DNA of 64,000 nucleotides from contig JAGVMA010000064.1 in assembly GCA_020054095.1 (NCBI GenBank), positions 1 through 64,000 on the forward strand. The letters run 5' to 3'. The notes beneath the pieces were generated by a model, which had not been told where the DNA came from, ran no database searches, and saw only the letters and a program-made list of their open reading frames with translations. The position numbers were made by a program, and so were the translations under genes. The stretch's first letter is position 1. Each line of letters starts with the position of its first letter. The DNA is from Bacteroidia bacterium (GTDB lineage Bacteria; Bacteroidota; Bacteroidia; JADZBD01). This document shows positions 1 to 64,000 of the stretch, in pieces.

Positions 1-1545
1 GTGGCACTTTCGCCAACAGCACAATCAGGCACCATTTCGGTTTACGGTACAAATGCTTGTGGAGATGGAGCAAGCTCATCATTAAGCGTAACAGTAAATC
101 CTCTTCCTGATTCGGCAGGTACAATAGTTGGTACCGATACAGTTTGCCAAGGACAACTGGGCGTTGCTTATTCAGTTCCAACAATAAATAATGCATCAGA
201 TTATTCTTGGACCGTTCCATCAGGAGCTTCGATAGTTACAGGTAACTTTACAAATAGCATTACAGTTGATTTTTCTAATTCAGCACAATCGGGCTATGTT
301 ACCGTAATAGGTGGTAATATTTGTGGCGATGGCTTGGATGTAGATTCATTCATGGTTACAGTTAATCCGCTACCGGATGCAGCAGGAGTAATAGTGGGCG
401 ATAGTGCAATAGGATTATGTCCATCAATACAAGTGGGTGTAGTATATACAATTCTTCCAGTGGCAAATGCTACGGGTTATAACTGGACAGTGCCTAACGG
501 AGCAACAATTGTGAACGGAAATAATACTAACTCAATTACAGTTGATTATTCTATCGGAGCACAATCAGGCAATATATCAGTAGTTCCTACCAATGCATGC
601 GGAACAGGTGCCATGTCAACCACAGTTATAACAGTTGATACCGTTCCGGGATTAAACATTTGTATGGTTACAGTTAATACCAACTCATCGTTCAATAACA
701 TTATGTGGGACAAACCAGTAACTACACAGTTAGATTCGTTCCGTGTGTATCGCGAAATTGGCAACCAGTTTGTTCACATCGGTTCGGTACATTACGATTC
801 ATTAAGTATTTATGTCGATTCAGTTTATGTTCCGATTGCTGACCCGAACAATACAAGCTATCGCTATAAAATATCGGCAGTTGATACTTGCGGAAATGAA
901 AGTGCGCTAAGCGAGCATCACCGTACTATTTTCTTACAAGCCAACCAAGGCGTGGGTGGTGTAGTTAACTTAAATTGGGTTGGAAGCACATACGAAGGGA
1001 ATACAGTTGACCAATATTATATCTTCCGCGACACAACAGGAAGCGGACCACTTATTTTGTTGGACTCTGTACCGGGTATGAATGCTGTTTATACGGATAA
1101 CAACCCATCAAGTAACCCTAACACGTTACGTTACGTTTTAGGTGTTGATTGGCAAACCGTGTGTAACCCTACTTTGAGAATGGGTGGAGGTAACAATAGC
1201 ATAATGGCAGCCATCAATAATTCAAACTCTAACATCAAAAATTTATTCTTCGATCCAAATTTATCAATTGGCGATTGGGAAAATTACTTTGGCTTATCGC
1301 TTTACCCTAATCCTAATAACGGACAATTCCAAATTACGTTTAAGGACAGAAGCGTGAAAAACAGCGAAGTAAAAATATTTGATGCAGTGGGACAAGTGAT
1401 TTACAACCAAAACATGGGAGCAAATAAAAACGGAGCTTGGTATACCACTTCGGTTGATATTAGCTCGATGGCAAATGGAGTTTACTACGTGCAAGTAGTG
1501 ATAAACGGAAACACTATCACTAAAAAATTAGTAATTCAGAAATAA
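1..1545 (+). CDS. T9SS-sorted surface protein with PKD-like repeats (5' end outside window)
   Basis: The reading frame is open from the first base, so the N-terminus and any signal peptide lie upstream and the GTG at position 1 is not a credible start. The visible 514 residues begin with Ig/PKD-like modules about 89-95 residues apart, each carrying a PLPD-AG motif, a WTVP-GA motif and a TNSITVD motif. A fibronectin-like region follows (about residues 220-400, beginning ICMVTV). The last 80 residues form a type A T9SS sorting domain (LYPNPNNGQF near residue 430, ending KKLVIQK). In this family the sorting domain directs export through the outer membrane and is removed when the protein is anchored or released. 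The next gene encodes a relative, and both share the 12-residue string AAINNSNSNIKN before the sorting domain. The passenger's function (adhesion or matrix) is inferred. Confidence 0.85.
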   Translation: MALSPTAQSGTISVYGTNACGDGASSSLSVTVNPLPDSAGTIVGTDTVCQGQLGVAYSVPTINNASDYSWTVPSGASIVTGNFTNSITVDFSNSAQSGYVTVIGGNICGDGLDVDSFMVTVNPLPDAAGVIVGDSAIGLCPSIQVGVVYTILPVANATGYNWTVPNGATIVNGNNTNSITVDYSIGAQSGNISVVPTNACGTGAMSTTVITVDTVPGLNICMVTVNTNSSFNNIMWDKPVTTQLDSFRVYREIGNQFVHIGSVHYDSLSIYVDSVYVPIADPNNTSYRYKISAVDTCGNESALSEHHRTIFLQANQGVGGVVNLNWVGSTYEGNTVDQYYIFRDTTGSGPLILLDSVPGMNAVYTDNNPSSNPNTLRYVLGVDWQTVCNPTLRMGGGNNSIMAAINNSNSNIKNLFFDPNLSIGDWENYFGLSLYPNPNNGQFQITFKDRSVKNSEVKIFDAVGQVIYNQNMGANKNGAWYTTSVDISSMANGVYYVQVVINGNTITKKLVIQK

Positions 1546-1564
1546 TTAAATAAAACAATAATCA

Positions 1565-1599
1565 CGAAAAGCATCTCTGCGGGAGGTGCTTTTCGTTTT
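1565..1599 (+). terminator. Intrinsic terminator after the first T9SS gene
   Basis: A 13-bp stem (1565-1577 with 1583-1595, one G-U pair) closes a 5-base loop and is followed by TTTT. It lies 20 bases after the stop codon and just before the next gene, so the two T9SS genes are probably separate transcripts. Confidence 0.8.
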
Positions 1600-1613
1600 A
1601 CAAAACCTCAATC

Positions 1614-4600
1614 ATGAAAAAAACAGCTACACTATTAATTTGTTTTTTATCGACAATTGTAACGCTCAATGCTCAATCGGTTACACCATCCGCTTCATCG
1701 GGTTGTGCACCACACTCGGTTAACTTTACTGCCACAGGTGGAAATTGGTACCGTTGGGATTTTGAAGGCGATGGGAATTTTACAGGATTTGTAGGTCCTA
1801 ACCGAAATTACGTGTACACAAACCCCCGCACTTACCCTTACTATGGCGTGGTGGAAGTGTGGGATAATACCCAAACTACCTTAATAGCTACACTCAACTA
1901 TCAGGTATCAGTTGATGGCGCTGCTGATTCTATAAGCACTTCAAACTATAATCCATGTGTGAACGAGATAGTTGTTTTTGAGTTGTCTCCATCTGTAAAC
2001 CCATTCAACATAAGTTGGGATTTTGGCGATGGCAGCCCGATTTATACAAACACAAACTATGAGGGAATTCAACATAAATACCAAAACGTAGGTACATATA
2101 CTGTTACATCCACATTCAGCACAAGTTGTGGAACAGTTACACGTAATCAAATAATAAATGTATCTAATTCCGGTAATTTTGCTTCAAATAATTATATTTA
2201 TTTTAATGGATCGGCAGAATCGGGCTGTCCGGGTGATAATTTTTATTTCTCAACTTCCAGCATATATCCTAACTATATTATTGATTTTGGCGATGGCAAT
2301 TTTTCAACAACAACTACTACTCATATTTACACCAGCCCGGGAGCTTATGCCCCTCAGATAACTTATTTTAATGGGTGCGGCAATTCTTTAACACTGTCAA
2401 CAACAGTTACTATTTCAACAAGTAACAGTATTAACTTGTCTGGTTCGGGAATAAGTATGCCCGATTCTGTTTGTCCTGGCTCGGTGGTTAATTTTTATCC
2501 TAATCCATCGTATTACGCCACTTACAACTGGAACTTTGGTAATAATAATTTTTCGCAAGATATTTTTCCCCAACATACTTTTACTGCTGTAGGTAATTAT
2601 CCAATATATGTGGTGGTGGCAAATGGCTGTGGCTATGCCGATACCATTTTTGATACCGTTAGAGTAGTGAACAACATACCCGTTCCTAATGCTTCTATAC
2701 AAGTGCAAAACGATTCGGTTTGCCCGGGCGGTGCAATATTTTTCAAAACTAATCTTGGTAGCAATGAAGCCGAAACGCTGGGCTTCAAATGGGATTTTGG
2801 TGATGGCAGTCCGGTTTCTTTTGATAGGCAAGTTTCGCATACATATACTAATGCAGGAACTTATTCTGTTACATTGTATCTTACCAATGATTGTGGAAGT
2901 AACACTACGTTAATTACACAAGTATTTGTAGGTACTAATGTTATTCCTCGCGAAACAGAATATTTTGCAGTTGCCTCACCAGGTCCACAGGGGCAATCAC
3001 AGCCCGCTTGCCCCGGTGATTCGGTTATATTTGTATTTGGTCCTTATGGATCATCAGGCACTGTTAGCTGGACATTTGGCGATAATACTTCTGCTTTAGC
3101 TAACCAAATAATTAACGTAAATGGCACACAATACATCATCGTTAAGCACGCATATCTTTCAACGGGTATGTTTACATACACATGTACTTACACCAATTCG
3201 TGCGGTAATTCATTTGTAAAAACCGCTACAATTGAGATAAGAACAAACTCATCAATAGTTGAGGCCCTTGTTTTTGCAGATGAAACAAAGCCATTTTGTC
3301 AAGAAAAAGACATAAGTTTCTTTTCATTTGGAGGTTCGCAATATGAGTGGGATTTTGGCGATGGATCAGGAACGCTTGTTACCTATTCCACATTCCAGGC
3401 AGTTAACCATGCGTATGCTAACCCGGGAATTTATAATGTGGTTTGTAAAATAACTAACTCGTGCGGTAATTTTGCTTATGCTAATGTATCGGTTGAAGTT
3501 CCTCCCTCACTAATTGGGATAGCGACCAATACCGTATCCTCAAACTGCGGAGTTAATGATGGAAAGGCAATTGCAATTGTGAATGGCGGAAATGCTCCCT
3601 ATACTTATCAGTGGTCAAACAGCAATTCCACTTTCTTAGCAGATAGTTTAACTTCAGGTATTTATGTGGTTACAATAACTGATACACGCGGTTGTTCTAA
3701 TTTTTCTATTGCCACAGTTAGCGATATTCAGGCACCTGTTATTACAGTTCCCACCGTGGTTGATGTATCGTGTTATGGCGGCTCAAATGGCGCCATAGAT
3801 ATAAATATTATCGGCAATAGCGGACCATACACATACTTATGGAGTAATGGAGCCACCACGCAAGACATTCTGCAGTTAAAAGCCGGGCCTTATGAATTAG
3901 AAGTTACCGATGTTAACGGGTGTAAATCAACAAAAAGTATTTTAGTAACCCAGCCACCTGAAGTTATCTTGTCTATGTCATCAACAAGCACTACCTGCTC
4001 ACAAACCGATGGCACTGCAACTGTTTCGGTTAATGGTTCTACTTCTCCTTACAACTACATTTGGTCTAATGGCGATGTAAACCCCACAGCTTATTTTTTA
4101 GGATTAGGCATTTACACAATAACTGTTGTGGATGTGAAAGGTTGTATTTACACAAATACCGTTTCGGTTAACGAATCAAACAGCGCTGTAATTTTAGTTG
4201 ACTCCATTACCGGAACCGGTTGTGGTAGCAATTTAGCATCCATCTACATTCGCCCTGTGTTAGGTAATTCGCCTTATACCTACTCTTGGTCAACAGGCGC
4301 TACCACTCAAAATTTAATGAATGTGAATGTGGGAACTTACACTGTGGAAGTAACAAGTAATGGCGGATGTAAATCAATAAAACAAGTGAAAGTTGAAAAA
4401 GAAATTCCAACTGAAACATCAATATGCATGGTTACTGTAGATACATTAACCGGAATGAATAAATGTATTTTCAATAAAGATACATTAGCAGTAGGCATTG
4501 CCGGATTTAATATTTACAAAGAAAGCACCATCAGCGGATTGTATTTTTTAATACGCCATGTGCCATTTAACAGCACCGCTATTTGGACAGATAGTTTATC

Positions 4601-5276
4601 TAACTCCGCTATACGCTCGTGGCGCTATAAAGTGGCCGTGTTAGACAACTGCGGAAACGAATCGTATTTAAGCGGTGAGCATAAAACCATTCACTTAAAT
4701 GTAAATTCAGGAATTAACAATACCTATAATTTAATTTGGGATCATTACGAAGGTTTTGCGTTTAACCAATACAATATTTATCGCTACACACAATCGGGCG
4801 GATGGGCTTTAATTGATAGCGTGCCTAACAATTTAACATCTTATACTGATTTAAATCCACCAACCAATACTTACGCTTACAAGGTTGTGGCCGTTACCGA
4901 TTTTACTTGTAGCACTAACGGAAACAGATACGATAGTCCGGTTAATTTATTGGCAGCAATAAACAATTCTAATTCTAACATTAAAAACATGATAAGTACA
5001 GTAGGGGTTAATGAAAGCAGTTTGATTGCAACAGATTTTAATCTGTATCCAAATCCTACAAAAGGAGCAATAACAATTTCATGTCCCTATAGTTCCGATG
5101 GCTATAATATTACTGTTTATGATGCGATCGGTAAAATTGTTTTTGTTTCAAAAAATGCTGCTAACAGCACTGTTTCAAATTTTGATATTAACCTTACCCA
5201 TCTCAGACAAGGTGTTTATCATGTTTCAATTGAAAATGTTAAAGGAAAAATCAACAAAAAATTGGTGATTCAGTAG
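1614..5276 (+). CDS. Large PKD/SprB-repeat T9SS surface protein
   Basis: This 1220-residue protein has an N-terminal signal peptide (MKKTATLLICFLS, cleavage likely after LNAQ near residue 21). About six PKD-like domains follow, marked by WDFGDG or close variants near residues 134, 223, 307, 392, 490 and 578. Residues about 640-930 form SprB-type repeats (for example CYGGSNGAIDI, YLWSNGATTQ). A fibronectin-like region beginning ICMVTV comes next (about 940-1110), then a type A T9SS sorting domain (NLYPNPTKGAITIS, ending KKLVIQ). Such architecture is known for gliding-motility adhesins and other surface-exposed proteins of Bacteroidota. The C-terminal third is paralogous to the preceding gene, but synonymous sites differ widely, so the duplication is old. 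No catalytic domain was seen. The ligand is unknown. Confidence 0.88.
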   Translation: MKKTATLLICFLSTIVTLNAQSVTPSASSGCAPHSVNFTATGGNWYRWDFEGDGNFTGFVGPNRNYVYTNPRTYPYYGVVEVWDNTQTTLIATLNYQVSVDGAADSISTSNYNPCVNEIVVFELSPSVNPFNISWDFGDGSPIYTNTNYEGIQHKYQNVGTYTVTSTFSTSCGTVTRNQIINVSNSGNFASNNYIYFNGSAESGCPGDNFYFSTSSIYPNYIIDFGDGNFSTTTTTHIYTSPGAYAPQITYFNGCGNSLTLSTTVTISTSNSINLSGSGISMPDSVCPGSVVNFYPNPSYYATYNWNFGNNNFSQDIFPQHTFTAVGNYPIYVVVANGCGYADTIFDTVRVVNNIPVPNASIQVQNDSVCPGGAIFFKTNLGSNEAETLGFKWDFGDGSPVSFDRQVSHTYTNAGTYSVTLYLTNDCGSNTTLITQVFVGTNVIPRETEYFAVASPGPQGQSQPACPGDSVIFVFGPYGSSGTVSWTFGDNTSALANQIINVNGTQYIIVKHAYLSTGMFTYTCTYTNSCGNSFVKTATIEIRTNSSIVEALVFADETKPFCQEKDISFFSFGGSQYEWDFGDGSGTLVTYSTFQAVNHAYANPGIYNVVCKITNSCGNFAYANVSVEVPPSLIGIATNTVSSNCGVNDGKAIAIVNGGNAPYTYQWSNSNSTFLADSLTSGIYVVTITDTRGCSNFSIATVSDIQAPVITVPTVVDVSCYGGSNGAIDINIIGNSGPYTYLWSNGATTQDILQLKAGPYELEVTDVNGCKSTKSILVTQPPEVILSMSSTSTTCSQTDGTATVSVNGSTSPYNYIWSNGDVNPTAYFLGLGIYTITVVDVKGCIYTNTVSVNESNSAVILVDSITGTGCGSNLASIYIRPVLGNSPYTYSWSTGATTQNLMNVNVGTYTVEVTSNGGCKSIKQVKVEKEIPTETSICMVTVDTLTGMNKCIFNKDTLAVGIAGFNIYKESTISGLYFLIRHVPFNSTAIWTDSLSNSAIRSWRYKVAVLDNCGNESYLSGEHKTIHLNVNSGINNTYNLIWDHYEGFAFNQYNIYRYTQSGGWALIDSVPNNLTSYTDLNPPTNTYAYKVVAVTDFTCSTNGNRYDSPVNLLAAINNSNSNIKNMISTVGVNESSLIATDFNLYPNPTKGAITISCPYSSDGYNITVYDAIGKIVFVSKNAANSTVSNFDINLTHLRQGVYHVSIENVKGKINKKLVIQ

Positions 5277-5307
5277 CCCTTTTTATTACTGTTATTCTGT
5301 TAAATTT

Positions 5308-5338
5308 GTCTCGCTATATTATAGCGAGACATTTTTTT
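5308..5338 (+). terminator. Intrinsic terminator between T9SS gene and PP2C regulator
   Basis: A perfect 10-bp stem (5308-5317 with 5321-5330) has a 3-base loop and is followed by ATTTTTTT. It ends directly before the ATG at 5339, so an in-frame TTG at 5306 inside the hairpin is an unlikely start for the next gene. Confidence 0.8.
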
Positions 5339-8300
5339 ATGCGAGACATTAGATTAATAGCTTTTCTGTTTTTATTTACGAATGTTAATTCGCAACAATA
5401 CAACATTAAAAATTACTCTACAAAAAGTGGGTTAGCCAACTCTATTGTTAATCATGCGTTTATTGATAGTAAAGGATATTTATGGTTTTCTACCCAAGGA
5501 GGCCTCAGCAGGTTTGATGGCAAAACATTTTACAACTACACAACAAAGCAAGGACTACCCGGAAATGATATAACTTTTGCTGCCGAAGATAAAGAGGGTA
5601 ATATTTGGATTGCCACAAATGGTTTTGGTGTGTGTAAGTTTGATGGCAATTCATTTCAGATTTTTGATGAGTCGAATGGGCTTGGCAATAATAATGTACG
5701 CCAAATTTATACCGACACTAAAAATAACATTTGGTTTGCAACCAGAGGAGGAGGGATTTCCAAGTACGCACAGAATAAACTTACTACTATTACATCTAAA
5801 GATGGATTGCCTGGTGATGAATTTTTTAGTATTACCGAAGACAAGACAGGAAATTTATGGTTTGGATCGCGCGGAAAAGGATTAGTTAAATACAATGGCA
5901 GTTTTTTTTACACTTATACAACCAAAGATGGATTATCACATAATTCCATTCTATCTTTATTTATTGATAAAGCAGGAGTAATGTGGATAGGTACTACTGC
6001 AGGCGGACTATGCAAATACGTGAATAACACATTCGAAAAAGTAAATGTACCCGGATTTGAAACCGATGTAATTTTTCAAATAACACAAGACTCACATGGA
6101 TTTATATGGGTTGCTACTGAGCACGGGTTGCTTAAGTTTGAAAACGAAAAATTAAAAATATTTAAAGAAAACCACGGCCTTATTGCGAGTTACATATATT
6201 CTGTTTGCCCAGATTATGAAGACAATATATGGGTTACATCTAATTCCGGAGTATCAATGTTTAAAAACGAATCATTCGTTACTTATACAACGAAAGAAAA
6301 CTTATCGAGTAATAAAGTAACAACTATATGCCCTATTAACACAAAAGATTTTGTAATAGGCACAAGCGGTTCAGGGTTAAATTGTTACATAGATGGAAGG
6401 ATTGAATATTTGGATATTCCTGAATTATCTCAGTCAATTATTTATACCATTTATCATCATAACGATGATAAAATTTGGATTGGTTCTGAATCGAGTAATG
6501 ATGGAATTATAGTTCTGGAAAAGAAAAATAACAAATATGTGCTTTCGCAAAAAATTCAGTCAATTAATGGCTTTGAGATTAAAACAGTAGGAAAAATTGT
6601 AGGTGACAAAAATGGAGTTGTTTGGATTGCTACTTATGGCGCAGGTCTTTTCGCATATAAAGATGGAAATTTCACCACTTTTAATACAGATAACGGTCTA
6701 ACAACAAATGAGCTTTATACAGCCTTTGTTGATAGTAAAAACAATTTATGGGTGGGAACCTTAAAAGGTGGCCTCCAAAAATTTGACGGAGAAAAATTTA
6801 CAACCTATAAAAAAGAAGATGGCCTTGGCGATAATTCAGTATGGTCAATTGCCGAAAATTCAAAAGGTAATTTGTTTATCGGTACAAGCGAGAATGGTTT
6901 AGTGTGCTTCGATGGCAAAAATTTTAAAGCAATTACTGCAGATAATGGCTTGGCATCCAACTTAGTTTATTCAGTAGAGTGCGATAATAAAAACCGAGTT
7001 TGGGTTGGTACAGATAAGGGGCTAAATGTCCTATCGTTAGATGAACTGTTTAACATAAAAAACATAAAATATTATGGTGATGCAAATGGTTTAAAAGGAA
7101 TTGAAGTAAGCCAAAATGGGTTTTTATTTGGCGAAAACAATCAACTATGGATAGCAACCAATAATGGATTAACTAAATATAATCCTGCTTACGATTACGT
7201 GAATAGCACGCCACCAAAGATTGTAATCAATGATATCAGAATGAATTACCAAGTGGTAGATTGGTTAAAATATGCCGATAGTACTGATAAGGTCACCAAA
7301 CTCGGAATTAATCCGGTTTTTTCTTATAAAGAAAATCACCTCACATTTTCGTTTCAGGCACTAACTACCGATAATGTAAAATACCAATTTAAGTTAGAAG
7401 GTTCGGGAGATGAATGGTCGCCACTTACAACTAATACCGAAGCCGTTTACACCAATATTCCTCCCGGGAAAAATTACCGCTTTTTAGTTAAAGCATTAAA
7501 TAGCGATGGCTTTTGGAGCAAGGAAGAAGCAATTTTTGAATTTAGCATAAGCCCACCATTTTGGCAAACATGGTGGTTTTACACTATTTGCGCTATAGTA
7601 GCAATAGGCGCAATAGTTGGTTTTATTAACTATCGTACCGCACAGTTAGCAAAAGAGAAAAAAATATTAGAAGACAAAGTAACCGAGCGTACAGCTGAAT
7701 TAAAAACAGCAAACAGCAGTTTGTCTGTAGCATACACCGAAATTAAAGACAGTATTAATTATGCTAAAAGAATACAGCAAGCCATCTTGCCACTTGAAGC
7801 AGAAATAAAAAATTCAATACCTCAATACTTTATACTTTTTAAGCCAAGAGATGTGGTGAGTGGTGATTTTTATTGGTTTAATCAGAAAAACGAAAACGTA
7901 TATATTGCCGCATGTGATTGCACAGGGCATGGTGTGCCTGGCGCATTTATGAGTATAATAGGAACATCTCTTTTAAACGAAGTAGTTAGTGAAACCAATA
8001 TTACCGAGCCATCTAAAATCATGGACACACTTCGCGAGAAACTGATTGCCGTTTTAAAACAGCAAAGTAGCGACCAAGAAAGCAAGGACGGAATGGACAT
8101 GGTGCTTTGTAATCTTAGTCTTCCTAAAAATAAAATTTCTTTTGCCGGTGCTAATAATCCGTTGTATTTTATTCGTAATGGCGAGCTATCTGAATACAAA
8201 GGGAACAAGCAGCCAGTGGGAGTTTATGGCGATCAACTTAAACCATTCACCAGCCAAACAATTGATGTGCAAAAAGATGATATGATTTACATTTTTAGCG

Positions 8301-8410
8301 ATGGATACCCCGATCAGTTTGGTGGAGAGAAAGGCAAAAAATATTTATATAAACGATTCAAAGAATTTTTATTGACAATAGCAAACAAAACTGTGGCAGA
8401 GCAGAAGTAA
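5339..8410 (+). CDS. Two-component-type propeller sensor with SpoIIE/PP2C phosphatase domain, C-terminally truncated
   Basis: The ATG at 5339 begins a signal peptide (MRDIRLIAFLFLF, cleavage near NSQ). Numbering from it, residues about 25-600 are Reg_prop beta-propeller repeats (recurring NIWFATRGGGI and LWVGTLKGG patterns), about 640-730 a Y_Y_Y domain, about 740-765 a transmembrane helix (TWWFYTICAIVAIGAIVGF), then a coiled coil (EKKILEDKVTERTAEL). About 835 to the end is a SpoIIE-type PP2C phosphatase with GDFYWF, CDCTGHGVPGAFMS, DGMDMVLC and FSDGYPDQFGG. In known relatives a periplasmic or extracellular signal controls dephosphorylation of a Ser/Thr-phosphorylated partner in the cytoplasm. 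The frame stops at TAA 8408-8410, but the same frame then continues with the expected family C-terminus, including the metal-binding DD (see 8411-8491). As written, the phosphatase should be impaired. Confidence 0.85.
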   Translation: MRDIRLIAFLFLFTNVNSQQYNIKNYSTKSGLANSIVNHAFIDSKGYLWFSTQGGLSRFDGKTFYNYTTKQGLPGNDITFAAEDKEGNIWIATNGFGVCKFDGNSFQIFDESNGLGNNNVRQIYTDTKNNIWFATRGGGISKYAQNKLTTITSKDGLPGDEFFSITEDKTGNLWFGSRGKGLVKYNGSFFYTYTTKDGLSHNSILSLFIDKAGVMWIGTTAGGLCKYVNNTFEKVNVPGFETDVIFQITQDSHGFIWVATEHGLLKFENEKLKIFKENHGLIASYIYSVCPDYEDNIWVTSNSGVSMFKNESFVTYTTKENLSSNKVTTICPINTKDFVIGTSGSGLNCYIDGRIEYLDIPELSQSIIYTIYHHNDDKIWIGSESSNDGIIVLEKKNNKYVLSQKIQSINGFEIKTVGKIVGDKNGVVWIATYGAGLFAYKDGNFTTFNTDNGLTTNELYTAFVDSKNNLWVGTLKGGLQKFDGEKFTTYKKEDGLGDNSVWSIAENSKGNLFIGTSENGLVCFDGKNFKAITADNGLASNLVYSVECDNKNRVWVGTDKGLNVLSLDELFNIKNIKYYGDANGLKGIEVSQNGFLFGENNQLWIATNNGLTKYNPAYDYVNSTPPKIVINDIRMNYQVVDWLKYADSTDKVTKLGINPVFSYKENHLTFSFQALTTDNVKYQFKLEGSGDEWSPLTTNTEAVYTNIPPGKNYRFLVKALNSDGFWSKEEAIFEFSISPPFWQTWWFYTICAIVAIGAIVGFINYRTAQLAKEKKILEDKVTERTAELKTANSSLSVAYTEIKDSINYAKRIQQAILPLEAEIKNSIPQYFILFKPRDVVSGDFYWFNQKNENVYIAACDCTGHGVPGAFMSIIGTSLLNEVVSETNITEPSKIMDTLREKLIAVLKQQSSDQESKDGMDMVLCNLSLPKNKISFAGANNPLYFIRNGELSEYKGNKQPVGVYGDQLKPFTSQTIDVQKDDMIYIFSDGYPDQFGGEKGKKYLYKRFKEFLLTIANKTVAEQK

Positions 8411-8491
8411 TTACTCGAAAACGAATTTGCTGAGTGGAAAGCAACTCATGAACAAGTGGACGATGTATTGGTAATTGGAATAAAAATTTAA
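8411..8491 (+). pseudogene. Orphaned C-terminal tail of the PP2C phosphatase domain
   Basis: Reading on past the TAA at 8408-8410 in the same frame gives LLENEFAEWKATHEQ and then VDDVLVIGIKI, ending at TAA 8489-8491. That is the normal end of SpoIIE-type phosphatases of this architecture; the DD pair is the last metal-binding motif of PP2C folds. The continuation ends exactly where the converging desaturase gene ends. A single substitution, for example AAA or CAA to TAA, explains the break. The intact protein would have 1050 residues. Confidence 0.8.
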
Positions 8492-9453
8492 ACAGGAATC
8501 ATCTCGTTTTTTTCCGGATCCCACACTTTTAGTTTAAAACATGCAATAATATCTTTTGGATACAATGTGGTTGTTTTCGCTTTTTGCATCTCCGGAAAAA
8601 TCGACATTACTTCAGGCAGACGATAAAAAGGAATACGTGAATTAATGTGGTGAATGTGATGATAGCCAATATTCGCAGTTACCCATCGCCAAAAAAAATT
8701 CATTTTCATGTAGCTCGAAGATTCTAAAGCTGCGTGCTCATAGCTCCACTCTACATTGTTTTTAAAAGTTACACCCGGAAAATTATGTTGTGCATAAAAT
8801 AAATAGGAGCCCAAACCACAAGCTATTAAAAATGGAACAAACCAAACCAAAAGCCACATTACCCAACCTCCGAAATAAAAAAACAACACAGCAGCAGTTA
8901 AATGTAAAACCATTGCAAGCATTGAGTCCCAATGCCTGCGTGGGCTACTGATGAAAGATTGAACACACATTCCGTAAAAAAACATAATTACAAATCCGAA
9001 CATAACTGTGAGTGGGTGGCGCACAAATAAATACTCTTTTTTTTCTGCCGAAGAAGATTTCATGAATTTCTCTTTCGTGTAAATAGGAAATGAGCCAATG
9101 CTTGCACTAAATAGTTTTGAATTATGATTATGATGATAATCGTGCGATCGTTTCCAAATGCTTTCGGGCGCTAAAATGAAAAGCCCAAATAATCTGAAAA
9201 TTATTTTTGCTACAATTGATTTTTGCAATATTGCGTGATGCTGATAATCGTGATAAATTACAAATAGACGAACGATTACAAATCCGGTAAAAATACTACA
9301 CCCAATTTTTGCGAATATGTTTTGTAATAATGCAATTGTAGTTAAAAGACCTATGAGTAGCAAATAAGTTGACGCAGTAAAATACCAACTCTTCCACCTT
9401 ATTTCTTTTGCATAAGGGCGAGTAGCTAAAATTAATTCTTTACCATGCCTCAT
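8488..9453 (-). CDS. Membrane fatty acid desaturase family protein
   Basis: This is a di-iron membrane desaturase. Histidine boxes are visible in order: HDYQHH, HDYHHNHN and HHIHH. Several hydrophobic helices lie between them, as expected for an acyl-lipid or acyl-CoA desaturase that inserts a cis double bond into membrane fatty acids. The ATG at 9453 (MRHGKEL) is preferred to an upstream TTG at 9474, giving 321 residues. The stop lies 24 bases upstream of the next leftward gene's end region and the two genes almost abut, so it is probably co-transcribed with the LpxL-like and PlsC-like acyltransferases. Substrate and position of desaturation cannot be read from the sequence. The 3' end overlaps the restored end of the PP2C gene by 4 bases. 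Confidence 0.85.
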   Translation of the reverse strand: MRHGKELILATRPYAKEIRWKSWYFTASTYLLLIGLLTTIALLQNIFAKIGCSIFTGFVIVRLFVIYHDYQHHAILQKSIVAKIIFRLFGLFILAPESIWKRSHDYHHNHNSKLFSASIGSFPIYTKEKFMKSSSAEKKEYLFVRHPLTVMFGFVIMFFYGMCVQSFISSPRRHWDSMLAMVLHLTAAVLFFYFGGWVMWLLVWFVPFLIACGLGSYLFYAQHNFPGVTFKNNVEWSYEHAALESSSYMKMNFFWRWVTANIGYHHIHHINSRIPFYRLPEVMSIFPEMQKAKTTTLYPKDIIACFKLKVWDPEKNEMIPV

Positions 9454-9477
9454 TATGTCGGCTAAAATAAACAAATA

Positions 9478-10344
9478 TTAGTTTGGTCGTTTGTGCTTCC
9501 ACCTGCGATGTGTCCACAACCATATTTCGGGCTGGGCAATAATATCCTTCTCTAATCGCTGCGTGTGTAATTCCGATATTTCGTTTTCTGTAAGTGATGA
9601 TGGATTGTCGGTTAATGGTTCGGCATAAATTTTATACTTACCACGCTTTATTCGTTTCACACTAACATATATAATCGGATAATTTAATTTTTTTGCAATT
9701 ATACCTGTGCCTTGAAATATCGGAGTGTCTTGATTAAGAAATTTTGTCCAATATGCTTTATCTGGATGAGGGGTTTGGTCGGCAATAAATGCCGTTGCGT
9801 TAATTTTTGTTTTGTTTTTCAACATGTCTTTATAGGTGTTTTTCATTTCAATAAGTTTCGTCCCAAAGCGAGTTCGCATATTCACTATTAAATCATTAAA
9901 TTTTTTGTTTTGCAATGGGTGGTAAATTACATGCAACTGATAATTACACATAAGCGTAAAACTATTTCCGGCCCATTCCCAGTTGCCATAATGCCCCATT
10001 ACTATTATTATGTTTTTGTTTTGAGAATAATATTTTTCAAAAAGTGTAAGCGCATTTTTATCCATTTCACAGTAGTCAAGCATTTTCTTTTTTGAAATAG
10101 TTAATGTTTTAAACACTTCTAATATTAAATCACAAAAATAGCGGTAGAATTTTCGCCTTATTGCTTTTATCTCTGCCTCTGATTTCTTGGGGAAGGATTT
10201 TTTTAAATTTTCGGTTACTACTTTTTTCCGGTAGCCAAATACATAATAAATCAATATGTAAAAAAAATCGGCAACTCCATTAAGCAAGAATGGCGGCAAA
10301 ATTGAAACTAAATAAGTAAGCGGCAGCAATAAATAGTATCCCAT
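9478..10344 (-). CDS. LpxL/HtrB-like lysophospholipid (lipid A) acyltransferase
   Basis: The 288-residue protein belongs to the bacterial lipid A biosynthesis acyltransferase family. It has an N-terminal membrane segment (MGYYLLLPLTYLVSILPPFL) and the acyltransferase motif GHYGNWEWAG, with the catalytic His four residues before an acidic position, and a downstream TAFIADQTPH block that resembles the family's second motif. Homologues transfer a secondary acyl chain to lipid A precursors or related lipids at the inner membrane. It lies 3 bases from a PlsC-like acyltransferase gene and directly upstream of the desaturase, so a shared role in membrane lipid assembly is likely. Whether the acceptor is lipid A or another amphiphile is unknown. 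Confidence 0.85.
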   Translation of the reverse strand: MGYYLLLPLTYLVSILPPFLLNGVADFFYILIYYVFGYRKKVVTENLKKSFPKKSEAEIKAIRRKFYRYFCDLILEVFKTLTISKKKMLDYCEMDKNALTLFEKYYSQNKNIIIVMGHYGNWEWAGNSFTLMCNYQLHVIYHPLQNKKFNDLIVNMRTRFGTKLIEMKNTYKDMLKNKTKINATAFIADQTPHPDKAYWTKFLNQDTPIFQGTGIIAKKLNYPIIYVSVKRIKRGKYKIYAEPLTDNPSSLTENEISELHTQRLEKDIIAQPEIWLWTHRRWKHKRPN

Positions 10345-10347
10345 TTT

Positions 10348-11685
10348 TTAAAATTTATTGTTGTTTAATAAATCAATAATCATTTCGCGCATCAAAAACA
10401 TGTCTTCAATTTTCTCACGTTGTTTACGAACATAATTAAGTAACCGTAGCCTGCCAAATGCTTTTTTCATAACCGGTAGAAATCGAATGGCAAAAATTCC
10501 GGTTAGTTTAAATGACATTGCAAAAATTATAGCGCCAATACTGCTATGAGTAATTAGTAAAAATGTAATTACACACGCCATTTGCCACAATAGCCACAAT
10601 AGCATTGCAGCATTGCAATAAACGCTTGCATAAAATTCTTTTTGCTTAGCTTTTTTATCAGCTATTTTTTTTGCGATATAGTAAGGTGGGTAATTAAAAA
10701 AAACTCCCACCCAATAAAGGGGTAGGAAAACAAAAACAAAAAACAACTCGATAAAAACGGAAAAGATATTTGTTCGCTCCACGTTTTCTTTTCTAAACAA
10801 ATGGTCGCGCAAATTCATTCTGTGCAATTCGGCAATGTATGTATTTACTCCATTTCGGAGTTTTTCAAATAGTTCAGTGTTTGACGTAGCTAACTCGTTT
10901 ATTTTTTTTGCAACATTTCTCCATAGCATCACTTCGTCAGTCGCTTTTATTGTCTTAAACGGGAAACGATTACTGATAAAATCATGTCGCCTTATTTCCA
11001 CAATTTCTTCTGCCAGCTTTTCGTTTTCAGTTTGGTTAATTACAATATTCACTTCTTCTAATTTTGGCTGCAGCTGAGCTGTGAATTCGTTTATTGTTCG
11101 GGCTTTATCAGCTACATATTTTTCTTTGTAATTTTTTATACTGATGGTATCGCCAAATTCAATTAATACTTTGCTTCTGAATTTTGATGCAGCAGTATAA
11201 TTTATTCCCACCGGAACAATCATTATTTCATCATTGAAATCAGTTTCTTCAGCAGCGGCAAAAACAATTTTTGCAAGTCCTTTTCTTAGTGGCGTAATCC
11301 GTTTTTGCTGAATACATATACCCTCCGGAAAAAGCATGATTGTTTCTTTTCGGGCAATGCGCATTTTACATTCTTCAATAGTTGCATCGTTTTTTTTAAC
11401 TGCGCTAATACCGCCTTCGCTCATTCGGTAAATGGGCGATACATTTAAAATATTTAATATCCATTTTGAAAAATTACTTTTAAACACATCGCCACGCGCA
11501 AAAAACCGAACTTTTTGTTTTAACAAAATCCCAACTATGATTGGATCAATAAATGCATTGGAATGATTGGGGGCTAATACTACAGCACCTTTTATACTAT
11601 TTACTTTTTCGGCATTTTTTTCCTCTATCGAATAAAAAACACGATAAAATATAGATGTTAGAATTTTTAAAAAATAGTATAACAC
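10348..11685 (-). CDS. PlsC-like 1-acyl-glycerol-3-phosphate acyltransferase with C-terminal membrane region
   Basis: The first 220 residues carry the glycerolipid acyltransferase motifs NHSNAFID (catalytic His and Asp) near residue 40 and FPEG near residue 119. The C-terminal half has two hydrophobic hairpins (about 310-335 and 360-410), longer than the compact PlsC of proteobacteria; this extended form is common in Bacteroidota. It probably acylates lysophosphatidate or a related lysolipid. The likely start is GTG at 11685, 5 bases after the dihydroorotase stop; no ATG precedes it in frame. It is part of a tightly spaced leftward operon. Confidence 0.83.
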   Translation of the reverse strand: MLYYFLKILTSIFYRVFYSIEEKNAEKVNSIKGAVVLAPNHSNAFIDPIIVGILLKQKVRFFARGDVFKSNFSKWILNILNVSPIYRMSEGGISAVKKNDATIEECKMRIARKETIMLFPEGICIQQKRITPLRKGLAKIVFAAAEETDFNDEIMIVPVGINYTAASKFRSKVLIEFGDTISIKNYKEKYVADKARTINEFTAQLQPKLEEVNIVINQTENEKLAEEIVEIRRHDFISNRFPFKTIKATDEVMLWRNVAKKINELATSNTELFEKLRNGVNTYIAELHRMNLRDHLFRKENVERTNIFSVFIELFFVFVFLPLYWVGVFFNYPPYYIAKKIADKKAKQKEFYASVYCNAAMLLWLLWQMACVITFLLITHSSIGAIIFAMSFKLTGIFAIRFLPVMKKAFGRLRLLNYVRKQREKIEDMFLMREMIIDLLNNNKF

Positions 11686-11690
11686 TTGTT

Positions 11691-13025
11691 TTAACGGTTA
11701 AATAATAAACGATGTCCCTTTTTCGACTCGTCAAATTTACCATTATTAAAGCAATGGTACCCGCTAACAATTGTATTGGCAATAGAAGATTTGAACGTGA
11801 AACCCTCAAAAGGCGACCATCCGCATTTGTATAAGATGTTGTTTTTAGTAACAGTTTCTTTTCTATTTGCATTTACAATAACTAAATCTGCGAAATATCC
11901 CTCTCTTATATATCCGCGCTTTTCAATCTGAAAACAATCGGCAACAGCGTGGCTCATTTTCTCTGCAATTTTTTCTACGCTTATTTTGTTTTGGTGATAC
12001 AATTCAAACATTGCGATTAATGAATGTTGTACTAATGGTCCGCCTGAAGGTGCTTTAAAATAGTTTTGTAATTTTTCTTCTAATGTATGAGGAGCGTGGT
12101 CGGTCGCTATTACATCTATTTTGTTGTCAATCACTGCTTGCAAAATAGCATCTCTGTCAGCGGCTGTTTTTACTGCCGGATTCCATTTTATGAGATTGCC
12201 TTTTGTTTTATAATCTTCATCATTAAACCACAAATGATGTATACATGCTTCGGCAGTAATTCGTTTTTCTTTTAGCGGAATATTATTGCTGAACAATTCT
12301 AACTCTTTTGCAGTAGAAATATGTAATACGTGTAAACGTGTATTGTGTTTTTTTGCTAATGAAACCGCTAGCGATGATGATTTGTAGCATGCTTCTTCAT
12401 TCCGTATATGCGGATGATGTTCTATGCGTATATTTTCACCATACTTATTTTTAAATTCTTCAGTATTTTTTCTAATTGTTTCTTCGTCTTCGCAATGTGT
12501 AGCAATTAGCAGTTTGCTTTTCGAGAAAATATTTTCAAGTGTTTGCACATTATCCACTAACATATTGCCGGTAGATGCGCCCATAAAGATTTTTACACCA
12601 CAAACATTACGTGCATCTGTTTTCAGAACTTCGTCAATATTATCGTTAGATGCGCCCATGAAAAAAGAAAAATTTGCTAATGATACTTCTGCGGCTCGTT
12701 TATATTTTTCTTCTAAAAGATTTTGTGTGAGTGTATTTGGAACTGTGTTGGGCATTTCCATGAACGATGTAATGCCACCAGCAACAGCCGCTTTTGCTTC
12801 AGTATATATTTCGGCTTTGTGGGTTAATCCCGGTTCGCGGAAATGTACTTGGTCATCAATAACCCCCGGCAAAACGTAGTTGCCAGCTGCATCAATAATT
12901 TCATCCGCATTGTTTTTAATTTCCGTTTCAGAAACTTTTGCAATGAACTCATCTTCAATTAAAATTTCACCTGTAAAAATTTCACCCTCGTTTACAATTT
13001 TTGCGTTTATAATTTTTTTCTTCAT
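11691..13025 (-). CDS. pyrC: Dihydroorotase
   Basis: Dihydroorotase closes carbamoyl-aspartate to dihydroorotate in pyrimidine synthesis. The 444-residue protein has the class I metal-binding motif DDQVHFREPG (His-x-His variant QVHFR), a lysine-bearing GVKIFMGAS segment, ATHCEDEE, HVLHIS and the late active-site motif ATDHAPHT. Length and motifs fit the longer class I form typical of Bacteroidota. Its start codon overlaps the stop of the M28 peptidase gene by one base, so the two are translationally linked. It sits at the head of the acyltransferase/desaturase run without a metabolic link that I can see. Confidence 0.92.
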   Translation of the reverse strand: MKKKIINAKIVNEGEIFTGEILIEDEFIAKVSETEIKNNADEIIDAAGNYVLPGVIDDQVHFREPGLTHKAEIYTEAKAAVAGGITSFMEMPNTVPNTLTQNLLEEKYKRAAEVSLANFSFFMGASNDNIDEVLKTDARNVCGVKIFMGASTGNMLVDNVQTLENIFSKSKLLIATHCEDEETIRKNTEEFKNKYGENIRIEHHPHIRNEEACYKSSSLAVSLAKKHNTRLHVLHISTAKELELFSNNIPLKEKRITAEACIHHLWFNDEDYKTKGNLIKWNPAVKTAADRDAILQAVIDNKIDVIATDHAPHTLEEKLQNYFKAPSGGPLVQHSLIAMFELYHQNKISVEKIAEKMSHAVADCFQIEKRGYIREGYFADLVIVNANRKETVTKNNILYKCGWSPFEGFTFKSSIANTIVSGYHCFNNGKFDESKKGHRLLFNR

Positions 13026-14263
13026 CAGAACGTAACTTTTAATTCGGTTTCTTTTCCATCGCGCAATATCTTAACGGTTACTGTGTCGCCCTTTTTGTGT
13101 TTTGATAGTGCTTTCATGTAGCTCATTACATCCGTAATTTTATCGTCAGCAAGTTGCATAATTACATCGCCTTTTTGAATACCTGCTTTGGATGCCGGTT
13201 TGCCATCTGTAACACCATCTATGCGCATTCCGTTTCCGCCTTCATAAGTATAATCGGGCATCACGCCCAAAGTAACTTTGTACTTGTGACTATCAGAGGA
13301 AGGTGTTCTGGTCGTTAAAAATTTAAGCTTTGGTAATTTTTCTGTTTGTTCTATAACTTGCACAATATACTCGAGCACTAATTTTTCACCTGCATAATTT
13401 ATTTTATCAGCATCATCGCTGGGCTTGTGATAATCTTTGTGCTGGCCGGTAAAGAAATGCAACACAGGAATGTTTTTTAAGTAAAACGAAGTTTGGTCAG
13501 ATGGACCAATTCCTGAACTATCTTGTTTTATCTGCAATACAGATGGCGTATTGTTTATTATCGGAACAAAATCGGGAGCTGTGCCCACACCGTAAATCAC
13601 CATCTTTTTTGTTGAATCATTCAATCGGCCAATCATATCCATGTTTATCATGTAGTTTACATTCAACAAATCAATAGTTGGTTTTTCGCAGAATTTTTTT
13701 GAGCCGTACAGTCCCAATTCTTCGGCTGAGAAACAAATAAAAAGAAAGTTGTAGTTTTCTTTTCGGTTGTTTTTTGAATAGAAATTTGCAAGTTCTAAAA
13801 CTCCGGCAATGCCCGATGCATTATCATCAGCACCATTGTGAATTTTGTTTTGTGGGTTTGCATCAAGCGAATTTCCATCAAAGCCCAATCCTAAATGATC
13901 GTAATGTGCGCCAATAACTATAGTGTGCGCTGCTCCATTATCTAAATAACCAATTATATTGTTAGCAGTTCTGTCGGCAGGTTCTACTCCAACCGAATCG
14001 GGCATAGGGTTGTACTTGAATTTTATTTGCTGATAATATGTATCAGACTCGCCTTTAGGAATAAGGTTGAGCGATTTGAATTGCTTAACAATATATGTCC
14101 CCGCTAAGCGCTCGCCTTCGCCCGAAGTTCCGCGCCCCATCATTTTATCTGACGAGAGATATTCAACATGCTTTTTAATATTATTTATATCAATGCTTGT
14201 TTGCTGCGCTGCGCAAAAATTTGTGAGAATTAAAAAAAGAAAACCGAATGATATGTTTTTCAT
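13025..14263 (-). CDS. Exported M28-family zinc peptidase with PDZ domain
   Basis: A signal peptide (MKNISFGFLFLILTNFCAAQ) precedes a di-zinc M28 peptidase core: GAHYDHLG, NGADDNASG, FSAEELGLYGS, NMDMIG and the last ligand in LHFFTGQHKDYHKPSDD. Residues about 315-412 are a PDZ domain (KAGIQKGDVIMQL). M28 enzymes are aminopeptidases; with a signal peptide this one should act in the periplasm or outside the cell on peptides. The complete ligand set suggests it is active. It is followed immediately by pyrC. Confidence 0.9.
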   Translation of the reverse strand: MKNISFGFLFLILTNFCAAQQTSIDINNIKKHVEYLSSDKMMGRGTSGEGERLAGTYIVKQFKSLNLIPKGESDTYYQQIKFKYNPMPDSVGVEPADRTANNIIGYLDNGAAHTIVIGAHYDHLGLGFDGNSLDANPQNKIHNGADDNASGIAGVLELANFYSKNNRKENYNFLFICFSAEELGLYGSKKFCEKPTIDLLNVNYMINMDMIGRLNDSTKKMVIYGVGTAPDFVPIINNTPSVLQIKQDSSGIGPSDQTSFYLKNIPVLHFFTGQHKDYHKPSDDADKINYAGEKLVLEYIVQVIEQTEKLPKLKFLTTRTPSSDSHKYKVTLGVMPDYTYEGGNGMRIDGVTDGKPASKAGIQKGDVIMQLADDKITDVMSYMKALSKHKKGDTVTVKILRDGKETELKVTF

Positions 14264-14287
14264 TATCGAGCTATTTAAGTTTTAAAA

Positions 14288-15340
14288 TTAATCTTGCCAG
14301 TCAGCAATAAATACATTGGTGTCGTGTGTGCCGTGGTTATTTCTGTTAGATGAAAATACCAACTTTTTTCCATCGGGCGAAAACATGGCAAATGAGTTAA
14401 AAATACTTTCGGTTGTAATTTGCTCCAGCCCTGCTCCATCAATATCTATCATATATAACTGAAAGTTAAATCCTTTGGTTGAAGCATGGTTAGATGAAAA
14501 AATTATTTTTTTGCCGGACGGGTGAAAAAACGGAGCCCAGTTTGCTTTTCCTAAGTTAGTTAGTTGCTTCAATTGAGTTCCGTCCACATTGCAAATAAAC
14601 AATTCCATATTTGTTGGTGCTACTAAATTTTGCGCGAGTAACTCTTTGTATTCTCTTATTTCCTCATCTGTTTTTGGGCGTGATGCTCTGAAAATCAATT
14701 TGTTCCCATCGGGCGAAAAAAAAGCACCGCCATCATAACCTAGTGCTGATGTGACTTGTTTCTGATTGCTTCCATCTATATCCATCGTCCATAGTTCTAT
14801 GTCGCCACTTCGTGTGGATGTGAAAACTATTTTTTTTCCATCGGGCGATACAGTTGCCTCTGCGTCATAACCATTAGCAGTAGTAAGTTGTTTTTTGATG
14901 GCTCCTTTTAAGTCGCTTATATATATATCATAAGTAGGAAACAATGGCCATAAATATTTTCCTCCTTTTCGTAAATCACCTGTTAGCGGGCAATCATCTC
15001 CGCCTTGCCTTGTGCTTGCAAACAGTATATGTTTATTGTCTTTTAAAAAATACGAGCAAGTGGTTCGGCCTTTGTTATTGCTTATAGAGTTGGGCACATA
15101 ATTGCTATCAGCGGCAGCTTTTGCTATTTGCATAACATATATCTGGTCGCACGATGCGCCCCATTTTTTGTAATCGCTTTGTAGCGTAAGCATTTTCCCA
15201 TTATAACTAAAATAGGCCTCGGCATTATTGCCACCATAAGTTAATTGCGTTATGTTTTTTAAATGTTTTTCTGAAACATTAGTATTTGTAAATGAAGTGC
15301 AAATAATGGTAAGTAAACTGACTAATAAAAGTAAACGCAT
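14288..15340 (-). CDS. Exported TolB-like beta-propeller (PD40) protein
   Basis: The ATG at 15340 (MRLLLLVSLLTIICTSF) begins a signal peptide, giving 350 residues. The mature part consists of WD40-like PD40 repeats with the pattern FSPDGKKLVFSS or close variants, at least five times. The repeats make a TolB-type propeller, usually a periplasmic protein-protein scaffold without catalytic activity. There is no peptidase domain, so it is not a DPP4/S9 peptidase. It lies 24 bases from the M28 peptidase gene; a functional link is possible but unproven. An upstream in-frame codon at 15385 would add 15 residues before the signal peptide and is rejected. Confidence 0.83.
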   Translation of the reverse strand: MRLLLLVSLLTIICTSFTNTNVSEKHLKNITQLTYGGNNAEAYFSYNGKMLTLQSDYKKWGASCDQIYVMQIAKAAADSNYVPNSISNNKGRTTCSYFLKDNKHILFASTRQGGDDCPLTGDLRKGGKYLWPLFPTYDIYISDLKGAIKKQLTTANGYDAEATVSPDGKKIVFTSTRSGDIELWTMDIDGSNQKQVTSALGYDGGAFFSPDGNKLIFRASRPKTDEEIREYKELLAQNLVAPTNMELFICNVDGTQLKQLTNLGKANWAPFFHPSGKKIIFSSNHASTKGFNFQLYMIDIDGAGLEQITTESIFNSFAMFSPDGKKLVFSSNRNNHGTHDTNVFIADWQD

Positions 15341-15406
15341 AGTGTTATTTTTCTTGAGCAAAATTATAGATAAGAGGAGAGCCAACTGTCATACTACTGT
15401 ATTTTC

Positions 15407-16888
15407 TTATCCGTATTTCATAATACGCATAGCACCTTTTATGCTGATAAGCCCAATGGCAAATGCCCAAATTCCGCAGGCAATAACCATGAATACAAAA
15501 TTGTAAATCCAGGTTTTTGCTGAATAATGCCAGTTAATAGAAATATAATTAATGGTGATTACGCCAAGTGTAAATAAAAATAATTTGAGTAATAATTTCA
15601 CATTTAACTTAAACTTGAAATTGTATTGTGCGATGAACACTTGCATAGCTGCAGTTAGCATTTGGGTAATTAAACTTGATAAAGCTGCACCAAGTGCTTC
15701 GTATTGCGGAATTAGAATAATGTTTAATAATATATTCACAAGCATTCCGCTTGCTGCCATCATGTTTAATTCTCGCATATTTCCATTAGCAGTTAGCAAT
15801 GTGCCGAAAATATAAGTGGTAGATATGGCGGTGAAACAACACATGAGTAGTGCAAAAACGGGGGCGCTCATGCCAATATGTGCCAATGATTCCGCTTCGT
15901 TTTTCTTATCAAAATAGAGCATGGTCATTAAATCGTTGCTATAAAATAAGCAGCCAATGGCAATCATAATGGCAGGGGCAATTAAAATGGTATAAGCAAG
16001 TTTTACTAATTGCTGCACATCTTCTTTATGTTTCAGCATCTTCGAAAACATGGGTAAAAGTAATCCCGAAAATAAAAATGCAATCATATTTGTGGCATCT
16101 AATAAACGATAGCCCTGTGCGTAGATGCCAGATTGCTCTTCACCATTGGGAAGCATGCGCTCGAGCATCACGGCATCTATACGATTGTAGAAAGTCATAA
16201 GCAAAACCAAAATAGCATAGGGCAAACTTTTTTTCAATATCATGATAGAAAAACGATAATTGAAATTTAGTTTTAGTTTATCTGTTTTGCTCATCACCAC
16301 TAAAAATGCAGTGATGGCAGTAAGCAGATAGGCAACTGTTTGGGCATACACATAGTGCATAATATCTAACTGTTCGCCCGGCTGAACAAAGTTGCCGTAA
16401 AGTAAATAAAGGCAAATGCCAATCATTATACTTCTGTCTAAAACAGAAATTAAACTATCGGTTTTAAATTGATGCAGGCCGGCAATATTGGAACGCAAGT
16501 ATAATATGAGGTAAATTAAAAATTGATTAAAGCCGAGTAGGATAACAAGTTTTAAATAACGTGTATCGTAACCCACAGTATATCCAACAATGATAGTAAC
16601 AGCTATGTAAACAATTGCAAGTAATATTTTCAGCACGAATAAACTGCTGAAGTGCTTAGTAAGTAAGTGATTGTTTTGGGCTATGTTTTTATTGTTGAAA
16701 TTAGTAATGCCTAAATCCAATAGTATATTCAACAAAAAAGTAAAATTAAAAAGTGCAAAATAAACCCCGAAGTTTTCGGTACCCACTGCTTTTTGTACTT
16801 CTCGGTCTATTCCTAAAATCCAATAGGGTTTTATCAGCAGATTTAGAAAAAGCAGCAGCGCTAAATTGGTTACAAATTTTTTTTGCAT
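15407..16888 (-). CDS. Oligosaccharide flippase / polysaccharide biosynthesis family membrane protein
   Basis: The 493-residue protein has about 12-14 hydrophobic segments and the overall pattern of Wzx/MurJ-like MOP-superfamily flippases, which move lipid-linked sugars across the inner membrane. No diagnostic short motif exists for this family, so the call rests on length, topology and general resemblance (for example FYNRIDAVMLERMLP in the middle, typical of PST exporters). No other polysaccharide genes lie beside it. A -7-like TACTTTTG lies on the minus strand at 16899-16906, 11 bases before the start codon. Confidence 0.78.
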   Translation of the reverse strand: MQKKFVTNLALLLFLNLLIKPYWILGIDREVQKAVGTENFGVYFALFNFTFLLNILLDLGITNFNNKNIAQNNHLLTKHFSSLFVLKILLAIVYIAVTIIVGYTVGYDTRYLKLVILLGFNQFLIYLILYLRSNIAGLHQFKTDSLISVLDRSIMIGICLYLLYGNFVQPGEQLDIMHYVYAQTVAYLLTAITAFLVVMSKTDKLKLNFNYRFSIMILKKSLPYAILVLLMTFYNRIDAVMLERMLPNGEEQSGIYAQGYRLLDATNMIAFLFSGLLLPMFSKMLKHKEDVQQLVKLAYTILIAPAIMIAIGCLFYSNDLMTMLYFDKKNEAESLAHIGMSAPVFALLMCCFTAISTTYIFGTLLTANGNMRELNMMAASGMLVNILLNIILIPQYEALGAALSSLITQMLTAAMQVFIAQYNFKFKLNVKLLLKLFLFTLGVITINYISINWHYSAKTWIYNFVFMVIACGIWAFAIGLISIKGAMRIMKYG

Positions 16889-16898
16889 AGCGGGGCTG

Positions 16899-16906
16899 CA
16901 AAAGTA
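16899..16906 (-). promoter_or_regulatory. Candidate -7 element (TACTTTTG) for the flippase gene
   Basis: The minus strand reads TACTTTTG, a full match to the Bacteroidota -7 consensus TAnnTTTG, just upstream of the ATG at 16888. No clear -33 TTG lies at the usual 19-21-base distance, so this rests on one element only. Confidence 0.35.
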
Positions 16907-16931
16907 ACAATTTCAAGCAGTTTAAGGTAAA

Positions 16932-18221
16932 CTATTTGTTCATTAATGCCTCTATTTCTTCGGCATCAATAGGGATGTTCGCCATTAAATTTTTTGGTTC
17001 CCTTTTGGTAATTAAAATATCATCTTCTAATCGTATTCCTAAGTTCTCATGTGGAATATATATGCCGGGCTCACAGGTAAATAACATTCCGGCTTCAAAC
17101 TTGCGGTGCTTATCGCCTACATCGTGCACATCTAAACCTAAATGATGTGAAGTGCCGTGCATAAAATATTTTTTATAAGCCGGCATTAAAGGATTCTGCT
17201 TTTTTATATCTGATAATTTCAGCAACCTAAGTTTTACCAATTCGGCTTCCATTAATTCGCCCACAGCTTTGTGGTAGTCAACTAAAACATTGCCTGGTTT
17301 TAGCATAGCAATTGCGCCACGCATCACTCTTAAAACTGCATCGTAAACATTGCGTTGTCGTTTTGTAAATTTCCCGCTTACGGGAATGCTTCTTGTTAAA
17401 TCGCTTGCATAGTTGCCATATTCCGCTGCCACATCAAGTAATATTACATCGCCCGCTTTGCATTGTTTGTTATTATCATTATAATGCAATACACATGCGT
17501 TGGCGCCACTTGCAATGATGGGGCTATATGCAAAACCTCGCGACCGATTGCGAATAAATTCATGAACAAGTTCGGCTTCAATTTCGTATTCCCACACTCC
17601 GGGTTTTACAAAACCGAGTAATCTTCTAAATCCTTTTTCGGTGATGTTACACGCTTCTTGTACAAGCTCCACTTCGAGGTTAAGTTTGATGGCGCGTATA
17701 TTTTGCATAATGGGTGCGCTGCGCTTGTATTTGTGAAGCGGATAATTTTTTATGCACCATTTTACAAAACGCGCATCGCGAGTTTCTACTTCTACTACGG
17801 CACGTGCATGTTCATTGCTGTTTAGGTAAACGGTTTCACATTCGCCCATTAGCAAATGCAACATACTTTTAAAACTGCTTAACCACATTATTGTTTTTAC
17901 GCCTGATATTGCCGAGGCTTCTGCTTTTGTATATTTATGTCCTTCCCACACGGCAATGTGCTCGTTGGTTTCCTTCAAAAAAAGTATTTCCCGGTAATCG
18001 GCATTTTTCGCATCCGGATAAATCAATAAAACACTTTCTTCTTGATCAATTCCGCTCAAATGAAAGATATCAGTGTTCTGAATAAATTTCATTGTTCCAT
18101 CAGCACTCGTTGGCATTATATCATTTGAATTGAAAATTGCAATTGCGTTCGATTTCATTTGCTTTGAAAAACGCTTACGATTTTCAATGAATAGAGCAGG
18201 ATTAATCTGATTGTATTTCAT
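16932..18221 (-). CDS. pepP: Xaa-Pro aminopeptidase (M24 family)
   Basis: Aminopeptidase P removes N-terminal residues that precede proline. The 429-residue protein has the N-terminal AMP_N domain (about 1-165) and a pita-bread M24 domain with the expected metal ligands: LLDVAAEYGNYASD (two Asp), HGTSHHLGLDVHD (His), CEPGIYIP (Glu) and RLEDDILIT (Glu). Length and motif order match PepP rather than methionine aminopeptidase. It has no signal peptide and should be cytoplasmic. Confidence 0.9.
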   Translation of the reverse strand: MKYNQINPALFIENRKRFSKQMKSNAIAIFNSNDIMPTSADGTMKFIQNTDIFHLSGIDQEESVLLIYPDAKNADYREILFLKETNEHIAVWEGHKYTKAEASAISGVKTIMWLSSFKSMLHLLMGECETVYLNSNEHARAVVEVETRDARFVKWCIKNYPLHKYKRSAPIMQNIRAIKLNLEVELVQEACNITEKGFRRLLGFVKPGVWEYEIEAELVHEFIRNRSRGFAYSPIIASGANACVLHYNDNNKQCKAGDVILLDVAAEYGNYASDLTRSIPVSGKFTKRQRNVYDAVLRVMRGAIAMLKPGNVLVDYHKAVGELMEAELVKLRLLKLSDIKKQNPLMPAYKKYFMHGTSHHLGLDVHDVGDKHRKFEAGMLFTCEPGIYIPHENLGIRLEDDILITKREPKNLMANIPIDAEEIEALMNK

Positions 18222-18242
18222 AATTTGGTGCTATTTAATTAT

Positions 18243-18250
18243 CAAACCTA
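18243..18250 (-). promoter_or_regulatory. Candidate -7 element (TAGGTTTG) for aminopeptidase P
   Basis: The minus strand reads TAGGTTTG, fitting TAnnTTTG, 22 bases before the ATG at 18221. A -33 TTG at the usual distance is not seen. Confidence 0.35.
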
Positions 18251-18331
18251 CACAAAATTTTTTATCTATTTCTCCGTTTTACCGAAACAAGCAAGCGTAA
18301 TTTGCCGTAAAAAGAGTTTAAAAACAGAGGC

Positions 18332-18964
18332 ATGATAATTAAGGGAATGACATTTGCCGAAATTAAAAAAGCAGTAATGCACGATTATGATTTGCAACTA
18401 CGGCCACTTATTAATGCACTACATATAACTTATAAGCGCAAGTGGTTGCTCAATAATAAAAAAGATTGCATTGAAACGATTACCTATTTAACCACAACAA
18501 AAAACAAATGGCGCATTGTGGTGCACTGCACAAAAACATCGGTACACATTCTGCCTTATTTGTGCATCGAAACTAATCGGGGCATTGCTGCAGTGCATAT
18601 TACAGCCGAGCTAAGCCCGCTTGCAGTTATGCAGTTTAACACTCATTTTTTTCAGCGCTTTCGCGAACGATTAAAGTTGACTATTGAGAAAACAGACGAG
18701 CTTATAAAATATTTTTTCAAGAAAAACTTATACATGATACCAAGTGCCACTGAACTCGAAAACGGACACGTGCAAGTTTTTACTCCTTTATATGGAGGTG
18801 TTGGCTTAGGTGTTTACCACGAAAAAAAAGATTTTTTTGAAGTAAAAACATTTGTTGATTTCAGTTTGTTAAGGCGCGAGCAAATAAATGAGATTATAAA
18901 CATACAGCAGGATATTATTGAAACCATGATTCAAGCATTTGACAAACGGCACGGCAGAAAATAA
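18332..18964 (+). CDS. Uncharacterised 210-residue protein
   Basis: I do not recognise the family. The protein is soluble, basic and without a signal peptide or transmembrane segment. Visible blocks are an N-terminal helical part, a central beta-rich part (KNKWRIVVHCTKTSVHILPY), a charged helix HFFQRFRERLKLTIEKTDEL, a VFTPLYGGVGLGVY segment and a helical end. A second ATG at 18347 (MTFAEIKK) is an alternative start. It stands alone between a divergent neighbour and a converging T9SS gene and ends at a strong bidirectional terminator. Codon use looks like its neighbours, so recent transfer is not indicated. Confidence 0.7.
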   Translation: MIIKGMTFAEIKKAVMHDYDLQLRPLINALHITYKRKWLLNNKKDCIETITYLTTTKNKWRIVVHCTKTSVHILPYLCIETNRGIAAVHITAELSPLAVMQFNTHFFQRFRERLKLTIEKTDELIKYFFKKNLYMIPSATELENGHVQVFTPLYGGVGLGVYHEKKDFFEVKTFVDFSLLRREQINEIINIQQDIIETMIQAFDKRHGRK

Positions 18965-18965
18965 A

Positions 18966-18996
18966 AAACGGGCGCTCCCCGATTGTGCGCCCGTTT
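18966..18996. terminator. Bidirectional intrinsic terminator
   Basis: A perfect 10-bp stem, AAACGGGCGC (18966-18975) with GCGCCCGTTT (18987-18996), separates the two converging genes. Upstream A runs and downstream T runs let it work on both strands. Confidence 0.8.
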
Positions 18997-19029
18997 AATA
19001 ATACTGCTCCCCGAAAAATTAAGCAGCTT

Positions 19030-20412
19030 TTACTTTTTTATAAATCGCTTTGTTCCTGTTTTGCCATTATCATCCGTTAGCTGAATAATGTAAGTGCCTT
19101 GTGCAAGACTTCCTACTTCTATTGAGCTATTGGTGCTAATGCCGCTTTTTACCGTGCTGCCTACAATATTCATAATCACATAATTGTATCTGCTGCTTGC
19201 GCCCGTAAAATAAATTGCTTCGTTTGCCGGATTAGGGTAAAGCGAAAATTCAAAGCTGCTATTGTTTTCAGTTACACTTAATGGATTAACCACATTCACA
19301 GTTATTGGCACCGATAGTGCAGCGCTTTGCAAGCGCACCGCAAGTAGCGAATCGCAATAAGTAGATGAGCAACCATTGGCATCGGTAATAGTTAAGCAAA
19401 TAGGGTATAGGCCGGGTTGCGTGTAAGTGTGCGATGGGTATTGAGTAAGGTCGCACGGAGTATTATCGCCCCAGCACCAGCTATACGAATAAGGCTGTGT
19501 TCCGCCCGAAGAAGCATCCCATGCCCAGTAGTTGCTGATGTTTAATGAATCTTGCCAAATGTAAAACATGGCATTGCACGGTTGCGGTGGGCCTTGTATT
19601 GTAATGTTTTGACAATACGTATCGTAGCACCAATTTAGCGAATCATAAATATCTAAACAAACAAGATAGGTTCCTCCCCACTGATAAGTATGCGAATCGT
19701 TTTGATTATAACTCCAATTACCATCGCCAAAGTCCCATAAATAATTTGTGTTTACTGTAGTACCTGTAGACGCATCAGTAACAATTAGCGTTTGCCCATT
19801 AACAGTGAATGTATAATTAGCATTGCAATTGCTGTTTCCTTGCACATACACATTTTGACAAATTGAATCGTAGCAGTTGGTAGTTTGATCAGTAATGTAT
19901 AAGCAAACTGTGTAAGAACCCCCATTCGCATAAGTGTGAGAGGTAAATTGCTGGCTGCCGCTTGTATTGTCACCAAACGACCACGAGTAAGTAGTATTTG
20001 GCGTGGTGTTGCTCGATTGATTATAAAAATTTACAGATTGATTGCCCATGTCGTAATAATAAAAATTAGCGATGCAAGGCGGCATGGGGCCATTAATATA
20101 AACACTATCGCAAACATAACTATAGCAACTTGCAAGTGAATCAATAATTGACAAGCAAATGGTATAATACCCACCATAAGTGTAATTGTGAACCTCATTT
20201 TGATTTGTAAAGTATCCAGTGTTATCTCCAAAACTCCAATAATAAGCTGTGTTTTGGCTCGTTCCTGTAGAAGTGTTGGTTGTGCTCACAGTTTGCCCAT
20301 TAACGGTAAATGTGAATGATGCCGAGCAGTTTTGAGCAAAACTGTTAGTGCTTAACAGCGCAATAAATAAAAATGGCACTATTGCTTTTTTGATGTAGTT
20401 AATTGTTTTCAT
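19030..20412 (-). CDS. PKD-repeat T9SS-sorted surface protein
   Basis: The 460-residue protein has a signal peptide (MKTINYIKKAIVPFLFIALL, cleavage after SFAQ). Four PKD-like modules follow, each about 85 residues, with SFGDN, DFGDG or CWGDN motifs and paired cysteines (for example YTVCLYITDQTTNCYDS). Residues about 375-460 form a type A T9SS sorting domain (FSLYPNPANEAIYF, ending KRFIKK). The cysteine-rich repeats suggest a disulfide-stabilised extracellular rod. No enzyme domain is present. It is the third T9SS cargo in this window and stands alone between a terminator and a divergent intergenic region. Confidence 0.87.
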   Translation of the reverse strand: MKTINYIKKAIVPFLFIALLSTNSFAQNCSASFTFTVNGQTVSTTNTSTGTSQNTAYYWSFGDNTGYFTNQNEVHNYTYGGYYTICLSIIDSLASCYSYVCDSVYINGPMPPCIANFYYYDMGNQSVNFYNQSSNTTPNTTYSWSFGDNTSGSQQFTSHTYANGGSYTVCLYITDQTTNCYDSICQNVYVQGNSNCNANYTFTVNGQTLIVTDASTGTTVNTNYLWDFGDGNWSYNQNDSHTYQWGGTYLVCLDIYDSLNWCYDTYCQNITIQGPPQPCNAMFYIWQDSLNISNYWAWDASSGGTQPYSYSWCWGDNTPCDLTQYPSHTYTQPGLYPICLTITDANGCSSTYCDSLLAVRLQSAALSVPITVNVVNPLSVTENNSSFEFSLYPNPANEAIYFTGASSRYNYVIMNIVGSTVKSGISTNSSIEVGSLAQGTYIIQLTDDNGKTGTKRFIKK

Positions 20413-20693
20413 GGTGTTTGGTTTTAATTTTAGTTTGATGAAACAAAGGTTACCCGTTTTGTTTTATTGTAAAAACAGAAATGCTCATTTTCTTACGTGA
20501 GCAAATTTCTATTAATCCCATAAATACTTTGATTTTGCTTAATAAATTGTAATATTTTATTACCGAATAAAAACTATAAATTGGCAGAGAAAACCCCCTT
20601 TTTTTCGAGGAAAAGTTTTTAAAATATTAGTTGCTTAGTACCTTGCTCGTATATACATTTGTGCGGTTATAGATAAAAATATCCTAATTACTT
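20413..20693. other. Divergent intergenic region between T9SS gene and sdh operon
   Basis: The 281 bases hold no credible ORF. The right part carries the sdhC promoter (20630-20661). The left part is AT-rich and should hold the promoter of the leftward T9SS gene; only a near-match to the -7 motif was seen there (TAACCTTTG on the minus strand, one base too long). Confidence 0.5.
20630..20661 (+). promoter_or_regulatory. Promoter of the succinate dehydrogenase operon
   Basis: A -33 TTG (20631-20633, preceded by G) and a -7 TACATTTG (20654-20661) are 20 bases apart, the spacing known for Bacteroidota promoters (TTTG-N19-21-TAnnTTTG). The sdhC ATG follows 32 bases later. This is one of the two cleanest promoters in the window. 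Confidence 0.62.
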
Positions 20694-21347
20694 ATGAATA
20701 AATTCCTTTTATCATCAATAGGCAAAAAAACAGTGATGGCCGTTACCGGCTTGTTTCTAATTTCATTTTTAATAGTGCATTGTGGCATTAACGCACTCAT
20801 TTTTTATAACGATGGTGGCGAAACATTTGTTGCTGCAGCTCACTTTATGGGCACTAATCCTATTATCCGTACAATGGAAGTAGTGCTTTTTGTAGGTTTA
20901 GTACTTCACATTTACCAAGCACTTTTAATTACAATGGAAAACAACAAAGCCCGCCCGGTAAAATATGCGGTAAATGCAGCAAGCTCTAATAGCAAGTGGT
21001 ATAGCCGTTCTATGGGTTTATTAGGCACACTTATTTTAATGTTCTTAATCCTCCATTTAAAATTTTGGTTCTATAGCCGCTTCACTAATTCGCATAACGA
21101 GCACCACACGCTTTATAACGATATGCAGGAAGAATTTCAGCACCTGTGGGTGGTAGTGTTATATATTTTTGCCATGATTTCATTGGCATATCACCTTGTT
21201 CATGGATTTTATTCAGCTTTCCAAACCATTGGATTAAACAATAATAAATACACTCCGCTTATCAGAAACGCAGGCATAGCTTTTTCAATTATAGTACCGT
21301 TAACATTTGCAGCTATGCCCATTGCAATTTACATGGGCTGGATTTAA
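20694..21347 (+). CDS. sdhC: Succinate dehydrogenase/fumarate reductase cytochrome b subunit (type B)
   Basis: The 217-residue membrane subunit has five hydrophobic helices, the layout of the single-anchor type-B SdhC/FrdC that binds two b hemes. Candidate heme histidines sit within helices, for example IVHCGINALIF, VLHIYQALLI, LILHLKFWFY and AYHLVHGFYSAFQ. It anchors SdhA-SdhB to the inner membrane and passes electrons to menaquinone. It is first in an operon with sdhA (33-base gap). Bacteroidota usually have exactly this three-subunit form. Confidence 0.92.
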   Translation: MNKFLLSSIGKKTVMAVTGLFLISFLIVHCGINALIFYNDGGETFVAAAHFMGTNPIIRTMEVVLFVGLVLHIYQALLITMENNKARPVKYAVNAASSNSKWYSRSMGLLGTLILMFLILHLKFWFYSRFTNSHNEHHTLYNDMQEEFQHLWVVVLYIFAMISLAYHLVHGFYSAFQTIGLNNNKYTPLIRNAGIAFSIIVPLTFAAMPIAIYMGWI

Positions 21348-21380
21348 CTAATTTTTAAAATAATCTTTTCACAATAAGAT

Positions 21381-23360
21381 ATGAGCAAATTAAATTCAAA
21401 AATACCCGAAGGACCATTAGAAACTAAGTGGACAAAATACAAATCAACTGTTCCGCTCGTTAACCCTGCAAACAAGCGCAGTATCGAAGTGATAGTGGTA
21501 GGTTCCGGTTTAGCCGGTGCATCTGCAGCCGCCTCGTTAGCCGAATTAGGTTACAAAGTAAAATGCTTTTGTTTCCAAGACTCTCCGCGCAGAGCACATT
21601 CCATTGCAGCGCAAGGCGGCATTAATGCTGCCAAAAATTATCAGAACGATGGCGATAGTGTTTTCCGCTTGTTTTATGATACTGTAAAAGGCGGTGATTA
21701 TCGTGCCCGCGAAGCAAATGTTTACCGCTTGGCCGATGTTTCGGCAAATATTATTGACCAATGTGTGGCGCAAGGCGTGCCATTCGCGCGTGAGTATGGC
21801 GGCTATTTAAGTAATCGTTCGTTCGGTGGCACTCAAGTGCAACGCACGTTTTACGCAGCCGGACAAACCGGGCAACAATTATTATTAGGTGCTTATTCTG
21901 CTTTGGAAAGACAAGTAGGACTAGGCACAGTTAAAATGTATTCGCGCCACGAGATGCTGGAAATAGTGATGATAGATGGTAAAGCACGAGGCATTATTGC
22001 ACGCGATTTAATTTCAGGAAAATTAGAAAGACACTTTGGGCACGCAGTTTTATTATGCACAGGCGGATATGGAAACGTATTTTTTCTTTCGACCAATGCC
22101 ATGGGCAGTAACGTAACTGCTGCTTGGAAAGCGCACAAGCAAGGTGCATTTTTTGGCAACCCATGCTTCACACAAATTCACCCAACTTGTATTCCCGTTT
22201 CGGGCGATCACCAATCAAAACTTACATTGATGTCAGAATCGTTACGTAACGATGGCAGAATATGGGTGCCGAAACAAAAAGATGACAAGCGTAAAGCAAA
22301 CGAAATTCCGGAAGAAGAAAGAGATTATTATTTAGAACGCAGGTATCCGGCATTCGGTAATTTAGTTCCGCGCGATGTAGCTTCGCGTGCAGCCAAAGAG
22401 CGTTGCGATGCAGGTTATGGAGTGGGCACATCTAAAATGGCAGTGTATCTGGATTATGCAGCAGCCATTGAGCGTTACGGAAATGTACAAGCAAATAAAT
22501 TAAACCTTCACAATCCATCAAAAGAAAAAATAATTGAATTAGGTAAAGAAGTAGTAAAAGAAAAATACGGAAACCTGTTTGATATGTACGCCAAAATCAC
22601 TGGCGAAAACCCTTACGAAACACCAATGCGAATTTATCCTGCCGTGCATTATACTATGGGCGGCCTTTGGGTTGATTATGAGTTGATGACTACCGTGCCC
22701 GGATTATATGCACTTGGCGAAGCTAATTTTAGCGACCATGGCGCTAACCGATTAGGCGCTTCGGCACTCATGCAGGGCTTGGCCGATGGATATTTTGTAA
22801 TTCCTTATACTATTGGCTCGTACCTTTCGCAAGACATTAGAACCAAGGCAATACCTACCGACCACGAGGCATTTGTGAGCGCAGAGAAAAAAGTGCAAGA
22901 CCAATTAGACAGACTGATGAACATTAAAGGAACAAAATCGGTTGACCACTTTCATAAAAAGTTAGGAAAAATAATGTGGGATAAATGCGGCATGGCTCGA
23001 AACGAACAAGGACTAAAAGAAGCAGTAGCAGAAATACGCACATTGCGCGAGGAGTTTTGGAATGATGTGCGCATCCCCGGATTGCAAAACGAATTTAATT
23101 TAGAGTTAGAAAAAGCCGGCAGAGTTGCCGATTTTCTGGAGCTGGGCGAATTAATGTGCATGGACGCTCTTAACAGAAAAGAAAGTTGTGGTGGGCACTT
23201 CCGTGAAGAATCGCAAACAGAAGATGGTGAAGCAAAACGCGATGACGATAACTTTGCATACGTAGCAGCTTGGGAAAACAAAGGCAATAACAATTGGGAA
23301 TTGCACAAAGAAGAATTGAACTTTGAGATAGTGCACCCAAGCCAACGCAGCTACAAGTAA
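21381..23360 (+). CDS. sdhA: Succinate dehydrogenase flavoprotein subunit
   Basis: SdhA oxidises succinate to fumarate with covalently bound FAD. The 659-residue protein has the dinucleotide-binding [17 protein letters not shown] motif near residue 38, the FAD-attachment context [11 protein letters not shown] near residue 74, and catalytic-site blocks [20 protein letters not shown] and the late [13 protein letters not shown] motif. Length matches type-B enzymes. The stop codon is immediately followed by the ATG of an unrelated glycosyltransferase-like gene, which separates it from sdhB. Confidence 0.95.
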
Positions 23361-24278
23361 ATGCAAGTAAGCGGTTTCACTTTTATCCGAAACGGAGTAA
23401 AATACGATTACCCATTTGTTGAATCAATAAAATCGTTGCTGCCGCTTGTAGATGAGTTGATAGTAGCAGTAGGCAACAGCGAAGACGATACATTAAAAAA
23501 TGTTCTTTCTATTAATGACAGTAAAATAAAAATAGTTGAAACCACTTGGGACGAAACTTTGCGCGAAGGCGGTGCGGTGCTTGCAACAGAAACCAACAAA
23601 GCAAAAGCACACGTTAGCACAGAAAGCACTTGGCTAATCTATTTGCAATCCGATGAACTGATTCACGAAAAACATTATCAGTCCATAAAAAACGCCATGC
23701 AAAATTATGCCGATGATGAAAATGTAGAAGGACTTTTGTTTAACTACAAACACTTTTACGGAAGCTACAATTACTATGCAGATGGAGTGAAATGGTATGA
23801 TAAAGAAATACGAATCATCCGAAACGATAAAAACATAGTATCCTATAAAGATGCGCAAGGATTCAGGAAAAATGGAAATAAACTAAAAGTGAAATTGATT
23901 GATGCATTTATTTTTCATTACGGATGGGTAAAGAATCCGGTAAGCATGTTTCAGAAACAAACGGATATAGGTAAATGGTGGCGCAATAATGATGAACAGC
24001 AAAACTATGAGCAGGAAAATAAAACCAAAAACAAAGGCATAGCATTCGTGTTCAATCAAATTGACTCAGTAGCCAAGTTTACAGAAACTCATCCGTTGAT
24101 GATGCAAAACAGAATTGAAAAAGCCGACTGGAAAATAACGCTCGATGAAAAAAGAAAAAACTTTAGTTCTGCCAAACAAAAAATATTTTACTGGATGAAA
24201 AAAAATGGGGCTGGCGGCCCGGTGAATACAAAAATTACAAAACGATATAAAGCAATAGTATGGAACATAAAAACTTAA
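23361..24278 (+). CDS. Glycosyltransferase family 2-like protein inserted between sdhA and sdhB
   Basis: The 305-residue protein looks like a GT-A fold glycosyltransferase. It has an N-terminal Rossmann-like start ([19 protein letters not shown]), then [17 protein letters not shown], and a DxD-like segment in [10 protein letters not shown]. The C-terminus is basic, with no membrane segment. Its ATG begins at the base after the sdhA stop and its 3' end overlaps the sdhB start by 19 bases in another frame. It is therefore embedded in the sdh transcript, although its product has no obvious role in respiration. The sugar substrate is unknown. Codon use and AT content match the flanks. Confidence 0.8.
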
Positions 24279-25030
24279 ATCTGACCTTAAAAATTTGGCG
24301 ACAAAAAAACAGTAAAGAAGCCGGCAACTTTGTTTCTTATAAAGTGAGTGACATTTCTGCTGATATGTCGTTTTTAGAAATGATAGACGTGCTTAACGAG
24401 CATTTAATAAATGCTGGCGATGAACCCGTAGCATTTGATCACGATTGCCGCGAAGGAATTTGCGGAATGTGTAGCATGTATATTAATGGTCGTGCCCATG
24501 GCCCATGGCAAGGAACAACCACTTGCCAATTACACATGCGCGCATTTAACGATGGAGAAACAATTACCATAGAACCATGGCGCGCAAAGGGATTTCCTGT
24601 AATAAAAGATTTAACTGTTGACAGAACTGCGTTTGATAGAATTATTGCATCTGGAGGATTTGTGTCGGTTAACACCGGAAACGCAAAAGATGCGAACAAT
24701 ATACCTGTTCCAAAAGATGATGCAGATAAAGCATTTGCTGCTGCTGCCTGCATTGGCTGTGGTGCTTGTGTGGCTGCTTGTAAAAATGCATCGGCAATGC
24801 TTTTTGTATCAGCAAAAGTTTCGCAGCTGGCTTTGTTGCCTCAAGGGCAAATAGAGCGCGAAACACGCGTTTTAAATATGGTGAGCCAAATGGATGCCGA
24901 AGGGTTTGGTAGCTGCACCAACACAGGTGCTTGCGAAGCTGAGTGTCCGAAAGAAATTTCGATCGAAAATATTGCACGACTTAACAGAGAATATTTCATG
25001 GCTAACTTAAAGAAAAAAGATTACCTTTAA
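24260..25030 (+). CDS. sdhB: Succinate dehydrogenase iron-sulfur subunit
   Basis: SdhB carries electrons from FAD to the cytochrome b subunit through three clusters. The 256-residue protein has the [2Fe-2S] site (CREGICGMC and a later C in GTTTCQ) near residues 57-90, [12 protein letters not shown] near residue 165 and [16 protein letters not shown] near residue 215 for the [4Fe-4S] and [3Fe-4S] clusters. The complete set of cysteines suggests an active enzyme. The start overlaps the preceding glycosyltransferase-like gene by 19 bases, so its translation is probably coupled to that insert. Confidence 0.94.
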
Positions 25031-25057
25031 AGTTCAAACAATTAAAAACTACAGCCC

Positions 25058-25378
25058 ATGATTAAAATGCTTTTTAACACATTTGGCAATGCTCCATTAG
25101 TAGGCGATGCCATTAAAGCTGCCTATGTAGGTTCGCTTGTAAAAGATTTAGTTCAACAAGGTAAAAACAGCCCTGCAAAAGACGAACTGAAAAATTTAGG
25201 CAACCAAGAACTTGACACTCAGCTTAATTCGCAAGCTAACGCAATGTACGACCAACACATTACACCGGTAATTACTCAAAATAATATTCCATCAGCAATT
25301 CACACTCGAATAAAAGAGAAAGCAATTTCTCAGCTGGTAACAGTGATGCGTGATAAAGTAAAGCAGATGAAAAAATAA
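25058..25378 (+). CDS. Small uncharacterised protein downstream of sdhB
   Basis: The 106-residue product is mostly helical and basic. It has no signal peptide; the short hydrophobic stretch near the N-terminus (GDAIKAAYVGSLVKDLV) is amphipathic rather than transmembrane. I do not recognise the family. It starts 27 bases after sdhB and ends at a strong terminator, so it is probably the last gene of the sdh transcript. The position could mean an accessory role for the complex, but nothing in the sequence shows that. Confidence 0.65.
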   Translation: MIKMLFNTFGNAPLVGDAIKAAYVGSLVKDLVQQGKNSPAKDELKNLGNQELDTQLNSQANAMYDQHITPVITQNNIPSAIHTRIKEKAISQLVTVMRDKVKQMKK

Positions 25379-25394
25379 AATTCAATAATTCTTG

Positions 25395-25426
25395 AAAAAC
25401 TCCGAAAGCAATTTCGGAGTTTTTTT
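25395..25426. terminator. Bidirectional terminator after the sdh operon
   Basis: A 13-bp stem (25395-25407 with 25412-25424) has a 4-base GCAA loop and flanking A and T runs. It separates the sdh transcript from the converging radical SAM gene, whose stop codon lies at the edge of the hairpin. Confidence 0.82.
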
Positions 25427-26504
25427 ATGAGAACAAATCAAGCTGAGCATTATCTGTTTTAGGTTTACTAAACGCAGTTAAATCATAATCAAAGCGGTTA
25501 CGATTAGATAAATATTTTTTCACGGCAGTTTTATGAAGCTGCTTTATTGCTTCAGCCACTTTGCCTTCGCCACTCATGCGTTTTCCCAAACGACTGTCGT
25601 TTAAATTTCCGCCATGACATTCTTTTATCTGATTCAGAATTTTATTTGCAGCATCGGGGAAAGCCTTGTTTAGCCAATCGGTAAAAATTTGCCCTATTGC
25701 GCCATTTAACCTCACAATGGTATAGCCGGCTGCGCTAGCACCATGCTCTGCAGCCGCTTTTATTAGTGCCGGAATTTCCATGTTGTTCAATCCCGGAACA
25801 ATTGGTGCTGTCATTATTCCAGTGGGAATATTTTTTTTGCTCAGCTCTTCAATTACTTTTAGTCGCCTTTTTGCAGTTACAGTTCGTGGTTCCATTTTTT
25901 GACGTAAATCTTCATTGAGCGAGGTTATGGAAATCATTACGTGAACCAATTTTAGTTTTGCTAATTCCGAAAGCAAATCAATATCGCGAAGTATAAGTGC
26001 ATTTTTTGTGATGATACTAACAGGGTGCTTAAACCGCAATAACACTTCGAGCGTACTGCGAGTAATTCTTTCTACACGTTCTATTGGCTGATAACAATCA
26101 GTATTTCCTGATAGCATAATAGGACGCACTTCCCAATTTTTGCCCATGAATTGTTTTTCCATTAATTGTGCAGCATTACGTTTGATAATTATTTTTTGCT
26201 CAAAATCTAATCCTGCACTAAATCCCCAGTACTCGTGTACATTACGTGCATAGCAGTAAATGCAACCGTGCTCACAACCTTGGTAAGGGTTCATGCTATA
26301 AACCGAACCAATATCGGCACTCACAACTTTATTTATTATTTTTTTCGGACTTTCAGTAAAATATTGCGTTCGCGAATTGATCAGCAGTTCTTCGTCTAAA
26401 ACTTCTAAATGTTCTTGAACATATACTTGCTTTAAATATTTATTGGCGGTATTTATTTGTGAGCCGCGTCCGGTAAAATATTTTTTGTCATCTTGATTTT
26501 GCAC
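25425..26504 (-). CDS. Radical SAM protein of the PA0069 / SplB-like family
   Basis: The 359-residue protein carries the radical SAM cluster motif CEHGCIYCYARN (Cys-x3-Cys-x2-Cys) near residue 78. The surrounding order resembles the PA0069 family, which is related to spore photoproduct lyase: GRGSQINTANKY at the N-terminus, SGNTDCYQPIER and SITSLNEDLRQKMEPR. The [4Fe-4S] cluster reduces S-adenosylmethionine to a radical; the substrate of this family is not established. The likely start is GTG at 26504, since no ATG precedes it in frame. Confidence 0.85.
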   Translation of the reverse strand: MQNQDDKKYFTGRGSQINTANKYLKQVYVQEHLEVLDEELLINSRTQYFTESPKKIINKVVSADIGSVYSMNPYQGCEHGCIYCYARNVHEYWGFSAGLDFEQKIIIKRNAAQLMEKQFMGKNWEVRPIMLSGNTDCYQPIERVERITRSTLEVLLRFKHPVSIITKNALILRDIDLLSELAKLKLVHVMISITSLNEDLRQKMEPRTVTAKRRLKVIEELSKKNIPTGIMTAPIVPGLNNMEIPALIKAAAEHGASAAGYTIVRLNGAIGQIFTDWLNKAFPDAANKILNQIKECHGGNLNDSRLGKRMSGEGKVAEAIKQLHKTAVKKYLSNRNRFDYDLTAFSKPKTDNAQLDLFS

Positions 26505-26567
26505 AGGATTAAAATTAAGCCATAAAAAAACTTAATCCTATTCATTTTTACAAACAGTTGAAAAAAA

Positions 26568-26981
26568 TTATTGGTAAAATTCCTTTTGCTTTTGCAGTAG
26601 CCATGCAATCGCCTTGTTTTTATCGGTAAACATCCGAGTGGGTTTGGGTGGCTTATTTATTTTAATATAAAAATTGGCCAATAGTTTTTCGGGAAGCGAA
26701 CTTACCACAAATGCATCGGCAATAGTTTGTGCATTAGCATATTCTGATGCCGAATACTCACGTACACCGGGCCCAAGCGTAACATATTCTCCGGCTGTTA
26801 TTAAATTGGCAAATAACTTGCCTTTGCCAATTTCTTTAACAGCCTCTACCACCTCCTTAATATCATCTACTTCAAGTGTAGAGTTTGATTTAAAATCAAA
26901 ATGCATTAAACCATCGGTGCGTAAAGTAACAGTAGAAAAACGCAAGCTGCGCTTTTCTACAATAACTTGTTCTATGTTCAC
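26568..26981 (-). CDS. STAS/SEC14-like small protein
   Basis: The product (about 137 residues) has alternating beta and alpha segments. The central part KLFANLITAGEYVTLGPGVREY is followed by a helix and by a C-terminal segment in which a lone Trp precedes a charged tail. It resembles the SpoIIAA/STAS-like proteins common in Bacteroidota, whose function is unknown. GTG at 26981, 4 bases after the preceding stop, is taken as start; a TTG at 26993 that overlaps that stop is the alternative. It forms a two-gene leftward unit with the SRPBCC/GyrI-like gene. Confidence 0.62.
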   Translation of the reverse strand: MNIEQVIVEKRSLRFSTVTLRTDGLMHFDFKSNSTLEVDDIKEVVEAVKEIGKGKLFANLITAGEYVTLGPGVREYSASEYANAQTIADAFVVSSLPEKLLANFYIKINKPPKPTRMFTDKNKAIAWLLQKQKEFYQ

Positions 26982-26985
26982 TTTT

Positions 26986-27996
26986 TTATTCAACGTAATT
27001 CCAAACTTCAGTTAAAATTTCGTACGGATTTTTTACCGTAGCAGGATCAGTGATATAAACATCCCAACTTGGCCCAGATAATTTTTTTCCGTTATCCGCA
27101 GCCCATTTTTGCAGCAGTGCATACGCTTCCATCGTTTCTTCATAAGGGCCGTAGTGAAGTGCAACTATAGCTGCGCCCGGTTTTGTTTCCCACGATTTTA
27201 TTCGGCCTTCGGTTTTTGCCGGTTTTTTATTTACAATTATTCCGGCTTCCATGTCAAACATTTTTCCATCTTCCACCGTGTGATAAATACAAAAAACAGG
27301 GCCTGCCATTTGCAAATTTTCTTTGCCGATAAATGCACCTATTTCTCCGTAAAGTTCGCCAAGTCGAGCACCAATTTCGCTCATGTTAGTAACCGTATCG
27401 CGTATGGTAAGTACTTGCATGGCAGTTACATTTCGTTCTTCAACTCTTATCTCCGGCTTTCTAGGCATGCTTTCGCAGTGTTTTTTAAGTCCGGCTAATG
27501 TTTTATCAAAATCTTCATTCATCATTTTATCAAATCCCATTACAAGCATTAGCGGGCGAAAAGGCAGCATAATGTCCATGTTAATGAAAATAGAAACATT
27601 AGTTCCGTTAGCCGAGTCCGCAAATTTCCATCCGCCTTTATTGGGAGTCCAGTCTTCCATTTGCAATTCTGTTTCTATAAGTTTATTTTCCTGAACACTT
27701 GTAATTATCATTGAACCATTACCTACATTTTTATGTGTGCTTTTCCAAATGTGCTTTGAACCCACGCCTGTTTCGGGGCCTTCATAACTACTTTGTATGG
27801 CGCTATCTATATTATCCCAATACGACCAGTTTTTCCATGTCTTGAAATTGTTTACTTCAGTAAATGCTTTTGAACTGTTTGTGGCTATAAATGTGCTGCG
27901 TTCGATGTACATATTGCCGGGCAAAAACAATGCAACAATAAAATACAGCGCAATAAAAATTACTAAGCCAATTAAAATTTTTTTTAAAAATTTCAT
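26986..27996 (-). CDS. SRPBCC-domain protein with GyrI-like effector-binding domain
   Basis: An N-terminal membrane anchor (FLKKILIGLVIFIALYFIVALFL) precedes an SRPBCC/polyketide-cyclase-like ligand-binding domain (about 30-175). Residues about 180-336 form a GyrI/AraC-effector-like domain (VEERNVTAMQVLTIRD, ALHYGPYEE, DVYITDP). There is no helix-turn-helix, so it is not itself a regulator of the AraC type. Combined SRPBCC-GyrI proteins are found in Bacteroidota and are thought to bind small hydrophobic or cationic molecules; the ligand here is unknown. A -7-like TACATTTG lies upstream on the minus strand. Confidence 0.8.
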   Translation of the reverse strand: MKFLKKILIGLVIFIALYFIVALFLPGNMYIERSTFIATNSSKAFTEVNNFKTWKNWSYWDNIDSAIQSSYEGPETGVGSKHIWKSTHKNVGNGSMIITSVQENKLIETELQMEDWTPNKGGWKFADSANGTNVSIFINMDIMLPFRPLMLVMGFDKMMNEDFDKTLAGLKKHCESMPRKPEIRVEERNVTAMQVLTIRDTVTNMSEIGARLGELYGEIGAFIGKENLQMAGPVFCIYHTVEDGKMFDMEAGIIVNKKPAKTEGRIKSWETKPGAAIVALHYGPYEETMEAYALLQKWAADNGKKLSGPSWDVYITDPATVKNPYEILTEVWNYVE

Positions 27997-28026
27997 TATA
28001 ATTTTTTTAGAGATTTAACTTGTCGG

Positions 28027-28034
28027 CAAATGTA
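28027..28034 (-). promoter_or_regulatory. Candidate -7 element (TACATTTG) for the SRPBCC/GyrI gene
   Basis: The minus strand reads TACATTTG, identical to the -7 element of sdhC, 31 bases before the ATG at 27996. No -33 TTG lies at the expected distance. Confidence 0.38.
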
Positions 28035-28125
28035 CTTATTATCCCCATCAAGGTCTAATTTTTGACGTTTAAAAACTTGCATACCATTTATAATTTATTA
28101 GTTTAGCTGTCCTCAAAAACATCCT

Positions 28126-29142
28126 TTGACCAGGATCTGCACATATAAATTGTATGCGCTTGCATGTTGCTTTCTCTTTTCGGCAAAAGTTTTTGCCGGA
28201 GGAGAAGGCACCAACAATGCTGCCGATACAGTGAGCCCAAAAACGATTGTAAAGTTAGGACCTGCCAAAATGTATGAGCGCAAATCACTCATCAATAAAA
28301 TGAGCGATTCACAATTGGTTAATTTGATTGATTATCTTTTTGAACTCGATTCTATCCCTTACGATTTGGTTTCGGAAATTACCAAAGTTGTTAAGAACCG
28401 TCAACCCGTTGTAGAAAATACAAAATACTATTCCGATTCCTTTCCATCGGCAAACTATTACACCGTGTGGGATACAAAACATATTTTTCCGATAGATGAT
28501 CTATTGCCCAAGCACGATACTTCGTTTATACTTGATTTATCGCAAGGCATTACCGGAAAATATTTTCACCCATTTTCCGGACTTGTTACTTCAGAATTTG
28601 GCTGGCGCGATAGTGCAAACCATAATGGTATTGATATAGACTTAAATAGAGGCGACCCTGTGGTAGCAGCATTTGATGGCAAAGTGCGCATTGCAAAACG
28701 CGAAGGCGGTTTTGGAAACGTAGTAATAATAAGGCACTACAATGGCTTGGAAACAGTGTATGCCCACCTTTGGAAAATAAAAGTTAAGCCGGGCGATATT
28801 GTAAAAGCCGGGCAACTTATAGGTTTAGGCGGCAGTACCGGTCACAGCACCGGCAGCCATCTGCATTTCGAAATACGTTTAAAAGGATTACCCATTAACC
28901 CACGTTTTCTAATTTCATTTAAATCGGAGGAGCTGTTAGGCAGCACAGTTGAGTTGAAGAAAACAAAGTGGGGTTTATCTGCTTTTCCGATAACGGCAAC
29001 TATGTACACAGTGCAAAAAGGTGATAAACTTTCACTTATTGCTAAGCAGTATAATACCACCACTAAAAAATTGAAAGAACTTAACGCTTCTCAAAGCAAA
29101 TATTTATACCTCCGTGTGGGCCAGCAGATAAGGGTTCTGTGA
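28126..29142 (+). CDS. Exported M23 peptidoglycan endopeptidase-like protein with LysM domain
   Basis: The 338-residue protein has a signal peptide (LYALACCFLFSAKVFAG). Residues about 160-265 are an M23/LytM domain with the metal ligands in HNGIDID and HSTGSHLHFE and the motif VYAHL. Residues about 290-338 form a LysM peptidoglycan-binding domain (YTVQKGDKLSLIAKQYN). Such proteins cut or remodel cell-wall cross-bridges or activate amidases in the periplasm. The start is odd: an in-frame stop lies shortly upstream and no ATG precedes the signal peptide, so TTG at 28126 (or TTG at 28153) must be used. Confidence 0.86.
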   Translation: MTRICTYKLYALACCFLFSAKVFAGGEGTNNAADTVSPKTIVKLGPAKMYERKSLINKMSDSQLVNLIDYLFELDSIPYDLVSEITKVVKNRQPVVENTKYYSDSFPSANYYTVWDTKHIFPIDDLLPKHDTSFILDLSQGITGKYFHPFSGLVTSEFGWRDSANHNGIDIDLNRGDPVVAAFDGKVRIAKREGGFGNVVIIRHYNGLETVYAHLWKIKVKPGDIVKAGQLIGLGGSTGHSTGSHLHFEIRLKGLPINPRFLISFKSEELLGSTVELKKTKWGLSAFPITATMYTVQKGDKLSLIAKQYNTTTKKLKELNASQSKYLYLRVGQQIRVL

Positions 29143-29206
29143 TTTTAACTTAGTTGTTGACTACTAAGGAAAACAGTAAATTTCTACACCACATTTAAAA
29201 ATAATT

Positions 29207-29236
29207 TTTGTCGCTTAATTATTTGTCCTACATTCG
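29207..29236 (+). promoter_or_regulatory. Probable promoter of the ilv leader region
   Basis: A -33 TTTG (29207-29210) and a -7 TACATTCG (29229-29236) are 18 bases apart. The -7 differs from TAnnTTTG only by C in place of T, a variant seen at several other genes in this window. Transcription from here would begin a few bases before the first leader peptide start at 29259. Confidence 0.5.
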
Positions 29237-29258
29237 TGCCGTTAAAACGAAACAAAAA

Positions 29259-29324
29259 ATGAAAAAATTCTACACATTTACTTATGCACTAATCACTTTT
29301 GTGGTGATTATTATTGCCGTATAA
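29259..29324 (+). CDS. Leader peptide 1 of the ilv attenuator (21 residues)
   Basis: A 21-codon frame starts with ATG-AAA-AAA and ends at TAA 29322-29324. Residues 15-21 are Val-Val-Ile-Ile-Ile-Ala-Val, and Leu-Ile occur at 11-12, so 8 of the last 11 residues are branched-chain amino acids. It lies just upstream of a terminator hairpin and of ilvE, which marks it as a control peptide rather than a functional product. The hydrophobic character alone could also suit a tiny membrane peptide, but the RNA pairing described at 29325-29383 favours attenuation. Confidence 0.72.
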   Translation: MKKFYTFTYALITFVVIIIAV

Positions 29325-29384
29325 GGGAGTGTGCGAAAAAACATAAAATGTCTGAAGCGCCACTCCCCAAAAGAGTGGCGCTTT
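29325..29384 (+). promoter_or_regulatory. Attenuator 1: antiterminator/terminator switch
   Basis: Terminator: 11-bp stem AAGCGCCACTC (29355-29365) with GAGTGGCGCTT (29373-29383), loop CCCAAAA. Antiterminator: GGGAGTG (29325-29331), directly after the leader stop codon, is fully complementary to CACTCCC (29361-29367) in the terminator's 5' arm, and GCG (29333-29335) can extend the pairing past one bulged base. A ribosome at the stop codon would cover the G-rich segment and let the terminator form. A ribosome stalled at the Val/Ile codons would leave it free to form the antiterminator. The following U tract is weak (TTTACATTT). Confidence 0.72.
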
Positions 29385-29421
29385 ACATTTGTACCAAACT
29401 AAAAGTGTAAAAGCTCAAAAA

Positions 29422-29481
29422 ATGAAAAACATATTACTGAATTTTTATGTGGTGAAATTTATTATTTATCCTTCCGGGTGA
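29422..29481 (+). CDS. Leader peptide 2 of the ilv attenuator (19 residues)
   Basis: The frame reads MKNILLNFYVVKFIIYPSG and stops at TGA 29479-29481. Ile-Leu-Leu (4-6), Val-Val (10-11) and Ile-Ile (14-15) make it rich in branched-chain residues, like leader 1. It follows the first terminator by 38 bases and has its own hairpin pair downstream. The stop codon is inside the antiterminator strand. Confidence 0.72.
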   Translation: MKNILLNFYVVKFIIYPSG

Positions 29482-29541
29482 GGCGGATGAGCACGTAAAA
29501 AATGCAAGCCCTTCTCACCCAAAACGAGAAGGGCTTTTTAT
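29476..29541 (+). promoter_or_regulatory. Attenuator 2: antiterminator/terminator switch
   Basis: Terminator: 11-bp stem AAGCCCTTCTC (29506-29516) with GAGAAGGGCTT (29526-29536), then TTTTTA. Antiterminator: GGGTGAG (29476-29482), which contains the leader TGA stop codon, is fully complementary to CTCACCC (29514-29520), covering the end of the 5' arm and the start of the loop. The geometry is the same as in attenuator 1, so the pair looks like a duplicated or convergent control unit in front of ilvE at 29582. Confidence 0.74.
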
Positions 29542-29581
29542 TTATACTTCAACTAACAAATCAAAAAAACAGAAAAACAAA

Positions 29582-30133
29582 ATGTACTACAACAAAAAAA
29601 CAGTTTTATTCAATAACGGCAAATTTTTGAAAGCTTCAAAAGCTACAGTTAACCTTTACGGACAAACGCTACATTATGGTTACGGAGTGTTTGAAGGTAT
29701 CCGCGCATACTCCACATCAAATGGAGTAAAAGTTTTTAAAGCAAAAGAACATTTCGAACGATTGAAGCGCTCGTGCGAATTGGTACACATTCCATTTGAT
29801 TATAATGTTAATGAGTTAGAAATGACTACTTACGAATTGCTATTGCAAAACAAGTTAAGTGATGCATACATCCCTCCGCTTGTGTATTGCGACCCGAACA
29901 TGAACTTGAATAAACCAAGTAAAGCAAACCTGATGATATGTGCTTGGGAATGGGGAAATTATTTTGGCGATAAAATGCTGCGAGTTTCAATTTCAAAATA
30001 CCAGCGACCTAATCCTAAATCAATAATTGTGGAAGCAAAAGTAAATGGCCATTACATTAATTCTATACTTGCTACTATTGATGCAAAGGAAAAAGGATTT
30101 GACGAGGGATGGTTGCTCACTCGATCAATTTAA
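29582..30133 (+). pseudogene. ilvE: 5' part of branched-chain aminotransferase gene, fused out of frame to ilvA
   Basis: IlvE transfers the amino group in the last step of Ile, Leu and Val synthesis. Residues 1-176 match the family closely (YGQTLHYGYGVFEGIRAY, VYCDPNMNL, SYQRPNPKS-like block) and include the PLP-binding lysine in [11 protein letters not shown] (Lys153). After FDEG (residue 176) the similarity stops; the frame gives WLLTRSI and ends at 30133. About 115-120 C-terminal residues, including PLP phosphate contacts, are absent, where the family has about 295. The DNA runs straight into the end of ilvA in another frame (from about 30111-30120). The gene product should be inactive. 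Confidence 0.85.
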
Positions 30134-30498
30134 AGATGAGATAAAAGGCAAAACCATAGTTTGCATTGTGAGCGGAAGTAATAATGACATTACCAGAACA
30201 GAAGAAATTAAAGAGCGATCTTTATTGCATGAAGGATTGAAACATTATTTCATAGTTCCGTTTTCACAACGTGCAGGTGCGCTAAAAGAATTTGTATCAG
30301 ATGTGCTGGGGCCAGATGATGATATTACTTATTTTGAATATTCGAAAAAAAATAGCCGCGAAAAAGGCCCAGCTGTAATTGACATTGAACTAAAAAAATA
30401 AAAACGATTTTGAATTTATTAAGCAACGCTTGCATGTTAAAAATATTGCCTATGAATATTTAAACGCAAAACCCGAACTGATGAATGCGCTGCTGTGA
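30111..30498 (+). pseudogene. ilvA: 3' fragment of threonine dehydratase gene with an additional frameshift
   Basis: From [12 protein letters not shown] (30120 on) the translation matches the C-terminal regulatory domain of Bacteroidota Ilv[52 protein letters not shown]. IlvA makes 2-oxobutanoate from threonine, the entry to isoleucine synthesis. This frame stops at 30401 after IDIELKK. Dropping one A from the 7-A run at about 30391-30397 restores [20 protein letters not shown] and the normal end (stop TGA 30496-30498). So the fragment lacks the whole catalytic domain and carries a second, independent-looking lesion. It joins ilvE at 30110-30120. Confidence 0.85.
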
Positions 30499-30523
30499 TA
30501 AACTAATTTTGTACCTATTAAAC

Positions 30524-30556
30524 AAAAAAATCCTTGCCGTTTAGCAAGGATTTTTT
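30524..30556. terminator. Bidirectional terminator between ilvA remnant and tRNA-Glu
   Basis: The stem AAAAAATCCTTGC (30525-30537) pairs with GCAAGGATTTTTT (30544-30556) around a 6-base loop. It can end the ilv transcript on the plus strand and the tRNA-Glu transcript on the minus strand. Confidence 0.8.
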
Positions 30557-30573
30557 GTTTTAAACTTTTTCTG

Positions 30574-30645
30574 TAGCCCGTAGGGGAATCGAACCCCTGT
30601 TTCCAGGATGAAAACCTGGCGTCCTAACCCCTAGACGAACGGGCC
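30574..30645 (-). tRNA. tRNA-Glu (anticodon UUC)
   Basis: Read on the minus strand, the cloverleaf is complete: acceptor GGCCCGT with ACGGGCT (G1-U72 wobble, then A73), anticodon stem CCAGG/CCTGG with loop TTTTCAT (anticodon TTC), and T arm AGGGG-TTCGATT-CCCCT. CCA is not encoded. The 3' end faces the terminator at 30524-30556. Confidence 0.93.
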
Positions 30646-30702
30646 TCAAATTTTGAGGGTGCAAAAATAGAATTTTTTTATATCCTACAAAATAATAATT
30701 GC

Positions 30703-31407
30703 TTATTGAATTCCATCGCTATCCGCCTGAAAACGAAACCCTAAGCGTTTGCCGGTAGCAATTTTTGTAGAGTTGGCAGCTTCTTGTATTTCGTTAACCG
30801 TAATTTGGTTCACCGAATCAAATGGCGGTGTAAACAAATCGAAATCTAAAGCATACAAAACTGTTGACTCTATTATTGCCATCATAGCTTCTCTGTTGAA
30901 TTGATGGTTCACGAAATCGTTATACAAAAAGCCAAGTTGGCGCTTGCCTTCCACAAAATAATGGTTGTCGTTATTAATAAAAATGCGAGCTATCATATAG
31001 CCAATATCATTTACGCGGTTATACTTAAATGAATCGGACAAAAAATTGTAAACCACAATCATCCCGCAATACGAGCGACTTTCATCTTCTTTTACATAAG
31101 ATGTTTTCCAGATTGGGTGCGTATTATCAAACTCGAACACATTGGTATGCATGTGAAAAATCATTACATCGCCAGCCACCCGCAATTCCACTTCATTGTC
31201 AGATCGTTCTTTGTATTCGACCATTACGCGCTTGTCAATTTTTTTTATATGCTCATTTAGCTCTTGCGATGTTTTGTGAAGCATTTCCTTTAACTCATTA
31301 AACTGCCTGATGGTGTTATAAAACACGTCTTGCTTTAGTGTAGCTTTTTGCTCAAGTAATTTTATTATTTGTTCGCGTTTGCTTTGTTCTTTTTTGTTTT
31401 TCGCCAT
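30703..31407 (-). CDS. Uncharacterised cytoplasmic protein next to proS
   Basis: The product from ATG 31407 (MAKNKKEQSKREQ) has 234 residues. The first 80 are charged and coiled-coil-like (KLLEQKATLKQDVFYNTIRQ), followed by a mixed alpha/beta part with SRSYCGMIVVYNF and YMIARIFINNDNHYFVEGKR. No signal peptide or membrane segment is present. I do not recognise a named family; similar proteins are, to my knowledge, seen in Bacteroidota. An upstream start at 31443 would run into the proS stop region and is rejected. The gene follows proS by 10 bases, so the two are probably co-transcribed. Confidence 0.72.
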   Translation of the reverse strand: MAKNKKEQSKREQIIKLLEQKATLKQDVFYNTIRQFNELKEMLHKTSQELNEHIKKIDKRVMVEYKERSDNEVELRVAGDVMIFHMHTNVFEFDNTHPIWKTSYVKEDESRSYCGMIVVYNFLSDSFKYNRVNDIGYMIARIFINNDNHYFVEGKRQLGFLYNDFVNHQFNREAMMAIIESTVLYALDFDLFTPPFDSVNQITVNEIQEAANSTKIATGKRLGFRFQADSDGIQ

Positions 31408-31417
31408 GGTGTTTGCT

Positions 31418-32893
31418 TTAGTAAGCTCGTGCAAATAGCACACGCTGTGTAGATGGTTTGCCTGTTAAAATACATTTGCCTTCCTCATTTTCATTATTTA
31501 AAGGAATACAACGAATAGTAGCTTTTGTTTCTTCTTTAATCTTTTGTTCTGTTTCAGCAGTGCCATCCCAGTGAGCTGAAATAAAGCCGCCTTTTTCATC
31601 AAGAGTTTTCACGAAAACATCCCACCTGTCAACATGGTGTATGCTATTGTCTCTGAAATTTTTTGCTTTTATAAATAAATTGCTTTGAATTTCTGTAAGC
31701 AAAGTTTCTATTTTAGATACTAACTCATCTTGCTTCACCGCCTCTTTACTTTTTGTATCTCTGCGCGCAAGTTCGGCAGTTCCGTTTTGCATATCGCGGG
31801 CGCCAATAGCTACACGCAATGGCACACCTTTAAATTCATATTCGGCAAATTTCCAGCCCGGGCGTTGCTTATCGTCATTATCAAATTTTACCCTAATGCC
31901 TAATTTTTTCAGCTCTTGCACAAGCTCGTTTGCCTTTAGGGATATAGCTTTAAGCTCATCTTCGGTTTTATAAATGGGCACAATTACAACCTGTGTGGGT
32001 GCTAGTTTTGGAGGTAAAACTAATCCCTGGTTATCACTGTGAGCCATAATGAGTGCCCCCATTAATCGCGTGGAAACACCCCAAGATGTTGCCCACACAT
32101 ACTCTTGCTTACTCTCGGCAGTTGCAAATTTCACATCAAAGGCTTTAGCGAAATTTTGCCCTAAAAAATGCGAAGTGCCTGCTTGTAATGCTTTGCCATC
32201 TTGCATAAGAGCCTCTATACAATAGGTTTCAATTGCACCGGCAAAGCGCTCGTTAGCTGTTTTTATCCCTTTTATAACGGGCACAGCCATCCAGTTTTCT
32301 ACAAAATCGGCATACACATCAAGCATTTTTTCGGTTTCTGTAATTGCTTCTTGTGCAGTGGCGTGTGCGGTGTGTCCTTCTTGCCAAAGAAACTCGGCCG
32401 TTCGTAAGAACAAACGCGTTCGCATTTCCCATCTCACCACATTAGCCCATTGGTTTACAAGTAATGGCAAATCTCTGTATGATTGTATCCAGCTTTTATA
32501 GGTATTCCATATTATGGTTTCCGATGTTGGGCGCACAATTAGTTCTTCTTCGAGCTTTGCATCTTCATCCACCACTATTCCACTGCCATCCGATGCATTT
32601 TTTAGGCGGTAATGTGTAACCACGGCACATTCTTTGGCAAAACCATCCACATGGCTGGCCTCTTTACTGAAAAACGATTTTGGAATAAACAGAGGAAAAT
32701 AGGCATTTACGTGTCCCGTATCTTTAAACATAGTATCCAGGGCCTGCTGCATAAGTTCCCATATTGCATAACCGTAGGGCTTTATAACCATGCATCCGCG
32801 CACAGCCGAATGATCGGCTAAATTGGCTTTAATTACTATATTATTATACCATTCCGAGTAATTTTCCTCAAGCGTTACATTGTTTTTCGACAT
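31418..32893 (-). CDS. proS: Prolyl-tRNA synthetase (short, archaeal/eukaryote-like type)
   Basis: ProS charges tRNA-Pro. The 491-residue protein lacks the large editing insertion between class II motifs 2 and 3 that bacterial-type ProS carries, so it is the shorter archaeal/eukaryote-like form, common in Bacteroidota. Visible are motif 1 region [19 protein letters not shown], motif 2 region [21 protein letters not shown], the motif 3 context [17 protein letters not shown] and an anticodon-binding domain (about 290-395). The zinc-type C-terminal domain ends in ARAY, a conserved terminus in this form. Confidence 0.93.
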
Positions 32894-32899
32894 AGGATG

Positions 32900-32907
32900 C
32901 GAAGTTA
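32900..32907 (-). promoter_or_regulatory. Candidate -7 element (TAACTTCG) for proS
   Basis: The minus strand reads TAACTTCG, the TAnnTTCG variant seen repeatedly here, 7 bases before the proS ATG. That spacing implies a near-leaderless mRNA, so it may be fortuitous. Confidence 0.3.
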
Positions 32908-32973
32908 AAAAAAACCAGCCAGCTTTTTTTAATATTGGTATGGAGTATGGTTCAAAAAATTATTCAATATAAA

Positions 32974-33004
32974 TTGACATACATGGTTAAATTTTATATT
33001 TTTG
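32974..33004 (+). promoter_or_regulatory. Promoter of the Asn/Gly-rich lipoprotein gene
   Basis: TTG (32974-32976) and TATTTTTG (32997-33004) are 20 bases apart, matching the Bacteroidota promoter consensus. The start codon at 33093 is 88 bases downstream, leaving an unusually long leader for this genome. Confidence 0.58.
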
Positions 33005-33082
33005 GTATAGTATTTGTAAATATGAGTTCAATACAACCTCATCCCCAAAACAAATTTAAAACTGTATAAACAGCATAAAAAT

Positions 33083-33087
33083 GGAGG
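33083..33087 (+). promoter_or_regulatory. Strong Shine-Dalgarno sequence deciding the lipoprotein start
   Basis: GGAGG lies 5 bases before the ATG at 33093. Most genes in this window lack any Shine-Dalgarno sequence, as is usual in Bacteroidota. This one sets the start at 33093 rather than at the ATG of 33081. Confidence 0.6.
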
Positions 33088-33092
33088 TTAAC

Positions 33093-34493
33093 ATGAAAAA
33101 AACAATTTTTCTACTATCAGCGGTAGTAATGCTTGCTACGGCTTGTTCATCAAATTTGCAACTTGGAAAAACGCACAACGATGATGATAATTACTACTCA
33201 TCATCAGACAAAAAGACGCCAAAAGAGCAAACAACTACCAACACCACAAATCAGCAACAGGATGATTATGTGAATAGCAACGGGAATGGCAAATACACGC
33301 CACAGCCCGAAAACACCAATACCACTAATAATAATGGTAATGGTAACGGATATGCAAATAATAATTACAACGATGATTTCTCATATGATGATTATTACGA
33401 TTATGCATACTCAACTCGCATTCGCAGATTTTACGGTGGCGGATGGGGTGGCAATGGCTACTACGACCCATGGTACACTAATGCTTACTGGTACACTGGA
33501 AATCCATATTATAGTGGAATTAGCGTTTATTGGGGTTATAATTGGTGGGGTCCAAACTATTATAACTATAGCTATAATCCCGGTTTTTACTGGGGTTTGG
33601 GCAGCTGCTGGGGTTGGAATAATTGGGGATGTGGCGGTTGGAACAATTGGGGATGGAATAGTTGGGGTGGTGGTTGGAATGGCCATAACAATGGCTACTG
33701 GGCTGGCTACTGGAATGGTTACAACAACGGACTTTATGATAATTACTATTATAACAGTTATGATAACAACGATCATTACTATGGTCCGCGCACAAGCACA
33801 AGTGGTTCTACAAGTTCGCCTTATAAGCCTTGGGGCGGACGTTATCAAGAGCTCACAGCTTCAAATAACAGTGGTTTAAACTCGAATAGTTTCAGTAATC
33901 CGGACTTACCAAACACTACAGTGCAGGGTAAAACAGACTCGAAAGGAAATTTAAACAACGGTGGCGGCAATGTTACTATAAATCCTAAAAACAATTCGGT
34001 AACGAATGGTAATGTAAATACACCATCTAACGGAGGTTATAATAGTAACGGTAATAATTTACCTACTCCTAAAAACAACACATCTAACGATGATTATTAT
34101 AACCCAAATAACAATGGTGGTGGTTACACTAAAGGCAATGATAATAACAATAATAGCCCAAACGTAAATCAACCGAACAATAATTATAACATGCCTAAGA
34201 ATAACGATAGTTATAGTAAGCCGAATAATAATTACAACACGCCTAAAAATAACGGAGGCAATAATAATTATAACACGCCTAATAACAACGATAGCTATAA
34301 TAAGCCGAATAAAAATTATAACACGCCCAAGAATAATGGCGGCAATAATAATTATAACACGCCTAAGAATAATGGTGGCGGCAACTATAATGCTCCAAAA
34401 AATAATGGCGGAGGAGGTGGCTATAAAAGCGGATACTCCGGAGGTGGAGGTGGTAGTAAACCATCTTCTGGTGGTGGTGGAAAACGCAGATAA
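33093..34493 (+). CDS. Low-complexity Asn/Gly/Tyr-rich lipoprotein
   Basis: The 466-residue protein starts with a lipoprotein signal (MKKTIFLLSAVVMLATACSS; lipobox LATAC, lipidated Cys at residue 18). Everything after is low complexity: an Asp/Tyr-rich stretch, an aromatic Trp/Gly/Tyr region (WGWNNWGCGGWNNWGW), and a C-terminal third of Asn-rich repeats (NNNYNTPKNNGG and variants), ending in a Gly-rich basic tail (GGGGSKPSSGGGGKRR). No fold or enzyme motif is present. Homologous Bacteroidota proteins are annotated only as hypothetical or prolin-rich-type surface proteins; a role in surface layers or matrix is a guess. The composition suggests intrinsic disorder. Confidence 0.8.
   Translation: MKKTIFLLSAVVMLATACSSNLQLGKTHNDDDNYYSSSDKKTPKEQTTTNTTNQQQDDYVNSNGNGKYTPQPENTNTTNNNGNGNGYANNNYNDDFSYDDYYDYAYSTRIRRFYGGGWGGNGYYDPWYTNAYWYTGNPYYSGISVYWGYNWWGPNYYNYSYNPGFYWGLGSCWGWNNWGCGGWNNWGWNSWGGGWNGHNNGYWAGYWNGYNNGLYDNYYYNSYDNNDHYYGPRTSTSGSTSSPYKPWGGRYQELTASNNSGLNSNSFSNPDLPNTTVQGKTDSKGNLNNGGGNVTINPKNNSVTNGNVNTPSNGGYNSNGNNLPTPKNNTSNDDYYNPNNNGGGYTKGNDNNNNSPNVNQPNNNYNMPKNNDSYSKPNNNYNTPKNNGGNNNYNTPNNNDSYNKPNKNYNTPKNNGGNNNYNTPKNNGGGNYNAPKNNGGGGGYKSGYSGGGGGSKPSSGGGGKRR
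34150..34440 (+). repeat. Imperfect tandem repeats encoding Asn-rich units
   Basis: Inside the lipoprotein gene, units of 36 and 48 bases repeat with variation; they encode NNNYNTPKNNGG and NDSYNKPNNNYNTPKN. Synonymous third positions differ, so the array is not freshly duplicated, but it could still expand or contract by slippage. Confidence 0.7.
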
Positions 34494-34574
34494 TTTTTTA
34501 ATCAACATCCCCAATAAAGAGTTGGCGTAGCAATGCGCCAATTCTTTAAAACCAACAAACATTCTTTTAAAAAA

Positions 34575-36023
34575 ATGAAAAATAATCTAACACTTATTGC
34601 AGCGTTAGCTTTAGCTACTGTTGCATACTCTCAAAACCAAGTTGATGCGTTAAGATACTCGCAGTTGGGATTTGGAGGCACAGCGCGCTTTAATTCAATG
34701 GCAGGTGCTTACGGGGCTTTGGGTTCTGATTTTTCTACACTCAGTTTTAATCCGGCCGGACTTGGCATGTACCGTAAAAGTGAAGTTTCGTTTTCGCCTT
34801 CAGTTTTTTACAGCGCTACTAGTTCATCTTATAATGGTACAAGCACAGGCGATGATAAACTAAATTTCAATTTTGGAAATGCCGGATTTGTTTTAACCGG
34901 CAGAGATGAATCTGAAAAAGCAACTTGGAAAGGGATCTCACTTGGCTTTGGATATAACCGATTGGCAAATTTTCATAACCGCATTTTTATTTCGGGAGAA
35001 AATAAAACGAGTTCTATGCTCGATGTTTTTCTCGCTCAATCGCAAGGTAGTAGCTACGATAATTTAGATCAGTTTGGTGCACAACTCGCTTTCGATACTT
35101 GGTTAATTGATAGCGTGAACAATGGAACTTATTACAGCGTATTACCTAATTATGGACAAACGCAAACTAAATCTGTGGAAACAAGAGGAGCCGTTAACGA
35201 AATGGTTTTTTCATTTGCAGGTAGTTATAAAGACAAGTTGTACATAGGTGGCACACTTGGTTTTCCAAGAATTAATTACAGCGAAGAATATACTTACACT
35301 GAGTCGCTCGAAAACGATACGATGTATGGCTTTAAACGCTACGATTATAATTACGACTTGTACACAACAGGTCGTGGATTTAATGCAAAGTTCGGTCTTA
35401 TTTACCGCCCGCTTGATGCAGTTCGCTTGGGCTTTGCAGTTCACACGCCTACATATTATAATTTAAAGGATTCGTGGTCAGCTTCAATGAACTCCTATTT
35501 TCAAGGTGGAACATACAGCGCTCAATCACCTACGGGTAATTACGATTATAGTTTAACTACACCTGCTCGCGCAATTGGTAGCATTGCTATTGTGATAAAA
35601 AAATATGGTTTAATAAGTGCCGACTATGAGTTTATAGATTACGCAACAGCACGCTTACGCAGAGGCGGTGGCAATGGTTTTGGCGGTGGTTATGCTTATG
35701 CAAGCGAAAACAATGCAATAAAAAAGAGTTATGGCGCTGCATCAAATATTCGTGTAGGTGGTGAGCTAAAAGTAAATCCGTTCAGCATCAGAGCAGGTTA
35801 TGCTTTATATGGTAGTCCGTTTAAAAATAATATTAACGATGCTTCCACAACAAGTTACACAGCCGGCTTAGGTTTCCGCGAAGACGATTTTTATATTGAC
35901 TTAGCTTATGTTTATAGCAAAAGCAAACAAGGATATTATTTATACGATGCAAATTTGGTTGATGCAGCTACCAATATTACCACATCATCTAACTTTATGT
36001 TTACACTCGGGTTTAGGTTTTAA
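34575..36023 (+). CDS. Outer-membrane transport barrel (OmpP1/FadL/TodX-like)
   Basis: From ATG 34575 (MKNNLTLIAALALATVAYSQ) a signal peptide leads a 482-residue beta-barrel. The N-terminal NQVDALRYSQLGFGGTARFN-MAGAYGALGSDFSTLSFNPAGLG block (split here for length) resembles the FadL/TodX family's conserved start, which forms the hatch, and the C-terminus ends in Phe after alternating strands (MFTLGFRF). Such proteins take up hydrophobic molecules through the outer membrane. The substrate is unknown. An upstream in-frame ATG at 34533 would add 14 residues before the signal peptide and is rejected. Confidence 0.83.
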   Translation: MKNNLTLIAALALATVAYSQNQVDALRYSQLGFGGTARFNSMAGAYGALGSDFSTLSFNPAGLGMYRKSEVSFSPSVFYSATSSSYNGTSTGDDKLNFNFGNAGFVLTGRDESEKATWKGISLGFGYNRLANFHNRIFISGENKTSSMLDVFLAQSQGSSYDNLDQFGAQLAFDTWLIDSVNNGTYYSVLPNYGQTQTKSVETRGAVNEMVFSFAGSYKDKLYIGGTLGFPRINYSEEYTYTESLENDTMYGFKRYDYNYDLYTTGRGFNAKFGLIYRPLDAVRLGFAVHTPTYYNLKDSWSASMNSYFQGGTYSAQSPTGNYDYSLTTPARAIGSIAIVIKKYGLISADYEFIDYATARLRRGGGNGFGGGYAYASENNAIKKSYGAASNIRVGGELKVNPFSIRAGYALYGSPFKNNINDASTTSYTAGLGFREDDFYIDLAYVYSKSKQGYYLYDANLVDAATNITTSSNFMFTLGFRF

Positions 36024-36043
36024 GAAATACTTTCTCAACTTAT

Positions 36044-36077
36044 ATAGTCGGCACATAATAGCCGACTATTTTTTTTG
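36044..36077. terminator. Bidirectional terminator between barrel gene and TPR gene
   Basis: ATAGTCGGC (36044-36052) pairs with GCCGACTAT (36061-36069) around an 8-base loop and is followed by a T run. The TPR gene's stop codon lies within the 3' arm. Confidence 0.78.
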
Positions 36078-37580
36078 TACCCTGCTCAAGCCCGCTTTTG
36101 CTTTTAGTTGAATACTGTTTTTGTACTCGTAGTTTTTTAGCTCAATTGCAAGTTGATAATAGTATGCTGCTTTTTCAAAATTCTTTTCCTGCTCATGTAT
36201 CAGCCCTAAGTTGAGAGCAGCATTTGCCGCAAAGTAGTAGGGATAATTTTTACACGATGTGTAAACATATTGATACAATTCTATTGCTTTGTTTGTTAAA
36301 TTCATTTTGTGGTAAATGCGAGCAAGACGGTATTCAAATTCCATTAAATCTTTATGTGTTTTTAAATTATTTGCAGGTGGTTTCTCTATTAAAGCATTAA
36401 GCGCTTTAGAATAATACCCTCCATCAAATAACAAACGAGCTTTTAATAATTGAATATTAATTACGTTTGTACTTTTTGCATCTTTTTCTGCTTGCTTGTC
36501 TTCATCTGTTTTTGCCGAGCCGTGTTTTAAAACTTCTTGCATAGTTTCCGCATACAGTTCGTTTGCGTTATTTACTTTATAACACCAGGCAATGTTTCGG
36601 TAAGCAGCTTTTATATAATTCTGCCCTTTGTACGCTGATAAATAATTTTTAAAAAGACTGGTGGCAGTGGTATCAAGTTTATTGAGATGTGCTAAGCCAT
36701 TCAAATAAATTAAATATGGAAATTGTGTGTAATGAGTTTTCGCTTCATCACAATTAAGGAAAAATAGTGCATCGTTGTTTTTGCCGCTCTTTAGCGCAAT
36801 GCTCGATGCTGCATAGCAAAGTAGAGGATTTGTGCTTGCCTTTTGTTTAACTGATGAATATGTTTTTTCAAGTTCCGTTTCGTTGCTACTTAAATTAAGT
36901 GTAGCAAATGCGTAATAGAAAAGTGTTTCCGCTTCAATATAATTCCATTCTTTTTTTTGCTGAGTAGCTAAGTAGGCTTCTCCTAATATTTTTAGCCCAA
37001 TAGTAACATCGCCTTTTAATCCAAGCGCATTAGTAGCCCATTTGTAATCATCGGGTACATTACCTATTAATGCCAAAAGTAAACCAAGGCATTTTTTAGC
37101 CGGAATAAATTCCGGATTACGATTTTTTATTTTCAACAAATAGTCATACGCCTTATTAATGTCTGATACTGCATCTAAATAGCTACCAAATTTTGCTTCG
37201 CAAAATGCATACTGCAAATGAATTTCGGCAAGTGAATAGGTTTTCCAAATACTACTTGAGGTATCATCAGCTACTGCTGATAAGTTAACTTTCTTGTATT
37301 GTTTAAAATTCAAATAACTGTTATTGTCATCTGCAGTAACACATTTTAAAAATTGTGTATAACTGTCAAGCAAAACATATAGTTTGTTTTCCGCATTAAT
37401 TTTTTTGCCTAGCTTTATAAATACATCTGCCGATTTGTAATCTAATTCAAGAAGTTCAGAGTGAGCGTTTTGGTAATTAATATCGCAGCTAAAATCGGCA
37501 AAACAATTATTGGTAAATAATAATGCTATCAAAAAAGGGATTCCGTTTTTTGAAATCCCTTTTTTAAATAAATATGTCAT
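36066..37580 (-). CDS. Exported TPR-repeat protein
   Basis: The ATG at 37580 (MTYLFKKGISKNGIPFLIALLF) gives a signal peptide ending near NCFA and a 504-residue protein. The mature part is all-helical with tetratricopeptide-like repeats, clearest in the C-terminal third (FEYRLARIYHKMNLTNKAIELY, YFAANAALNLGLIHEQEKNF). The middle resembles the Tetratricopeptide-39-like arrays found in Bacteroidota. TPRs mediate protein binding; the partner is unknown. A further upstream ATG at 37622 would overlap the zinc-ribbon gene by 29 bases and is not preferred. Confidence 0.8.
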   Translation of the reverse strand: MTYLFKKGISKNGIPFLIALLFTNNCFADFSCDINYQNAHSELLELDYKSADVFIKLGKKINAENKLYVLLDSYTQFLKCVTADDNNSYLNFKQYKKVNLSAVADDTSSSIWKTYSLAEIHLQYAFCEAKFGSYLDAVSDINKAYDYLLKIKNRNPEFIPAKKCLGLLLALIGNVPDDYKWATNALGLKGDVTIGLKILGEAYLATQQKKEWNYIEAETLFYYAFATLNLSSNETELEKTYSSVKQKASTNPLLCYAASSIALKSGKNNDALFFLNCDEAKTHYTQFPYLIYLNGLAHLNKLDTTATSLFKNYLSAYKGQNYIKAAYRNIAWCYKVNNANELYAETMQEVLKHGSAKTDEDKQAEKDAKSTNVINIQLLKARLLFDGGYYSKALNALIEKPPANNLKTHKDLMEFEYRLARIYHKMNLTNKAIELYQYVYTSCKNYPYYFAANAALNLGLIHEQEKNFEKAAYYYQLAIELKNYEYKNSIQLKAKAGLSRVQKK

Positions 37581-37593
37581 TATAACGATTGAA

Positions 37594-38358
37594 CTATTTT
37601 TCGTCAGCGAACGATGCATCAACTAAAATACGTCCGCAATGTTCGCACACTAATATTTTTTTGTGCAGACGGATGTCAAGTTGGCGCTGAGGTGGAATTT
37701 TATTGAAGCATCCGCCACACGCATCGCGCTCAACAATAACAACCGCTAAGCCGTTTTTCACATTTTGTCTCACACGTTTGTAAGCGTTTAACAAGCGATC
37801 TTCAATAACGGTTTCGGCATTTTTCGACTTTTTCAATAATGCATCCTCTTCTTTTTGCGTTTCAGCGATGATATCATCTAACTCTGCTTTTTTAGCTTTC
37901 AAAATTTTAGTACGCTCTTTCAACTCTTCTTCGCTTTGCTCTACAATTTCTTTTTTTGCTGCAATTTGTGCTTTGGCTTCTTTGGTTTTCTTTTCGGCTA
38001 ATTGAATTTCTAATGTTTGGAACTCAATTTCCTTGGTGATAGAATCGTACTCGCGATTATTACGGACTTTATTTTGCTGCGATTCATATTTCTTAATAAG
38101 TGCAGCAGCTTCTTTCGCTTTGTTTTTACGATCACTAATTTCGTTTTCGTAACCCTCTAACTCATCGTTGTAGTTTTTTAGACGAGTTTCCAAGCCGGCT
38201 ACAGCATCTTCCAAATCATTTACTTCTAATGGTAATTCGCCACGCACTGTGCGTAGTTTGTCAATTTGTGAATCAATGGTTTGTAATTGAAAAAGTGCTC
38301 TTAGTTTTTCTTCAACTGATACATCTTGTTTTTCTGCGGTTTTTGCTTTTGCGGCCAT
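37594..38358 (-). CDS. C4-type zinc-ribbon coiled-coil protein
   Basis: The 254-residue protein is a long antiparallel coiled coil (about residues 30-200) with a C-terminal zinc ribbon: CGGCF near residue 213 and CEHCGR near residue 237. This is the layout of the widespread CT398/YbbP-like zinc-ribbon family, which binds nucleic acids or flagellar/secretion factors in some species; its function in Bacteroidota is unknown. It follows the Nif3 gene by 1 base, and the Nif3-zinc-ribbon pair is, to my knowledge, a conserved arrangement in Bacteria. Confidence 0.85.
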   Translation of the reverse strand: MAAKAKTAEKQDVSVEEKLRALFQLQTIDSQIDKLRTVRGELPLEVNDLEDAVAGLETRLKNYNDELEGYENEISDRKNKAKEAAALIKKYESQQNKVRNNREYDSITKEIEFQTLEIQLAEKKTKEAKAQIAAKKEIVEQSEEELKERTKILKAKKAELDDIIAETQKEEDALLKKSKNAETVIEDRLLNAYKRVRQNVKNGLAVVIVERDACGGCFNKIPPQRQLDIRLHKKILVCEHCGRILVDASFADEK

Positions 38359-38359
38359 G

Positions 38360-39453
38360 TTATAAGTAGTTTACCGGGTTAGTTTTTATTTCCGTAAAAC
38401 GGATTGCGAATTTAGGAAATTTTTCGGTTAACAAATCATAAAATATCTCTTGCGTAAACTGCTCATTTTCAAAGTGTCCGGTGTCAACAGCCAGTATTTT
38501 GCCATCGGCATCAAAAAATTCGTGGTACTTAAAATCGGCACTTATGTAGGCATCGGCTTTTGACGAAATGGCATTTTTTAATAAAAAACTACCCGAGCCA
38601 CCACAAATTGCAACGCGCTTAATTTTTTTGTTCAGTTTTTTTGTGTGGCGAAGTACATCGCATTTCAAAACATTTTTTACATGTGATAAAAACTCCGCTT
38701 CGGTCATTTCTGATTTCAGTTCTCCTGTCATGCCTGCGCCAATTTTCGGGCTACTGTTTCCGAGCATATAAATATCATAGGCAACCTCTTCATAAGGATG
38801 AGCAGAAATTAATGTAGCTACTATTTTCGATTCCATGTGCGATTCGAAAATAACCTCGATTCGAATTTCTTCTTCATGATGAATTTCATTTTTTTTACCT
38901 ACATGCGGATTTGTATTTTCACCTGCTCTAAAAGTTCCGGTTCCACTAATGTTAAAACTACAATTGTCATAATTCCCAATTGTGCCTGCACCATTTTCAA
39001 AAAGTGCTTCACGTAGTTTATCCGCATTTTTTGTTGGGCAATAGGTAACTAATTTTCTGAGCAGCTTAGTTTTGGGTGAAAGAATGCTACAATTTATCAG
39101 TCCTATTTTTCTGCAATTTTTTTATTTACACCATTGTGTATGTTATCTAAGTTGGTGTGTGCGGCATATATGGCAATATTATTTTTTATTGCTTTTATAA
39201 TGGCGCGCTCCACATAATTTTTTCCGTTAATTTTTTTTAGGCCAGAAAAAATAATGGGGTGGTGTGCTATTACCAAATTCAGTTTTCTTTCAATCGCCTC
39301 TTGGATTACTTCTTCAATACTATCCAAGCACAAAAGAGCGCCCGTTGCTTCCATATCAGCATCGCCTACTATTAAACCGGCATTGTCATAAATTTCCTGC
39401 AAGCTAAGTGGTGCAATTTTTTCTATTTCCGATATTATTTCTTTTACCTGCAT
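38360..39453 (-). pseudogene. Nif3-like dinuclear metal-centre protein gene, single-base frameshift
   Basis: Nif3/YbgI-family proteins form toroidal hexamers with a dinuclear metal site; their role is unsettled (GTP cyclohydrolase 1 type 2-like annotation is common). The first 116 residues hold DNAGLIVGD, IAHHPIIFSG and YAAHTNLDN with metal-binding His/Asp, then the frame stops at 39103. Inserting one A in the A run 39106-39110 (minus strand) continues with IGLINCSILSPKTK, the inserted central domain and the C-terminal SGTGTFR, CGGSGSF and VDTGHFENEQFT blocks. The repaired length is 364 residues, the normal family length, so only one base is missing. This is either sequencing error or a recent knockout; everything else looks under selection. 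Confidence 0.85.
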
Positions 39454-39455
39454 AA

Positions 39456-41096
39456 TTAGTTATAAAGTAGTTTTTCCATTTCTTCGTCCTTGTTGTAAAT
39501 ATCCTGATAAAGCAAAAGTTTATTGTTTATCACTTCGCAGGAAAAATATTTTACATATAGCAAAAGCGGTTTTATGAGGTTTATTTTTTTTTGTTCCTGT
39601 CGTTCAATGTAAGCATTTAAAGAATCGGGCCGATAGTGTAAACTGTCATCGCGTATTAAAAACGAGGCGAATTCAAAATATTTATCCAGTCGCATACAGC
39701 CGTGGCTCATTGCACGCACTTCTCTGCCAAATAATTTTGGGGCATTAGTATCATGTATATAAACATCGTATTTATTGTAAAAATTAAACTTCATCACGCC
39801 CAGCGAGTTGTCTTCGCCAATGTTTTGCCTGAATTTGTAAGGCAGTGTTTTTTCGGAGTATTTTTTCCAATTTATTTTTCGGTAATCAACCACCTTTCCT
39901 GTCCAGTCTAAAACATCAAATTTTTGTTTTCTCAGATAATTTGTGTCCCATTTTATGCGCGGCAAAATTTCTTTTGATGCAATTTTATAAGGCACATTCC
40001 AATAAGGATAAACCAAAATATTTAAAATTTTACTAATTAGCAAAGGCGTAGGGTGCTTATAGTCGCCACAAATAATGCGCGATTCTAATACCAGTGTATC
40101 ATCTTCGGAAACACGTAAATTAAAGCCCGGTAAGTTTACCCAAGTATATCTTTTTTCGGTTGGCGGTGGTTCTACTCGCCATCTTTCAATATTTAATTCA
40201 ATTTGCCTGATTCGCTTTTCTATCGTATATGAAAGTGCCTTAATCATTTCCTTCCCCACTTTTCCATCGGTAGTAAGGCGGCATTTTCTTTGAAATTTCA
40301 CTAATGCCTTAGATAGTTTTAGTGAATCGGAAATAGTAGCTGTACTATCATAAAATCCCATTTCTATCATTCTTTTTTTTACTGCTACAAGGTATGCGGC
40401 AGTGTCTTTTTCTATGTCAGGCATTTCTCGCCAATGCTCATTTTTATGCTCGGCTATATATTCTTTCAATTCTCGTTTCAACAAAAAATATTGCTCAAAT
40501 TTCGGTTCCATCATTTCTAACGATTGCCTGATTGTATTGTTGCTATATGCTGCAAGCAAAAAGCTATCAGTATTGACAGGCAGTTTTTCAGGAGTCCACA
40601 CTCGGGTAATCATGCTATCAATTTTTACTCGGCCATGGTGTAAATGGTTGGCCAAAACAAAAAACGCATCAGTTGCAAGTAGCTCAATGGCCGCAATTTT
40701 ATTTACATCAAAGCCCGTAAGTAAACTATCTATAACATCTTTGCTCAAACTGTCTATTTTTTGTGAGTGATAATCCTTTGGGTACAAACCATAAGTGCGC
40801 GCATGGCGAATAATATTTTGAAGAACAAAAAAGCGGTGGTCGAAAATTCCATCGTTGCTCCAAATAGCAGTGTAATTATTTTTTTTGTAAAACGATTTTA
40901 AATTTTCGGAACATAACAAGCTATCACCACTCACAACAAGTAATTGTGCGGCTGATAATTTTTCGCTTAAGTTTTTTGTAACAGACGGGTTTACTTCTTC
41001 AGGAGCGCTAACTACTACGGTCGTATTTTTCTCTTCACCTGATTGCCCGCACGAAAAGCATACGCTAATTAATAATAGGAAGTAAAATAGTCTCAC
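39456..41096 (-). CDS. Lipoprotein L,D-transpeptidase (YkuD family)
   Basis: The protein begins with a lipoprotein signal (MRLFYFLLLISVCFSC, lipidated Cys at 16) and has 546 residues. After a scaffold domain and a peptidoglycan-binding-like helical domain (about 230-280), residues about 315-505 are a YkuD catalytic domain with the active-site motif SHGCMR preceded by YDVYIHDT. Such enzymes form 3-3 cross-links or attach lipoproteins in the peptidoglycan of the periplasm. The start codon is GTG at 41096. The stop lies 2 bases from the Nif3 start, so the genes are co-transcribed. Confidence 0.87.
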   Translation of the reverse strand: MRLFYFLLLISVCFSCGQSGEEKNTTVVVSAPEEVNPSVTKNLSEKLSAAQLLVVSGDSLLCSENLKSFYKKNNYTAIWSNDGIFDHRFFVLQNIIRHARTYGLYPKDYHSQKIDSLSKDVIDSLLTGFDVNKIAAIELLATDAFFVLANHLHHGRVKIDSMITRVWTPEKLPVNTDSFLLAAYSNNTIRQSLEMMEPKFEQYFLLKRELKEYIAEHKNEHWREMPDIEKDTAAYLVAVKKRMIEMGFYDSTATISDSLKLSKALVKFQRKCRLTTDGKVGKEMIKALSYTIEKRIRQIELNIERWRVEPPPTEKRYTWVNLPGFNLRVSEDDTLVLESRIICGDYKHPTPLLISKILNILVYPYWNVPYKIASKEILPRIKWDTNYLRKQKFDVLDWTGKVVDYRKINWKKYSEKTLPYKFRQNIGEDNSLGVMKFNFYNKYDVYIHDTNAPKLFGREVRAMSHGCMRLDKYFEFASFLIRDDSLHYRPDSLNAYIERQEQKKINLIKPLLLYVKYFSCEVINNKLLLYQDIYNKDEEMEKLLYN

Positions 41097-41199
41097 ACTA
41101 CAAATTTACTTAAGCAATTGATACCACCATTATTAAAACATTTTGCTTATCGAAAAAAAAATATAATTTCGCAGTCCTTTAAATGTTCTTTAAAAGCAT

Positions 41200-41283
41200 G
41201 CCCGGATGGCGGAATTGGTAGACGCGCTGGTCTCAAACACCAGTGATAGCAATATCATGCCGGTTCGACCCCGGCTTCGGGTA
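41200..41283 (+). tRNA. tRNA-Leu (anticodon CAA)
   Basis: Acceptor GCCCGGA pairs with TTCGGGT (two G-U pairs) followed by A73. The anticodon stem-loop is CTGGT-CTCAAAC-ACCAG (anticodon CAA). A long class II variable arm (TGATAGCAATATCA) and the T arm GCCGG-TTCGACC-CCGGC complete the cloverleaf. It reads TTG codons. CCA is not encoded. The accessory patch at 41.3-43.4 kb begins directly downstream. Confidence 0.93.
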
Positions 41284-41502
41284 CTGTCGAACTTTAGTTC
41301 GAACTTAATGGCGGTTGACGTAGTCTTCCGCCATTTTTTGTTTGAAAATGTTGGTTTTTGATGGATTAAAGAATTGTTTTTGGTTCGACAGCTACTTGGC
41401 CATTCTTCTAAATTGTTAATTTTTTCTTCGAACCAGATTGGTCATTGGGTGTATTTAATATAAAATACAGGTTCATATTTGAGTTAATTTTAAAAGTAAG
41501 AA
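41284..41502. other. Gene-free stretch downstream of tRNA-Leu
   Basis: The 219 bases hold the terminator at 41307-41339 and several GTTCGAAC-like words, including an inverted pair TGTCGAAC (41285-41292) and GTTCGACA (41383-41390). I see no ORF, no integrase and no copy of the tRNA 3' end that would mark an attachment site. Confidence 0.5.
41307..41339 (+). terminator. Intrinsic terminator of tRNA-Leu
   Basis: AATGGCGG (41307-41314) pairs with CCGCCATT (41328-41335), followed by TTTTG. Inner GAC/GTC bases can add three pairs. Confidence 0.78.
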
Positions 41503-42330
41503 ATGAGATTTTATTTTACAGCATTTATTTTATTCATTGCTTTCAACATTTCAGCACAGGTAAATAAAATTTATTTAAGGACGACAAAAATGGAAATCAC
41601 CAATGTCCCTTTCAAATTGGTTAATAGTGAAACAGCTTCTGAATATCGCTTTCAGAATTATGTAGATTCAATGTATATAATTTTGAGTACTGGTTTTAGC
41701 GGAGACATGGGTGAAGTTGATGCGGTGCCTTATTATGAATTTAGAAAAGACATAAAAGATGGCTTATATGAAATATTTATAGATAGCGTTAGTGTTCAAA
41801 AAGCGACTTTTAAAAATGGAATGAGAAATGGATTATCAATGAACACTTTTGGATTTGCTTTAGAGACTTATCAAATATTTAATTATTTAAACGATGATAT
41901 TATTGAGGTATTTGAATGTGATAACTCTGGAAATATACTGATGTATTATCAGCAATTTGATAAACATAAATACTATGTCTTTTATCATTTTAACAATACA
42001 GGAAATCTAATTGGGTTGTCATACGCTTTTTCCTTTGGAAGCACAATTCCAAGAGACGAATTTATGAACGGAATTCTTGATAGCACATATTGTAACCACT
42101 GTTATAACTCTAAGTTCGAAAGAGATGGGATTCATATTAAAGATGAGTTAAATGGACAAATGTCTCTTAGGTATTTTACAGAGCAATATTCCCTCAGTTT
42201 TAAAAACGGGGAATTATTGAATTGGGAATATGTAAATTCAAAATCTAACACCAATCAAAAAAGTAGCCAGCCATCAAATGAAATTTTGAAAAAGAAAGAA
42301 CTCTTATTGTCATATATAAAGTTTAACTAA
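41503..42330 (+). CDS. Exported uncharacterised protein with MORN-like segments
   Basis: A signal peptide (MRFYFTAFILFIAFNISAQ) heads a 275-residue protein. Segments such as KDIKDGLYEIFIDSVSVQKA, TFKNGMRNGLSMN and HIKDELNGQMSLRYF have the beta-hairpin rhythm of MORN/YwqK-type repeats, but they are too degenerate for a firm call. The product should be periplasmic or surface-bound. It lies in the accessory patch after tRNA-Leu and is followed after 10 bases by another exported unknown, so the two form an operon. Codons are AT-richer than in the housekeeping genes around, in keeping with an acquired segment. Confidence 0.65.
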   Translation: MRFYFTAFILFIAFNISAQVNKIYLRTTKMEITNVPFKLVNSETASEYRFQNYVDSMYIILSTGFSGDMGEVDAVPYYEFRKDIKDGLYEIFIDSVSVQKATFKNGMRNGLSMNTFGFALETYQIFNYLNDDIIEVFECDNSGNILMYYQQFDKHKYYVFYHFNNTGNLIGLSYAFSFGSTIPRDEFMNGILDSTYCNHCYNSKFERDGIHIKDELNGQMSLRYFTEQYSLSFKNGELLNWEYVNSKSNTNQKSSQPSNEILKKKELLLSYIKFN

Positions 42331-42340
42331 TCTGATAAAA

Positions 42341-42700
42341 ATGAGAAAAGTTTTCATCCTTTTCATATTATCATTGAGTTTTAAGGTTTCAGGGCAGACT
42401 TGCGATACACTTATAGAAACAAAATCAAACAATATTGTGCTTACAGAAAGTTTTTATTCTTCCAATTGTAAAAAGAAATCATATCAACGTGTTAAAACGA
42501 ATCACCAAAAAAAATGGGACATTAGAACAACAGAAATTAAGTGGAATGAAAATGGAAAAGTTGTTTACAAAGCGAAATCAAAGACACAAGTTGAAGGAGA
42601 TTGGGGAGAAAGAAGAAAGACCATAAAATGGATATTCAGAATTAATGGAAAATTTTGTATCAAGAGAAGTAAATCACAAAAACATGTTAGTCTTCATTAA
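42341..42700 (+). CDS. Small exported uncharacterised protein
   Basis: The 119-residue product has a signal peptide (MRKVFILFILSLSFKVSGQ) and a basic mature part with two cysteines near the start (TCDTLIE, SNCKKKSY) and a lone one near the end. I recognise no family. It follows the preceding exported gene by 10 bases in the same direction and is AT-rich with many Lys codons. A secreted, short basic protein could be an effector or an inhibitor, but the sequence does not show which. Confidence 0.6.
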   Translation: MRKVFILFILSLSFKVSGQTCDTLIETKSNNIVLTESFYSSNCKKKSYQRVKTNHQKKWDIRTTEIKWNENGKVVYKAKSKTQVEGDWGERRKTIKWIFRINGKFCIKRSKSQKHVSLH

Positions 42701-42747
42701 ATTATGCCTAACATGTCGCAATCGAACTTTGAATCAAATAATCTACT

Positions 42748-43255
42748 ATGAATCATAAAACGGAGGAAGACCTAAGAGTCACACCTCAAAAAGTAAAAAG
42801 TATGCCCGGCCGGGAAAACATGAGCGATGAGATGGCGGAAAATGTTGCGAGGACAGTTCGAAAAAATGTCGCCAAAAAAGAAATCCAAACTAAACAGCTA
42901 ATTTGGATATCACAAATTGTGATATCAAGTTCAGACAAAGATTCTGGTTGGGGTGGAGTGCGTAAAATGCCATTCGTTTTTACGGAGCAGGGAGTTGCAA
43001 TGCTTTCAAGTGTCCTATAGCGATACTGCAATTGACGTGAATATTCAAATCATAAGAATATTCACTAAAATGCGGGAAATGCTGGTTACACAAAAAGATA
43101 TCTTGCTAAAGCTTGAAAACCTTGAAAGAAAAATCCTGAAACAGGACGATCGACATAAGAAGCATGAAGATGAAATTCAGATAATTTTTAAAGCACTTAA
43201 ACGATTACTGAATCCGGAATTACCTCCTCGAAAACGGATAGGATTCAAACCGTAA
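42748..43255 (+). pseudogene. ORF6N-domain (KilA-type) gene remnant, frameshifted
   Basis: The frame from 42748 carries the ORF6N-domain core (GGVRKMPFVFTEQGVAMLSSVL) and stops at 43020. The next frame (from about 43011) continues SDTAIDVNIQIIRIFTKMRE, then a coiled coil and the family's usual end (LLNPELPPRKRIGFKP). Two bases are missing where families normally have a residue between VL and SD. The first 60 residues do not look like the ORF6N DNA-binding start and may also be damaged. ORF6N proteins are typical of phages and mobile elements, so this marks the patch as once mobile. Confidence 0.75.
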
Positions 43256-43365
43256 TTTCAATGTTGAAATCAAACTTGTCCGTTTCTGCGTTTTGTTGTC
43301 CTAAATTGCTCGTAAATGCGGAGTGAATCAGTTAGTTGGTACGACAACCGTCCAACCCGCTGTAC

Positions 43366-43400
43366 AAAAGCAGGACTTCAAAAAAAGTTCTGCTTTTTTT
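43366..43400 (+). terminator. Intrinsic terminator at the right edge of the patch
   Basis: AAAAGCAGGACT (43366-43377) pairs with AGTTCTGCTTTT (43386-43397, one G-U) and is followed by further T. It lies 110 bases past the ORF6N remnant. Confidence 0.75.
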
Positions 43401-43448
43401 TCGTACATACTTTTTCGCTCAATAACCAAATCTATCATTCGAATTTTA

Positions 43449-43456
43449 TACATTTG
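43449..43456 (+). promoter_or_regulatory. Candidate -7 element (TACATTTG) for the sterol-desaturase-family gene
   Basis: TACATTTG fits TAnnTTTG exactly and lies 13 bases before the ATG at 43470. The -33 element is not recognisable. Confidence 0.4.
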
Positions 43457-43469
43457 AATAAAAAAAATT

Positions 43470-44606
43470 ATGTCAAATCGGCTAAAAATAGGTGAAGGAA
43501 AAATAAGCGGCTATGTTTCCATCTTTCTTGCGAGCTTAACTTTTTTAGCTGTTTTTTGTTTTAAATACCCAAGGGTATTTACATCACCAGAATTTAGAGA
43601 GATATATACCGGTGAGCAAATGAAACTCTTGCTGATAGGAACAATAATCGCTTCATTTATTTTTGCCATTTTCAGTTTTATTTTAAGCCATAAAAAATCG
43701 TACGCTCTCATTGGAATGATTATAATCATAGGTACTGTTTTTATTGGAGGGTTAAGGGTGGACCCAAATCAAGTTGTTGGTGAAAGCAAATGGTATTTGG
43801 GTTTAGATTGGTTTCTGTTAGATTTATTATTGATGGCAATAATATTTGTGCCAATTGAAATGGTTTGGCCTAAAAATGCCGAACAAAATCGCTTTCACGA
43901 AGAGTGGCGGACTGATTTAGTGTACTTTGCAGTAAGCCATTTGTTTATTCAATTTTTTAGCGTCATTGTTGCATCCACAGTTACTAAAACATTTAGCGGA
44001 TTCGGGCTATCGGGTTTACACACTTGGATTCAATCTTTACCTTTTGCAGTTCAATTGTTATTGGCATTTTTTACAGCAGATTTTTGCCAATATTGGGCGC
44101 ATCGCTTTTTTCATTCTTATGCCTATTTCTGGAGATTTCATTCCATTCATCATTCCACCAAAAACATGGATTGGCTTGCAGGAAGCAGAACACATTTTGT
44201 AGATATTTTTGTAACCCGATGCGCTGCCTTTGCACCTATTTATGTATTTGGATTTTCGCCAATGGTATTTAATATTTACATCTTATTCATGGCAATACAT
44301 GCTGTGCTTATCCACTCGAATACACGAATCAATTTTGGATTTTTGAAATACATCATTGCCACTCCGCAATATCATCATTGGCATCATTGCGAAGACCCTA
44401 AGTATTATGGTAAAAATTTTGCTACCATATTTCCATTTATTGATCGCCTTTTTGGAACTTACTATTTACCCAAAAACATTTGGCCGGAAGGAACCGGTTT
44501 GCACGAAGCAAACTATCCTAAAGGGTATTTAAAGCAAATGGTTCATCCATTTATGCAAAGCCCATTTGATACTGATTTGAAAATGGAAGATAGGGCAAAG
44601 AGATAG
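43470..44606 (+). CDS. Sterol desaturase / fatty acid hydroxylase family membrane protein
   Basis: The 378-residue protein has six or more membrane helices and the eight-histidine di-iron motif of the family: HRFFH, HSIHHS and, further on, HAVLIH and HHWHH. Members hydroxylate or desaturate lipids (fatty acids, sphinganine, sterols, carotenoids); in Bacteroidota most are uncharacterised. The N-terminal 130 residues contain three helices before the catalytic part. The gene stands alone after the tRNA-Leu patch. Substrate cannot be inferred. Confidence 0.86.
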   Translation: MSNRLKIGEGKISGYVSIFLASLTFLAVFCFKYPRVFTSPEFREIYTGEQMKLLLIGTIIASFIFAIFSFILSHKKSYALIGMIIIIGTVFIGGLRVDPNQVVGESKWYLGLDWFLLDLLLMAIIFVPIEMVWPKNAEQNRFHEEWRTDLVYFAVSHLFIQFFSVIVASTVTKTFSGFGLSGLHTWIQSLPFAVQLLLAFFTADFCQYWAHRFFHSYAYFWRFHSIHHSTKNMDWLAGSRTHFVDIFVTRCAAFAPIYVFGFSPMVFNIYILFMAIHAVLIHSNTRINFGFLKYIIATPQYHHWHHCEDPKYYGKNFATIFPFIDRLFGTYYLPKNIWPEGTGLHEANYPKGYLKQMVHPFMQSPFDTDLKMEDRAKR

Positions 44607-44656
44607 CAGTAACATCCGATATATTTCTTAGCTCAACATCATTCTCTAATATTTCA

Positions 44657-44664
44657 TAAATTCG
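44657..44664 (+). promoter_or_regulatory. Candidate -7 element (TAAATTCG) for the dCMP deaminase gene
   Basis: TAAATTCG matches the TAnnTTCG variant and lies 25 bases before the start codon at 44690. No -33 element was found. Confidence 0.35.
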
Positions 44665-44689
44665 CCTTTCTGTTTTTTTTAAAAGATAT

Positions 44690-45145
44690 ATGACAAAGCC
44701 AAGTTTTGATGAAATTTATATGGAATTAGCCATTAGCTTGGCTAAGCGTTCGCATTGTGTGCGAGCGCAAGTTGGCGCAGTTTTAACTAAAGATACACGC
44801 ATTGTTTCTTTGGGTTACAATGGCCCACCGGCAGGCACACATAATTGTGATGTGGAATGGCCGGGCGAAGGCTGCCCGAAAGACAGTAAAGGCAGTTGCT
44901 CGCTCGCTTTACATGCCGAGCAAAACGCAATTTTATATGCTTCAAAAAATAATGTATCTGTTGAAGGTGCTACTTTATATGTAACACTATCGCCATGCAT
45001 AGCTTGCGCCAGAGTCATATATACAACAGGCATAAAAAAAGTTTTTTACAAAGATTCGTATGCCGAATACAAAGCTATTGCGGTGGACGAAGGCGTGGAG
45101 TTTTTAAGGAAATTTGGTGTGCAAGTGGAGCACTACAAAAAATAG
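44690..45145 (+). CDS. Deoxycytidylate deaminase (ComEB-like)
   Basis: The enzyme deaminates dCMP to dUMP, feeding dTMP synthesis. The 151-residue protein has the cytidine-deaminase zinc motif: HAEQNAIL (His and catalytic Glu) and SPCIACARV (two Cys), and the family's N-terminal AISLAKRSHCVRAQVGAVL. A Cys cluster (NCDVEWPGEGCP) fits the dCMP deaminase allosteric zinc region. It is a compact cytoplasmic enzyme; the S41 protease gene follows after 51 bases, with its own candidate -7 element. Confidence 0.9.
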   Translation: MTKPSFDEIYMELAISLAKRSHCVRAQVGAVLTKDTRIVSLGYNGPPAGTHNCDVEWPGEGCPKDSKGSCSLALHAEQNAILYASKNNVSVEGATLYVTLSPCIACARVIYTTGIKKVFYKDSYAEYKAIAVDEGVEFLRKFGVQVEHYKK

Positions 45146-45170
45146 CTCACGCAATTCATCTCAACATTTG

Positions 45171-45178
45171 TATCTTCG
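45171..45178 (+). promoter_or_regulatory. Candidate -7 element (TATCTTCG) for the S41 protease gene
   Basis: TATCTTCG matches TAnnTTCG and lies 18 bases before the ATG at 45197. No -33 TTG at the usual distance was seen. Confidence 0.35.
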
Positions 45179-45196
45179 TTTTATAAAAAATTACTT

Positions 45197-46822
45197 ATGA
45201 ATCAGCCCTCCGGACGTTCCTATATTTATATGCCAATAGTATTTGCACTGCTTTTAATTGTGGGCATGTATATCGGTCAGTCGTTAGATTTTAATACAAA
45301 TTATGCCGATAGCGATGGCGCAGAAATTACCGCTGAAGATGCCTACAAAAAAATAGGACAAGTATTAAAATATGTAAACACGGAATATGTTGATTCGATA
45401 AATAATGACGAACTAACCGAAAAAACAGTAAACGATTTACTCCAAAATTTAGACCCGCATTCCACCTACATTAGCGCCAAAGAATTAAAAGAAGTGAACG
45501 AAGGACTGGAAGGAAACTTTCAAGGTGTGGGGATTGAATACAATATTTTTGATGATACAATTAGAGTAGTTACTGTAATTGCCGGAGGCCCTGCTGCAGA
45601 TGTAGGAATTATGGCAGGCGATAAAATTATTAAAGTAGATGGTGAAAATGTGGCCGGAGTAAAAATTAAAAGTAAAGATGTAACCAAAAGACTACGAGGC
45701 GATGGAGGAACCAAAGTGCGCGTTTTGATAATGCGCAACAATCAAAAACAATTAACCGAATATGCAATAACCCGTGGCGAAATTCCTCTTTATAGTGTAG
45801 ATATTTCTTACATGCTTGATGCTAAAACGGGATATATAAAATTATCGCGCTTTGCCGAAACTTCATACGAAGAATTTATGCAAGCAACCGCCAAATTAAA
45901 ACGTGTTGGTATGCAACAGCTCATTTTTGATTTGCGTGGTAATGGTGGCGGATTACTTGATATAGCCGTGCAAATTGCCGATGAATTTTTAGAAAACGAA
46001 AAATTAATTGTTTACACAAAAGGAAAATCTACTGCAACGAAAAATTATAATGCCACTAAAAAAGGACAGTATGAAAATTTGCCACTCGTAATTTTAATTG
46101 ACGAAAACTCGGCATCGGCAAGCGAAATTTTAGCAGGATGCTTGCAAGATAATGATAGAGCAACCATAGTTGGTCGCAGATCATTTGGAAAAGGATTAGT
46201 TCAGCATCAACTCGATTTGCCCGATGGATCGGCAATTAGATTAACCATTGCGCGCTATTATACGCCCACCGGCCGATGCATACAAAAACCTTATGATAAA
46301 GGCACCGAAGAGTATTACAAAGATGAAGAAGATCGTTACGAAAGCGGAGAACTATTGAATAAAGACAGCATTCATTTTGCAGATTCATTAAAATTTAAAA
46401 CCCCTAAAGGCAAAGTAGTTTATGGTGGTGGTGGAATAATGCCCGATGTTTTTGTGCCACTTGACACAATGGGAAGAAGCAAGTATTTAAACGAAATATA
46501 TTACAATGGCATCATCACTGATTTTTGTTTTGAATATGCAGATAAGCACAGAGCAGAACTGATGGCTGCCGGCATAAAATCATTTATTACCGATTATGAT
46601 GTTAGTCCGGAATTAATAAAACTGTTTACCGACTTTGCTGAGAAAAAAGGGATAAAGAAAAATGCAGTGCAAGAAAAGCACTCCGATTTGCTGCTCAAAA
46701 AATATTTAAAATCAAGCATTGCGCGTAACCTGTGGAGCAACGAAGGGTTTTACCCCATTTTTAATGCAGGCGATAGCACGCTTAGAAAAGCGCTAAACGT
46801 GATTTGCAGAAATCCTATTTAG
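45197..46822 (+). CDS. S41-family C-terminal processing peptidase
   Basis: The 541-residue protein has an N-terminal membrane anchor (YMPIVFALLLIVGMYIGQSL), a PDZ domain (about 95-185, GGPAADVGIMAGDKIIKVDG) and an S41 protease core. The catalytic Ser lies in DENSASASEILAG and the Lys in RRSFGKGLVQ, the Ser-Lys dyad of CtpA/Prc proteases, which cleave hydrophobic C-termini in the periplasm. A C-terminal helical domain (about 450-541) is usual in Bacteroidota. The 3' end overlaps a converging lipoprotein gene by 8 bases. Confidence 0.92.
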   Translation: MNQPSGRSYIYMPIVFALLLIVGMYIGQSLDFNTNYADSDGAEITAEDAYKKIGQVLKYVNTEYVDSINNDELTEKTVNDLLQNLDPHSTYISAKELKEVNEGLEGNFQGVGIEYNIFDDTIRVVTVIAGGPAADVGIMAGDKIIKVDGENVAGVKIKSKDVTKRLRGDGGTKVRVLIMRNNQKQLTEYAITRGEIPLYSVDISYMLDAKTGYIKLSRFAETSYEEFMQATAKLKRVGMQQLIFDLRGNGGGLLDIAVQIADEFLENEKLIVYTKGKSTATKNYNATKKGQYENLPLVILIDENSASASEILAGCLQDNDRATIVGRRSFGKGLVQHQLDLPDGSAIRLTIARYYTPTGRCIQKPYDKGTEEYYKDEEDRYESGELLNKDSIHFADSLKFKTPKGKVVYGGGGIMPDVFVPLDTMGRSKYLNEIYYNGIITDFCFEYADKHRAELMAAGIKSFITDYDVSPELIKLFTDFAEKKGIKKNAVQEKHSDLLLKKYLKSSIARNLWSNEGFYPIFNAGDSTLRKALNVICRNPI

Positions 46823-47012
46823 TTACTGAGTCGGAAGAAGTTGTGCTATCCGTAACGGCATGGCTTGCTTTTTTCATCAGCGCATCTATCTCGTTTATAG
46901 CAGCGGCCGAATCTTGTTTTAGTTTTTCTTTCTCTTCGGGTGTCATGCCGCCACCGCATGATGCAATTAGGATACTTGCTGAAAATAAAAATGCTGTTGT
47001 TATCTTTTTCAT
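46815..47012 (-). CDS. Small lipoprotein
   Basis: The 65-residue product has a lipoprotein signal (MKKITTAFLFSASILIASC, lipobox IASC) followed by a charged helix (GGMTPEEKEKLKQDSAAA) and a Ser/Thr-rich tail. It resembles the small helical lipoproteins common in the Bacteroidota envelope; function unknown. It is convergent with the S41 protease gene (8-base overlap). A -7-like TAATTTTG (minus strand, 47030-47037) lies 17 bases upstream of the start. Confidence 0.75.
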   Translation of the reverse strand: MKKITTAFLFSASILIASCGGGMTPEEKEKLKQDSAAAINEIDALMKKASHAVTDSTTSSDSVTK

Positions 47013-47029
47013 TGTTAAAAATGTTTTAG

Positions 47030-47037
47030 CAAAATTA
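47030..47037 (-). promoter_or_regulatory. Candidate -7 element (TAATTTTG) for the small lipoprotein gene
   Basis: The minus strand reads TAATTTTG, a match to TAnnTTTG, 17 bases before the start codon at 47012. The superoxide dismutase -7 element lies just to the right on the other strand, so the two promoters are back to back. Confidence 0.35.
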
Positions 47038-47061
47038 AATTTTTTTGCGTTCGTATTTTTT

Positions 47062-47069
47062 TATCTTTG
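47062..47069 (+). promoter_or_regulatory. Candidate -7 element (TATCTTTG) for superoxide dismutase
   Basis: TATCTTTG fits TAnnTTTG and lies 41 bases before the start codon at 47111. A TTTG upstream is only 14 bases away, shorter than usual, so the -33 assignment is doubtful. Confidence 0.4.
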
Positions 47070-47110
47070 AAATGATTTGAAAAAATAATTAACCACAATA
47101 AAAACAAGTT

Positions 47111-47716
47111 ATGGCTTTTGAATTACCTAAATTACCTTATGCATTAAATGCCCTTGAACCGCATATTGATGCAAAAACAATGGAAATACATCACGGCAAG
47201 CATCACAACGCTTACGTTACCAATTTAAACAATGCAGTAGCCGGAACCGATGCAGAGAAAATGACGATAGAAGACATTTGTAAAAATGTTTCAAAATTTT
47301 CGGCAGCAGTTCGTAACAATGGCGGTGGCCATTACAATCATTCGTTGTTTTGGCAAATAATGAAGCAAAACGGAGGTGTTGCTCCAAGTGGTGCTTTAGC
47401 CGATGCGATTAATGCCGCTTTTACATCTTACGATAATTTTAAAACACAATTTGCAAATGCGGGTGCTACACGATTTGGCTCCGGTTGGGCTTGGTTGGTA
47501 GTGGCAAGTGGGAAGTTGGTAGTTTCATCAACTCCAAACCAAGATAACCCACTAATGGACGTAGCTGAAGTTAAAGGTACGCCCATTTTAGGTTTAGATG
47601 TGTGGGAACACGCATACTATCTTAATTACCAAAACCGTAGACCCGATTATATAGGCGCATTTTGGAACATAGTTAACTGGGATGAAGTTGGCAAGCGATT
47701 AGCTAATGCTAAGTAA
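47111..47716 (+). CDS. Superoxide dismutase (Fe/Mn family)
   Basis: The 201-residue enzyme dismutes superoxide to oxygen and hydrogen peroxide. The four metal ligands are visible: His in [12 protein letters not shown], His in HYNHSLFW, and Asp and His in [11 protein letters not shown]. Length and motifs are standard for cytoplasmic Fe/Mn-SOD; which metal is used cannot be told from the sequence. It has its own candidate promoter and is followed by a barrel gene after 30 bases. Confidence 0.94.
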
Positions 47717-47746
47717 AAATTTACCAAAACCTAAAACATATAAAAC

Positions 47747-48364
47747 ATGAAAAACAAGTTAAATACAATAACATCAGCTTTTATAGCGCTTTGTATTCTT
47801 TTTAACGTATCGCAAGTTAAAGCACAAAAAGAAAAAGGACAATCTGTAATTACAGCGGGCGTAGGTTATAGTTTAGTGGGTATAATTGGTACTGCATTTG
47901 CAGATGCCATTAAGTCGAACACAACCGTAAAAATGAAAAACATTCCGGTTATTATGGGAGCTTACGATTTTGGAATTTCTGAAAAATTCAGCGTTGGTCT
48001 TTCTTACACTTACCAATCGTTGAGTGCTGAATACGATAACTATGTAAAAGACACTATCACCTATTATGGGAACTTCAAAGATAAAATTACAAGACAAAAT
48101 ATAGGTATTCGCCCACTTTTCCATTTTGGAGATAACGAGGATTTAGACACCTATTTTGGAGCACGTTTGTCTTATACACTTTGGAATTATACCACAACTA
48201 CTAACAACACGATAGAAGATTTTGATGACTTATTTGTTGGTCGTCCTCGTTTCCAAGCATTAGTAGGCGCCCGTTATTTCTTTACTGATTTAATCGGTTT
48301 TAATTTCGAGTTAGCCATCGGGCCATCTTATTTTGGCTTGTTTGGGTTAAATGTTAAATTTTAA
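47747..48364 (+). CDS. Small outer-membrane beta-barrel protein
   Basis: A signal peptide (MKNKLNTITSAFIALCILF, cleavage after VKAQ) precedes a 205-residue protein made of alternating amphipathic strands (ITAGVGYSLVG, FSVGLSYTYQSL, FGARLSYTLWNY, RFQALVGARYF, GLFGLNVKF). This is the pattern of porin-family or OmpW/OprF-like eight-stranded barrels of Bacteroidota (PF13568-like). The C-terminal Phe is typical for Bam recognition. No specific ligand can be assigned. Confidence 0.78.
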   Translation: MKNKLNTITSAFIALCILFNVSQVKAQKEKGQSVITAGVGYSLVGIIGTAFADAIKSNTTVKMKNIPVIMGAYDFGISEKFSVGLSYTYQSLSAEYDNYVKDTITYYGNFKDKITRQNIGIRPLFHFGDNEDLDTYFGARLSYTLWNYTTTTNNTIEDFDDLFVGRPRFQALVGARYFFTDLIGFNFELAIGPSYFGLFGLNVKF

Positions 48365-48382
48365 TACTTGTTTTATATAATG

Positions 48383-48412
48383 AACGTCCGCCCTAAAAGC
48401 GAACGTTTTTTT
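48383..48412 (+). terminator. Intrinsic terminator after the barrel gene
   Basis: AACGTCCGC (48383-48391) pairs with GCGAACGTT (48399-48407) with one C-A mismatch, followed by a T run to 48412. The TM2 gene starts 5 bases later. Confidence 0.65.
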
Positions 48413-48416
48413 TAAT

Positions 48417-48845
48417 ATGCGTGCGCTCGTTTTATTTTTCGTTTTATCTATAGCTGTTAACCAAGCCGTATCCAATGAAATGCATAACCATTTTAGCATT
48501 GGCGATACAGCTCTACTAAATAGCGGAGCAGACTTTATTGAAATGCACCAAATAGAAGTATCAGAAAAAACATGGAAGATTAAAACTGTAAACTGGATTA
48601 ATAAAAATGTAGGTGAGCGAAAAAAGCTGGTGGCAGCAGTTTTAGCGTTTCCAGTTTTTGGCGTTGTAGGTTTGCACCGAATATACATGGGCACCAAACC
48701 TTATGTGCCGGTTGTTTATATCGCAACCATTGGTGGTTGCTTTGGAATAATACCGTTTATAGATTTTTGCACCATCATTTTCTCCGATTCAGAAACATTT
48801 GAATCTTTTCAAAACAATCCTAAAGTACTGATGTGGGTAAATTAA
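48417..48845 (+). CDS. TM2-domain protein with signal peptide
   Basis: The 142-residue protein starts with a signal peptide (MRALVLFFVLSIAVNQAVS). Residues about 75-130 form a TM2 domain: two helices (LVAAVLAFPVFGVVGLHRIYMG and GGCFGIIPFIDFCTIIF, split here) with the conserved GLHRIYMG motif between them. TM2 proteins are small membrane proteins of unknown function, widespread in bacteria. It converges with glmS and ends 2 bases from its stop. Its start follows the terminator at 48383-48412, so its transcript probably begins by read-through or from a weak internal promoter. Confidence 0.8.
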   Translation: MRALVLFFVLSIAVNQAVSNEMHNHFSIGDTALLNSGADFIEMHQIEVSEKTWKIKTVNWINKNVGERKKLVAAVLAFPVFGVVGLHRIYMGTKPYVPVVYIATIGGCFGIIPFIDFCTIIFSDSETFESFQNNPKVLMWVN

Positions 48846-48847
48846 AA

Positions 48848-50686
48848 TTACTCTACCGTAACCGATTTTGCCAAGTTGCGTGGTTGGTCAACATTACAGC
48901 CACGCATCACAGCTACGTGATAAGATAAAAGTTGCAGCGGAACTACCGATACAAGCGGCACTAATATTTCATCCGTTTCAGGTATCTCAATAGTGTAATC
49001 TGCCATCTCTTTCACATGCTCATCGCCTTCGCTTACTATTGCAATAATTTTTCCTTTTCTGGCTTTCACTTCTTGTATGTTGCTCACCACCTTTTCGTAC
49101 GAACCGCCTTTAGTAGCAATTACAAAAACGGGCATCTCTTCATCAATAAGTGCAATAGGGCCATGCTTCATTTCCGCAGCCGGATAACCTTCGGCATGTA
49201 TGTATGAAATTTCTTTCAGCTTTAAGGCGCCTTCTAATGCAACCGGAAATGTAAATCCTCTGCCAAGGTAAAGTGCGTTTGATGAATCTTTGTATTTAGA
49301 TGCAATCGTTTTTATTTGCTCGTTAAGCTTCAAAACTTTTTCAATTTTAGCCGGAATAGATTCTAATTCACTTAACAACTGATGGAAGCGCGTACTTGAA
49401 ATAGTTCCTTTGCGCTGTGCAATTCTTAATGCCATAAGTGTTAAAACAGTTACTTGTGCAGTAAATGCTTTTGTAGATGCTACACCTATTTCGGGGCCGG
49501 CATGTGTGTAAGAACCCGCATGTGTGGCGCGTGCAATGGATGAGCCAACTACATTACATATTCCCACTATTGTGGCTCCTTTAGATTTTGCTAATTCAAT
49601 AGCTGCAAGTGTATCTGCCGTTTCGCCCGATTGTGATATGGCAATCACCACATCGTCTTCATAAATAATTGGGTTTCGGTATCTGAATTCAGAGGCGTAT
49701 TCCACTTCAACAGGTATGCGTGTTAAGTCTTCAAAAAGATATTCGCCCACCAGCCCGGCATGCCACGATGTACCACATGCTATAAATATGATGCGTTTTG
49801 CATTTAAAAATTTTTGCTCGTACTCTGCAATACCGCCCAGGTTTACAATGCCTTTTTCAGCATTGAGGCGCCCACGCATACTGTCTTTTATGGAACGAGG
49901 CTGCTCATAAATTTCTTTAAGCATAAAATGGTCGTAACCACCTTTTTCAATCGCTTCTAAATTTAATTCCAGCGCCTGCACCGAAGGTGTTTTAGGTCTG
50001 TTTTTAATCGTTTTAATTTTTAACTCACCATTGCGAGGTATAAAAGCAATTTCTTCATCTTCGAGGTAAACCACATTTTTAGTGTATTCCACAATAGGCG
50101 TAGCATCCGATGCAATAAAAAATTCACCTTTACCAATGCCAATTACCATTGGGCTGCCTTTTTTTGCTGCCACTAATTCATCCGGATTACTTTTGCTCAT
50201 CACCACAATTGCATAAGCACCCACTACTTGGTTTAATGCTTGGCGCACAGCTTCGCCTAATTTTAAACTATCGTTTTTCTGAATCTCTTCTATCAAGTGT
50301 ATCAGCACTTCGGTATCTGTATCGCTTAAAAAAGTATGTCCGCGTTTTTTTAATTCGGCTTTTATGGCAGCATAATTTTCAATAATGCCATTGTGGATGA
50401 TAACCAAATTTTTGCTCTCGCTGTAATGCGGATGTGCATTTACATCGTTAGGCACACCATGTGTTGCCCAGCGTGTGTGCCCGATGCCTATGGTACCATC
50501 GGTAGTGCCATCGCCAATAAATTTTTCTAAATCAGAAACTTTTCCTTTGCATTTATATACGTTCAAATTTCCGTTAAGCATGGCAACACCGGCACTGTCA
50601 TATCCGCGATATTCTAATCGGTGCAAACCTTTTACAAGAATGGGGTAGGCTTTTCTATCGCCAATGTAAGCTACAATTCCACACAT
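48848..50686 (-). CDS. glmS: Glutamine-fructose-6-phosphate aminotransferase (isomerising)
   Basis: GlmS makes glucosamine-6-phosphate, the first step towards UDP-GlcNAc for peptidoglycan and lipid A. The 612-residue protein begins MCGIVAYIGDR; Cys2 is the Ntn nucleophile of the glutaminase domain (about 1-240). Two SIS domains follow (ACGTSWHAGLVGEYLF, AISQSGETADTLAA; later LGRGFTFPVALEGALKLKE) and the conserved C-terminus RNLAKSVTVE. The length is normal. It lies downstream of the DUF4270 gene by 6 bases. Confidence 0.96.
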   Translation of the reverse strand: MCGIVAYIGDRKAYPILVKGLHRLEYRGYDSAGVAMLNGNLNVYKCKGKVSDLEKFIGDGTTDGTIGIGHTRWATHGVPNDVNAHPHYSESKNLVIIHNGIIENYAAIKAELKKRGHTFLSDTDTEVLIHLIEEIQKNDSLKLGEAVRQALNQVVGAYAIVVMSKSNPDELVAAKKGSPMVIGIGKGEFFIASDATPIVEYTKNVVYLEDEEIAFIPRNGELKIKTIKNRPKTPSVQALELNLEAIEKGGYDHFMLKEIYEQPRSIKDSMRGRLNAEKGIVNLGGIAEYEQKFLNAKRIIFIACGTSWHAGLVGEYLFEDLTRIPVEVEYASEFRYRNPIIYEDDVVIAISQSGETADTLAAIELAKSKGATIVGICNVVGSSIARATHAGSYTHAGPEIGVASTKAFTAQVTVLTLMALRIAQRKGTISSTRFHQLLSELESIPAKIEKVLKLNEQIKTIASKYKDSSNALYLGRGFTFPVALEGALKLKEISYIHAEGYPAAEMKHGPIALIDEEMPVFVIATKGGSYEKVVSNIQEVKARKGKIIAIVSEGDEHVKEMADYTIEIPETDEILVPLVSVVPLQLLSYHVAVMRGCNVDQPRNLAKSVTVE

Positions 50687-50692
50687 GGGGCG

Positions 50693-52006
50693 TTATATTT
50701 TTGTGTATGTTATTTTTAATCGCATTTTTAATGCAGTAGGATTGCTGCCACCACCAAGCACAACTCTGTTTCCAAACACAGCACCGCCTATGGGTACAAT
50801 GTAAAGTCCTCTATCAGTAATGTCTCCGGTTAAAACTTGCTGTATGTAGCGAGCAATGTTAAACACGTATTGTTTTTTGCTTGCATCATATTGTCCTCCG
50901 TAATACGATGAGCCAAGTAGCTGATCGGGAATTATTGTTTCCACTCCTTCGCTATCTATGCCTACTACTGCAATGGATGCAGGTACAGAAAAAAAGCTGT
51001 TAATTGTGCTTTGGTCGGCTTTTATTACGAGTTCGGCTTTATTGATAAATACGTTTTTATTCGCAAAATAGCTTTTCAGGTTTGGCATATTTATTTTTGC
51101 TTTCAGTCCGCCTAATCCTTGTAAATATATAAAGTCGAAATTTTGAGTAGAAACCGTATCGTCAAAAGCTGTTTGTGTTGTTATTTGTGGTGCAGCATTG
51201 TAGTTATGCAAAAATTGATTAAAGCGCGCAGTATTACCGCCCATGTTATATACAAATGATTGTTGTGTGGTGCCGTTTTCGTCATTTTTGTAGTAAAGCG
51301 TAAGTCGTGTGTATGCATCCGATGAGTTGAAATAATAGGCACATCGGCTACTGCTTAATGGTGTGCCGTTAGCGGTAATGTAAAGCCCATTCATGAATGT
51401 TAAAAATGTTTCCTGATTGGTATAGTTTGCAGAATTGAGTAATGAGCTTAAAAATGCAGTATTGGTTATTTTTAACCGGAGTTGAGGTGCTCGATTAGTG
51501 CCGCCCACGTTCACCGAATCTTCCGTGTTTGGTTCGGTTGTAAAATCGGCAATGGGTGTACTATTAAAAGTTTTTGTTTGGTTAGAGTAGTAAATGGTGT
51601 CTTTGTAAATACGTTCGGTTAACTGATGTACTTTAAAATTTATTGGTGCAGGTGTTCCGTAAAATCCTTTGTAAACAAGTGATAAAACGCACGAATCTAT
51701 AACCGGATTAGTACCAAATGTGATGTTGTAAACATTTGGGAAAACTTCGGTAAAAAACGAAGCAGTGGTGCTGCCAAAATAAGAGTCGGTAAAATTGCCG
51801 CATATAAGCGATGAGGGAATACTTGTTTTTACACTATCATAAGCAATAGTGCGTGTAATAAGTGTAATAGAATCAGTAAAAGCAGCGTTAAGTTGATCGT
51901 CTTCCACTAAGTTTAATCCAATGTCGTTCTTGTCTTTTTTACAGGAAGCCGAAAATAAAATTGTAGCGCTGATGGCTATGGTAAGAAAAAAGTTTGCCCC
52001 GTTCAT
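50693..52006 (-). CDS. DUF4270 lipoprotein
   Basis: From ATG 52006 (MNGANFFLTIAISATILFSASCKK) the 437-residue product has a lipobox (SASC) and the DUF4270 domain, a Bacteroidota-only family often encoded beside glgA and glmS. Visible blocks include GLNLVEDDQLNAAFTDS near the start, CGNFTDSYFGSTTASFFTEV, and IARYIQQVLTGDITDRGLYI near the end. The function is unknown. Longer starts at 52051 or 52114 would overlap glgA. The chosen ATG sits in the loop of the glgA terminator (51985-52018), and the signal peptide n-region then lacks a Lys or Arg, so the true start is uncertain. Confidence 0.82.
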   Translation of the reverse strand: MNGANFFLTIAISATILFSASCKKDKNDIGLNLVEDDQLNAAFTDSITLITRTIAYDSVKTSIPSSLICGNFTDSYFGSTTASFFTEVFPNVYNITFGTNPVIDSCVLSLVYKGFYGTPAPINFKVHQLTERIYKDTIYYSNQTKTFNSTPIADFTTEPNTEDSVNVGGTNRAPQLRLKITNTAFLSSLLNSANYTNQETFLTFMNGLYITANGTPLSSSRCAYYFNSSDAYTRLTLYYKNDENGTTQQSFVYNMGGNTARFNQFLHNYNAAPQITTQTAFDDTVSTQNFDFIYLQGLGGLKAKINMPNLKSYFANKNVFINKAELVIKADQSTINSFFSVPASIAVVGIDSEGVETIIPDQLLGSSYYGGQYDASKKQYVFNIARYIQQVLTGDITDRGLYIVPIGGAVFGNRVVLGGGSNPTALKMRLKITYTKI

Positions 52007-52018
52007 AAGGGGCAAACT
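51985..52018 (-). terminator. Terminator of glgA that overlaps the DUF4270 start
   Basis: On the minus strand AGTTTGCCCC (52018-52009) pairs perfectly with GGGGCAAACT (52000-51991), then TTTTTT. The 8-base loop contains the ATG (52006-52004) of the DUF4270 gene, so the start codon and first codons are inside the hairpin. Confidence 0.72.
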
Positions 52019-52055
52019 GAAAAAATTAAACTTTATTGTGCTTATGTGCATATTT

Positions 52056-52883
52056 TTAATCGGCATAAACGGGCTCCATCTCCAAAACTTCATCATAAAA
52101 TTCGTGATATGCATCTATATATTCTTCCGGAGATTTATAATCCAACATGGGTTTGCCTTCTTTTTTAATGTATTTCTCCACATCGCTGTTTATTTTTTGC
52201 GAACCTTTTATTACTGCATCTGAAAAGTCAACGGCAGTTTTTAAAACATTGGCATAAGTTGGGTTTTTTAAATGCTCCACATCTCCTTTTTCTACGTTTT
52301 CCCAAATAGCTTTTTTAGCCATGTTTTTATTTAGCGAACCGCTAAATTCATCGTTATAGATAGATGTAACTACGCGCGTATCAGAAAATAAAGGGTCTTC
52401 GCGGAAGCTGCGTTTTAAGTACATTGGCATTAAACCGGTAAACCAGCCGTGACAATGTACAATGTCAGGTGCCCAACCTAATTTTTTAACGGTTTCAATA
52501 ACTCCGCGGCAAAAGAAAATGCTACGCTCATCGTTATCGGCAAACATATTTCCTTTTGCGTCAGTAACGGTTTGCTTACGTTGGAAATAATCTTCGTTGT
52601 CAATAAAATACACTTGCATGCGGGCTGCTTGTATTGATGCTACTTTAATAATTAGCGGATGGTCGCTGTCATCAATAATCAAATTCATCCCCGAAAGGCG
52701 AATAACTTCGTGCAACTGATGTCTGCGCTCGTTAATGCTGCCGTAGCGCGGCATAAATGTGCGAATTTCTTTCCCTTGTTCTTGTATCCCTTGTGGTAAG
52801 TAGCGGGCAATGTGGCCCATTGGCGTTTCGTCAAGATAAGGGGTAATGTCTTGCGATACAAAAAGAACTCTTGCTTTTTTCAT
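52056..52883 (-). CDS. glgA: Glycogen/starch synthase, GT5 domain only
   Basis: The 275-residue protein matches the N-terminal GT5 domain of glycogen synthase: FVSQDITPYLDETPMG in place of the usual KTGGL-type start, NLIIDD, FFCRGVIETVKKLGW, DIVHCHGWFTGLMP and VTSIYNDEF. The C-terminal GT1-like domain that completes the ADP-glucose site is missing. Stand-alone GT5 proteins of about 270 residues are, to my knowledge, the usual form in many Bacteroidota, so this is not a local truncation. It may need a partner or have another substrate. The start at 52883 has no clear promoter motif; a 10-bp inverted repeat lies upstream (52920-52952). Confidence 0.85.
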   Translation of the reverse strand: MKKARVLFVSQDITPYLDETPMGHIARYLPQGIQEQGKEIRTFMPRYGSINERRHQLHEVIRLSGMNLIIDDSDHPLIIKVASIQAARMQVYFIDNEDYFQRKQTVTDAKGNMFADNDERSIFFCRGVIETVKKLGWAPDIVHCHGWFTGLMPMYLKRSFREDPLFSDTRVVTSIYNDEFSGSLNKNMAKKAIWENVEKGDVEHLKNPTYANVLKTAVDFSDAVIKGSQKINSDVEKYIKKEGKPMLDYKSPEEYIDAYHEFYDEVLEMEPVYAD

Positions 52884-52919
52884 TGTGTTTATTATGGGTT
52901 AGTACTCCTGGTCGAACTA

Positions 52920-52952
52920 CTTATTTAAATGAATATTGACACTTTAAATAAG
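52920..52952. promoter_or_regulatory. Inverted repeat between glgA and panC
   Basis: CTTATTTAAA (52920-52929) and TTTAAATAAG (52943-52952) are perfect 10-base inverted repeats with a 13-base spacer. It lies in the 147-base divergent region, 37 bases from the glgA start and 78 bases before panC, where a dimeric regulator could bind. It lacks a T run for termination. Confidence 0.4.
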
Positions 52953-53030
52953 CATGCAAAAGTAAATAAAAAAAACCGAGATATAAAACAAATAAATGTA
53001 GTTTTGACAAAAGAGCTGAAAGTGTAAAAA

Positions 53031-53882
53031 ATGGAAGTTTTTAATACAAAAAATCAATTAAATGAGTATTTATTAGCTGAAAAAGGAGCAAAAATTGGTT
53101 TTGTGCCAACCATGGGTGCGCTTCACGAAGGGCATATTTCTTTAATTACCCAAAGTAAATTGGAGAACAATGTAACCATTGCAAGTATTTTTGTTAATCC
53201 CACCCAATTTAACAATAAACAAGATTTAGAAAAATATCCTCGAACTGTAGACGCAGATAAGTCAATGCTTGAAAACGCAGGCTGCGATGCAGTGTTTATT
53301 CCTTTTTTGAACGAAATGTACACCGAGGATGAATTGAATGGAAAAACTCCATCAAAAACCGATAGCGTGAACTTAGGCATAATTGAAACCGTGATGGAAG
53401 GCGAACATAGGCCCGGGCACTTTGCGGGTGTTATGCAAGTGGTGAGTAAGTTGTTTGATATTGTGAAACCCACCAATGCTTATTTTGGACAAAAGGATTT
53501 TCAGCAGTTGGCGGTTATACGTACCATGGCAAAGCAAATGAAATATCCCATAAAGATTGTGGCGTGTCCCACTTTGCGTGAAGCAGATGGCTTGGCTATG
53601 AGTTCGCGAAACAGGCGTATATTAAATGAAAATCGTGAAACGGCTGCTGTTTTATCCCAGGTGCTTTTTAAGGCAAAACAGTTATGGCAATCGGCAACAA
53701 TAGATGAGATAAAGAAAATGGCCGCTAATGAAATAAATAAACACGCTGCTTTTAAACTCGAATATTTTGAAATGGCCGATGCCGAAACATTGCAACCAGT
53801 TTTAATCAAAGAGAACCCCACTGTAGCTTGTGTGGCTGCGTGGCTTGGCGATGTTCGTTTAATCGATAACATATTGCTTTAA
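53031..53882 (+). CDS. panC: Pantoate-beta-alanine ligase
   Basis: PanC joins pantoate and beta-alanine with ATP to make pantothenate, the precursor of coenzyme A. The 283-residue protein has the nucleotidyl-transferase motifs: VPTMGALHEGHISL (HIGH-like), FVNPTQFN, RPGHFAGVMQVV, KPTNAYFGQKDFQQL and MSSRN (KMSKS-like). It heads a plus-strand run whose members overlap by 1-4 bases: panC, PPTase, GGGP-synthase-like, ThiE-like. panB is not nearby. Confidence 0.95.
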   Translation: MEVFNTKNQLNEYLLAEKGAKIGFVPTMGALHEGHISLITQSKLENNVTIASIFVNPTQFNNKQDLEKYPRTVDADKSMLENAGCDAVFIPFLNEMYTEDELNGKTPSKTDSVNLGIIETVMEGEHRPGHFAGVMQVVSKLFDIVKPTNAYFGQKDFQQLAVIRTMAKQMKYPIKIVACPTLREADGLAMSSRNRRILNENRETAAVLSQVLFKAKQLWQSATIDEIKKMAANEINKHAAFKLEYFEMADAETLQPVLIKENPTVACVAAWLGDVRLIDNILL

Positions 53883-54511
53883 TGCCTCTTTTATCCGAAA
53901 AACAGATTAACGACAACCTTACGGTAGCAATATGGCAAATAGTCGAAAATGATGATGCTTTGTTTTTTGATACGTTCGGCAATAAATGGCAAGTGCCTAC
54001 ATACCTAAGCACTAAGAACCAACAGTTGCAATGGATGTGTACCCGACTTTTGCTTCAGGCAATAGGAATTGAGAACGAAATAAATTATGACAAATACAAC
54101 AAACCCTTTTTGGTTAATTCATCCGCTCACATTTCTGTGTCACATTCTTATAACACGGTGGCTGTGGTGGTTAATACAAATGAAGAAACAGGTATAGATA
54201 TTGAGCTGATGAAAGGCAAGGCAAAGCTAATTTCAAAAAAATTCATGAACGATACCGAACTTGCTCAAGTTGATAGCAATAATGAGCAGGCATATTATGT
54301 TTATTGGTGCGCTAAAGAATCGCTTTATAAATTATATGGAAAGAAAGAACTCATTTTTAAAGATAATATACTGGTTTCACCGTTCATGTTTAAAAACTAT
54401 TTTACTTTTAAAGCCATGTTAGCCGTTAGTAATATCGAAAAAAAATACTTATTAGCTGCTGAAACTATTGGCGATTTTATGCTTGTGTATACCTTGAAAC
54501 AAATTAGTTGA
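53882..54511 (+). CDS. 4'-phosphopantetheinyl transferase
   Basis: The 209-residue enzyme transfers 4'-phosphopantetheine from CoA to a carrier protein serine. The Sfp-type signature is present: TGIDIELM (Mg-binding Asp/Glu) near residue 100 and WCAKESLYKLYGKKEL near residue 140. Size and motif spacing suit the Sfp/AcpT-like type. It overlaps panC by one base (TAATG), which couples its translation to CoA precursor synthesis. Whether the target is fatty acid ACP or a secondary-metabolite carrier is unknown. Confidence 0.9.
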   Translation: MPLLSEKQINDNLTVAIWQIVENDDALFFDTFGNKWQVPTYLSTKNQQLQWMCTRLLLQAIGIENEINYDKYNKPFLVNSSAHISVSHSYNTVAVVVNTNEETGIDIELMKGKAKLISKKFMNDTELAQVDSNNEQAYYVYWCAKESLYKLYGKKELIFKDNILVSPFMFKNYFTFKAMLAVSNIEKKYLLAAETIGDFMLVYTLKQIS

Positions 54512-55251
54512 CAAAAAAAAGCACATATAGCTCAATTCTAAGCAATGTACAAAAAGGCAAAAAGCAGTTTGCAGTTTTAATTGACCCTGATAAGTTTAAC
54601 CCAACTGTGATTGATCATTGCAATAAATGTAAGGTGGAATTTATATTTATTGGCGGCAGCACTGTTGCCAAGCAGGATTTTGAAAACTGCATAAATTACA
54701 CCAAGGGGAAATCAAAAATTCCGGTTATAATTTTTCCGGGAGATGAAAATCAATTAAGCAGTAAAGCCGATGCTTTGCTCTTGCTCTCGCTTATTTCGGG
54801 GCGCAACCCTGATTATTTAATTGGCAAACATGTGCTTGCGGCACCTGCAATTGTAAAATCTAAAATCGAGACAATTTCTACGGGTTATATTTTGGTGGGC
54901 GATACAGCTGAATCTGCAACTTCAAAAATATCAAACACGGAACCTATTGCTGAAAAAAATAGCAATCTAATTTTAGCCACCGCACAAGCAGCTGCACTTA
55001 TTGGTATGCAAGCAATATATTTAGAGGCCGGTAGCGGTGCAAAAAAAAACATATCGGCAAAAATTATTAAGCAAATAAAGCGCAACATAAATTTGCCACT
55101 TATAGTTGGTGGCGGTATAAGCAGCCCGAAATCTGCAAAAGAAATTGCTGCGGCAGGTGCCGATTTAATAGTGGTGGGGAATGCTGTTGAAAAAAATATA
55201 AATTTGATCAGCGAAATTGCAAGTGCCATTAAAGCGTTAAATACAAAATGA
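54508..55251 (+). CDS. Geranylgeranylglyceryl phosphate synthase-like protein (PcrB family)
   Basis: The TIM-barrel protein (247 residues) has the family blocks LIDPDKFNP, FIGGSTV, YLEAGSGA and VGGGISSPKSAKEIAAAGAD-LIVVGNAVEKN (split here), with phosphate-binding loops. In Archaea the enzyme attaches geranylgeranyl to glycerol-1-phosphate to make ether lipids; members in Bacteroidota have been described but their physiological role is unclear. It starts with TTG at 54508 in a TTGA overlap with the previous stop, and its own stop overlaps the next start (ATGA). Confidence 0.87.
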   Translation: MTKKSTYSSILSNVQKGKKQFAVLIDPDKFNPTVIDHCNKCKVEFIFIGGSTVAKQDFENCINYTKGKSKIPVIIFPGDENQLSSKADALLLLSLISGRNPDYLIGKHVLAAPAIVKSKIETISTGYILVGDTAESATSKISNTEPIAEKNSNLILATAQAAALIGMQAIYLEAGSGAKKNISAKIIKQIKRNINLPLIVGGGISSPKSAKEIAAAGADLIVVGNAVEKNINLISEIASAIKALNTK

Positions 55252-55877
55252 AATTAGTTGTAATATCAGCATCGGGCAAAGTTGACAAAGAAGCCGAAAT
55301 GGTTACTCAAATGTTTGAAATGGGTTTGCAAAATTACCATTTGCGAAAACCCAAATACAGCACCAAGCAACTTAAGCAGCTCATAGACGAAATACCGGCA
55401 CATTTTCATGGCCGAATCGTTATTCACTCACATCATATTTTGGCGGCACGTTATAATTTAAAAGGTATACATCTTACACGTGTGCACAAGCAGCGAAGGG
55501 CAAGGCAGTGGATTACCATGCAACGTATTCGATTACGCAGAAAGCAAATTGTGATAAGCACTTCGTTCAGAAAAATTGGCAGCTTGTATGAAGAGGAACA
55601 CAAGCAAACCTATGTTTTTTTAAGCCCCATTTTCGACAGCTTAAGTGGCAAATATCAATCGGGATTTAACGAGTTTAGTTTAAAAGAAGCACTTGCAAAA
55701 ACACCACACAATGTGGTGGCACGTGGCGGAATGGATGAGTCGAGAATTGCGAAAGCAAGTGAATTGGGATTTTACGGCATTGCATTTTACAGCACTATCT
55801 GGAAAAGCAAAACACCCGTTGATACATTTGCTAATGTGTTAAAACAATTTGAAAGCTTAGGAATAAAGCAAAGCTAA
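55248..55877 (+). CDS. ThiE/TenI-like TIM-barrel protein
   Basis: This 209-residue protein has the length and ends of thiamine phosphate synthase family proteins (VVARGGMDESRIAKASELGF, FYGIAFYSTIW). The usual diphosphate- and metal-binding motif of ThiE (H-L-G-Q-x-D) is replaced by GIHLTRVHKQRRARQW, which is basic and lacks the Asp. It is therefore closer to the TenI-like or degenerate ThiE group, and thiamine synthase activity is doubtful. No other thi genes are near; it is coupled by a 4-base overlap to the GGGP-synthase-like gene, which hints at a joint role in lipid or cofactor metabolism. Confidence 0.75.
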   Translation: MKLVVISASGKVDKEAEMVTQMFEMGLQNYHLRKPKYSTKQLKQLIDEIPAHFHGRIVIHSHHILAARYNLKGIHLTRVHKQRRARQWITMQRIRLRRKQIVISTSFRKIGSLYEEEHKQTYVFLSPIFDSLSGKYQSGFNEFSLKEALAKTPHNVVARGGMDESRIAKASELGFYGIAFYSTIWKSKTPVDTFANVLKQFESLGIKQS

Positions 55878-56827
55878 AGCGTTATATGCTTATACTTTTC
55901 AGTTAGCATCTCTTTTGTAGTCTTAATTTTAGTTTGGTGCAACTCGCCTGTTTGCTTTTTTAATGGGCGATGATTAAGAAGTGCATTGTAAGCACTCATT
56001 TCAGTTTCAAATTTTTTTGTTTCCTCATCAAAAACGTATTCAGAAAATTTTTGCCACACATAATTTACAGCTGTTTCGTTTGGGTGTACAAAATCATCTT
56101 TGTAAAACCGGTAATCGCGCAAATCATCTATCACTAACTCGTAAGCCGGAAAGTAAAAACAGTTATTGTTGCTGTTTACTAACTCGTGCACTGCTTGTAT
56201 TAGTATTGATTTACTGATGTTATTTTCCACCACACCATCGCGCACATAACGCACAGGGCTAACCGTGAAAATAATTTTCAAATTTTTGTTTTCAACTTGT
56301 AGCTGAGTAATTACTGTATTCCATTCGGCTAAAATGGTTTCGAGCTTCAGTAATTTTTTTGTGAATTGCTGTTGAGGTAATTTATGGCAATTTGCAACTA
56401 TTTGCTTTTCACTTTCGTGATGATAAACAGAGGTGCTGCCAAAGCTTACAATAAGCCAGTCGAGTGTTTTTAATTTTTGATGCGTATTGTTTATTGCTTC
56501 GTTAATACTGACGAGACAGTTGGTTTTATCGGTATCAGAAAATTTACCGCTGTGGTTTAAACTGTGCCATAAATTTTGATGAAAAATAAGTTCGCGTTCA
56601 TCATACTTTTTATTACTTATATAATCCTGTAAAGCAATCTTAATACTTGTGGGGTTAAATAGTATTCCGTGCGGATTTAGATTAATATTGAAATGCCTGT
56701 TTTGTAACATTTGCCCCATTTCTTGTGCAAAACAACTGCCCAAAGCCAGAATAGTATGCCTGTAATTTAAAAATAAAGGGGCATGTTTTATGCCAAATTG
56801 CAGCCTGAAACTATTGTTGTCTTTCAT
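55874..56827 (-). CDS. GSCFA-domain protein
   Basis: From ATG 56827 (MKDNNSFRLQFG) the protein has 317 residues and the family's name-giving motif GSCFAQEMGQ near residue 40, plus WLIVSFGSTSVY, VSPVRYVRDGVVENNISKS and the late DDFVHPNETAVNYVW. The order (G-S near the N-terminus, D-x2-H late) resembles SGNH/GDSL hydrolases, so an esterase role is possible but unproven. A TTG at 56848 is an alternative start. The 3' end overlaps the ThiE-like gene by 4 bases, convergent. A -7-like TAAATTCG lies on the minus strand at 56867-56874. Confidence 0.85.
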   Translation of the reverse strand: MKDNNSFRLQFGIKHAPLFLNYRHTILALGSCFAQEMGQMLQNRHFNINLNPHGILFNPTSIKIALQDYISNKKYDERELIFHQNLWHSLNHSGKFSDTDKTNCLVSINEAINNTHQKLKTLDWLIVSFGSTSVYHHESEKQIVANCHKLPQQQFTKKLLKLETILAEWNTVITQLQVENKNLKIIFTVSPVRYVRDGVVENNISKSILIQAVHELVNSNNNCFYFPAYELVIDDLRDYRFYKDDFVHPNETAVNYVWQKFSEYVFDEETKKFETEMSAYNALLNHRPLKKQTGELHQTKIKTTKEMLTEKYKHITL

Positions 56828-56866
56828 TTTTATTCTATAATTGGGCAATATTATGTATTGTTCGGT

Positions 56867-56874
56867 CGAATTTA
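56867..56874 (-). promoter_or_regulatory. Candidate -7 element (TAAATTCG) for the GSCFA gene
   Basis: The minus strand reads TAAATTCG, identical to the motif upstream of the dCMP deaminase gene, 39 bases before the ATG at 56827. No -33 element was identified. Confidence 0.33.
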
Positions 56875-56946
56875 GATTAAAAACAGTGAAATAAAAATTT
56901 GATTTTTAAAAAATCTGCTGTACGTTTGGCGAAACTTGACCAAGAT

Positions 56947-57576
56947 ATGAAACGATTTATTTTTGCTGCCCAAATCTTTTCAATTAGTTTTTCTGCCGTT
57001 GCTCAATCGGAATACTTAGATCCGAAAGGAGCAAAAAAAGTGCGTGTTGAAACTGCCGTCTATTATCAAAACGATACCACAAAATCTACAGCCGTTTTAT
57101 ATTTTGATAACAAAGGCACCGTTACCAAAAATGTTAAGTACGACCAAGCCAACGAGCCAACCGAAATGTGGACTTACAGTAACAAATACAAAGGCAGCAA
57201 TTTGGTTTATCGGCAAGGCAAGTTTAAAGATTACACAAAATCTGTGAAGAGTTACAAATTCAAAATTATGTTTACCTATAATAATGACGGCAAGCTTAAT
57301 AAAGTAGAAAATCTTTATAACGCATCGGGTTACGAGGTGGTTTATGATAGCATAGGCAGATATGCCGGCAAAATTGATTTTAATTCCAAGGGATTTTACG
57401 GTGGCTCAAAATTTACGATTAAAGAAAATAAAATTGTGAAAATAAAATTTGAGCAATCGGGTAAGCCGGCCGAGATAACCGAATTTTCTTACGATGCTCA
57501 AAATCGAATTACAAGAGCCACAATATGGCGTGCCGGAAAAGTGATTAGAAAAGAGGAATACACTTACGTGAATTAA
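56947..57576 (+). CDS. Exported uncharacterised protein with YD/RHS-like strands
   Basis: From ATG 56947 (MKRFIFAAQIFSISFSAVAQ) a 209-residue exported product is predicted. The mature part has repeated beta-strand pairs of the type YNNDGKLNKVENLYNASGYE and DAQNRITRATIWRAG, like a few YD/RHS-type repeats, but no full RHS domain or toxin end. It stands alone, with the LRR gene converging 10 bases from its stop. Function unknown. A TTG start at 56899 would add 16 residues before the signal peptide and is rejected. Confidence 0.72.
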   Translation: MKRFIFAAQIFSISFSAVAQSEYLDPKGAKKVRVETAVYYQNDTTKSTAVLYFDNKGTVTKNVKYDQANEPTEMWTYSNKYKGSNLVYRQGKFKDYTKSVKSYKFKIMFTYNNDGKLNKVENLYNASGYEVVYDSIGRYAGKIDFNSKGFYGGSKFTIKENKIVKIKFEQSGKPAEITEFSYDAQNRITRATIWRAGKVIRKEEYTYVN

Positions 57577-57586
57577 TTACGTAAAC

Positions 57587-58198
57587 TTATTGCCCTCCAC
57601 ATTTACAATCGGGCGAAAAATATACTTTAGTGTGCGGGAGTAACTCCTGAATGTGCATTTGTTTTTCAATCGGAATTTGGATTACGCGAACATCCATGGT
57701 GCGAAGTTTTTTTAAACTGCTAAGCTGCTCGGGCCAAAACCCAATGTTATTACTCCATAAATCGAGGTAAACTAAGTTTACCAAATTGCCAATTTGCCCC
57801 GGCAGCGCTTCCAAGTTATTTTGATTTATTACCAATACGCGCAAATTAATTAGCTGGCCGATGCTGCCCGGCACTTCGGTTAAATCGTTTTTCGATAAAT
57901 TAAGTATTTGCAATTTGGTTAGCTTGCCAATACTGTCGGGCACAGATTTTATTTTGTTTTTTGCCAAAATAAGCTCTTGTAAATTTGGCAAAAGCCACAC
58001 TTCTTTAGGTATTTCGGTTAGTTTTTGCTTGGTTAAATCGAGCCGATAAACCACTGTCGGATTTACCATCGCATCGGTTATGTTTTCAAAAACTGGCGCT
58101 TGCGACAATGCTGCCGAATCGAGCAACTGGGCTTGGCTGCTTAAGTAAAAGCACAGAGCAGAAGCAAAAGCAACAATGTATTTTTTATATTTCTTCAT
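57587..58198 (-). CDS. Exported leucine-rich-repeat protein
   Basis: The signal peptide (MKKYKKYIVAFASALCFYLSSQAQ) is followed by five or so LRR units of 23 residues (LPNLQELILAKNKIKSVPDS, LTKLQILNLSKNDLTEVPGS and so on). These are of the bacterial/plant-like S/PxxLxxLxLxxN type, and the end is Cys-containing (SPDCKCGGQ). LRR proteins of this size are protein-binding surfaces in the periplasm or outside the cell; the partner is unknown. Confidence 0.83.
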   Translation of the reverse strand: MKKYKKYIVAFASALCFYLSSQAQLLDSAALSQAPVFENITDAMVNPTVVYRLDLTKQKLTEIPKEVWLLPNLQELILAKNKIKSVPDSIGKLTKLQILNLSKNDLTEVPGSIGQLINLRVLVINQNNLEALPGQIGNLVNLVYLDLWSNNIGFWPEQLSSLKKLRTMDVRVIQIPIEKQMHIQELLPHTKVYFSPDCKCGGQ

Positions 58199-58254
58199 CC
58201 TTTATATCAGTAAGTCGTTATATGCAGCCGAATAGTTGCTATAAAACTAAAAAA

Positions 58255-59181
58255 TTATGCCAATAATTTTTGTGCCTGCTCTTTATCTTTCTGCATTTGC
58301 GTTTTCAATTCTTCTATAGAATCAAATTTTAACTCATCGCGCAATCGCTCCACTAAGTTTACTTCCAAGTAATCGTTATAAATATCTTTATCAAAATCAA
58401 AAATATTTACCTCTATTGTTTGCGCCTTGCCATTCACTGTTGGGTTATTTCCTATGCTCATCACGCCTTTCAATAGTTCGTTTTTCAGCTTAACAGTAAC
58501 GGCATAAATTCCTTTTGCCGGAATTAATTTGTATTTATCTGCAACCTCAATATTAGCAGTGGGCATGTTTAGCGTTCGGCCTAATTGCTTGCCCTTTACC
58601 ACTTTGCCGCTAATTGTAAAATGATGACCGAGGTAAGTGGTGGCATTTTTTATATCGCCTTGCAAAAGCGCGTTTCTTATTTTTGTCGAACTCACTTCAA
58701 TGCTATCTACATCTATGGCAGGTATTTCTTCCACTTCAAAACCATAAAGTGGTGCAAGCTCATTAAGCTGCTCAAAACTACCTTGCCTGTTACGACCAAA
58801 ATGATGATTGTACCCAATTACCAATTTTTTAGTACCAATTTTATTGATGATAACATCGCGCACAAAATCGAGCGAACTTGTACGTGAAAATTCTTTTGTA
58901 AACGGTATAATAAAAAGGTGCTTTATGCCGTACTTTTCTAATAAAGCAGCTTTTTCATCTTGTGTGTTCAACAACTTCATTTCATTATCATCCGGAAAAA
59001 GAACCATGCGCGGGTGGGGATAAAAACTAAGCAATACCGATTCGCCACCCATTCCATCGGCAATTTGGTTAAGCCGATTTATTATTTTCTGATGCCCAAG
59101 GTGCACGCCATCAAAAGTGCCGGTAGTTACCACCGGATTATTAATTACTAATTCGGCACTTAAGCCCTCATGGATTTGCAT
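58255..59181 (-). CDS. ribF: Bifunctional riboflavin kinase / FAD synthetase
   Basis: RibF phosphorylates riboflavin to FMN and adenylates it to FAD. The ATG at 59181 (MQIHEGLSAEL) gives 308 residues, the usual length. The FAD synthetase domain has VTTGTFDGVHLGHQKII and the loop GYNHHFGRNRQG; the kinase domain (about 180-300) has KGKQLGRTLNMPTANIE, GVMSIGNNPTV and EVNIFDFDKDIYND. A -7-like TACTTTTG lies 10 bases upstream. The atpDC promoter region starts on its other side. Confidence 0.93.
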   Translation of the reverse strand: MQIHEGLSAELVINNPVVTTGTFDGVHLGHQKIINRLNQIADGMGGESVLLSFYPHPRMVLFPDDNEMKLLNTQDEKAALLEKYGIKHLFIIPFTKEFSRTSSLDFVRDVIINKIGTKKLVIGYNHHFGRNRQGSFEQLNELAPLYGFEVEEIPAIDVDSIEVSSTKIRNALLQGDIKNATTYLGHHFTISGKVVKGKQLGRTLNMPTANIEVADKYKLIPAKGIYAVTVKLKNELLKGVMSIGNNPTVNGKAQTIEVNIFDFDKDIYNDYLEVNLVERLRDELKFDSIEELKTQMQKDKEQAQKLLA

Positions 59182-59191
59182 AATAGAACTA

Positions 59192-59199
59192 CAAAAGTA
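59192..59199 (-). promoter_or_regulatory. Candidate -7 element (TACTTTTG) for ribF
   Basis: The minus strand reads TACTTTTG, exact for TAnnTTTG, 10 bases before the ribF ATG; it is the same octamer as at the flippase gene. The -33 element is not clear. Confidence 0.38.
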
Positions 59200-59340
59200 A
59201 TTTAAACTTTGAACCACTAACCGACCAACTTTTTTTACCGACAAACACCTTATTTGCAGCCATCAAAATCAATTAACATATAGGCGCGAAATGTGTAAAA
59301 CATTTTTTTTGAAATTCGTATTGTATTTATCAAAATATGC

Positions 59341-59348
59341 TACTTTCG
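59341..59348 (+). promoter_or_regulatory. Candidate -7 element (TACTTTCG) for atpD-atpC
   Basis: TACTTTCG matches TAnnTTCG and lies 45 bases before the atpD start. A TTG at 59321-59323 is 17 bases upstream, two bases short of the normal spacing. Confidence 0.42.
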
Positions 59349-59378
59349 CACCCGAAATATTGAAAAATCAACATATAA

Positions 59379-60902
<1,524 letters not shown>

Positions 60903-60907
60903 TAATC

Positions 60908-61144
60908 ATGCACTTAGAGATAGTAACACCCGATAAAAAATTGTTCAGCGGAGAAGTGAAATCTGTAAAACTGCCCGGCACCGATGGCTCTTTTGGAGTA
61001 TTGAATAACCACGCTCCTATCATTGCATCGCTCAAAAAGGGTACAGTAAAAGTTACAGAGCAAAATCAAGCTGTGCAAAATTTTGAAATTAAAGGTGGTG
61101 TAGTGGAAGTGCTGAATAATAAAATGATAGTTTTAGCTGAGTAA
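60908..61144 (+). CDS. atpC: F-type ATP synthase epsilon subunit (short form)
   Basis: The 78-residue product is the N-terminal beta-sandwich of epsilon (MHLEIVTPDKKLFSGEV, FGVLNNHAPIIASL, KGGVVEVLNNKMIVLAE). The C-terminal helical pair, which inhibits the enzyme in other bacteria, is absent; such short epsilon subunits are usual in Bacteroidota, so this is not a truncation. It ends at a strong terminator. Confidence 0.93.
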   Translation: MHLEIVTPDKKLFSGEVKSVKLPGTDGSFGVLNNHAPIIASLKKGTVKVTEQNQAVQNFEIKGGVVEVLNNKMIVLAE

Positions 61145-61165
61145 AAAATTAATTTTTTAAAAATT

Positions 61166-61199
61166 AAAACCCTCTTGGCACACACCCTGAGGGTTTTTT
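61166..61199 (+). terminator. Intrinsic terminator of atpDC
   Basis: AAAACCCTC (61166-61174) pairs with GAGGGTTTT (61189-61197) around a 14-base loop and is followed by TT. Confidence 0.82.
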
Positions 61200-61205
61200 C
61201 ATTAA

Positions 61206-62210
61206 ATGATAAAAGCAGAACAAGTAAATCCGGAAACATTTACTGATGCACAATGGCAGCAGTATTATGCCTTGCGCGAACTACTTTACAGCAGATATGA
61301 TGATTTGTTTGTGCCCGTTCCGTTAGATGCATTTAAAGAAAGTAATTCGGCAAGTATTCAAAAAAACAGATTGGCTATTTACATCATTTATCACAACGAT
61401 AAAATGATTGGCTACTTGCGCTATTATTTGCAAGCACAAAATAATATGGTGCAAGCAATTATTTTGGAAGAATATTTTTCTGGCAAATTAGAAACTTGCC
61501 TTGCAAATGCACTGCTAAAGTGCATGGAAAATAAATTTCATTACAAATGTATTTGGCGCGGAACGCAGCCCGAAACAATTTCGCTCATCCGCAAAATTTC
61601 TGATTTAAAATCAAATTCGGCAGCTTGGTTTCGTTTAAATCCGGCAAATGTGAGTGATGCTGAGCTGCTTGAGTTTGCGAACCCTGAAATTATTGCCAAA
61701 CATAACTTGCGTACCGAGTTCCATAAATATGTGCCAGATAATTTAATAGAAAATGTTGCGGAGGTAGCCAATATTTTAATTAACGATATGAAACGCGAGG
61801 ATATTCATCTCGGTTTTAATTTCACTGCCGAACAATTACGCGATGATATTGCCTTGAATAAAAAAACGGGCAATGCTACTTATCACCTCATGCTGTTTGA
61901 CGAGGAAAATAAAATTATAGGCATGAGCGTGGTTGCAATTTCTGCTAAGTTGCCGCAATTGGTTAACCAACGCATTACAGGTGTGCTTAGTCATGGGCGC
62001 GGAAAAGGATTGGCAAAATGGCTGAAATGCGAAATGCTCAGAAAAATTAAAAACGATTTTACAGATGTTAATCAAATAAAAACAGAATGTTTTACAGCTA
62101 ACGAACCAATGATAAACCTAAACAAATCACTTGGCTTTGAATTATACCGCACCGATTACGATTATTATATAACTCCTGAGTGCTTGAGGGAGTTTTTGGG
62201 ATTGCGATAA
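61206..62210 (+). CDS. GNAT-family acetyltransferase
   Basis: The 334-residue protein is twice the size of one GNAT domain. The C-terminal half has the acetyl-CoA binding pattern (VLSHGRGKGLAKWLKCEML, near residue 258) and the NxxLGFE end (NLNKSLGFELYRTDYDY). The N-terminal half (KMIGYLRYYLQAQNNM, about residue 65-80) looks like a second, degenerate GNAT fold. Substrate is unknown; antibiotics, proteins or small molecules are possible. It is convergent with ruvB, sharing an end-to-end boundary. Confidence 0.8.
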   Translation: MIKAEQVNPETFTDAQWQQYYALRELLYSRYDDLFVPVPLDAFKESNSASIQKNRLAIYIIYHNDKMIGYLRYYLQAQNNMVQAIILEEYFSGKLETCLANALLKCMENKFHYKCIWRGTQPETISLIRKISDLKSNSAAWFRLNPANVSDAELLEFANPEIIAKHNLRTEFHKYVPDNLIENVAEVANILINDMKREDIHLGFNFTAEQLRDDIALNKKTGNATYHLMLFDEENKIIGMSVVAISAKLPQLVNQRITGVLSHGRGKGLAKWLKCEMLRKIKNDFTDVNQIKTECFTANEPMINLNKSLGFELYRTDYDYYITPECLREFLGLR

Positions 62211-63242
62211 TCACTCAGACTCAAACAAACCACCGCTATTTTTGTTTGGTATTTTTCCTAAATGCTTGTAAGCTTTTTCGGTTGCTTCGCGACCGCGTGG
62301 TGTGCGTGCCAAATATCCTTCTTGTATTAAAAATGGTTCGTACACTTCTTCAATTGTTCCGGCTTCTTCGCCCACAGCAGTAGAAATGGTAGTGATGCCC
62401 ACAGGACCACCTTTAAATTTTTCTATAATGGCTGATAGAATTCGGTTGTCCATCTCATCCAATCCGTGCTTATCAACATTTAGTGCGTTTAATGCATAAG
62501 GTGTAATGTCCATGTCAATTTTTCCGCTGCCTTTTATCTGAGCAAAATCGCGCACTCTGCGTAATAGCGCATTAGCAATACGTGGCGTGCCTCGACTTCT
62601 GCGTGCAATTTCAAAAGCAGCATCATCAGCAATTTCAATATTTAAAATTGCCGATGAACGTGTTATTATTTTTTGCAGCAATTTTGAATCGTAATAACTT
62701 AACCTGGAATTAATACCAAAACGCGCACGTAGTGGTGATGTAAGCAAGCCACTGCGAGTGGTGGCACCAACTAAAGTAAAAGGGTTTAATTTAATTTGCA
62801 CACTGCGGGCGTTTGGCCCGGTATCAATCATTATGTCTATGCGGTAATCTTCCATTGCCGAATACAAGTATTCTTCCACAATTGGGCTAAGCCGATGAAT
62901 TTCATCAATAAATAAAACATCGTTAGGTTCTAAATTGGTAAGCAGTCCGGCTAAATCGCCCGGCTTATCTAAAACCGGACCCGAAGTAATTTTAATATTC
63001 ACCCCCAGTTCGGCAGCAATAATATTTGCTAATGTTGTTTTTCCTAAACCCGGAGGGCCATGTAATAGAACATGGTCGAGCGATTCTGTTCTTTGTTTGG
63101 CGGCTTGTACAAATACTTTTAAATTTTCAACTACTGCATCCTGTCCGCTGAAATCAGAAAAATCGGAAGGACGCAATACGCGCTCAATTTCTTTTTCTGT
63201 AGGATTAAGGTTTTCTGAATCGGGATTTAAGTTTTCGTTCAT
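62211..63242 (-). CDS. ruvB: Holliday junction branch migration helicase RuvB
   Basis: RuvB is the motor of Holliday junction migration with RuvA. The 343-residue protein has Walker [15 protein letters not shown] near residue 65, Walker [13 protein letters not shown] near residue 113, the sensor [18 protein letters not shown] and the C-terminal winged-helix domain ([24 protein letters not shown], split by Gly-rich turns). The N-terminus [12 protein letters not shown] is typical. ruvA is not nearby. Confidence 0.96.
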
Positions 63243-63292
63243 CTTGCTAAAACAAATGTAACACGATATTGCGCTTTACAATTAACAAAATA

Positions 63293-64000
63293 TCACAACC
63301 AGTTTTTTTCAAAAATATCGCGTGTGTGATAGCTGATAATAATATCTGCACCCGCTCGTGCAAATCCGGTCATGGTTTCCATCACCACATTACGCTCGTC
63401 TATCCATCCTTTTTGTGCCGCAGCTTTTACCATTGCATATTCGCCACTCACATTATAACAGGCAACAGGCAAAAGTGTATTCGCGCGTAAATTTGTAATC
63501 ACATCCATATAAGCCAATGCAGGTTTTACCATTAAAATATCAGCACCTTCTTGCTCATCAATCATTGCTTCCTTGAGTGCCTCTCTTCCATTTCTGAAAT
63601 CCATTTGGTATGTTTTTCTATCGCCTTTTTGCGGATTTGAATCGGCTGCTTCGCGAAACGGGCCGTAATAAGCCGATGCAAATTTTATTGCATACGACAT
63701 GATGCCTGTGTTTTCAAAACCATTTTTATCTAATAAGTTTCGCATTGCACCAATTCTTCCGTCCATCATATCGCTTGGCGCTACCATATCAGCTCCTGCT
63801 TGTGCATGGCTAAGTGCCATTTTCGCAAGTAGTGTAACCGATGCATCGTTATGCACATAATCATCATGCAAAATGCCGCAGTGTCCGTGATTAGTGTAGG
63901 CACACACACACACATCGGTAATTATGTAAACATCATTTTTAAATTCTTTCTTCAATGTTTTAATTGTTTCGCTTATAATTGAATTGTTGCTGAATGAAGA
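63293..64000 (-). CDS. hemB: Delta-aminolevulinic acid dehydratase (porphobilinogen synthase), 5' end outside window
   Basis: HemB condenses two aminolevulinate molecules to porphobilinogen in heme synthesis. The frame is open to the window edge, so the first 85-90 residues are missing. The visible part has the zinc triad VCVCAYTNHGHC, SDMMDGRIGAMR, the lysine in YAIKFASAYYGPFRE and the Schiff-base lysine in MVKPALAYMDVI. No lesion is seen in the visible part. It lies 50 bases from ruvB in the same direction. Confidence 0.94.
   Translation of the reverse strand, partial: SSFSNNSIISETIKTLKKEFKNDVYIITDVCVCAYTNHGHCGILHDDYVHNDASVTLLAKMALSHAQAGADMVAPSDMMDGRIGAMRNLLDKNGFENTGIMSYAIKFASAYYGPFREAADSNPQKGDRKTYQMDFRNGREALKEAMIDEQEGADILMVKPALAYMDVITNLRANTLLPVACYNVSGEYAMVKAAAQKGWIDERNVVMETMTGFARAGADIIISYHTRDIFEKNWL

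Follow-up and report, generated by a model that had tools for sequence, protein, structure and literature searches.

Two short reading frames crowded with branched-chain amino acid codons, each followed by a terminator-like hairpin, lie in tandem upstream of ilv sequence in the genome of a Bacteroidia bacterium. Do they form two ribosome-mediated attenuators, must a polymerase pass both, and is there still an operon behind them to regulate? These questions were addressed in a window of 64,000 nucleotides (the whole stretch of DNA that was analysed), in the rest of the same genome and in related loci. The analysis indicates that two such attenuators very probably stand in series in the place before a branched-chain amino acid (BCAA) operon, and that, the operon having been lost here, they are a probable fossil.

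Two leader-terminator units in tandem

The elements of the two units are as follows.

29259-29324, plus strand: leader ORF of unit 1, MKKFYTFTYALITFVVIIIAV and a stop codon, with the control run Val-Val-Ile-Ile-Ile at 29301-29315
29325-29335, plus strand: segment 2 of unit 1 (GGGAGTGTGCG), immediately 3' of the leader 1 stop codon
29353-29392, plus strand: terminator hairpin of unit 1 (AAGCGCCACTC/GAGTGGCGCTT) and a weak U-tract; the stem sequence is identical in the nearest relative, L031
29422-29481, plus strand: leader ORF of unit 2, MKNILLNFYVVKFIIYPSG and a stop codon, with Ile-Leu-Leu, Val-Val and Ile-Ile codons
29467-29480, plus strand: protector hairpin of unit 2 (TATCC-TTCC-GGGTG), in which the final leader codons pair with segment 2
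29476-29482, plus strand: segment 2 of unit 2, GGGTGAG, overlapping the TGA stop; TGAG is invariant in alignment A2 (see below)
29506-29545, plus strand: terminator hairpin of unit 2 (AAGCCCTTCTC/GAGAAGGGCTT) and its U-tract

A preliminary description of this DNA had reported the two leader ORFs rich in branched-chain codons, a 7-base complementary segment after each and two terminator hairpins, and all of these were found where it had placed them. In unit 1, GGGAGTG (29325-29331) is the exact 7-nt complement of CACTCCC (29361-29367), and the antiterminator duplex is longer than had been seen, GGGAGTG-(T)-GCG pairing with CGC-CACTCCC (-18.7 kcal/mol). In unit 2, GGGTGAG is the exact complement of CTCACCC (29514-29520); this duplex with arm 3, the 5' side of the terminator, also extends past 7 bp (-18.1 kcal/mol). 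Pairing across the units is weaker than either unit's own antiterminator duplex (-7.3 and -13.3). Hairpin 1 (29353-29385) has 11-13 pairs and folds alone at -21.8 kcal/mol; hairpin 2 (29506-29536) has 11 pairs and folds alone at -18.4 kcal/mol. The folding z-scores are -6.0 for unit 1 and -2.4 for unit 2. Terminator 1 appears to be the weaker of the two because its U-tract is poor (TTTACATTTG, 5 T in 8). The predicted protector partner of segment 2 in unit 1 is RNA inside the leader (~29273-29288); in unit 2 all five protector pairs are kept, two of them as G-U. The two units differ in type, and each corresponds to its own counterpart in L031, namely MKNLNQLISSVIIVIVVITTM, with a GTG start, for leader 1 and MKLNILNLIVVVVIIICPSG for leader 2.

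Recurrence of the units before ilvE

The relatives comprised 80 ilvE loci from one contig scan, nearly all from Bacteroidota, and ten more from a genome search; they were ranked by similarity to the window IlvE and are not an even census of the phylum. In nearly all of them a leader rich in Ile/Val/Leu, a terminator and a complementary segment lie directly before ilvE, an architecture shared by many families. Leader ORFs with clustered control codons comprise both window leaders and those of most of the 90 relatives, and the leader sequence IIIISIII is conserved. A lack of both the ORFs and the complementary segments in relatives with intact ilv operons, which would speak against attenuation, was looked for and is not what these loci show.

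Strict U-tract thresholds missed unit 1, and the thresholds were relaxed and the controls rerun. At settings that call both window units, the 91 ilvE upstream regions include 73-83 with at least one unit and 18-32 with at least two. Among 818 control upstream regions from the same contigs, none had two units; one unit was found in 6-22 at these settings, and in 0-22 over all settings. The tandem pattern before ilvE thus far exceeds chance.

The number of units per locus was curated by eye from the detector output. Three loci were unclassifiable; in the remaining 88, the window included, there is one unit in 55, two in 24 and three in nine. Two consecutive units had been called unusual in the preliminary description, which is wrong for this phylum, as two or three are present in 33 of the 88 loci. 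Pedobacter, Chitinophaga and Cyclobacteriaceae have one unit, and Flavobacteriales mostly two or three. On the IlvE tree the single/tandem label is clustered, with 7 changes, and the window forms a supported clade with L031 and L032, all with two units. The two proximal units of several Flavobacteriaceae are nearly copies of each other (MKTNSNIIIISIIIRSFE and MKTNMNIIIISIIIRSFE in L033), a similarity that suggests unit duplication; the third unit of L033 has a clear terminator and an unclear leader ORF.

Two further features of the sample were noted. In the Myroides locus L045 (~9440-9960), three terminators and at least three units are present; 100 N interrupt the array, as would be expected had the repeat disrupted assembly, and there may be a fourth unit. 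On contigs L041 and L049, whose labels are Limnohabitans and Pedobacter Hv1, the ilvE loci are Bacteroidota/Flavobacteriales-like, and contamination or mislabelling is the probable cause.

Structure and covariation of the RNA

Covarying arms and conserved control codons upstream of ilvE had been proposed as a check on the attenuator assignment. Alignment A2 consists of 18 proximal-type units from relatives, with the window left out. In it 98% of terminator-helix cells are paired, and the compensatory changes of this helix were matched by 0 of 500 shuffles. The protector helix, in which the 3' end of the leader ORF pairs with segment 2 (CGCTC-nnnn-GAGTG, CCC-nnnn-GGG), has 7 cells with changes on both sides, a count reached by one of 500 shuffles. 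The terminator and protector helices thus covary, and the control codons are conserved. The antiterminator pairs in 93% of A2 cells, which is not above column shuffles, and four of its seven pairs never vary. Since it is too invariant in A2, it was assessed by permutation across 31 diverse loci, where each locus paired with itself had a mean of 12.23 vs 8.47 when permuted; 0 of 20,000 permutations matched. Judged from these sequences, the antiterminator pairing is locus-specific and segment 2 tracks arm 3.

A covariance model (R1), built from A2 without the window, matches unit 2 at 29467-29544 with 53.4 bits (E=1.9e-11), the best R1 match in the whole genome. Among the whole-genome R1 matches outside ilv loci that were inspected, most were ordinary or riboswitch terminators, the exceptions being leaders before ilvB. 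One of these, in another genome (L119 of G012, ~1430-1575), is the Val/Ile leader MNTKNNNIIVVVVSSLG, followed by the same GGGGTGAG/terminator layout directly before ilvB (acetolactate synthase). Searches of the window and seven relatives against Rfam at the gathering threshold gave no match, including to T-box or other riboswitch families. Below threshold, full-length matches to Phe_leader (RF01859; 27.9 and 17.6 bits, gathering threshold 55 bits) coincide with both unit boundaries.

Proposed mechanism and serial gating

Sequence, complementarity, conservation and covariation together lead us to infer the following course of stalling and termination. When charged tRNA is plentiful, the ribosome would reach the stop codon and cover segment 2, the 3:4 hairpin would form, and transcription would stop. 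A ribosome stalled on Ile/Val/Leu codons would leave segment 2 free to pair with arm 3, and transcription would continue. Where no ribosome covers it, segment 2 could be held by the protector helix within the leader. In the relatives segment 2 starts upstream of the stop codon, at a median distance of 7 nt from the first base of this codon; at this position a terminating ribosome would mask the segment. Predicted folding agrees with both states: with the stop occupied, the terminator forms; with a ribosome stalled in the Val/Ile run before arm 4 is made, the antiterminator forms (in each unit at -18.1 kcal/mol). The terminator is always the predicted equilibrium structure, and the model therefore needs co-transcriptional kinetics, as all such attenuators do.

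A polymerase starting upstream of leader 1 would have to pass both gates. A start of this kind is suggested by one further element.

29207-29236, plus strand: candidate Bacteroidota-type promoter (TTTG ... TACATTCG, -33/-7 like), ~25-30 nt before leader 1

The TACATTCG element at 29229 has one mismatch to the -7 consensus TAnnTTTG. In 31 of 81 loci this consensus is found in the 70 nt that precede the first leader, vs 0.05 expected per 70 nt, and it stands before later leaders in 5 of 25, an enrichment that favours a single upstream start and gating in series. Were each unit instead to have its own promoter, the gates would act in parallel and polymerases started between the units would meet gate 2 alone. 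A perfect -7 element, TACATTTG, does lie just behind terminator 1, in its tail (29384-29391), where a second start may lie, and TAnnTTTG is found 60-66 nt before the second or third leader in five Flavobacteriales-type loci. Where a -33 element would be expected for 29384-29391, however, the window has no TTTG-like sequence, and the motif is absent between the L031 units. Taken with the lower frequency before later leaders, this makes separate promoters unlikely, and the series arrangement is preferred.

Two gates in series would multiply repression, or the two might sense different tRNAs. Isoleucine accounts for 163 of 225 I/L/V residues in distal units and 155 of 217 in proximal units; this shared predominance of Ile codons makes it less likely that the units are strongly specialised for different amino acids.

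Probable loss and decay of the operon behind the leader

The preliminary description had stated that ilv genes follow. Sequence from ilvE and ilvA does follow, and the statement holds in name only, as two fragments are all that is there.

29582-30118, plus strand: 5' fragment of ilvE, codons 1-179; partial match to TIGR01122, 74% identity to L031 IlvE by tblastn
30117-30495, plus strand: 3' fragment of ilvA, from codon 288; TIGR02079 profile positions 285-377, 85% identity to L031 IlvA

The ilvE fragment, whose ORF matches just the first 60% of IlvE, is joined out of frame to the ilvA fragment (ilvE codon 179 to ilvA codon 288, vs L031), and 29582-30495 is thus an ilvE'-'ilvA fusion pseudogene. 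The ilvA part is frameshifted near 30395, after which a second frame runs to the C terminus. The ilvE part has no internal stop over its 179 codons and carries R98P in a column conserved in at least 97% of the other rows; a decayed-residue test, a weak one, counted this one deviant conserved residue and ranked the fragment 10 of 91. In L031, the nearest relative (IlvE 74% identical), the order is intact: ilvE-ilvD-ilvB-(a gap of ilvN size)-ilvC-ilvA. By comparison ~6.3 kb is missing from the window: the rest of ilvE, ilvD, ilvB, ilvC and most of ilvA. The functional biosynthetic operon that follows the leaders in L031 is represented here by fragments.

Whole-genome searches (87 contigs, genome rated 100% complete) found no ilvB, no ilvD, no full ilvC and no THD1 ilvA besides the remnant. 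In the sole genome of the same family, ilvB, ilvC and type-I ilvE are likewise absent. The ilv genes were very probably lost in reality rather than in assembly: an internal deletion would have removed the operon behind the gates, and the remnants would then have decayed. Should the fusion be an assembly error, the real operon would be intact under working attenuators. All the missing genes do fall in the one missing block, and the ilvE fragment is still open, as such an error would have it; it would leave unexplained the completeness of the genome, the separate frameshift in the ilvA remnant, R98P and the parallel absence in the related genome, and is unlikely.

Under real gene loss, the leader in this genome is probably a regulatory fossil without regulatory output. 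Ribosome-mediated attenuation, as proposed in the preliminary description, is still the best reading, since control codons, gene context, helices that exclude one another and the placing of segment 2 at the stop codon are all conserved across Bacteroidota; what does not stand is control of a working gene here. The window copy is a relic of the ribosome-mediated attenuator class and not a working member. Both units are intact though the operon is gone, which might point to a function in trans as short attenuated RNAs or leader peptides, and a trans-acting leader peptide, peTrpL, is known elsewhere (PMC7298713). A recent deletion explains the intactness equally well, however, and the leu genes retained in this genome have no conserved leader or attenuator before them, leaving action in trans improbable. 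Also very improbable is that the hairpins simply terminate transcription of the M23 peptidase gene upstream (28126-29142, same strand), with the short ORFs as chance frames in AT-rich Bacteroidota intergenic DNA, where Ile codons are common; against this, relatives with different upstream sequences have these leader/hairpin pairs before ilvE, 0 of 818 other upstream regions have two units, segment 2 follows arm 3 locus by locus, and IIIISIII is conserved.

The leu genes just mentioned form an intact-looking leuA-leuC-leuD-leuB set (L117, 7045-11295, on contig C11 of this genome, G000), retained despite the ilv loss; leuC, leuD and leuB were named by ORF order and sequence rather than by profile. 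LeuA matches positions 1-376 of the 494 of the leuA profile, and its C-terminal part is absent. Imported valine or ketoisovalerate may be the precursor of leucine.

Relation to known attenuators

The ilv/leu/thr/trp attenuators of enterobacteria are ribosome-mediated, and the textbook arrangement is usually one unit per operon. The units described here resemble them in having a leader ORF with control codons, protector, antiterminator and terminator helices, and, in relatives, a biosynthetic operon downstream. They differ in being stacked, in having no sequence similarity to them, and in belonging to a phylum that does not rely on Shine-Dalgarno initiation. To our knowledge leader-peptide control has hardly been studied in Bacteroidota, where initiation is largely independent of Shine-Dalgarno pairing. 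Bacteroidetes/Chlorobi were reportedly among the groups with candidate attenuators in work by Vitreschak in 2004.

The closest tandem precedent is the Salmonella mgtCBR leader, where attenuators mgtM and mgtP lie in one leader, called a singular example by its authors (PMC3641672). As in the ilv arrays, two leader ORFs with attenuators share a leader, and one of the mgtCBR pair senses an amino acid. The mgtM and mgtP attenuators, however, sense different signals (ATP and proline) and act additively, without intrinsic terminators (PMC3641672), whereas each ilv unit has its own intrinsic terminator, all would respond to one amino acid family, and the arrangement is found repeatedly across a phylum. 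Corynebacterium ilvBNC likewise has a BCAA leader peptide attenuator before ilv genes, in a different phylum and described as a single attenuator (PMC10272879, PMC11857589). Within Bacteroidota, clues to leader-peptide attenuation before amino acid operons were reported for Flavobacterium psychrophilum, with neither ilv nor tandem units named in the main text (PMC9723704); locus L035 is from this species and has three units before ilvE. Bacteroid-trp RNA (RF01692) is a Bacteroidetes cis-regulatory candidate at amino acid genes, in its case a single motif for Trp (PMC2864571), and it gave no Rfam match here. In the open-access literature searched, no account of same-signal attenuators arranged in series was found for Bacteroidota. 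The mechanism is thus of a known kind, and its serial same-signal arrangement across a phylum is absent from Rfam.

BCAA operons in Bacteroidota could be controlled, as a standard design, by two to three or even more same-signal attenuators in a serial array, a proposal about evenly balanced between right and wrong: each gate would require its own stall, repression would be multiplied and the response steep, arrays would change by unit duplication, and a double array could outlive its operon. Such leaders go unannotated because no Rfam family covers them. In the window copy the regulatory leader persists after deletion of the operon. How the gain and range of starvation sensing depend on serial gates could be tested directly in a clade that naturally stacks two or three same-signal attenuators.
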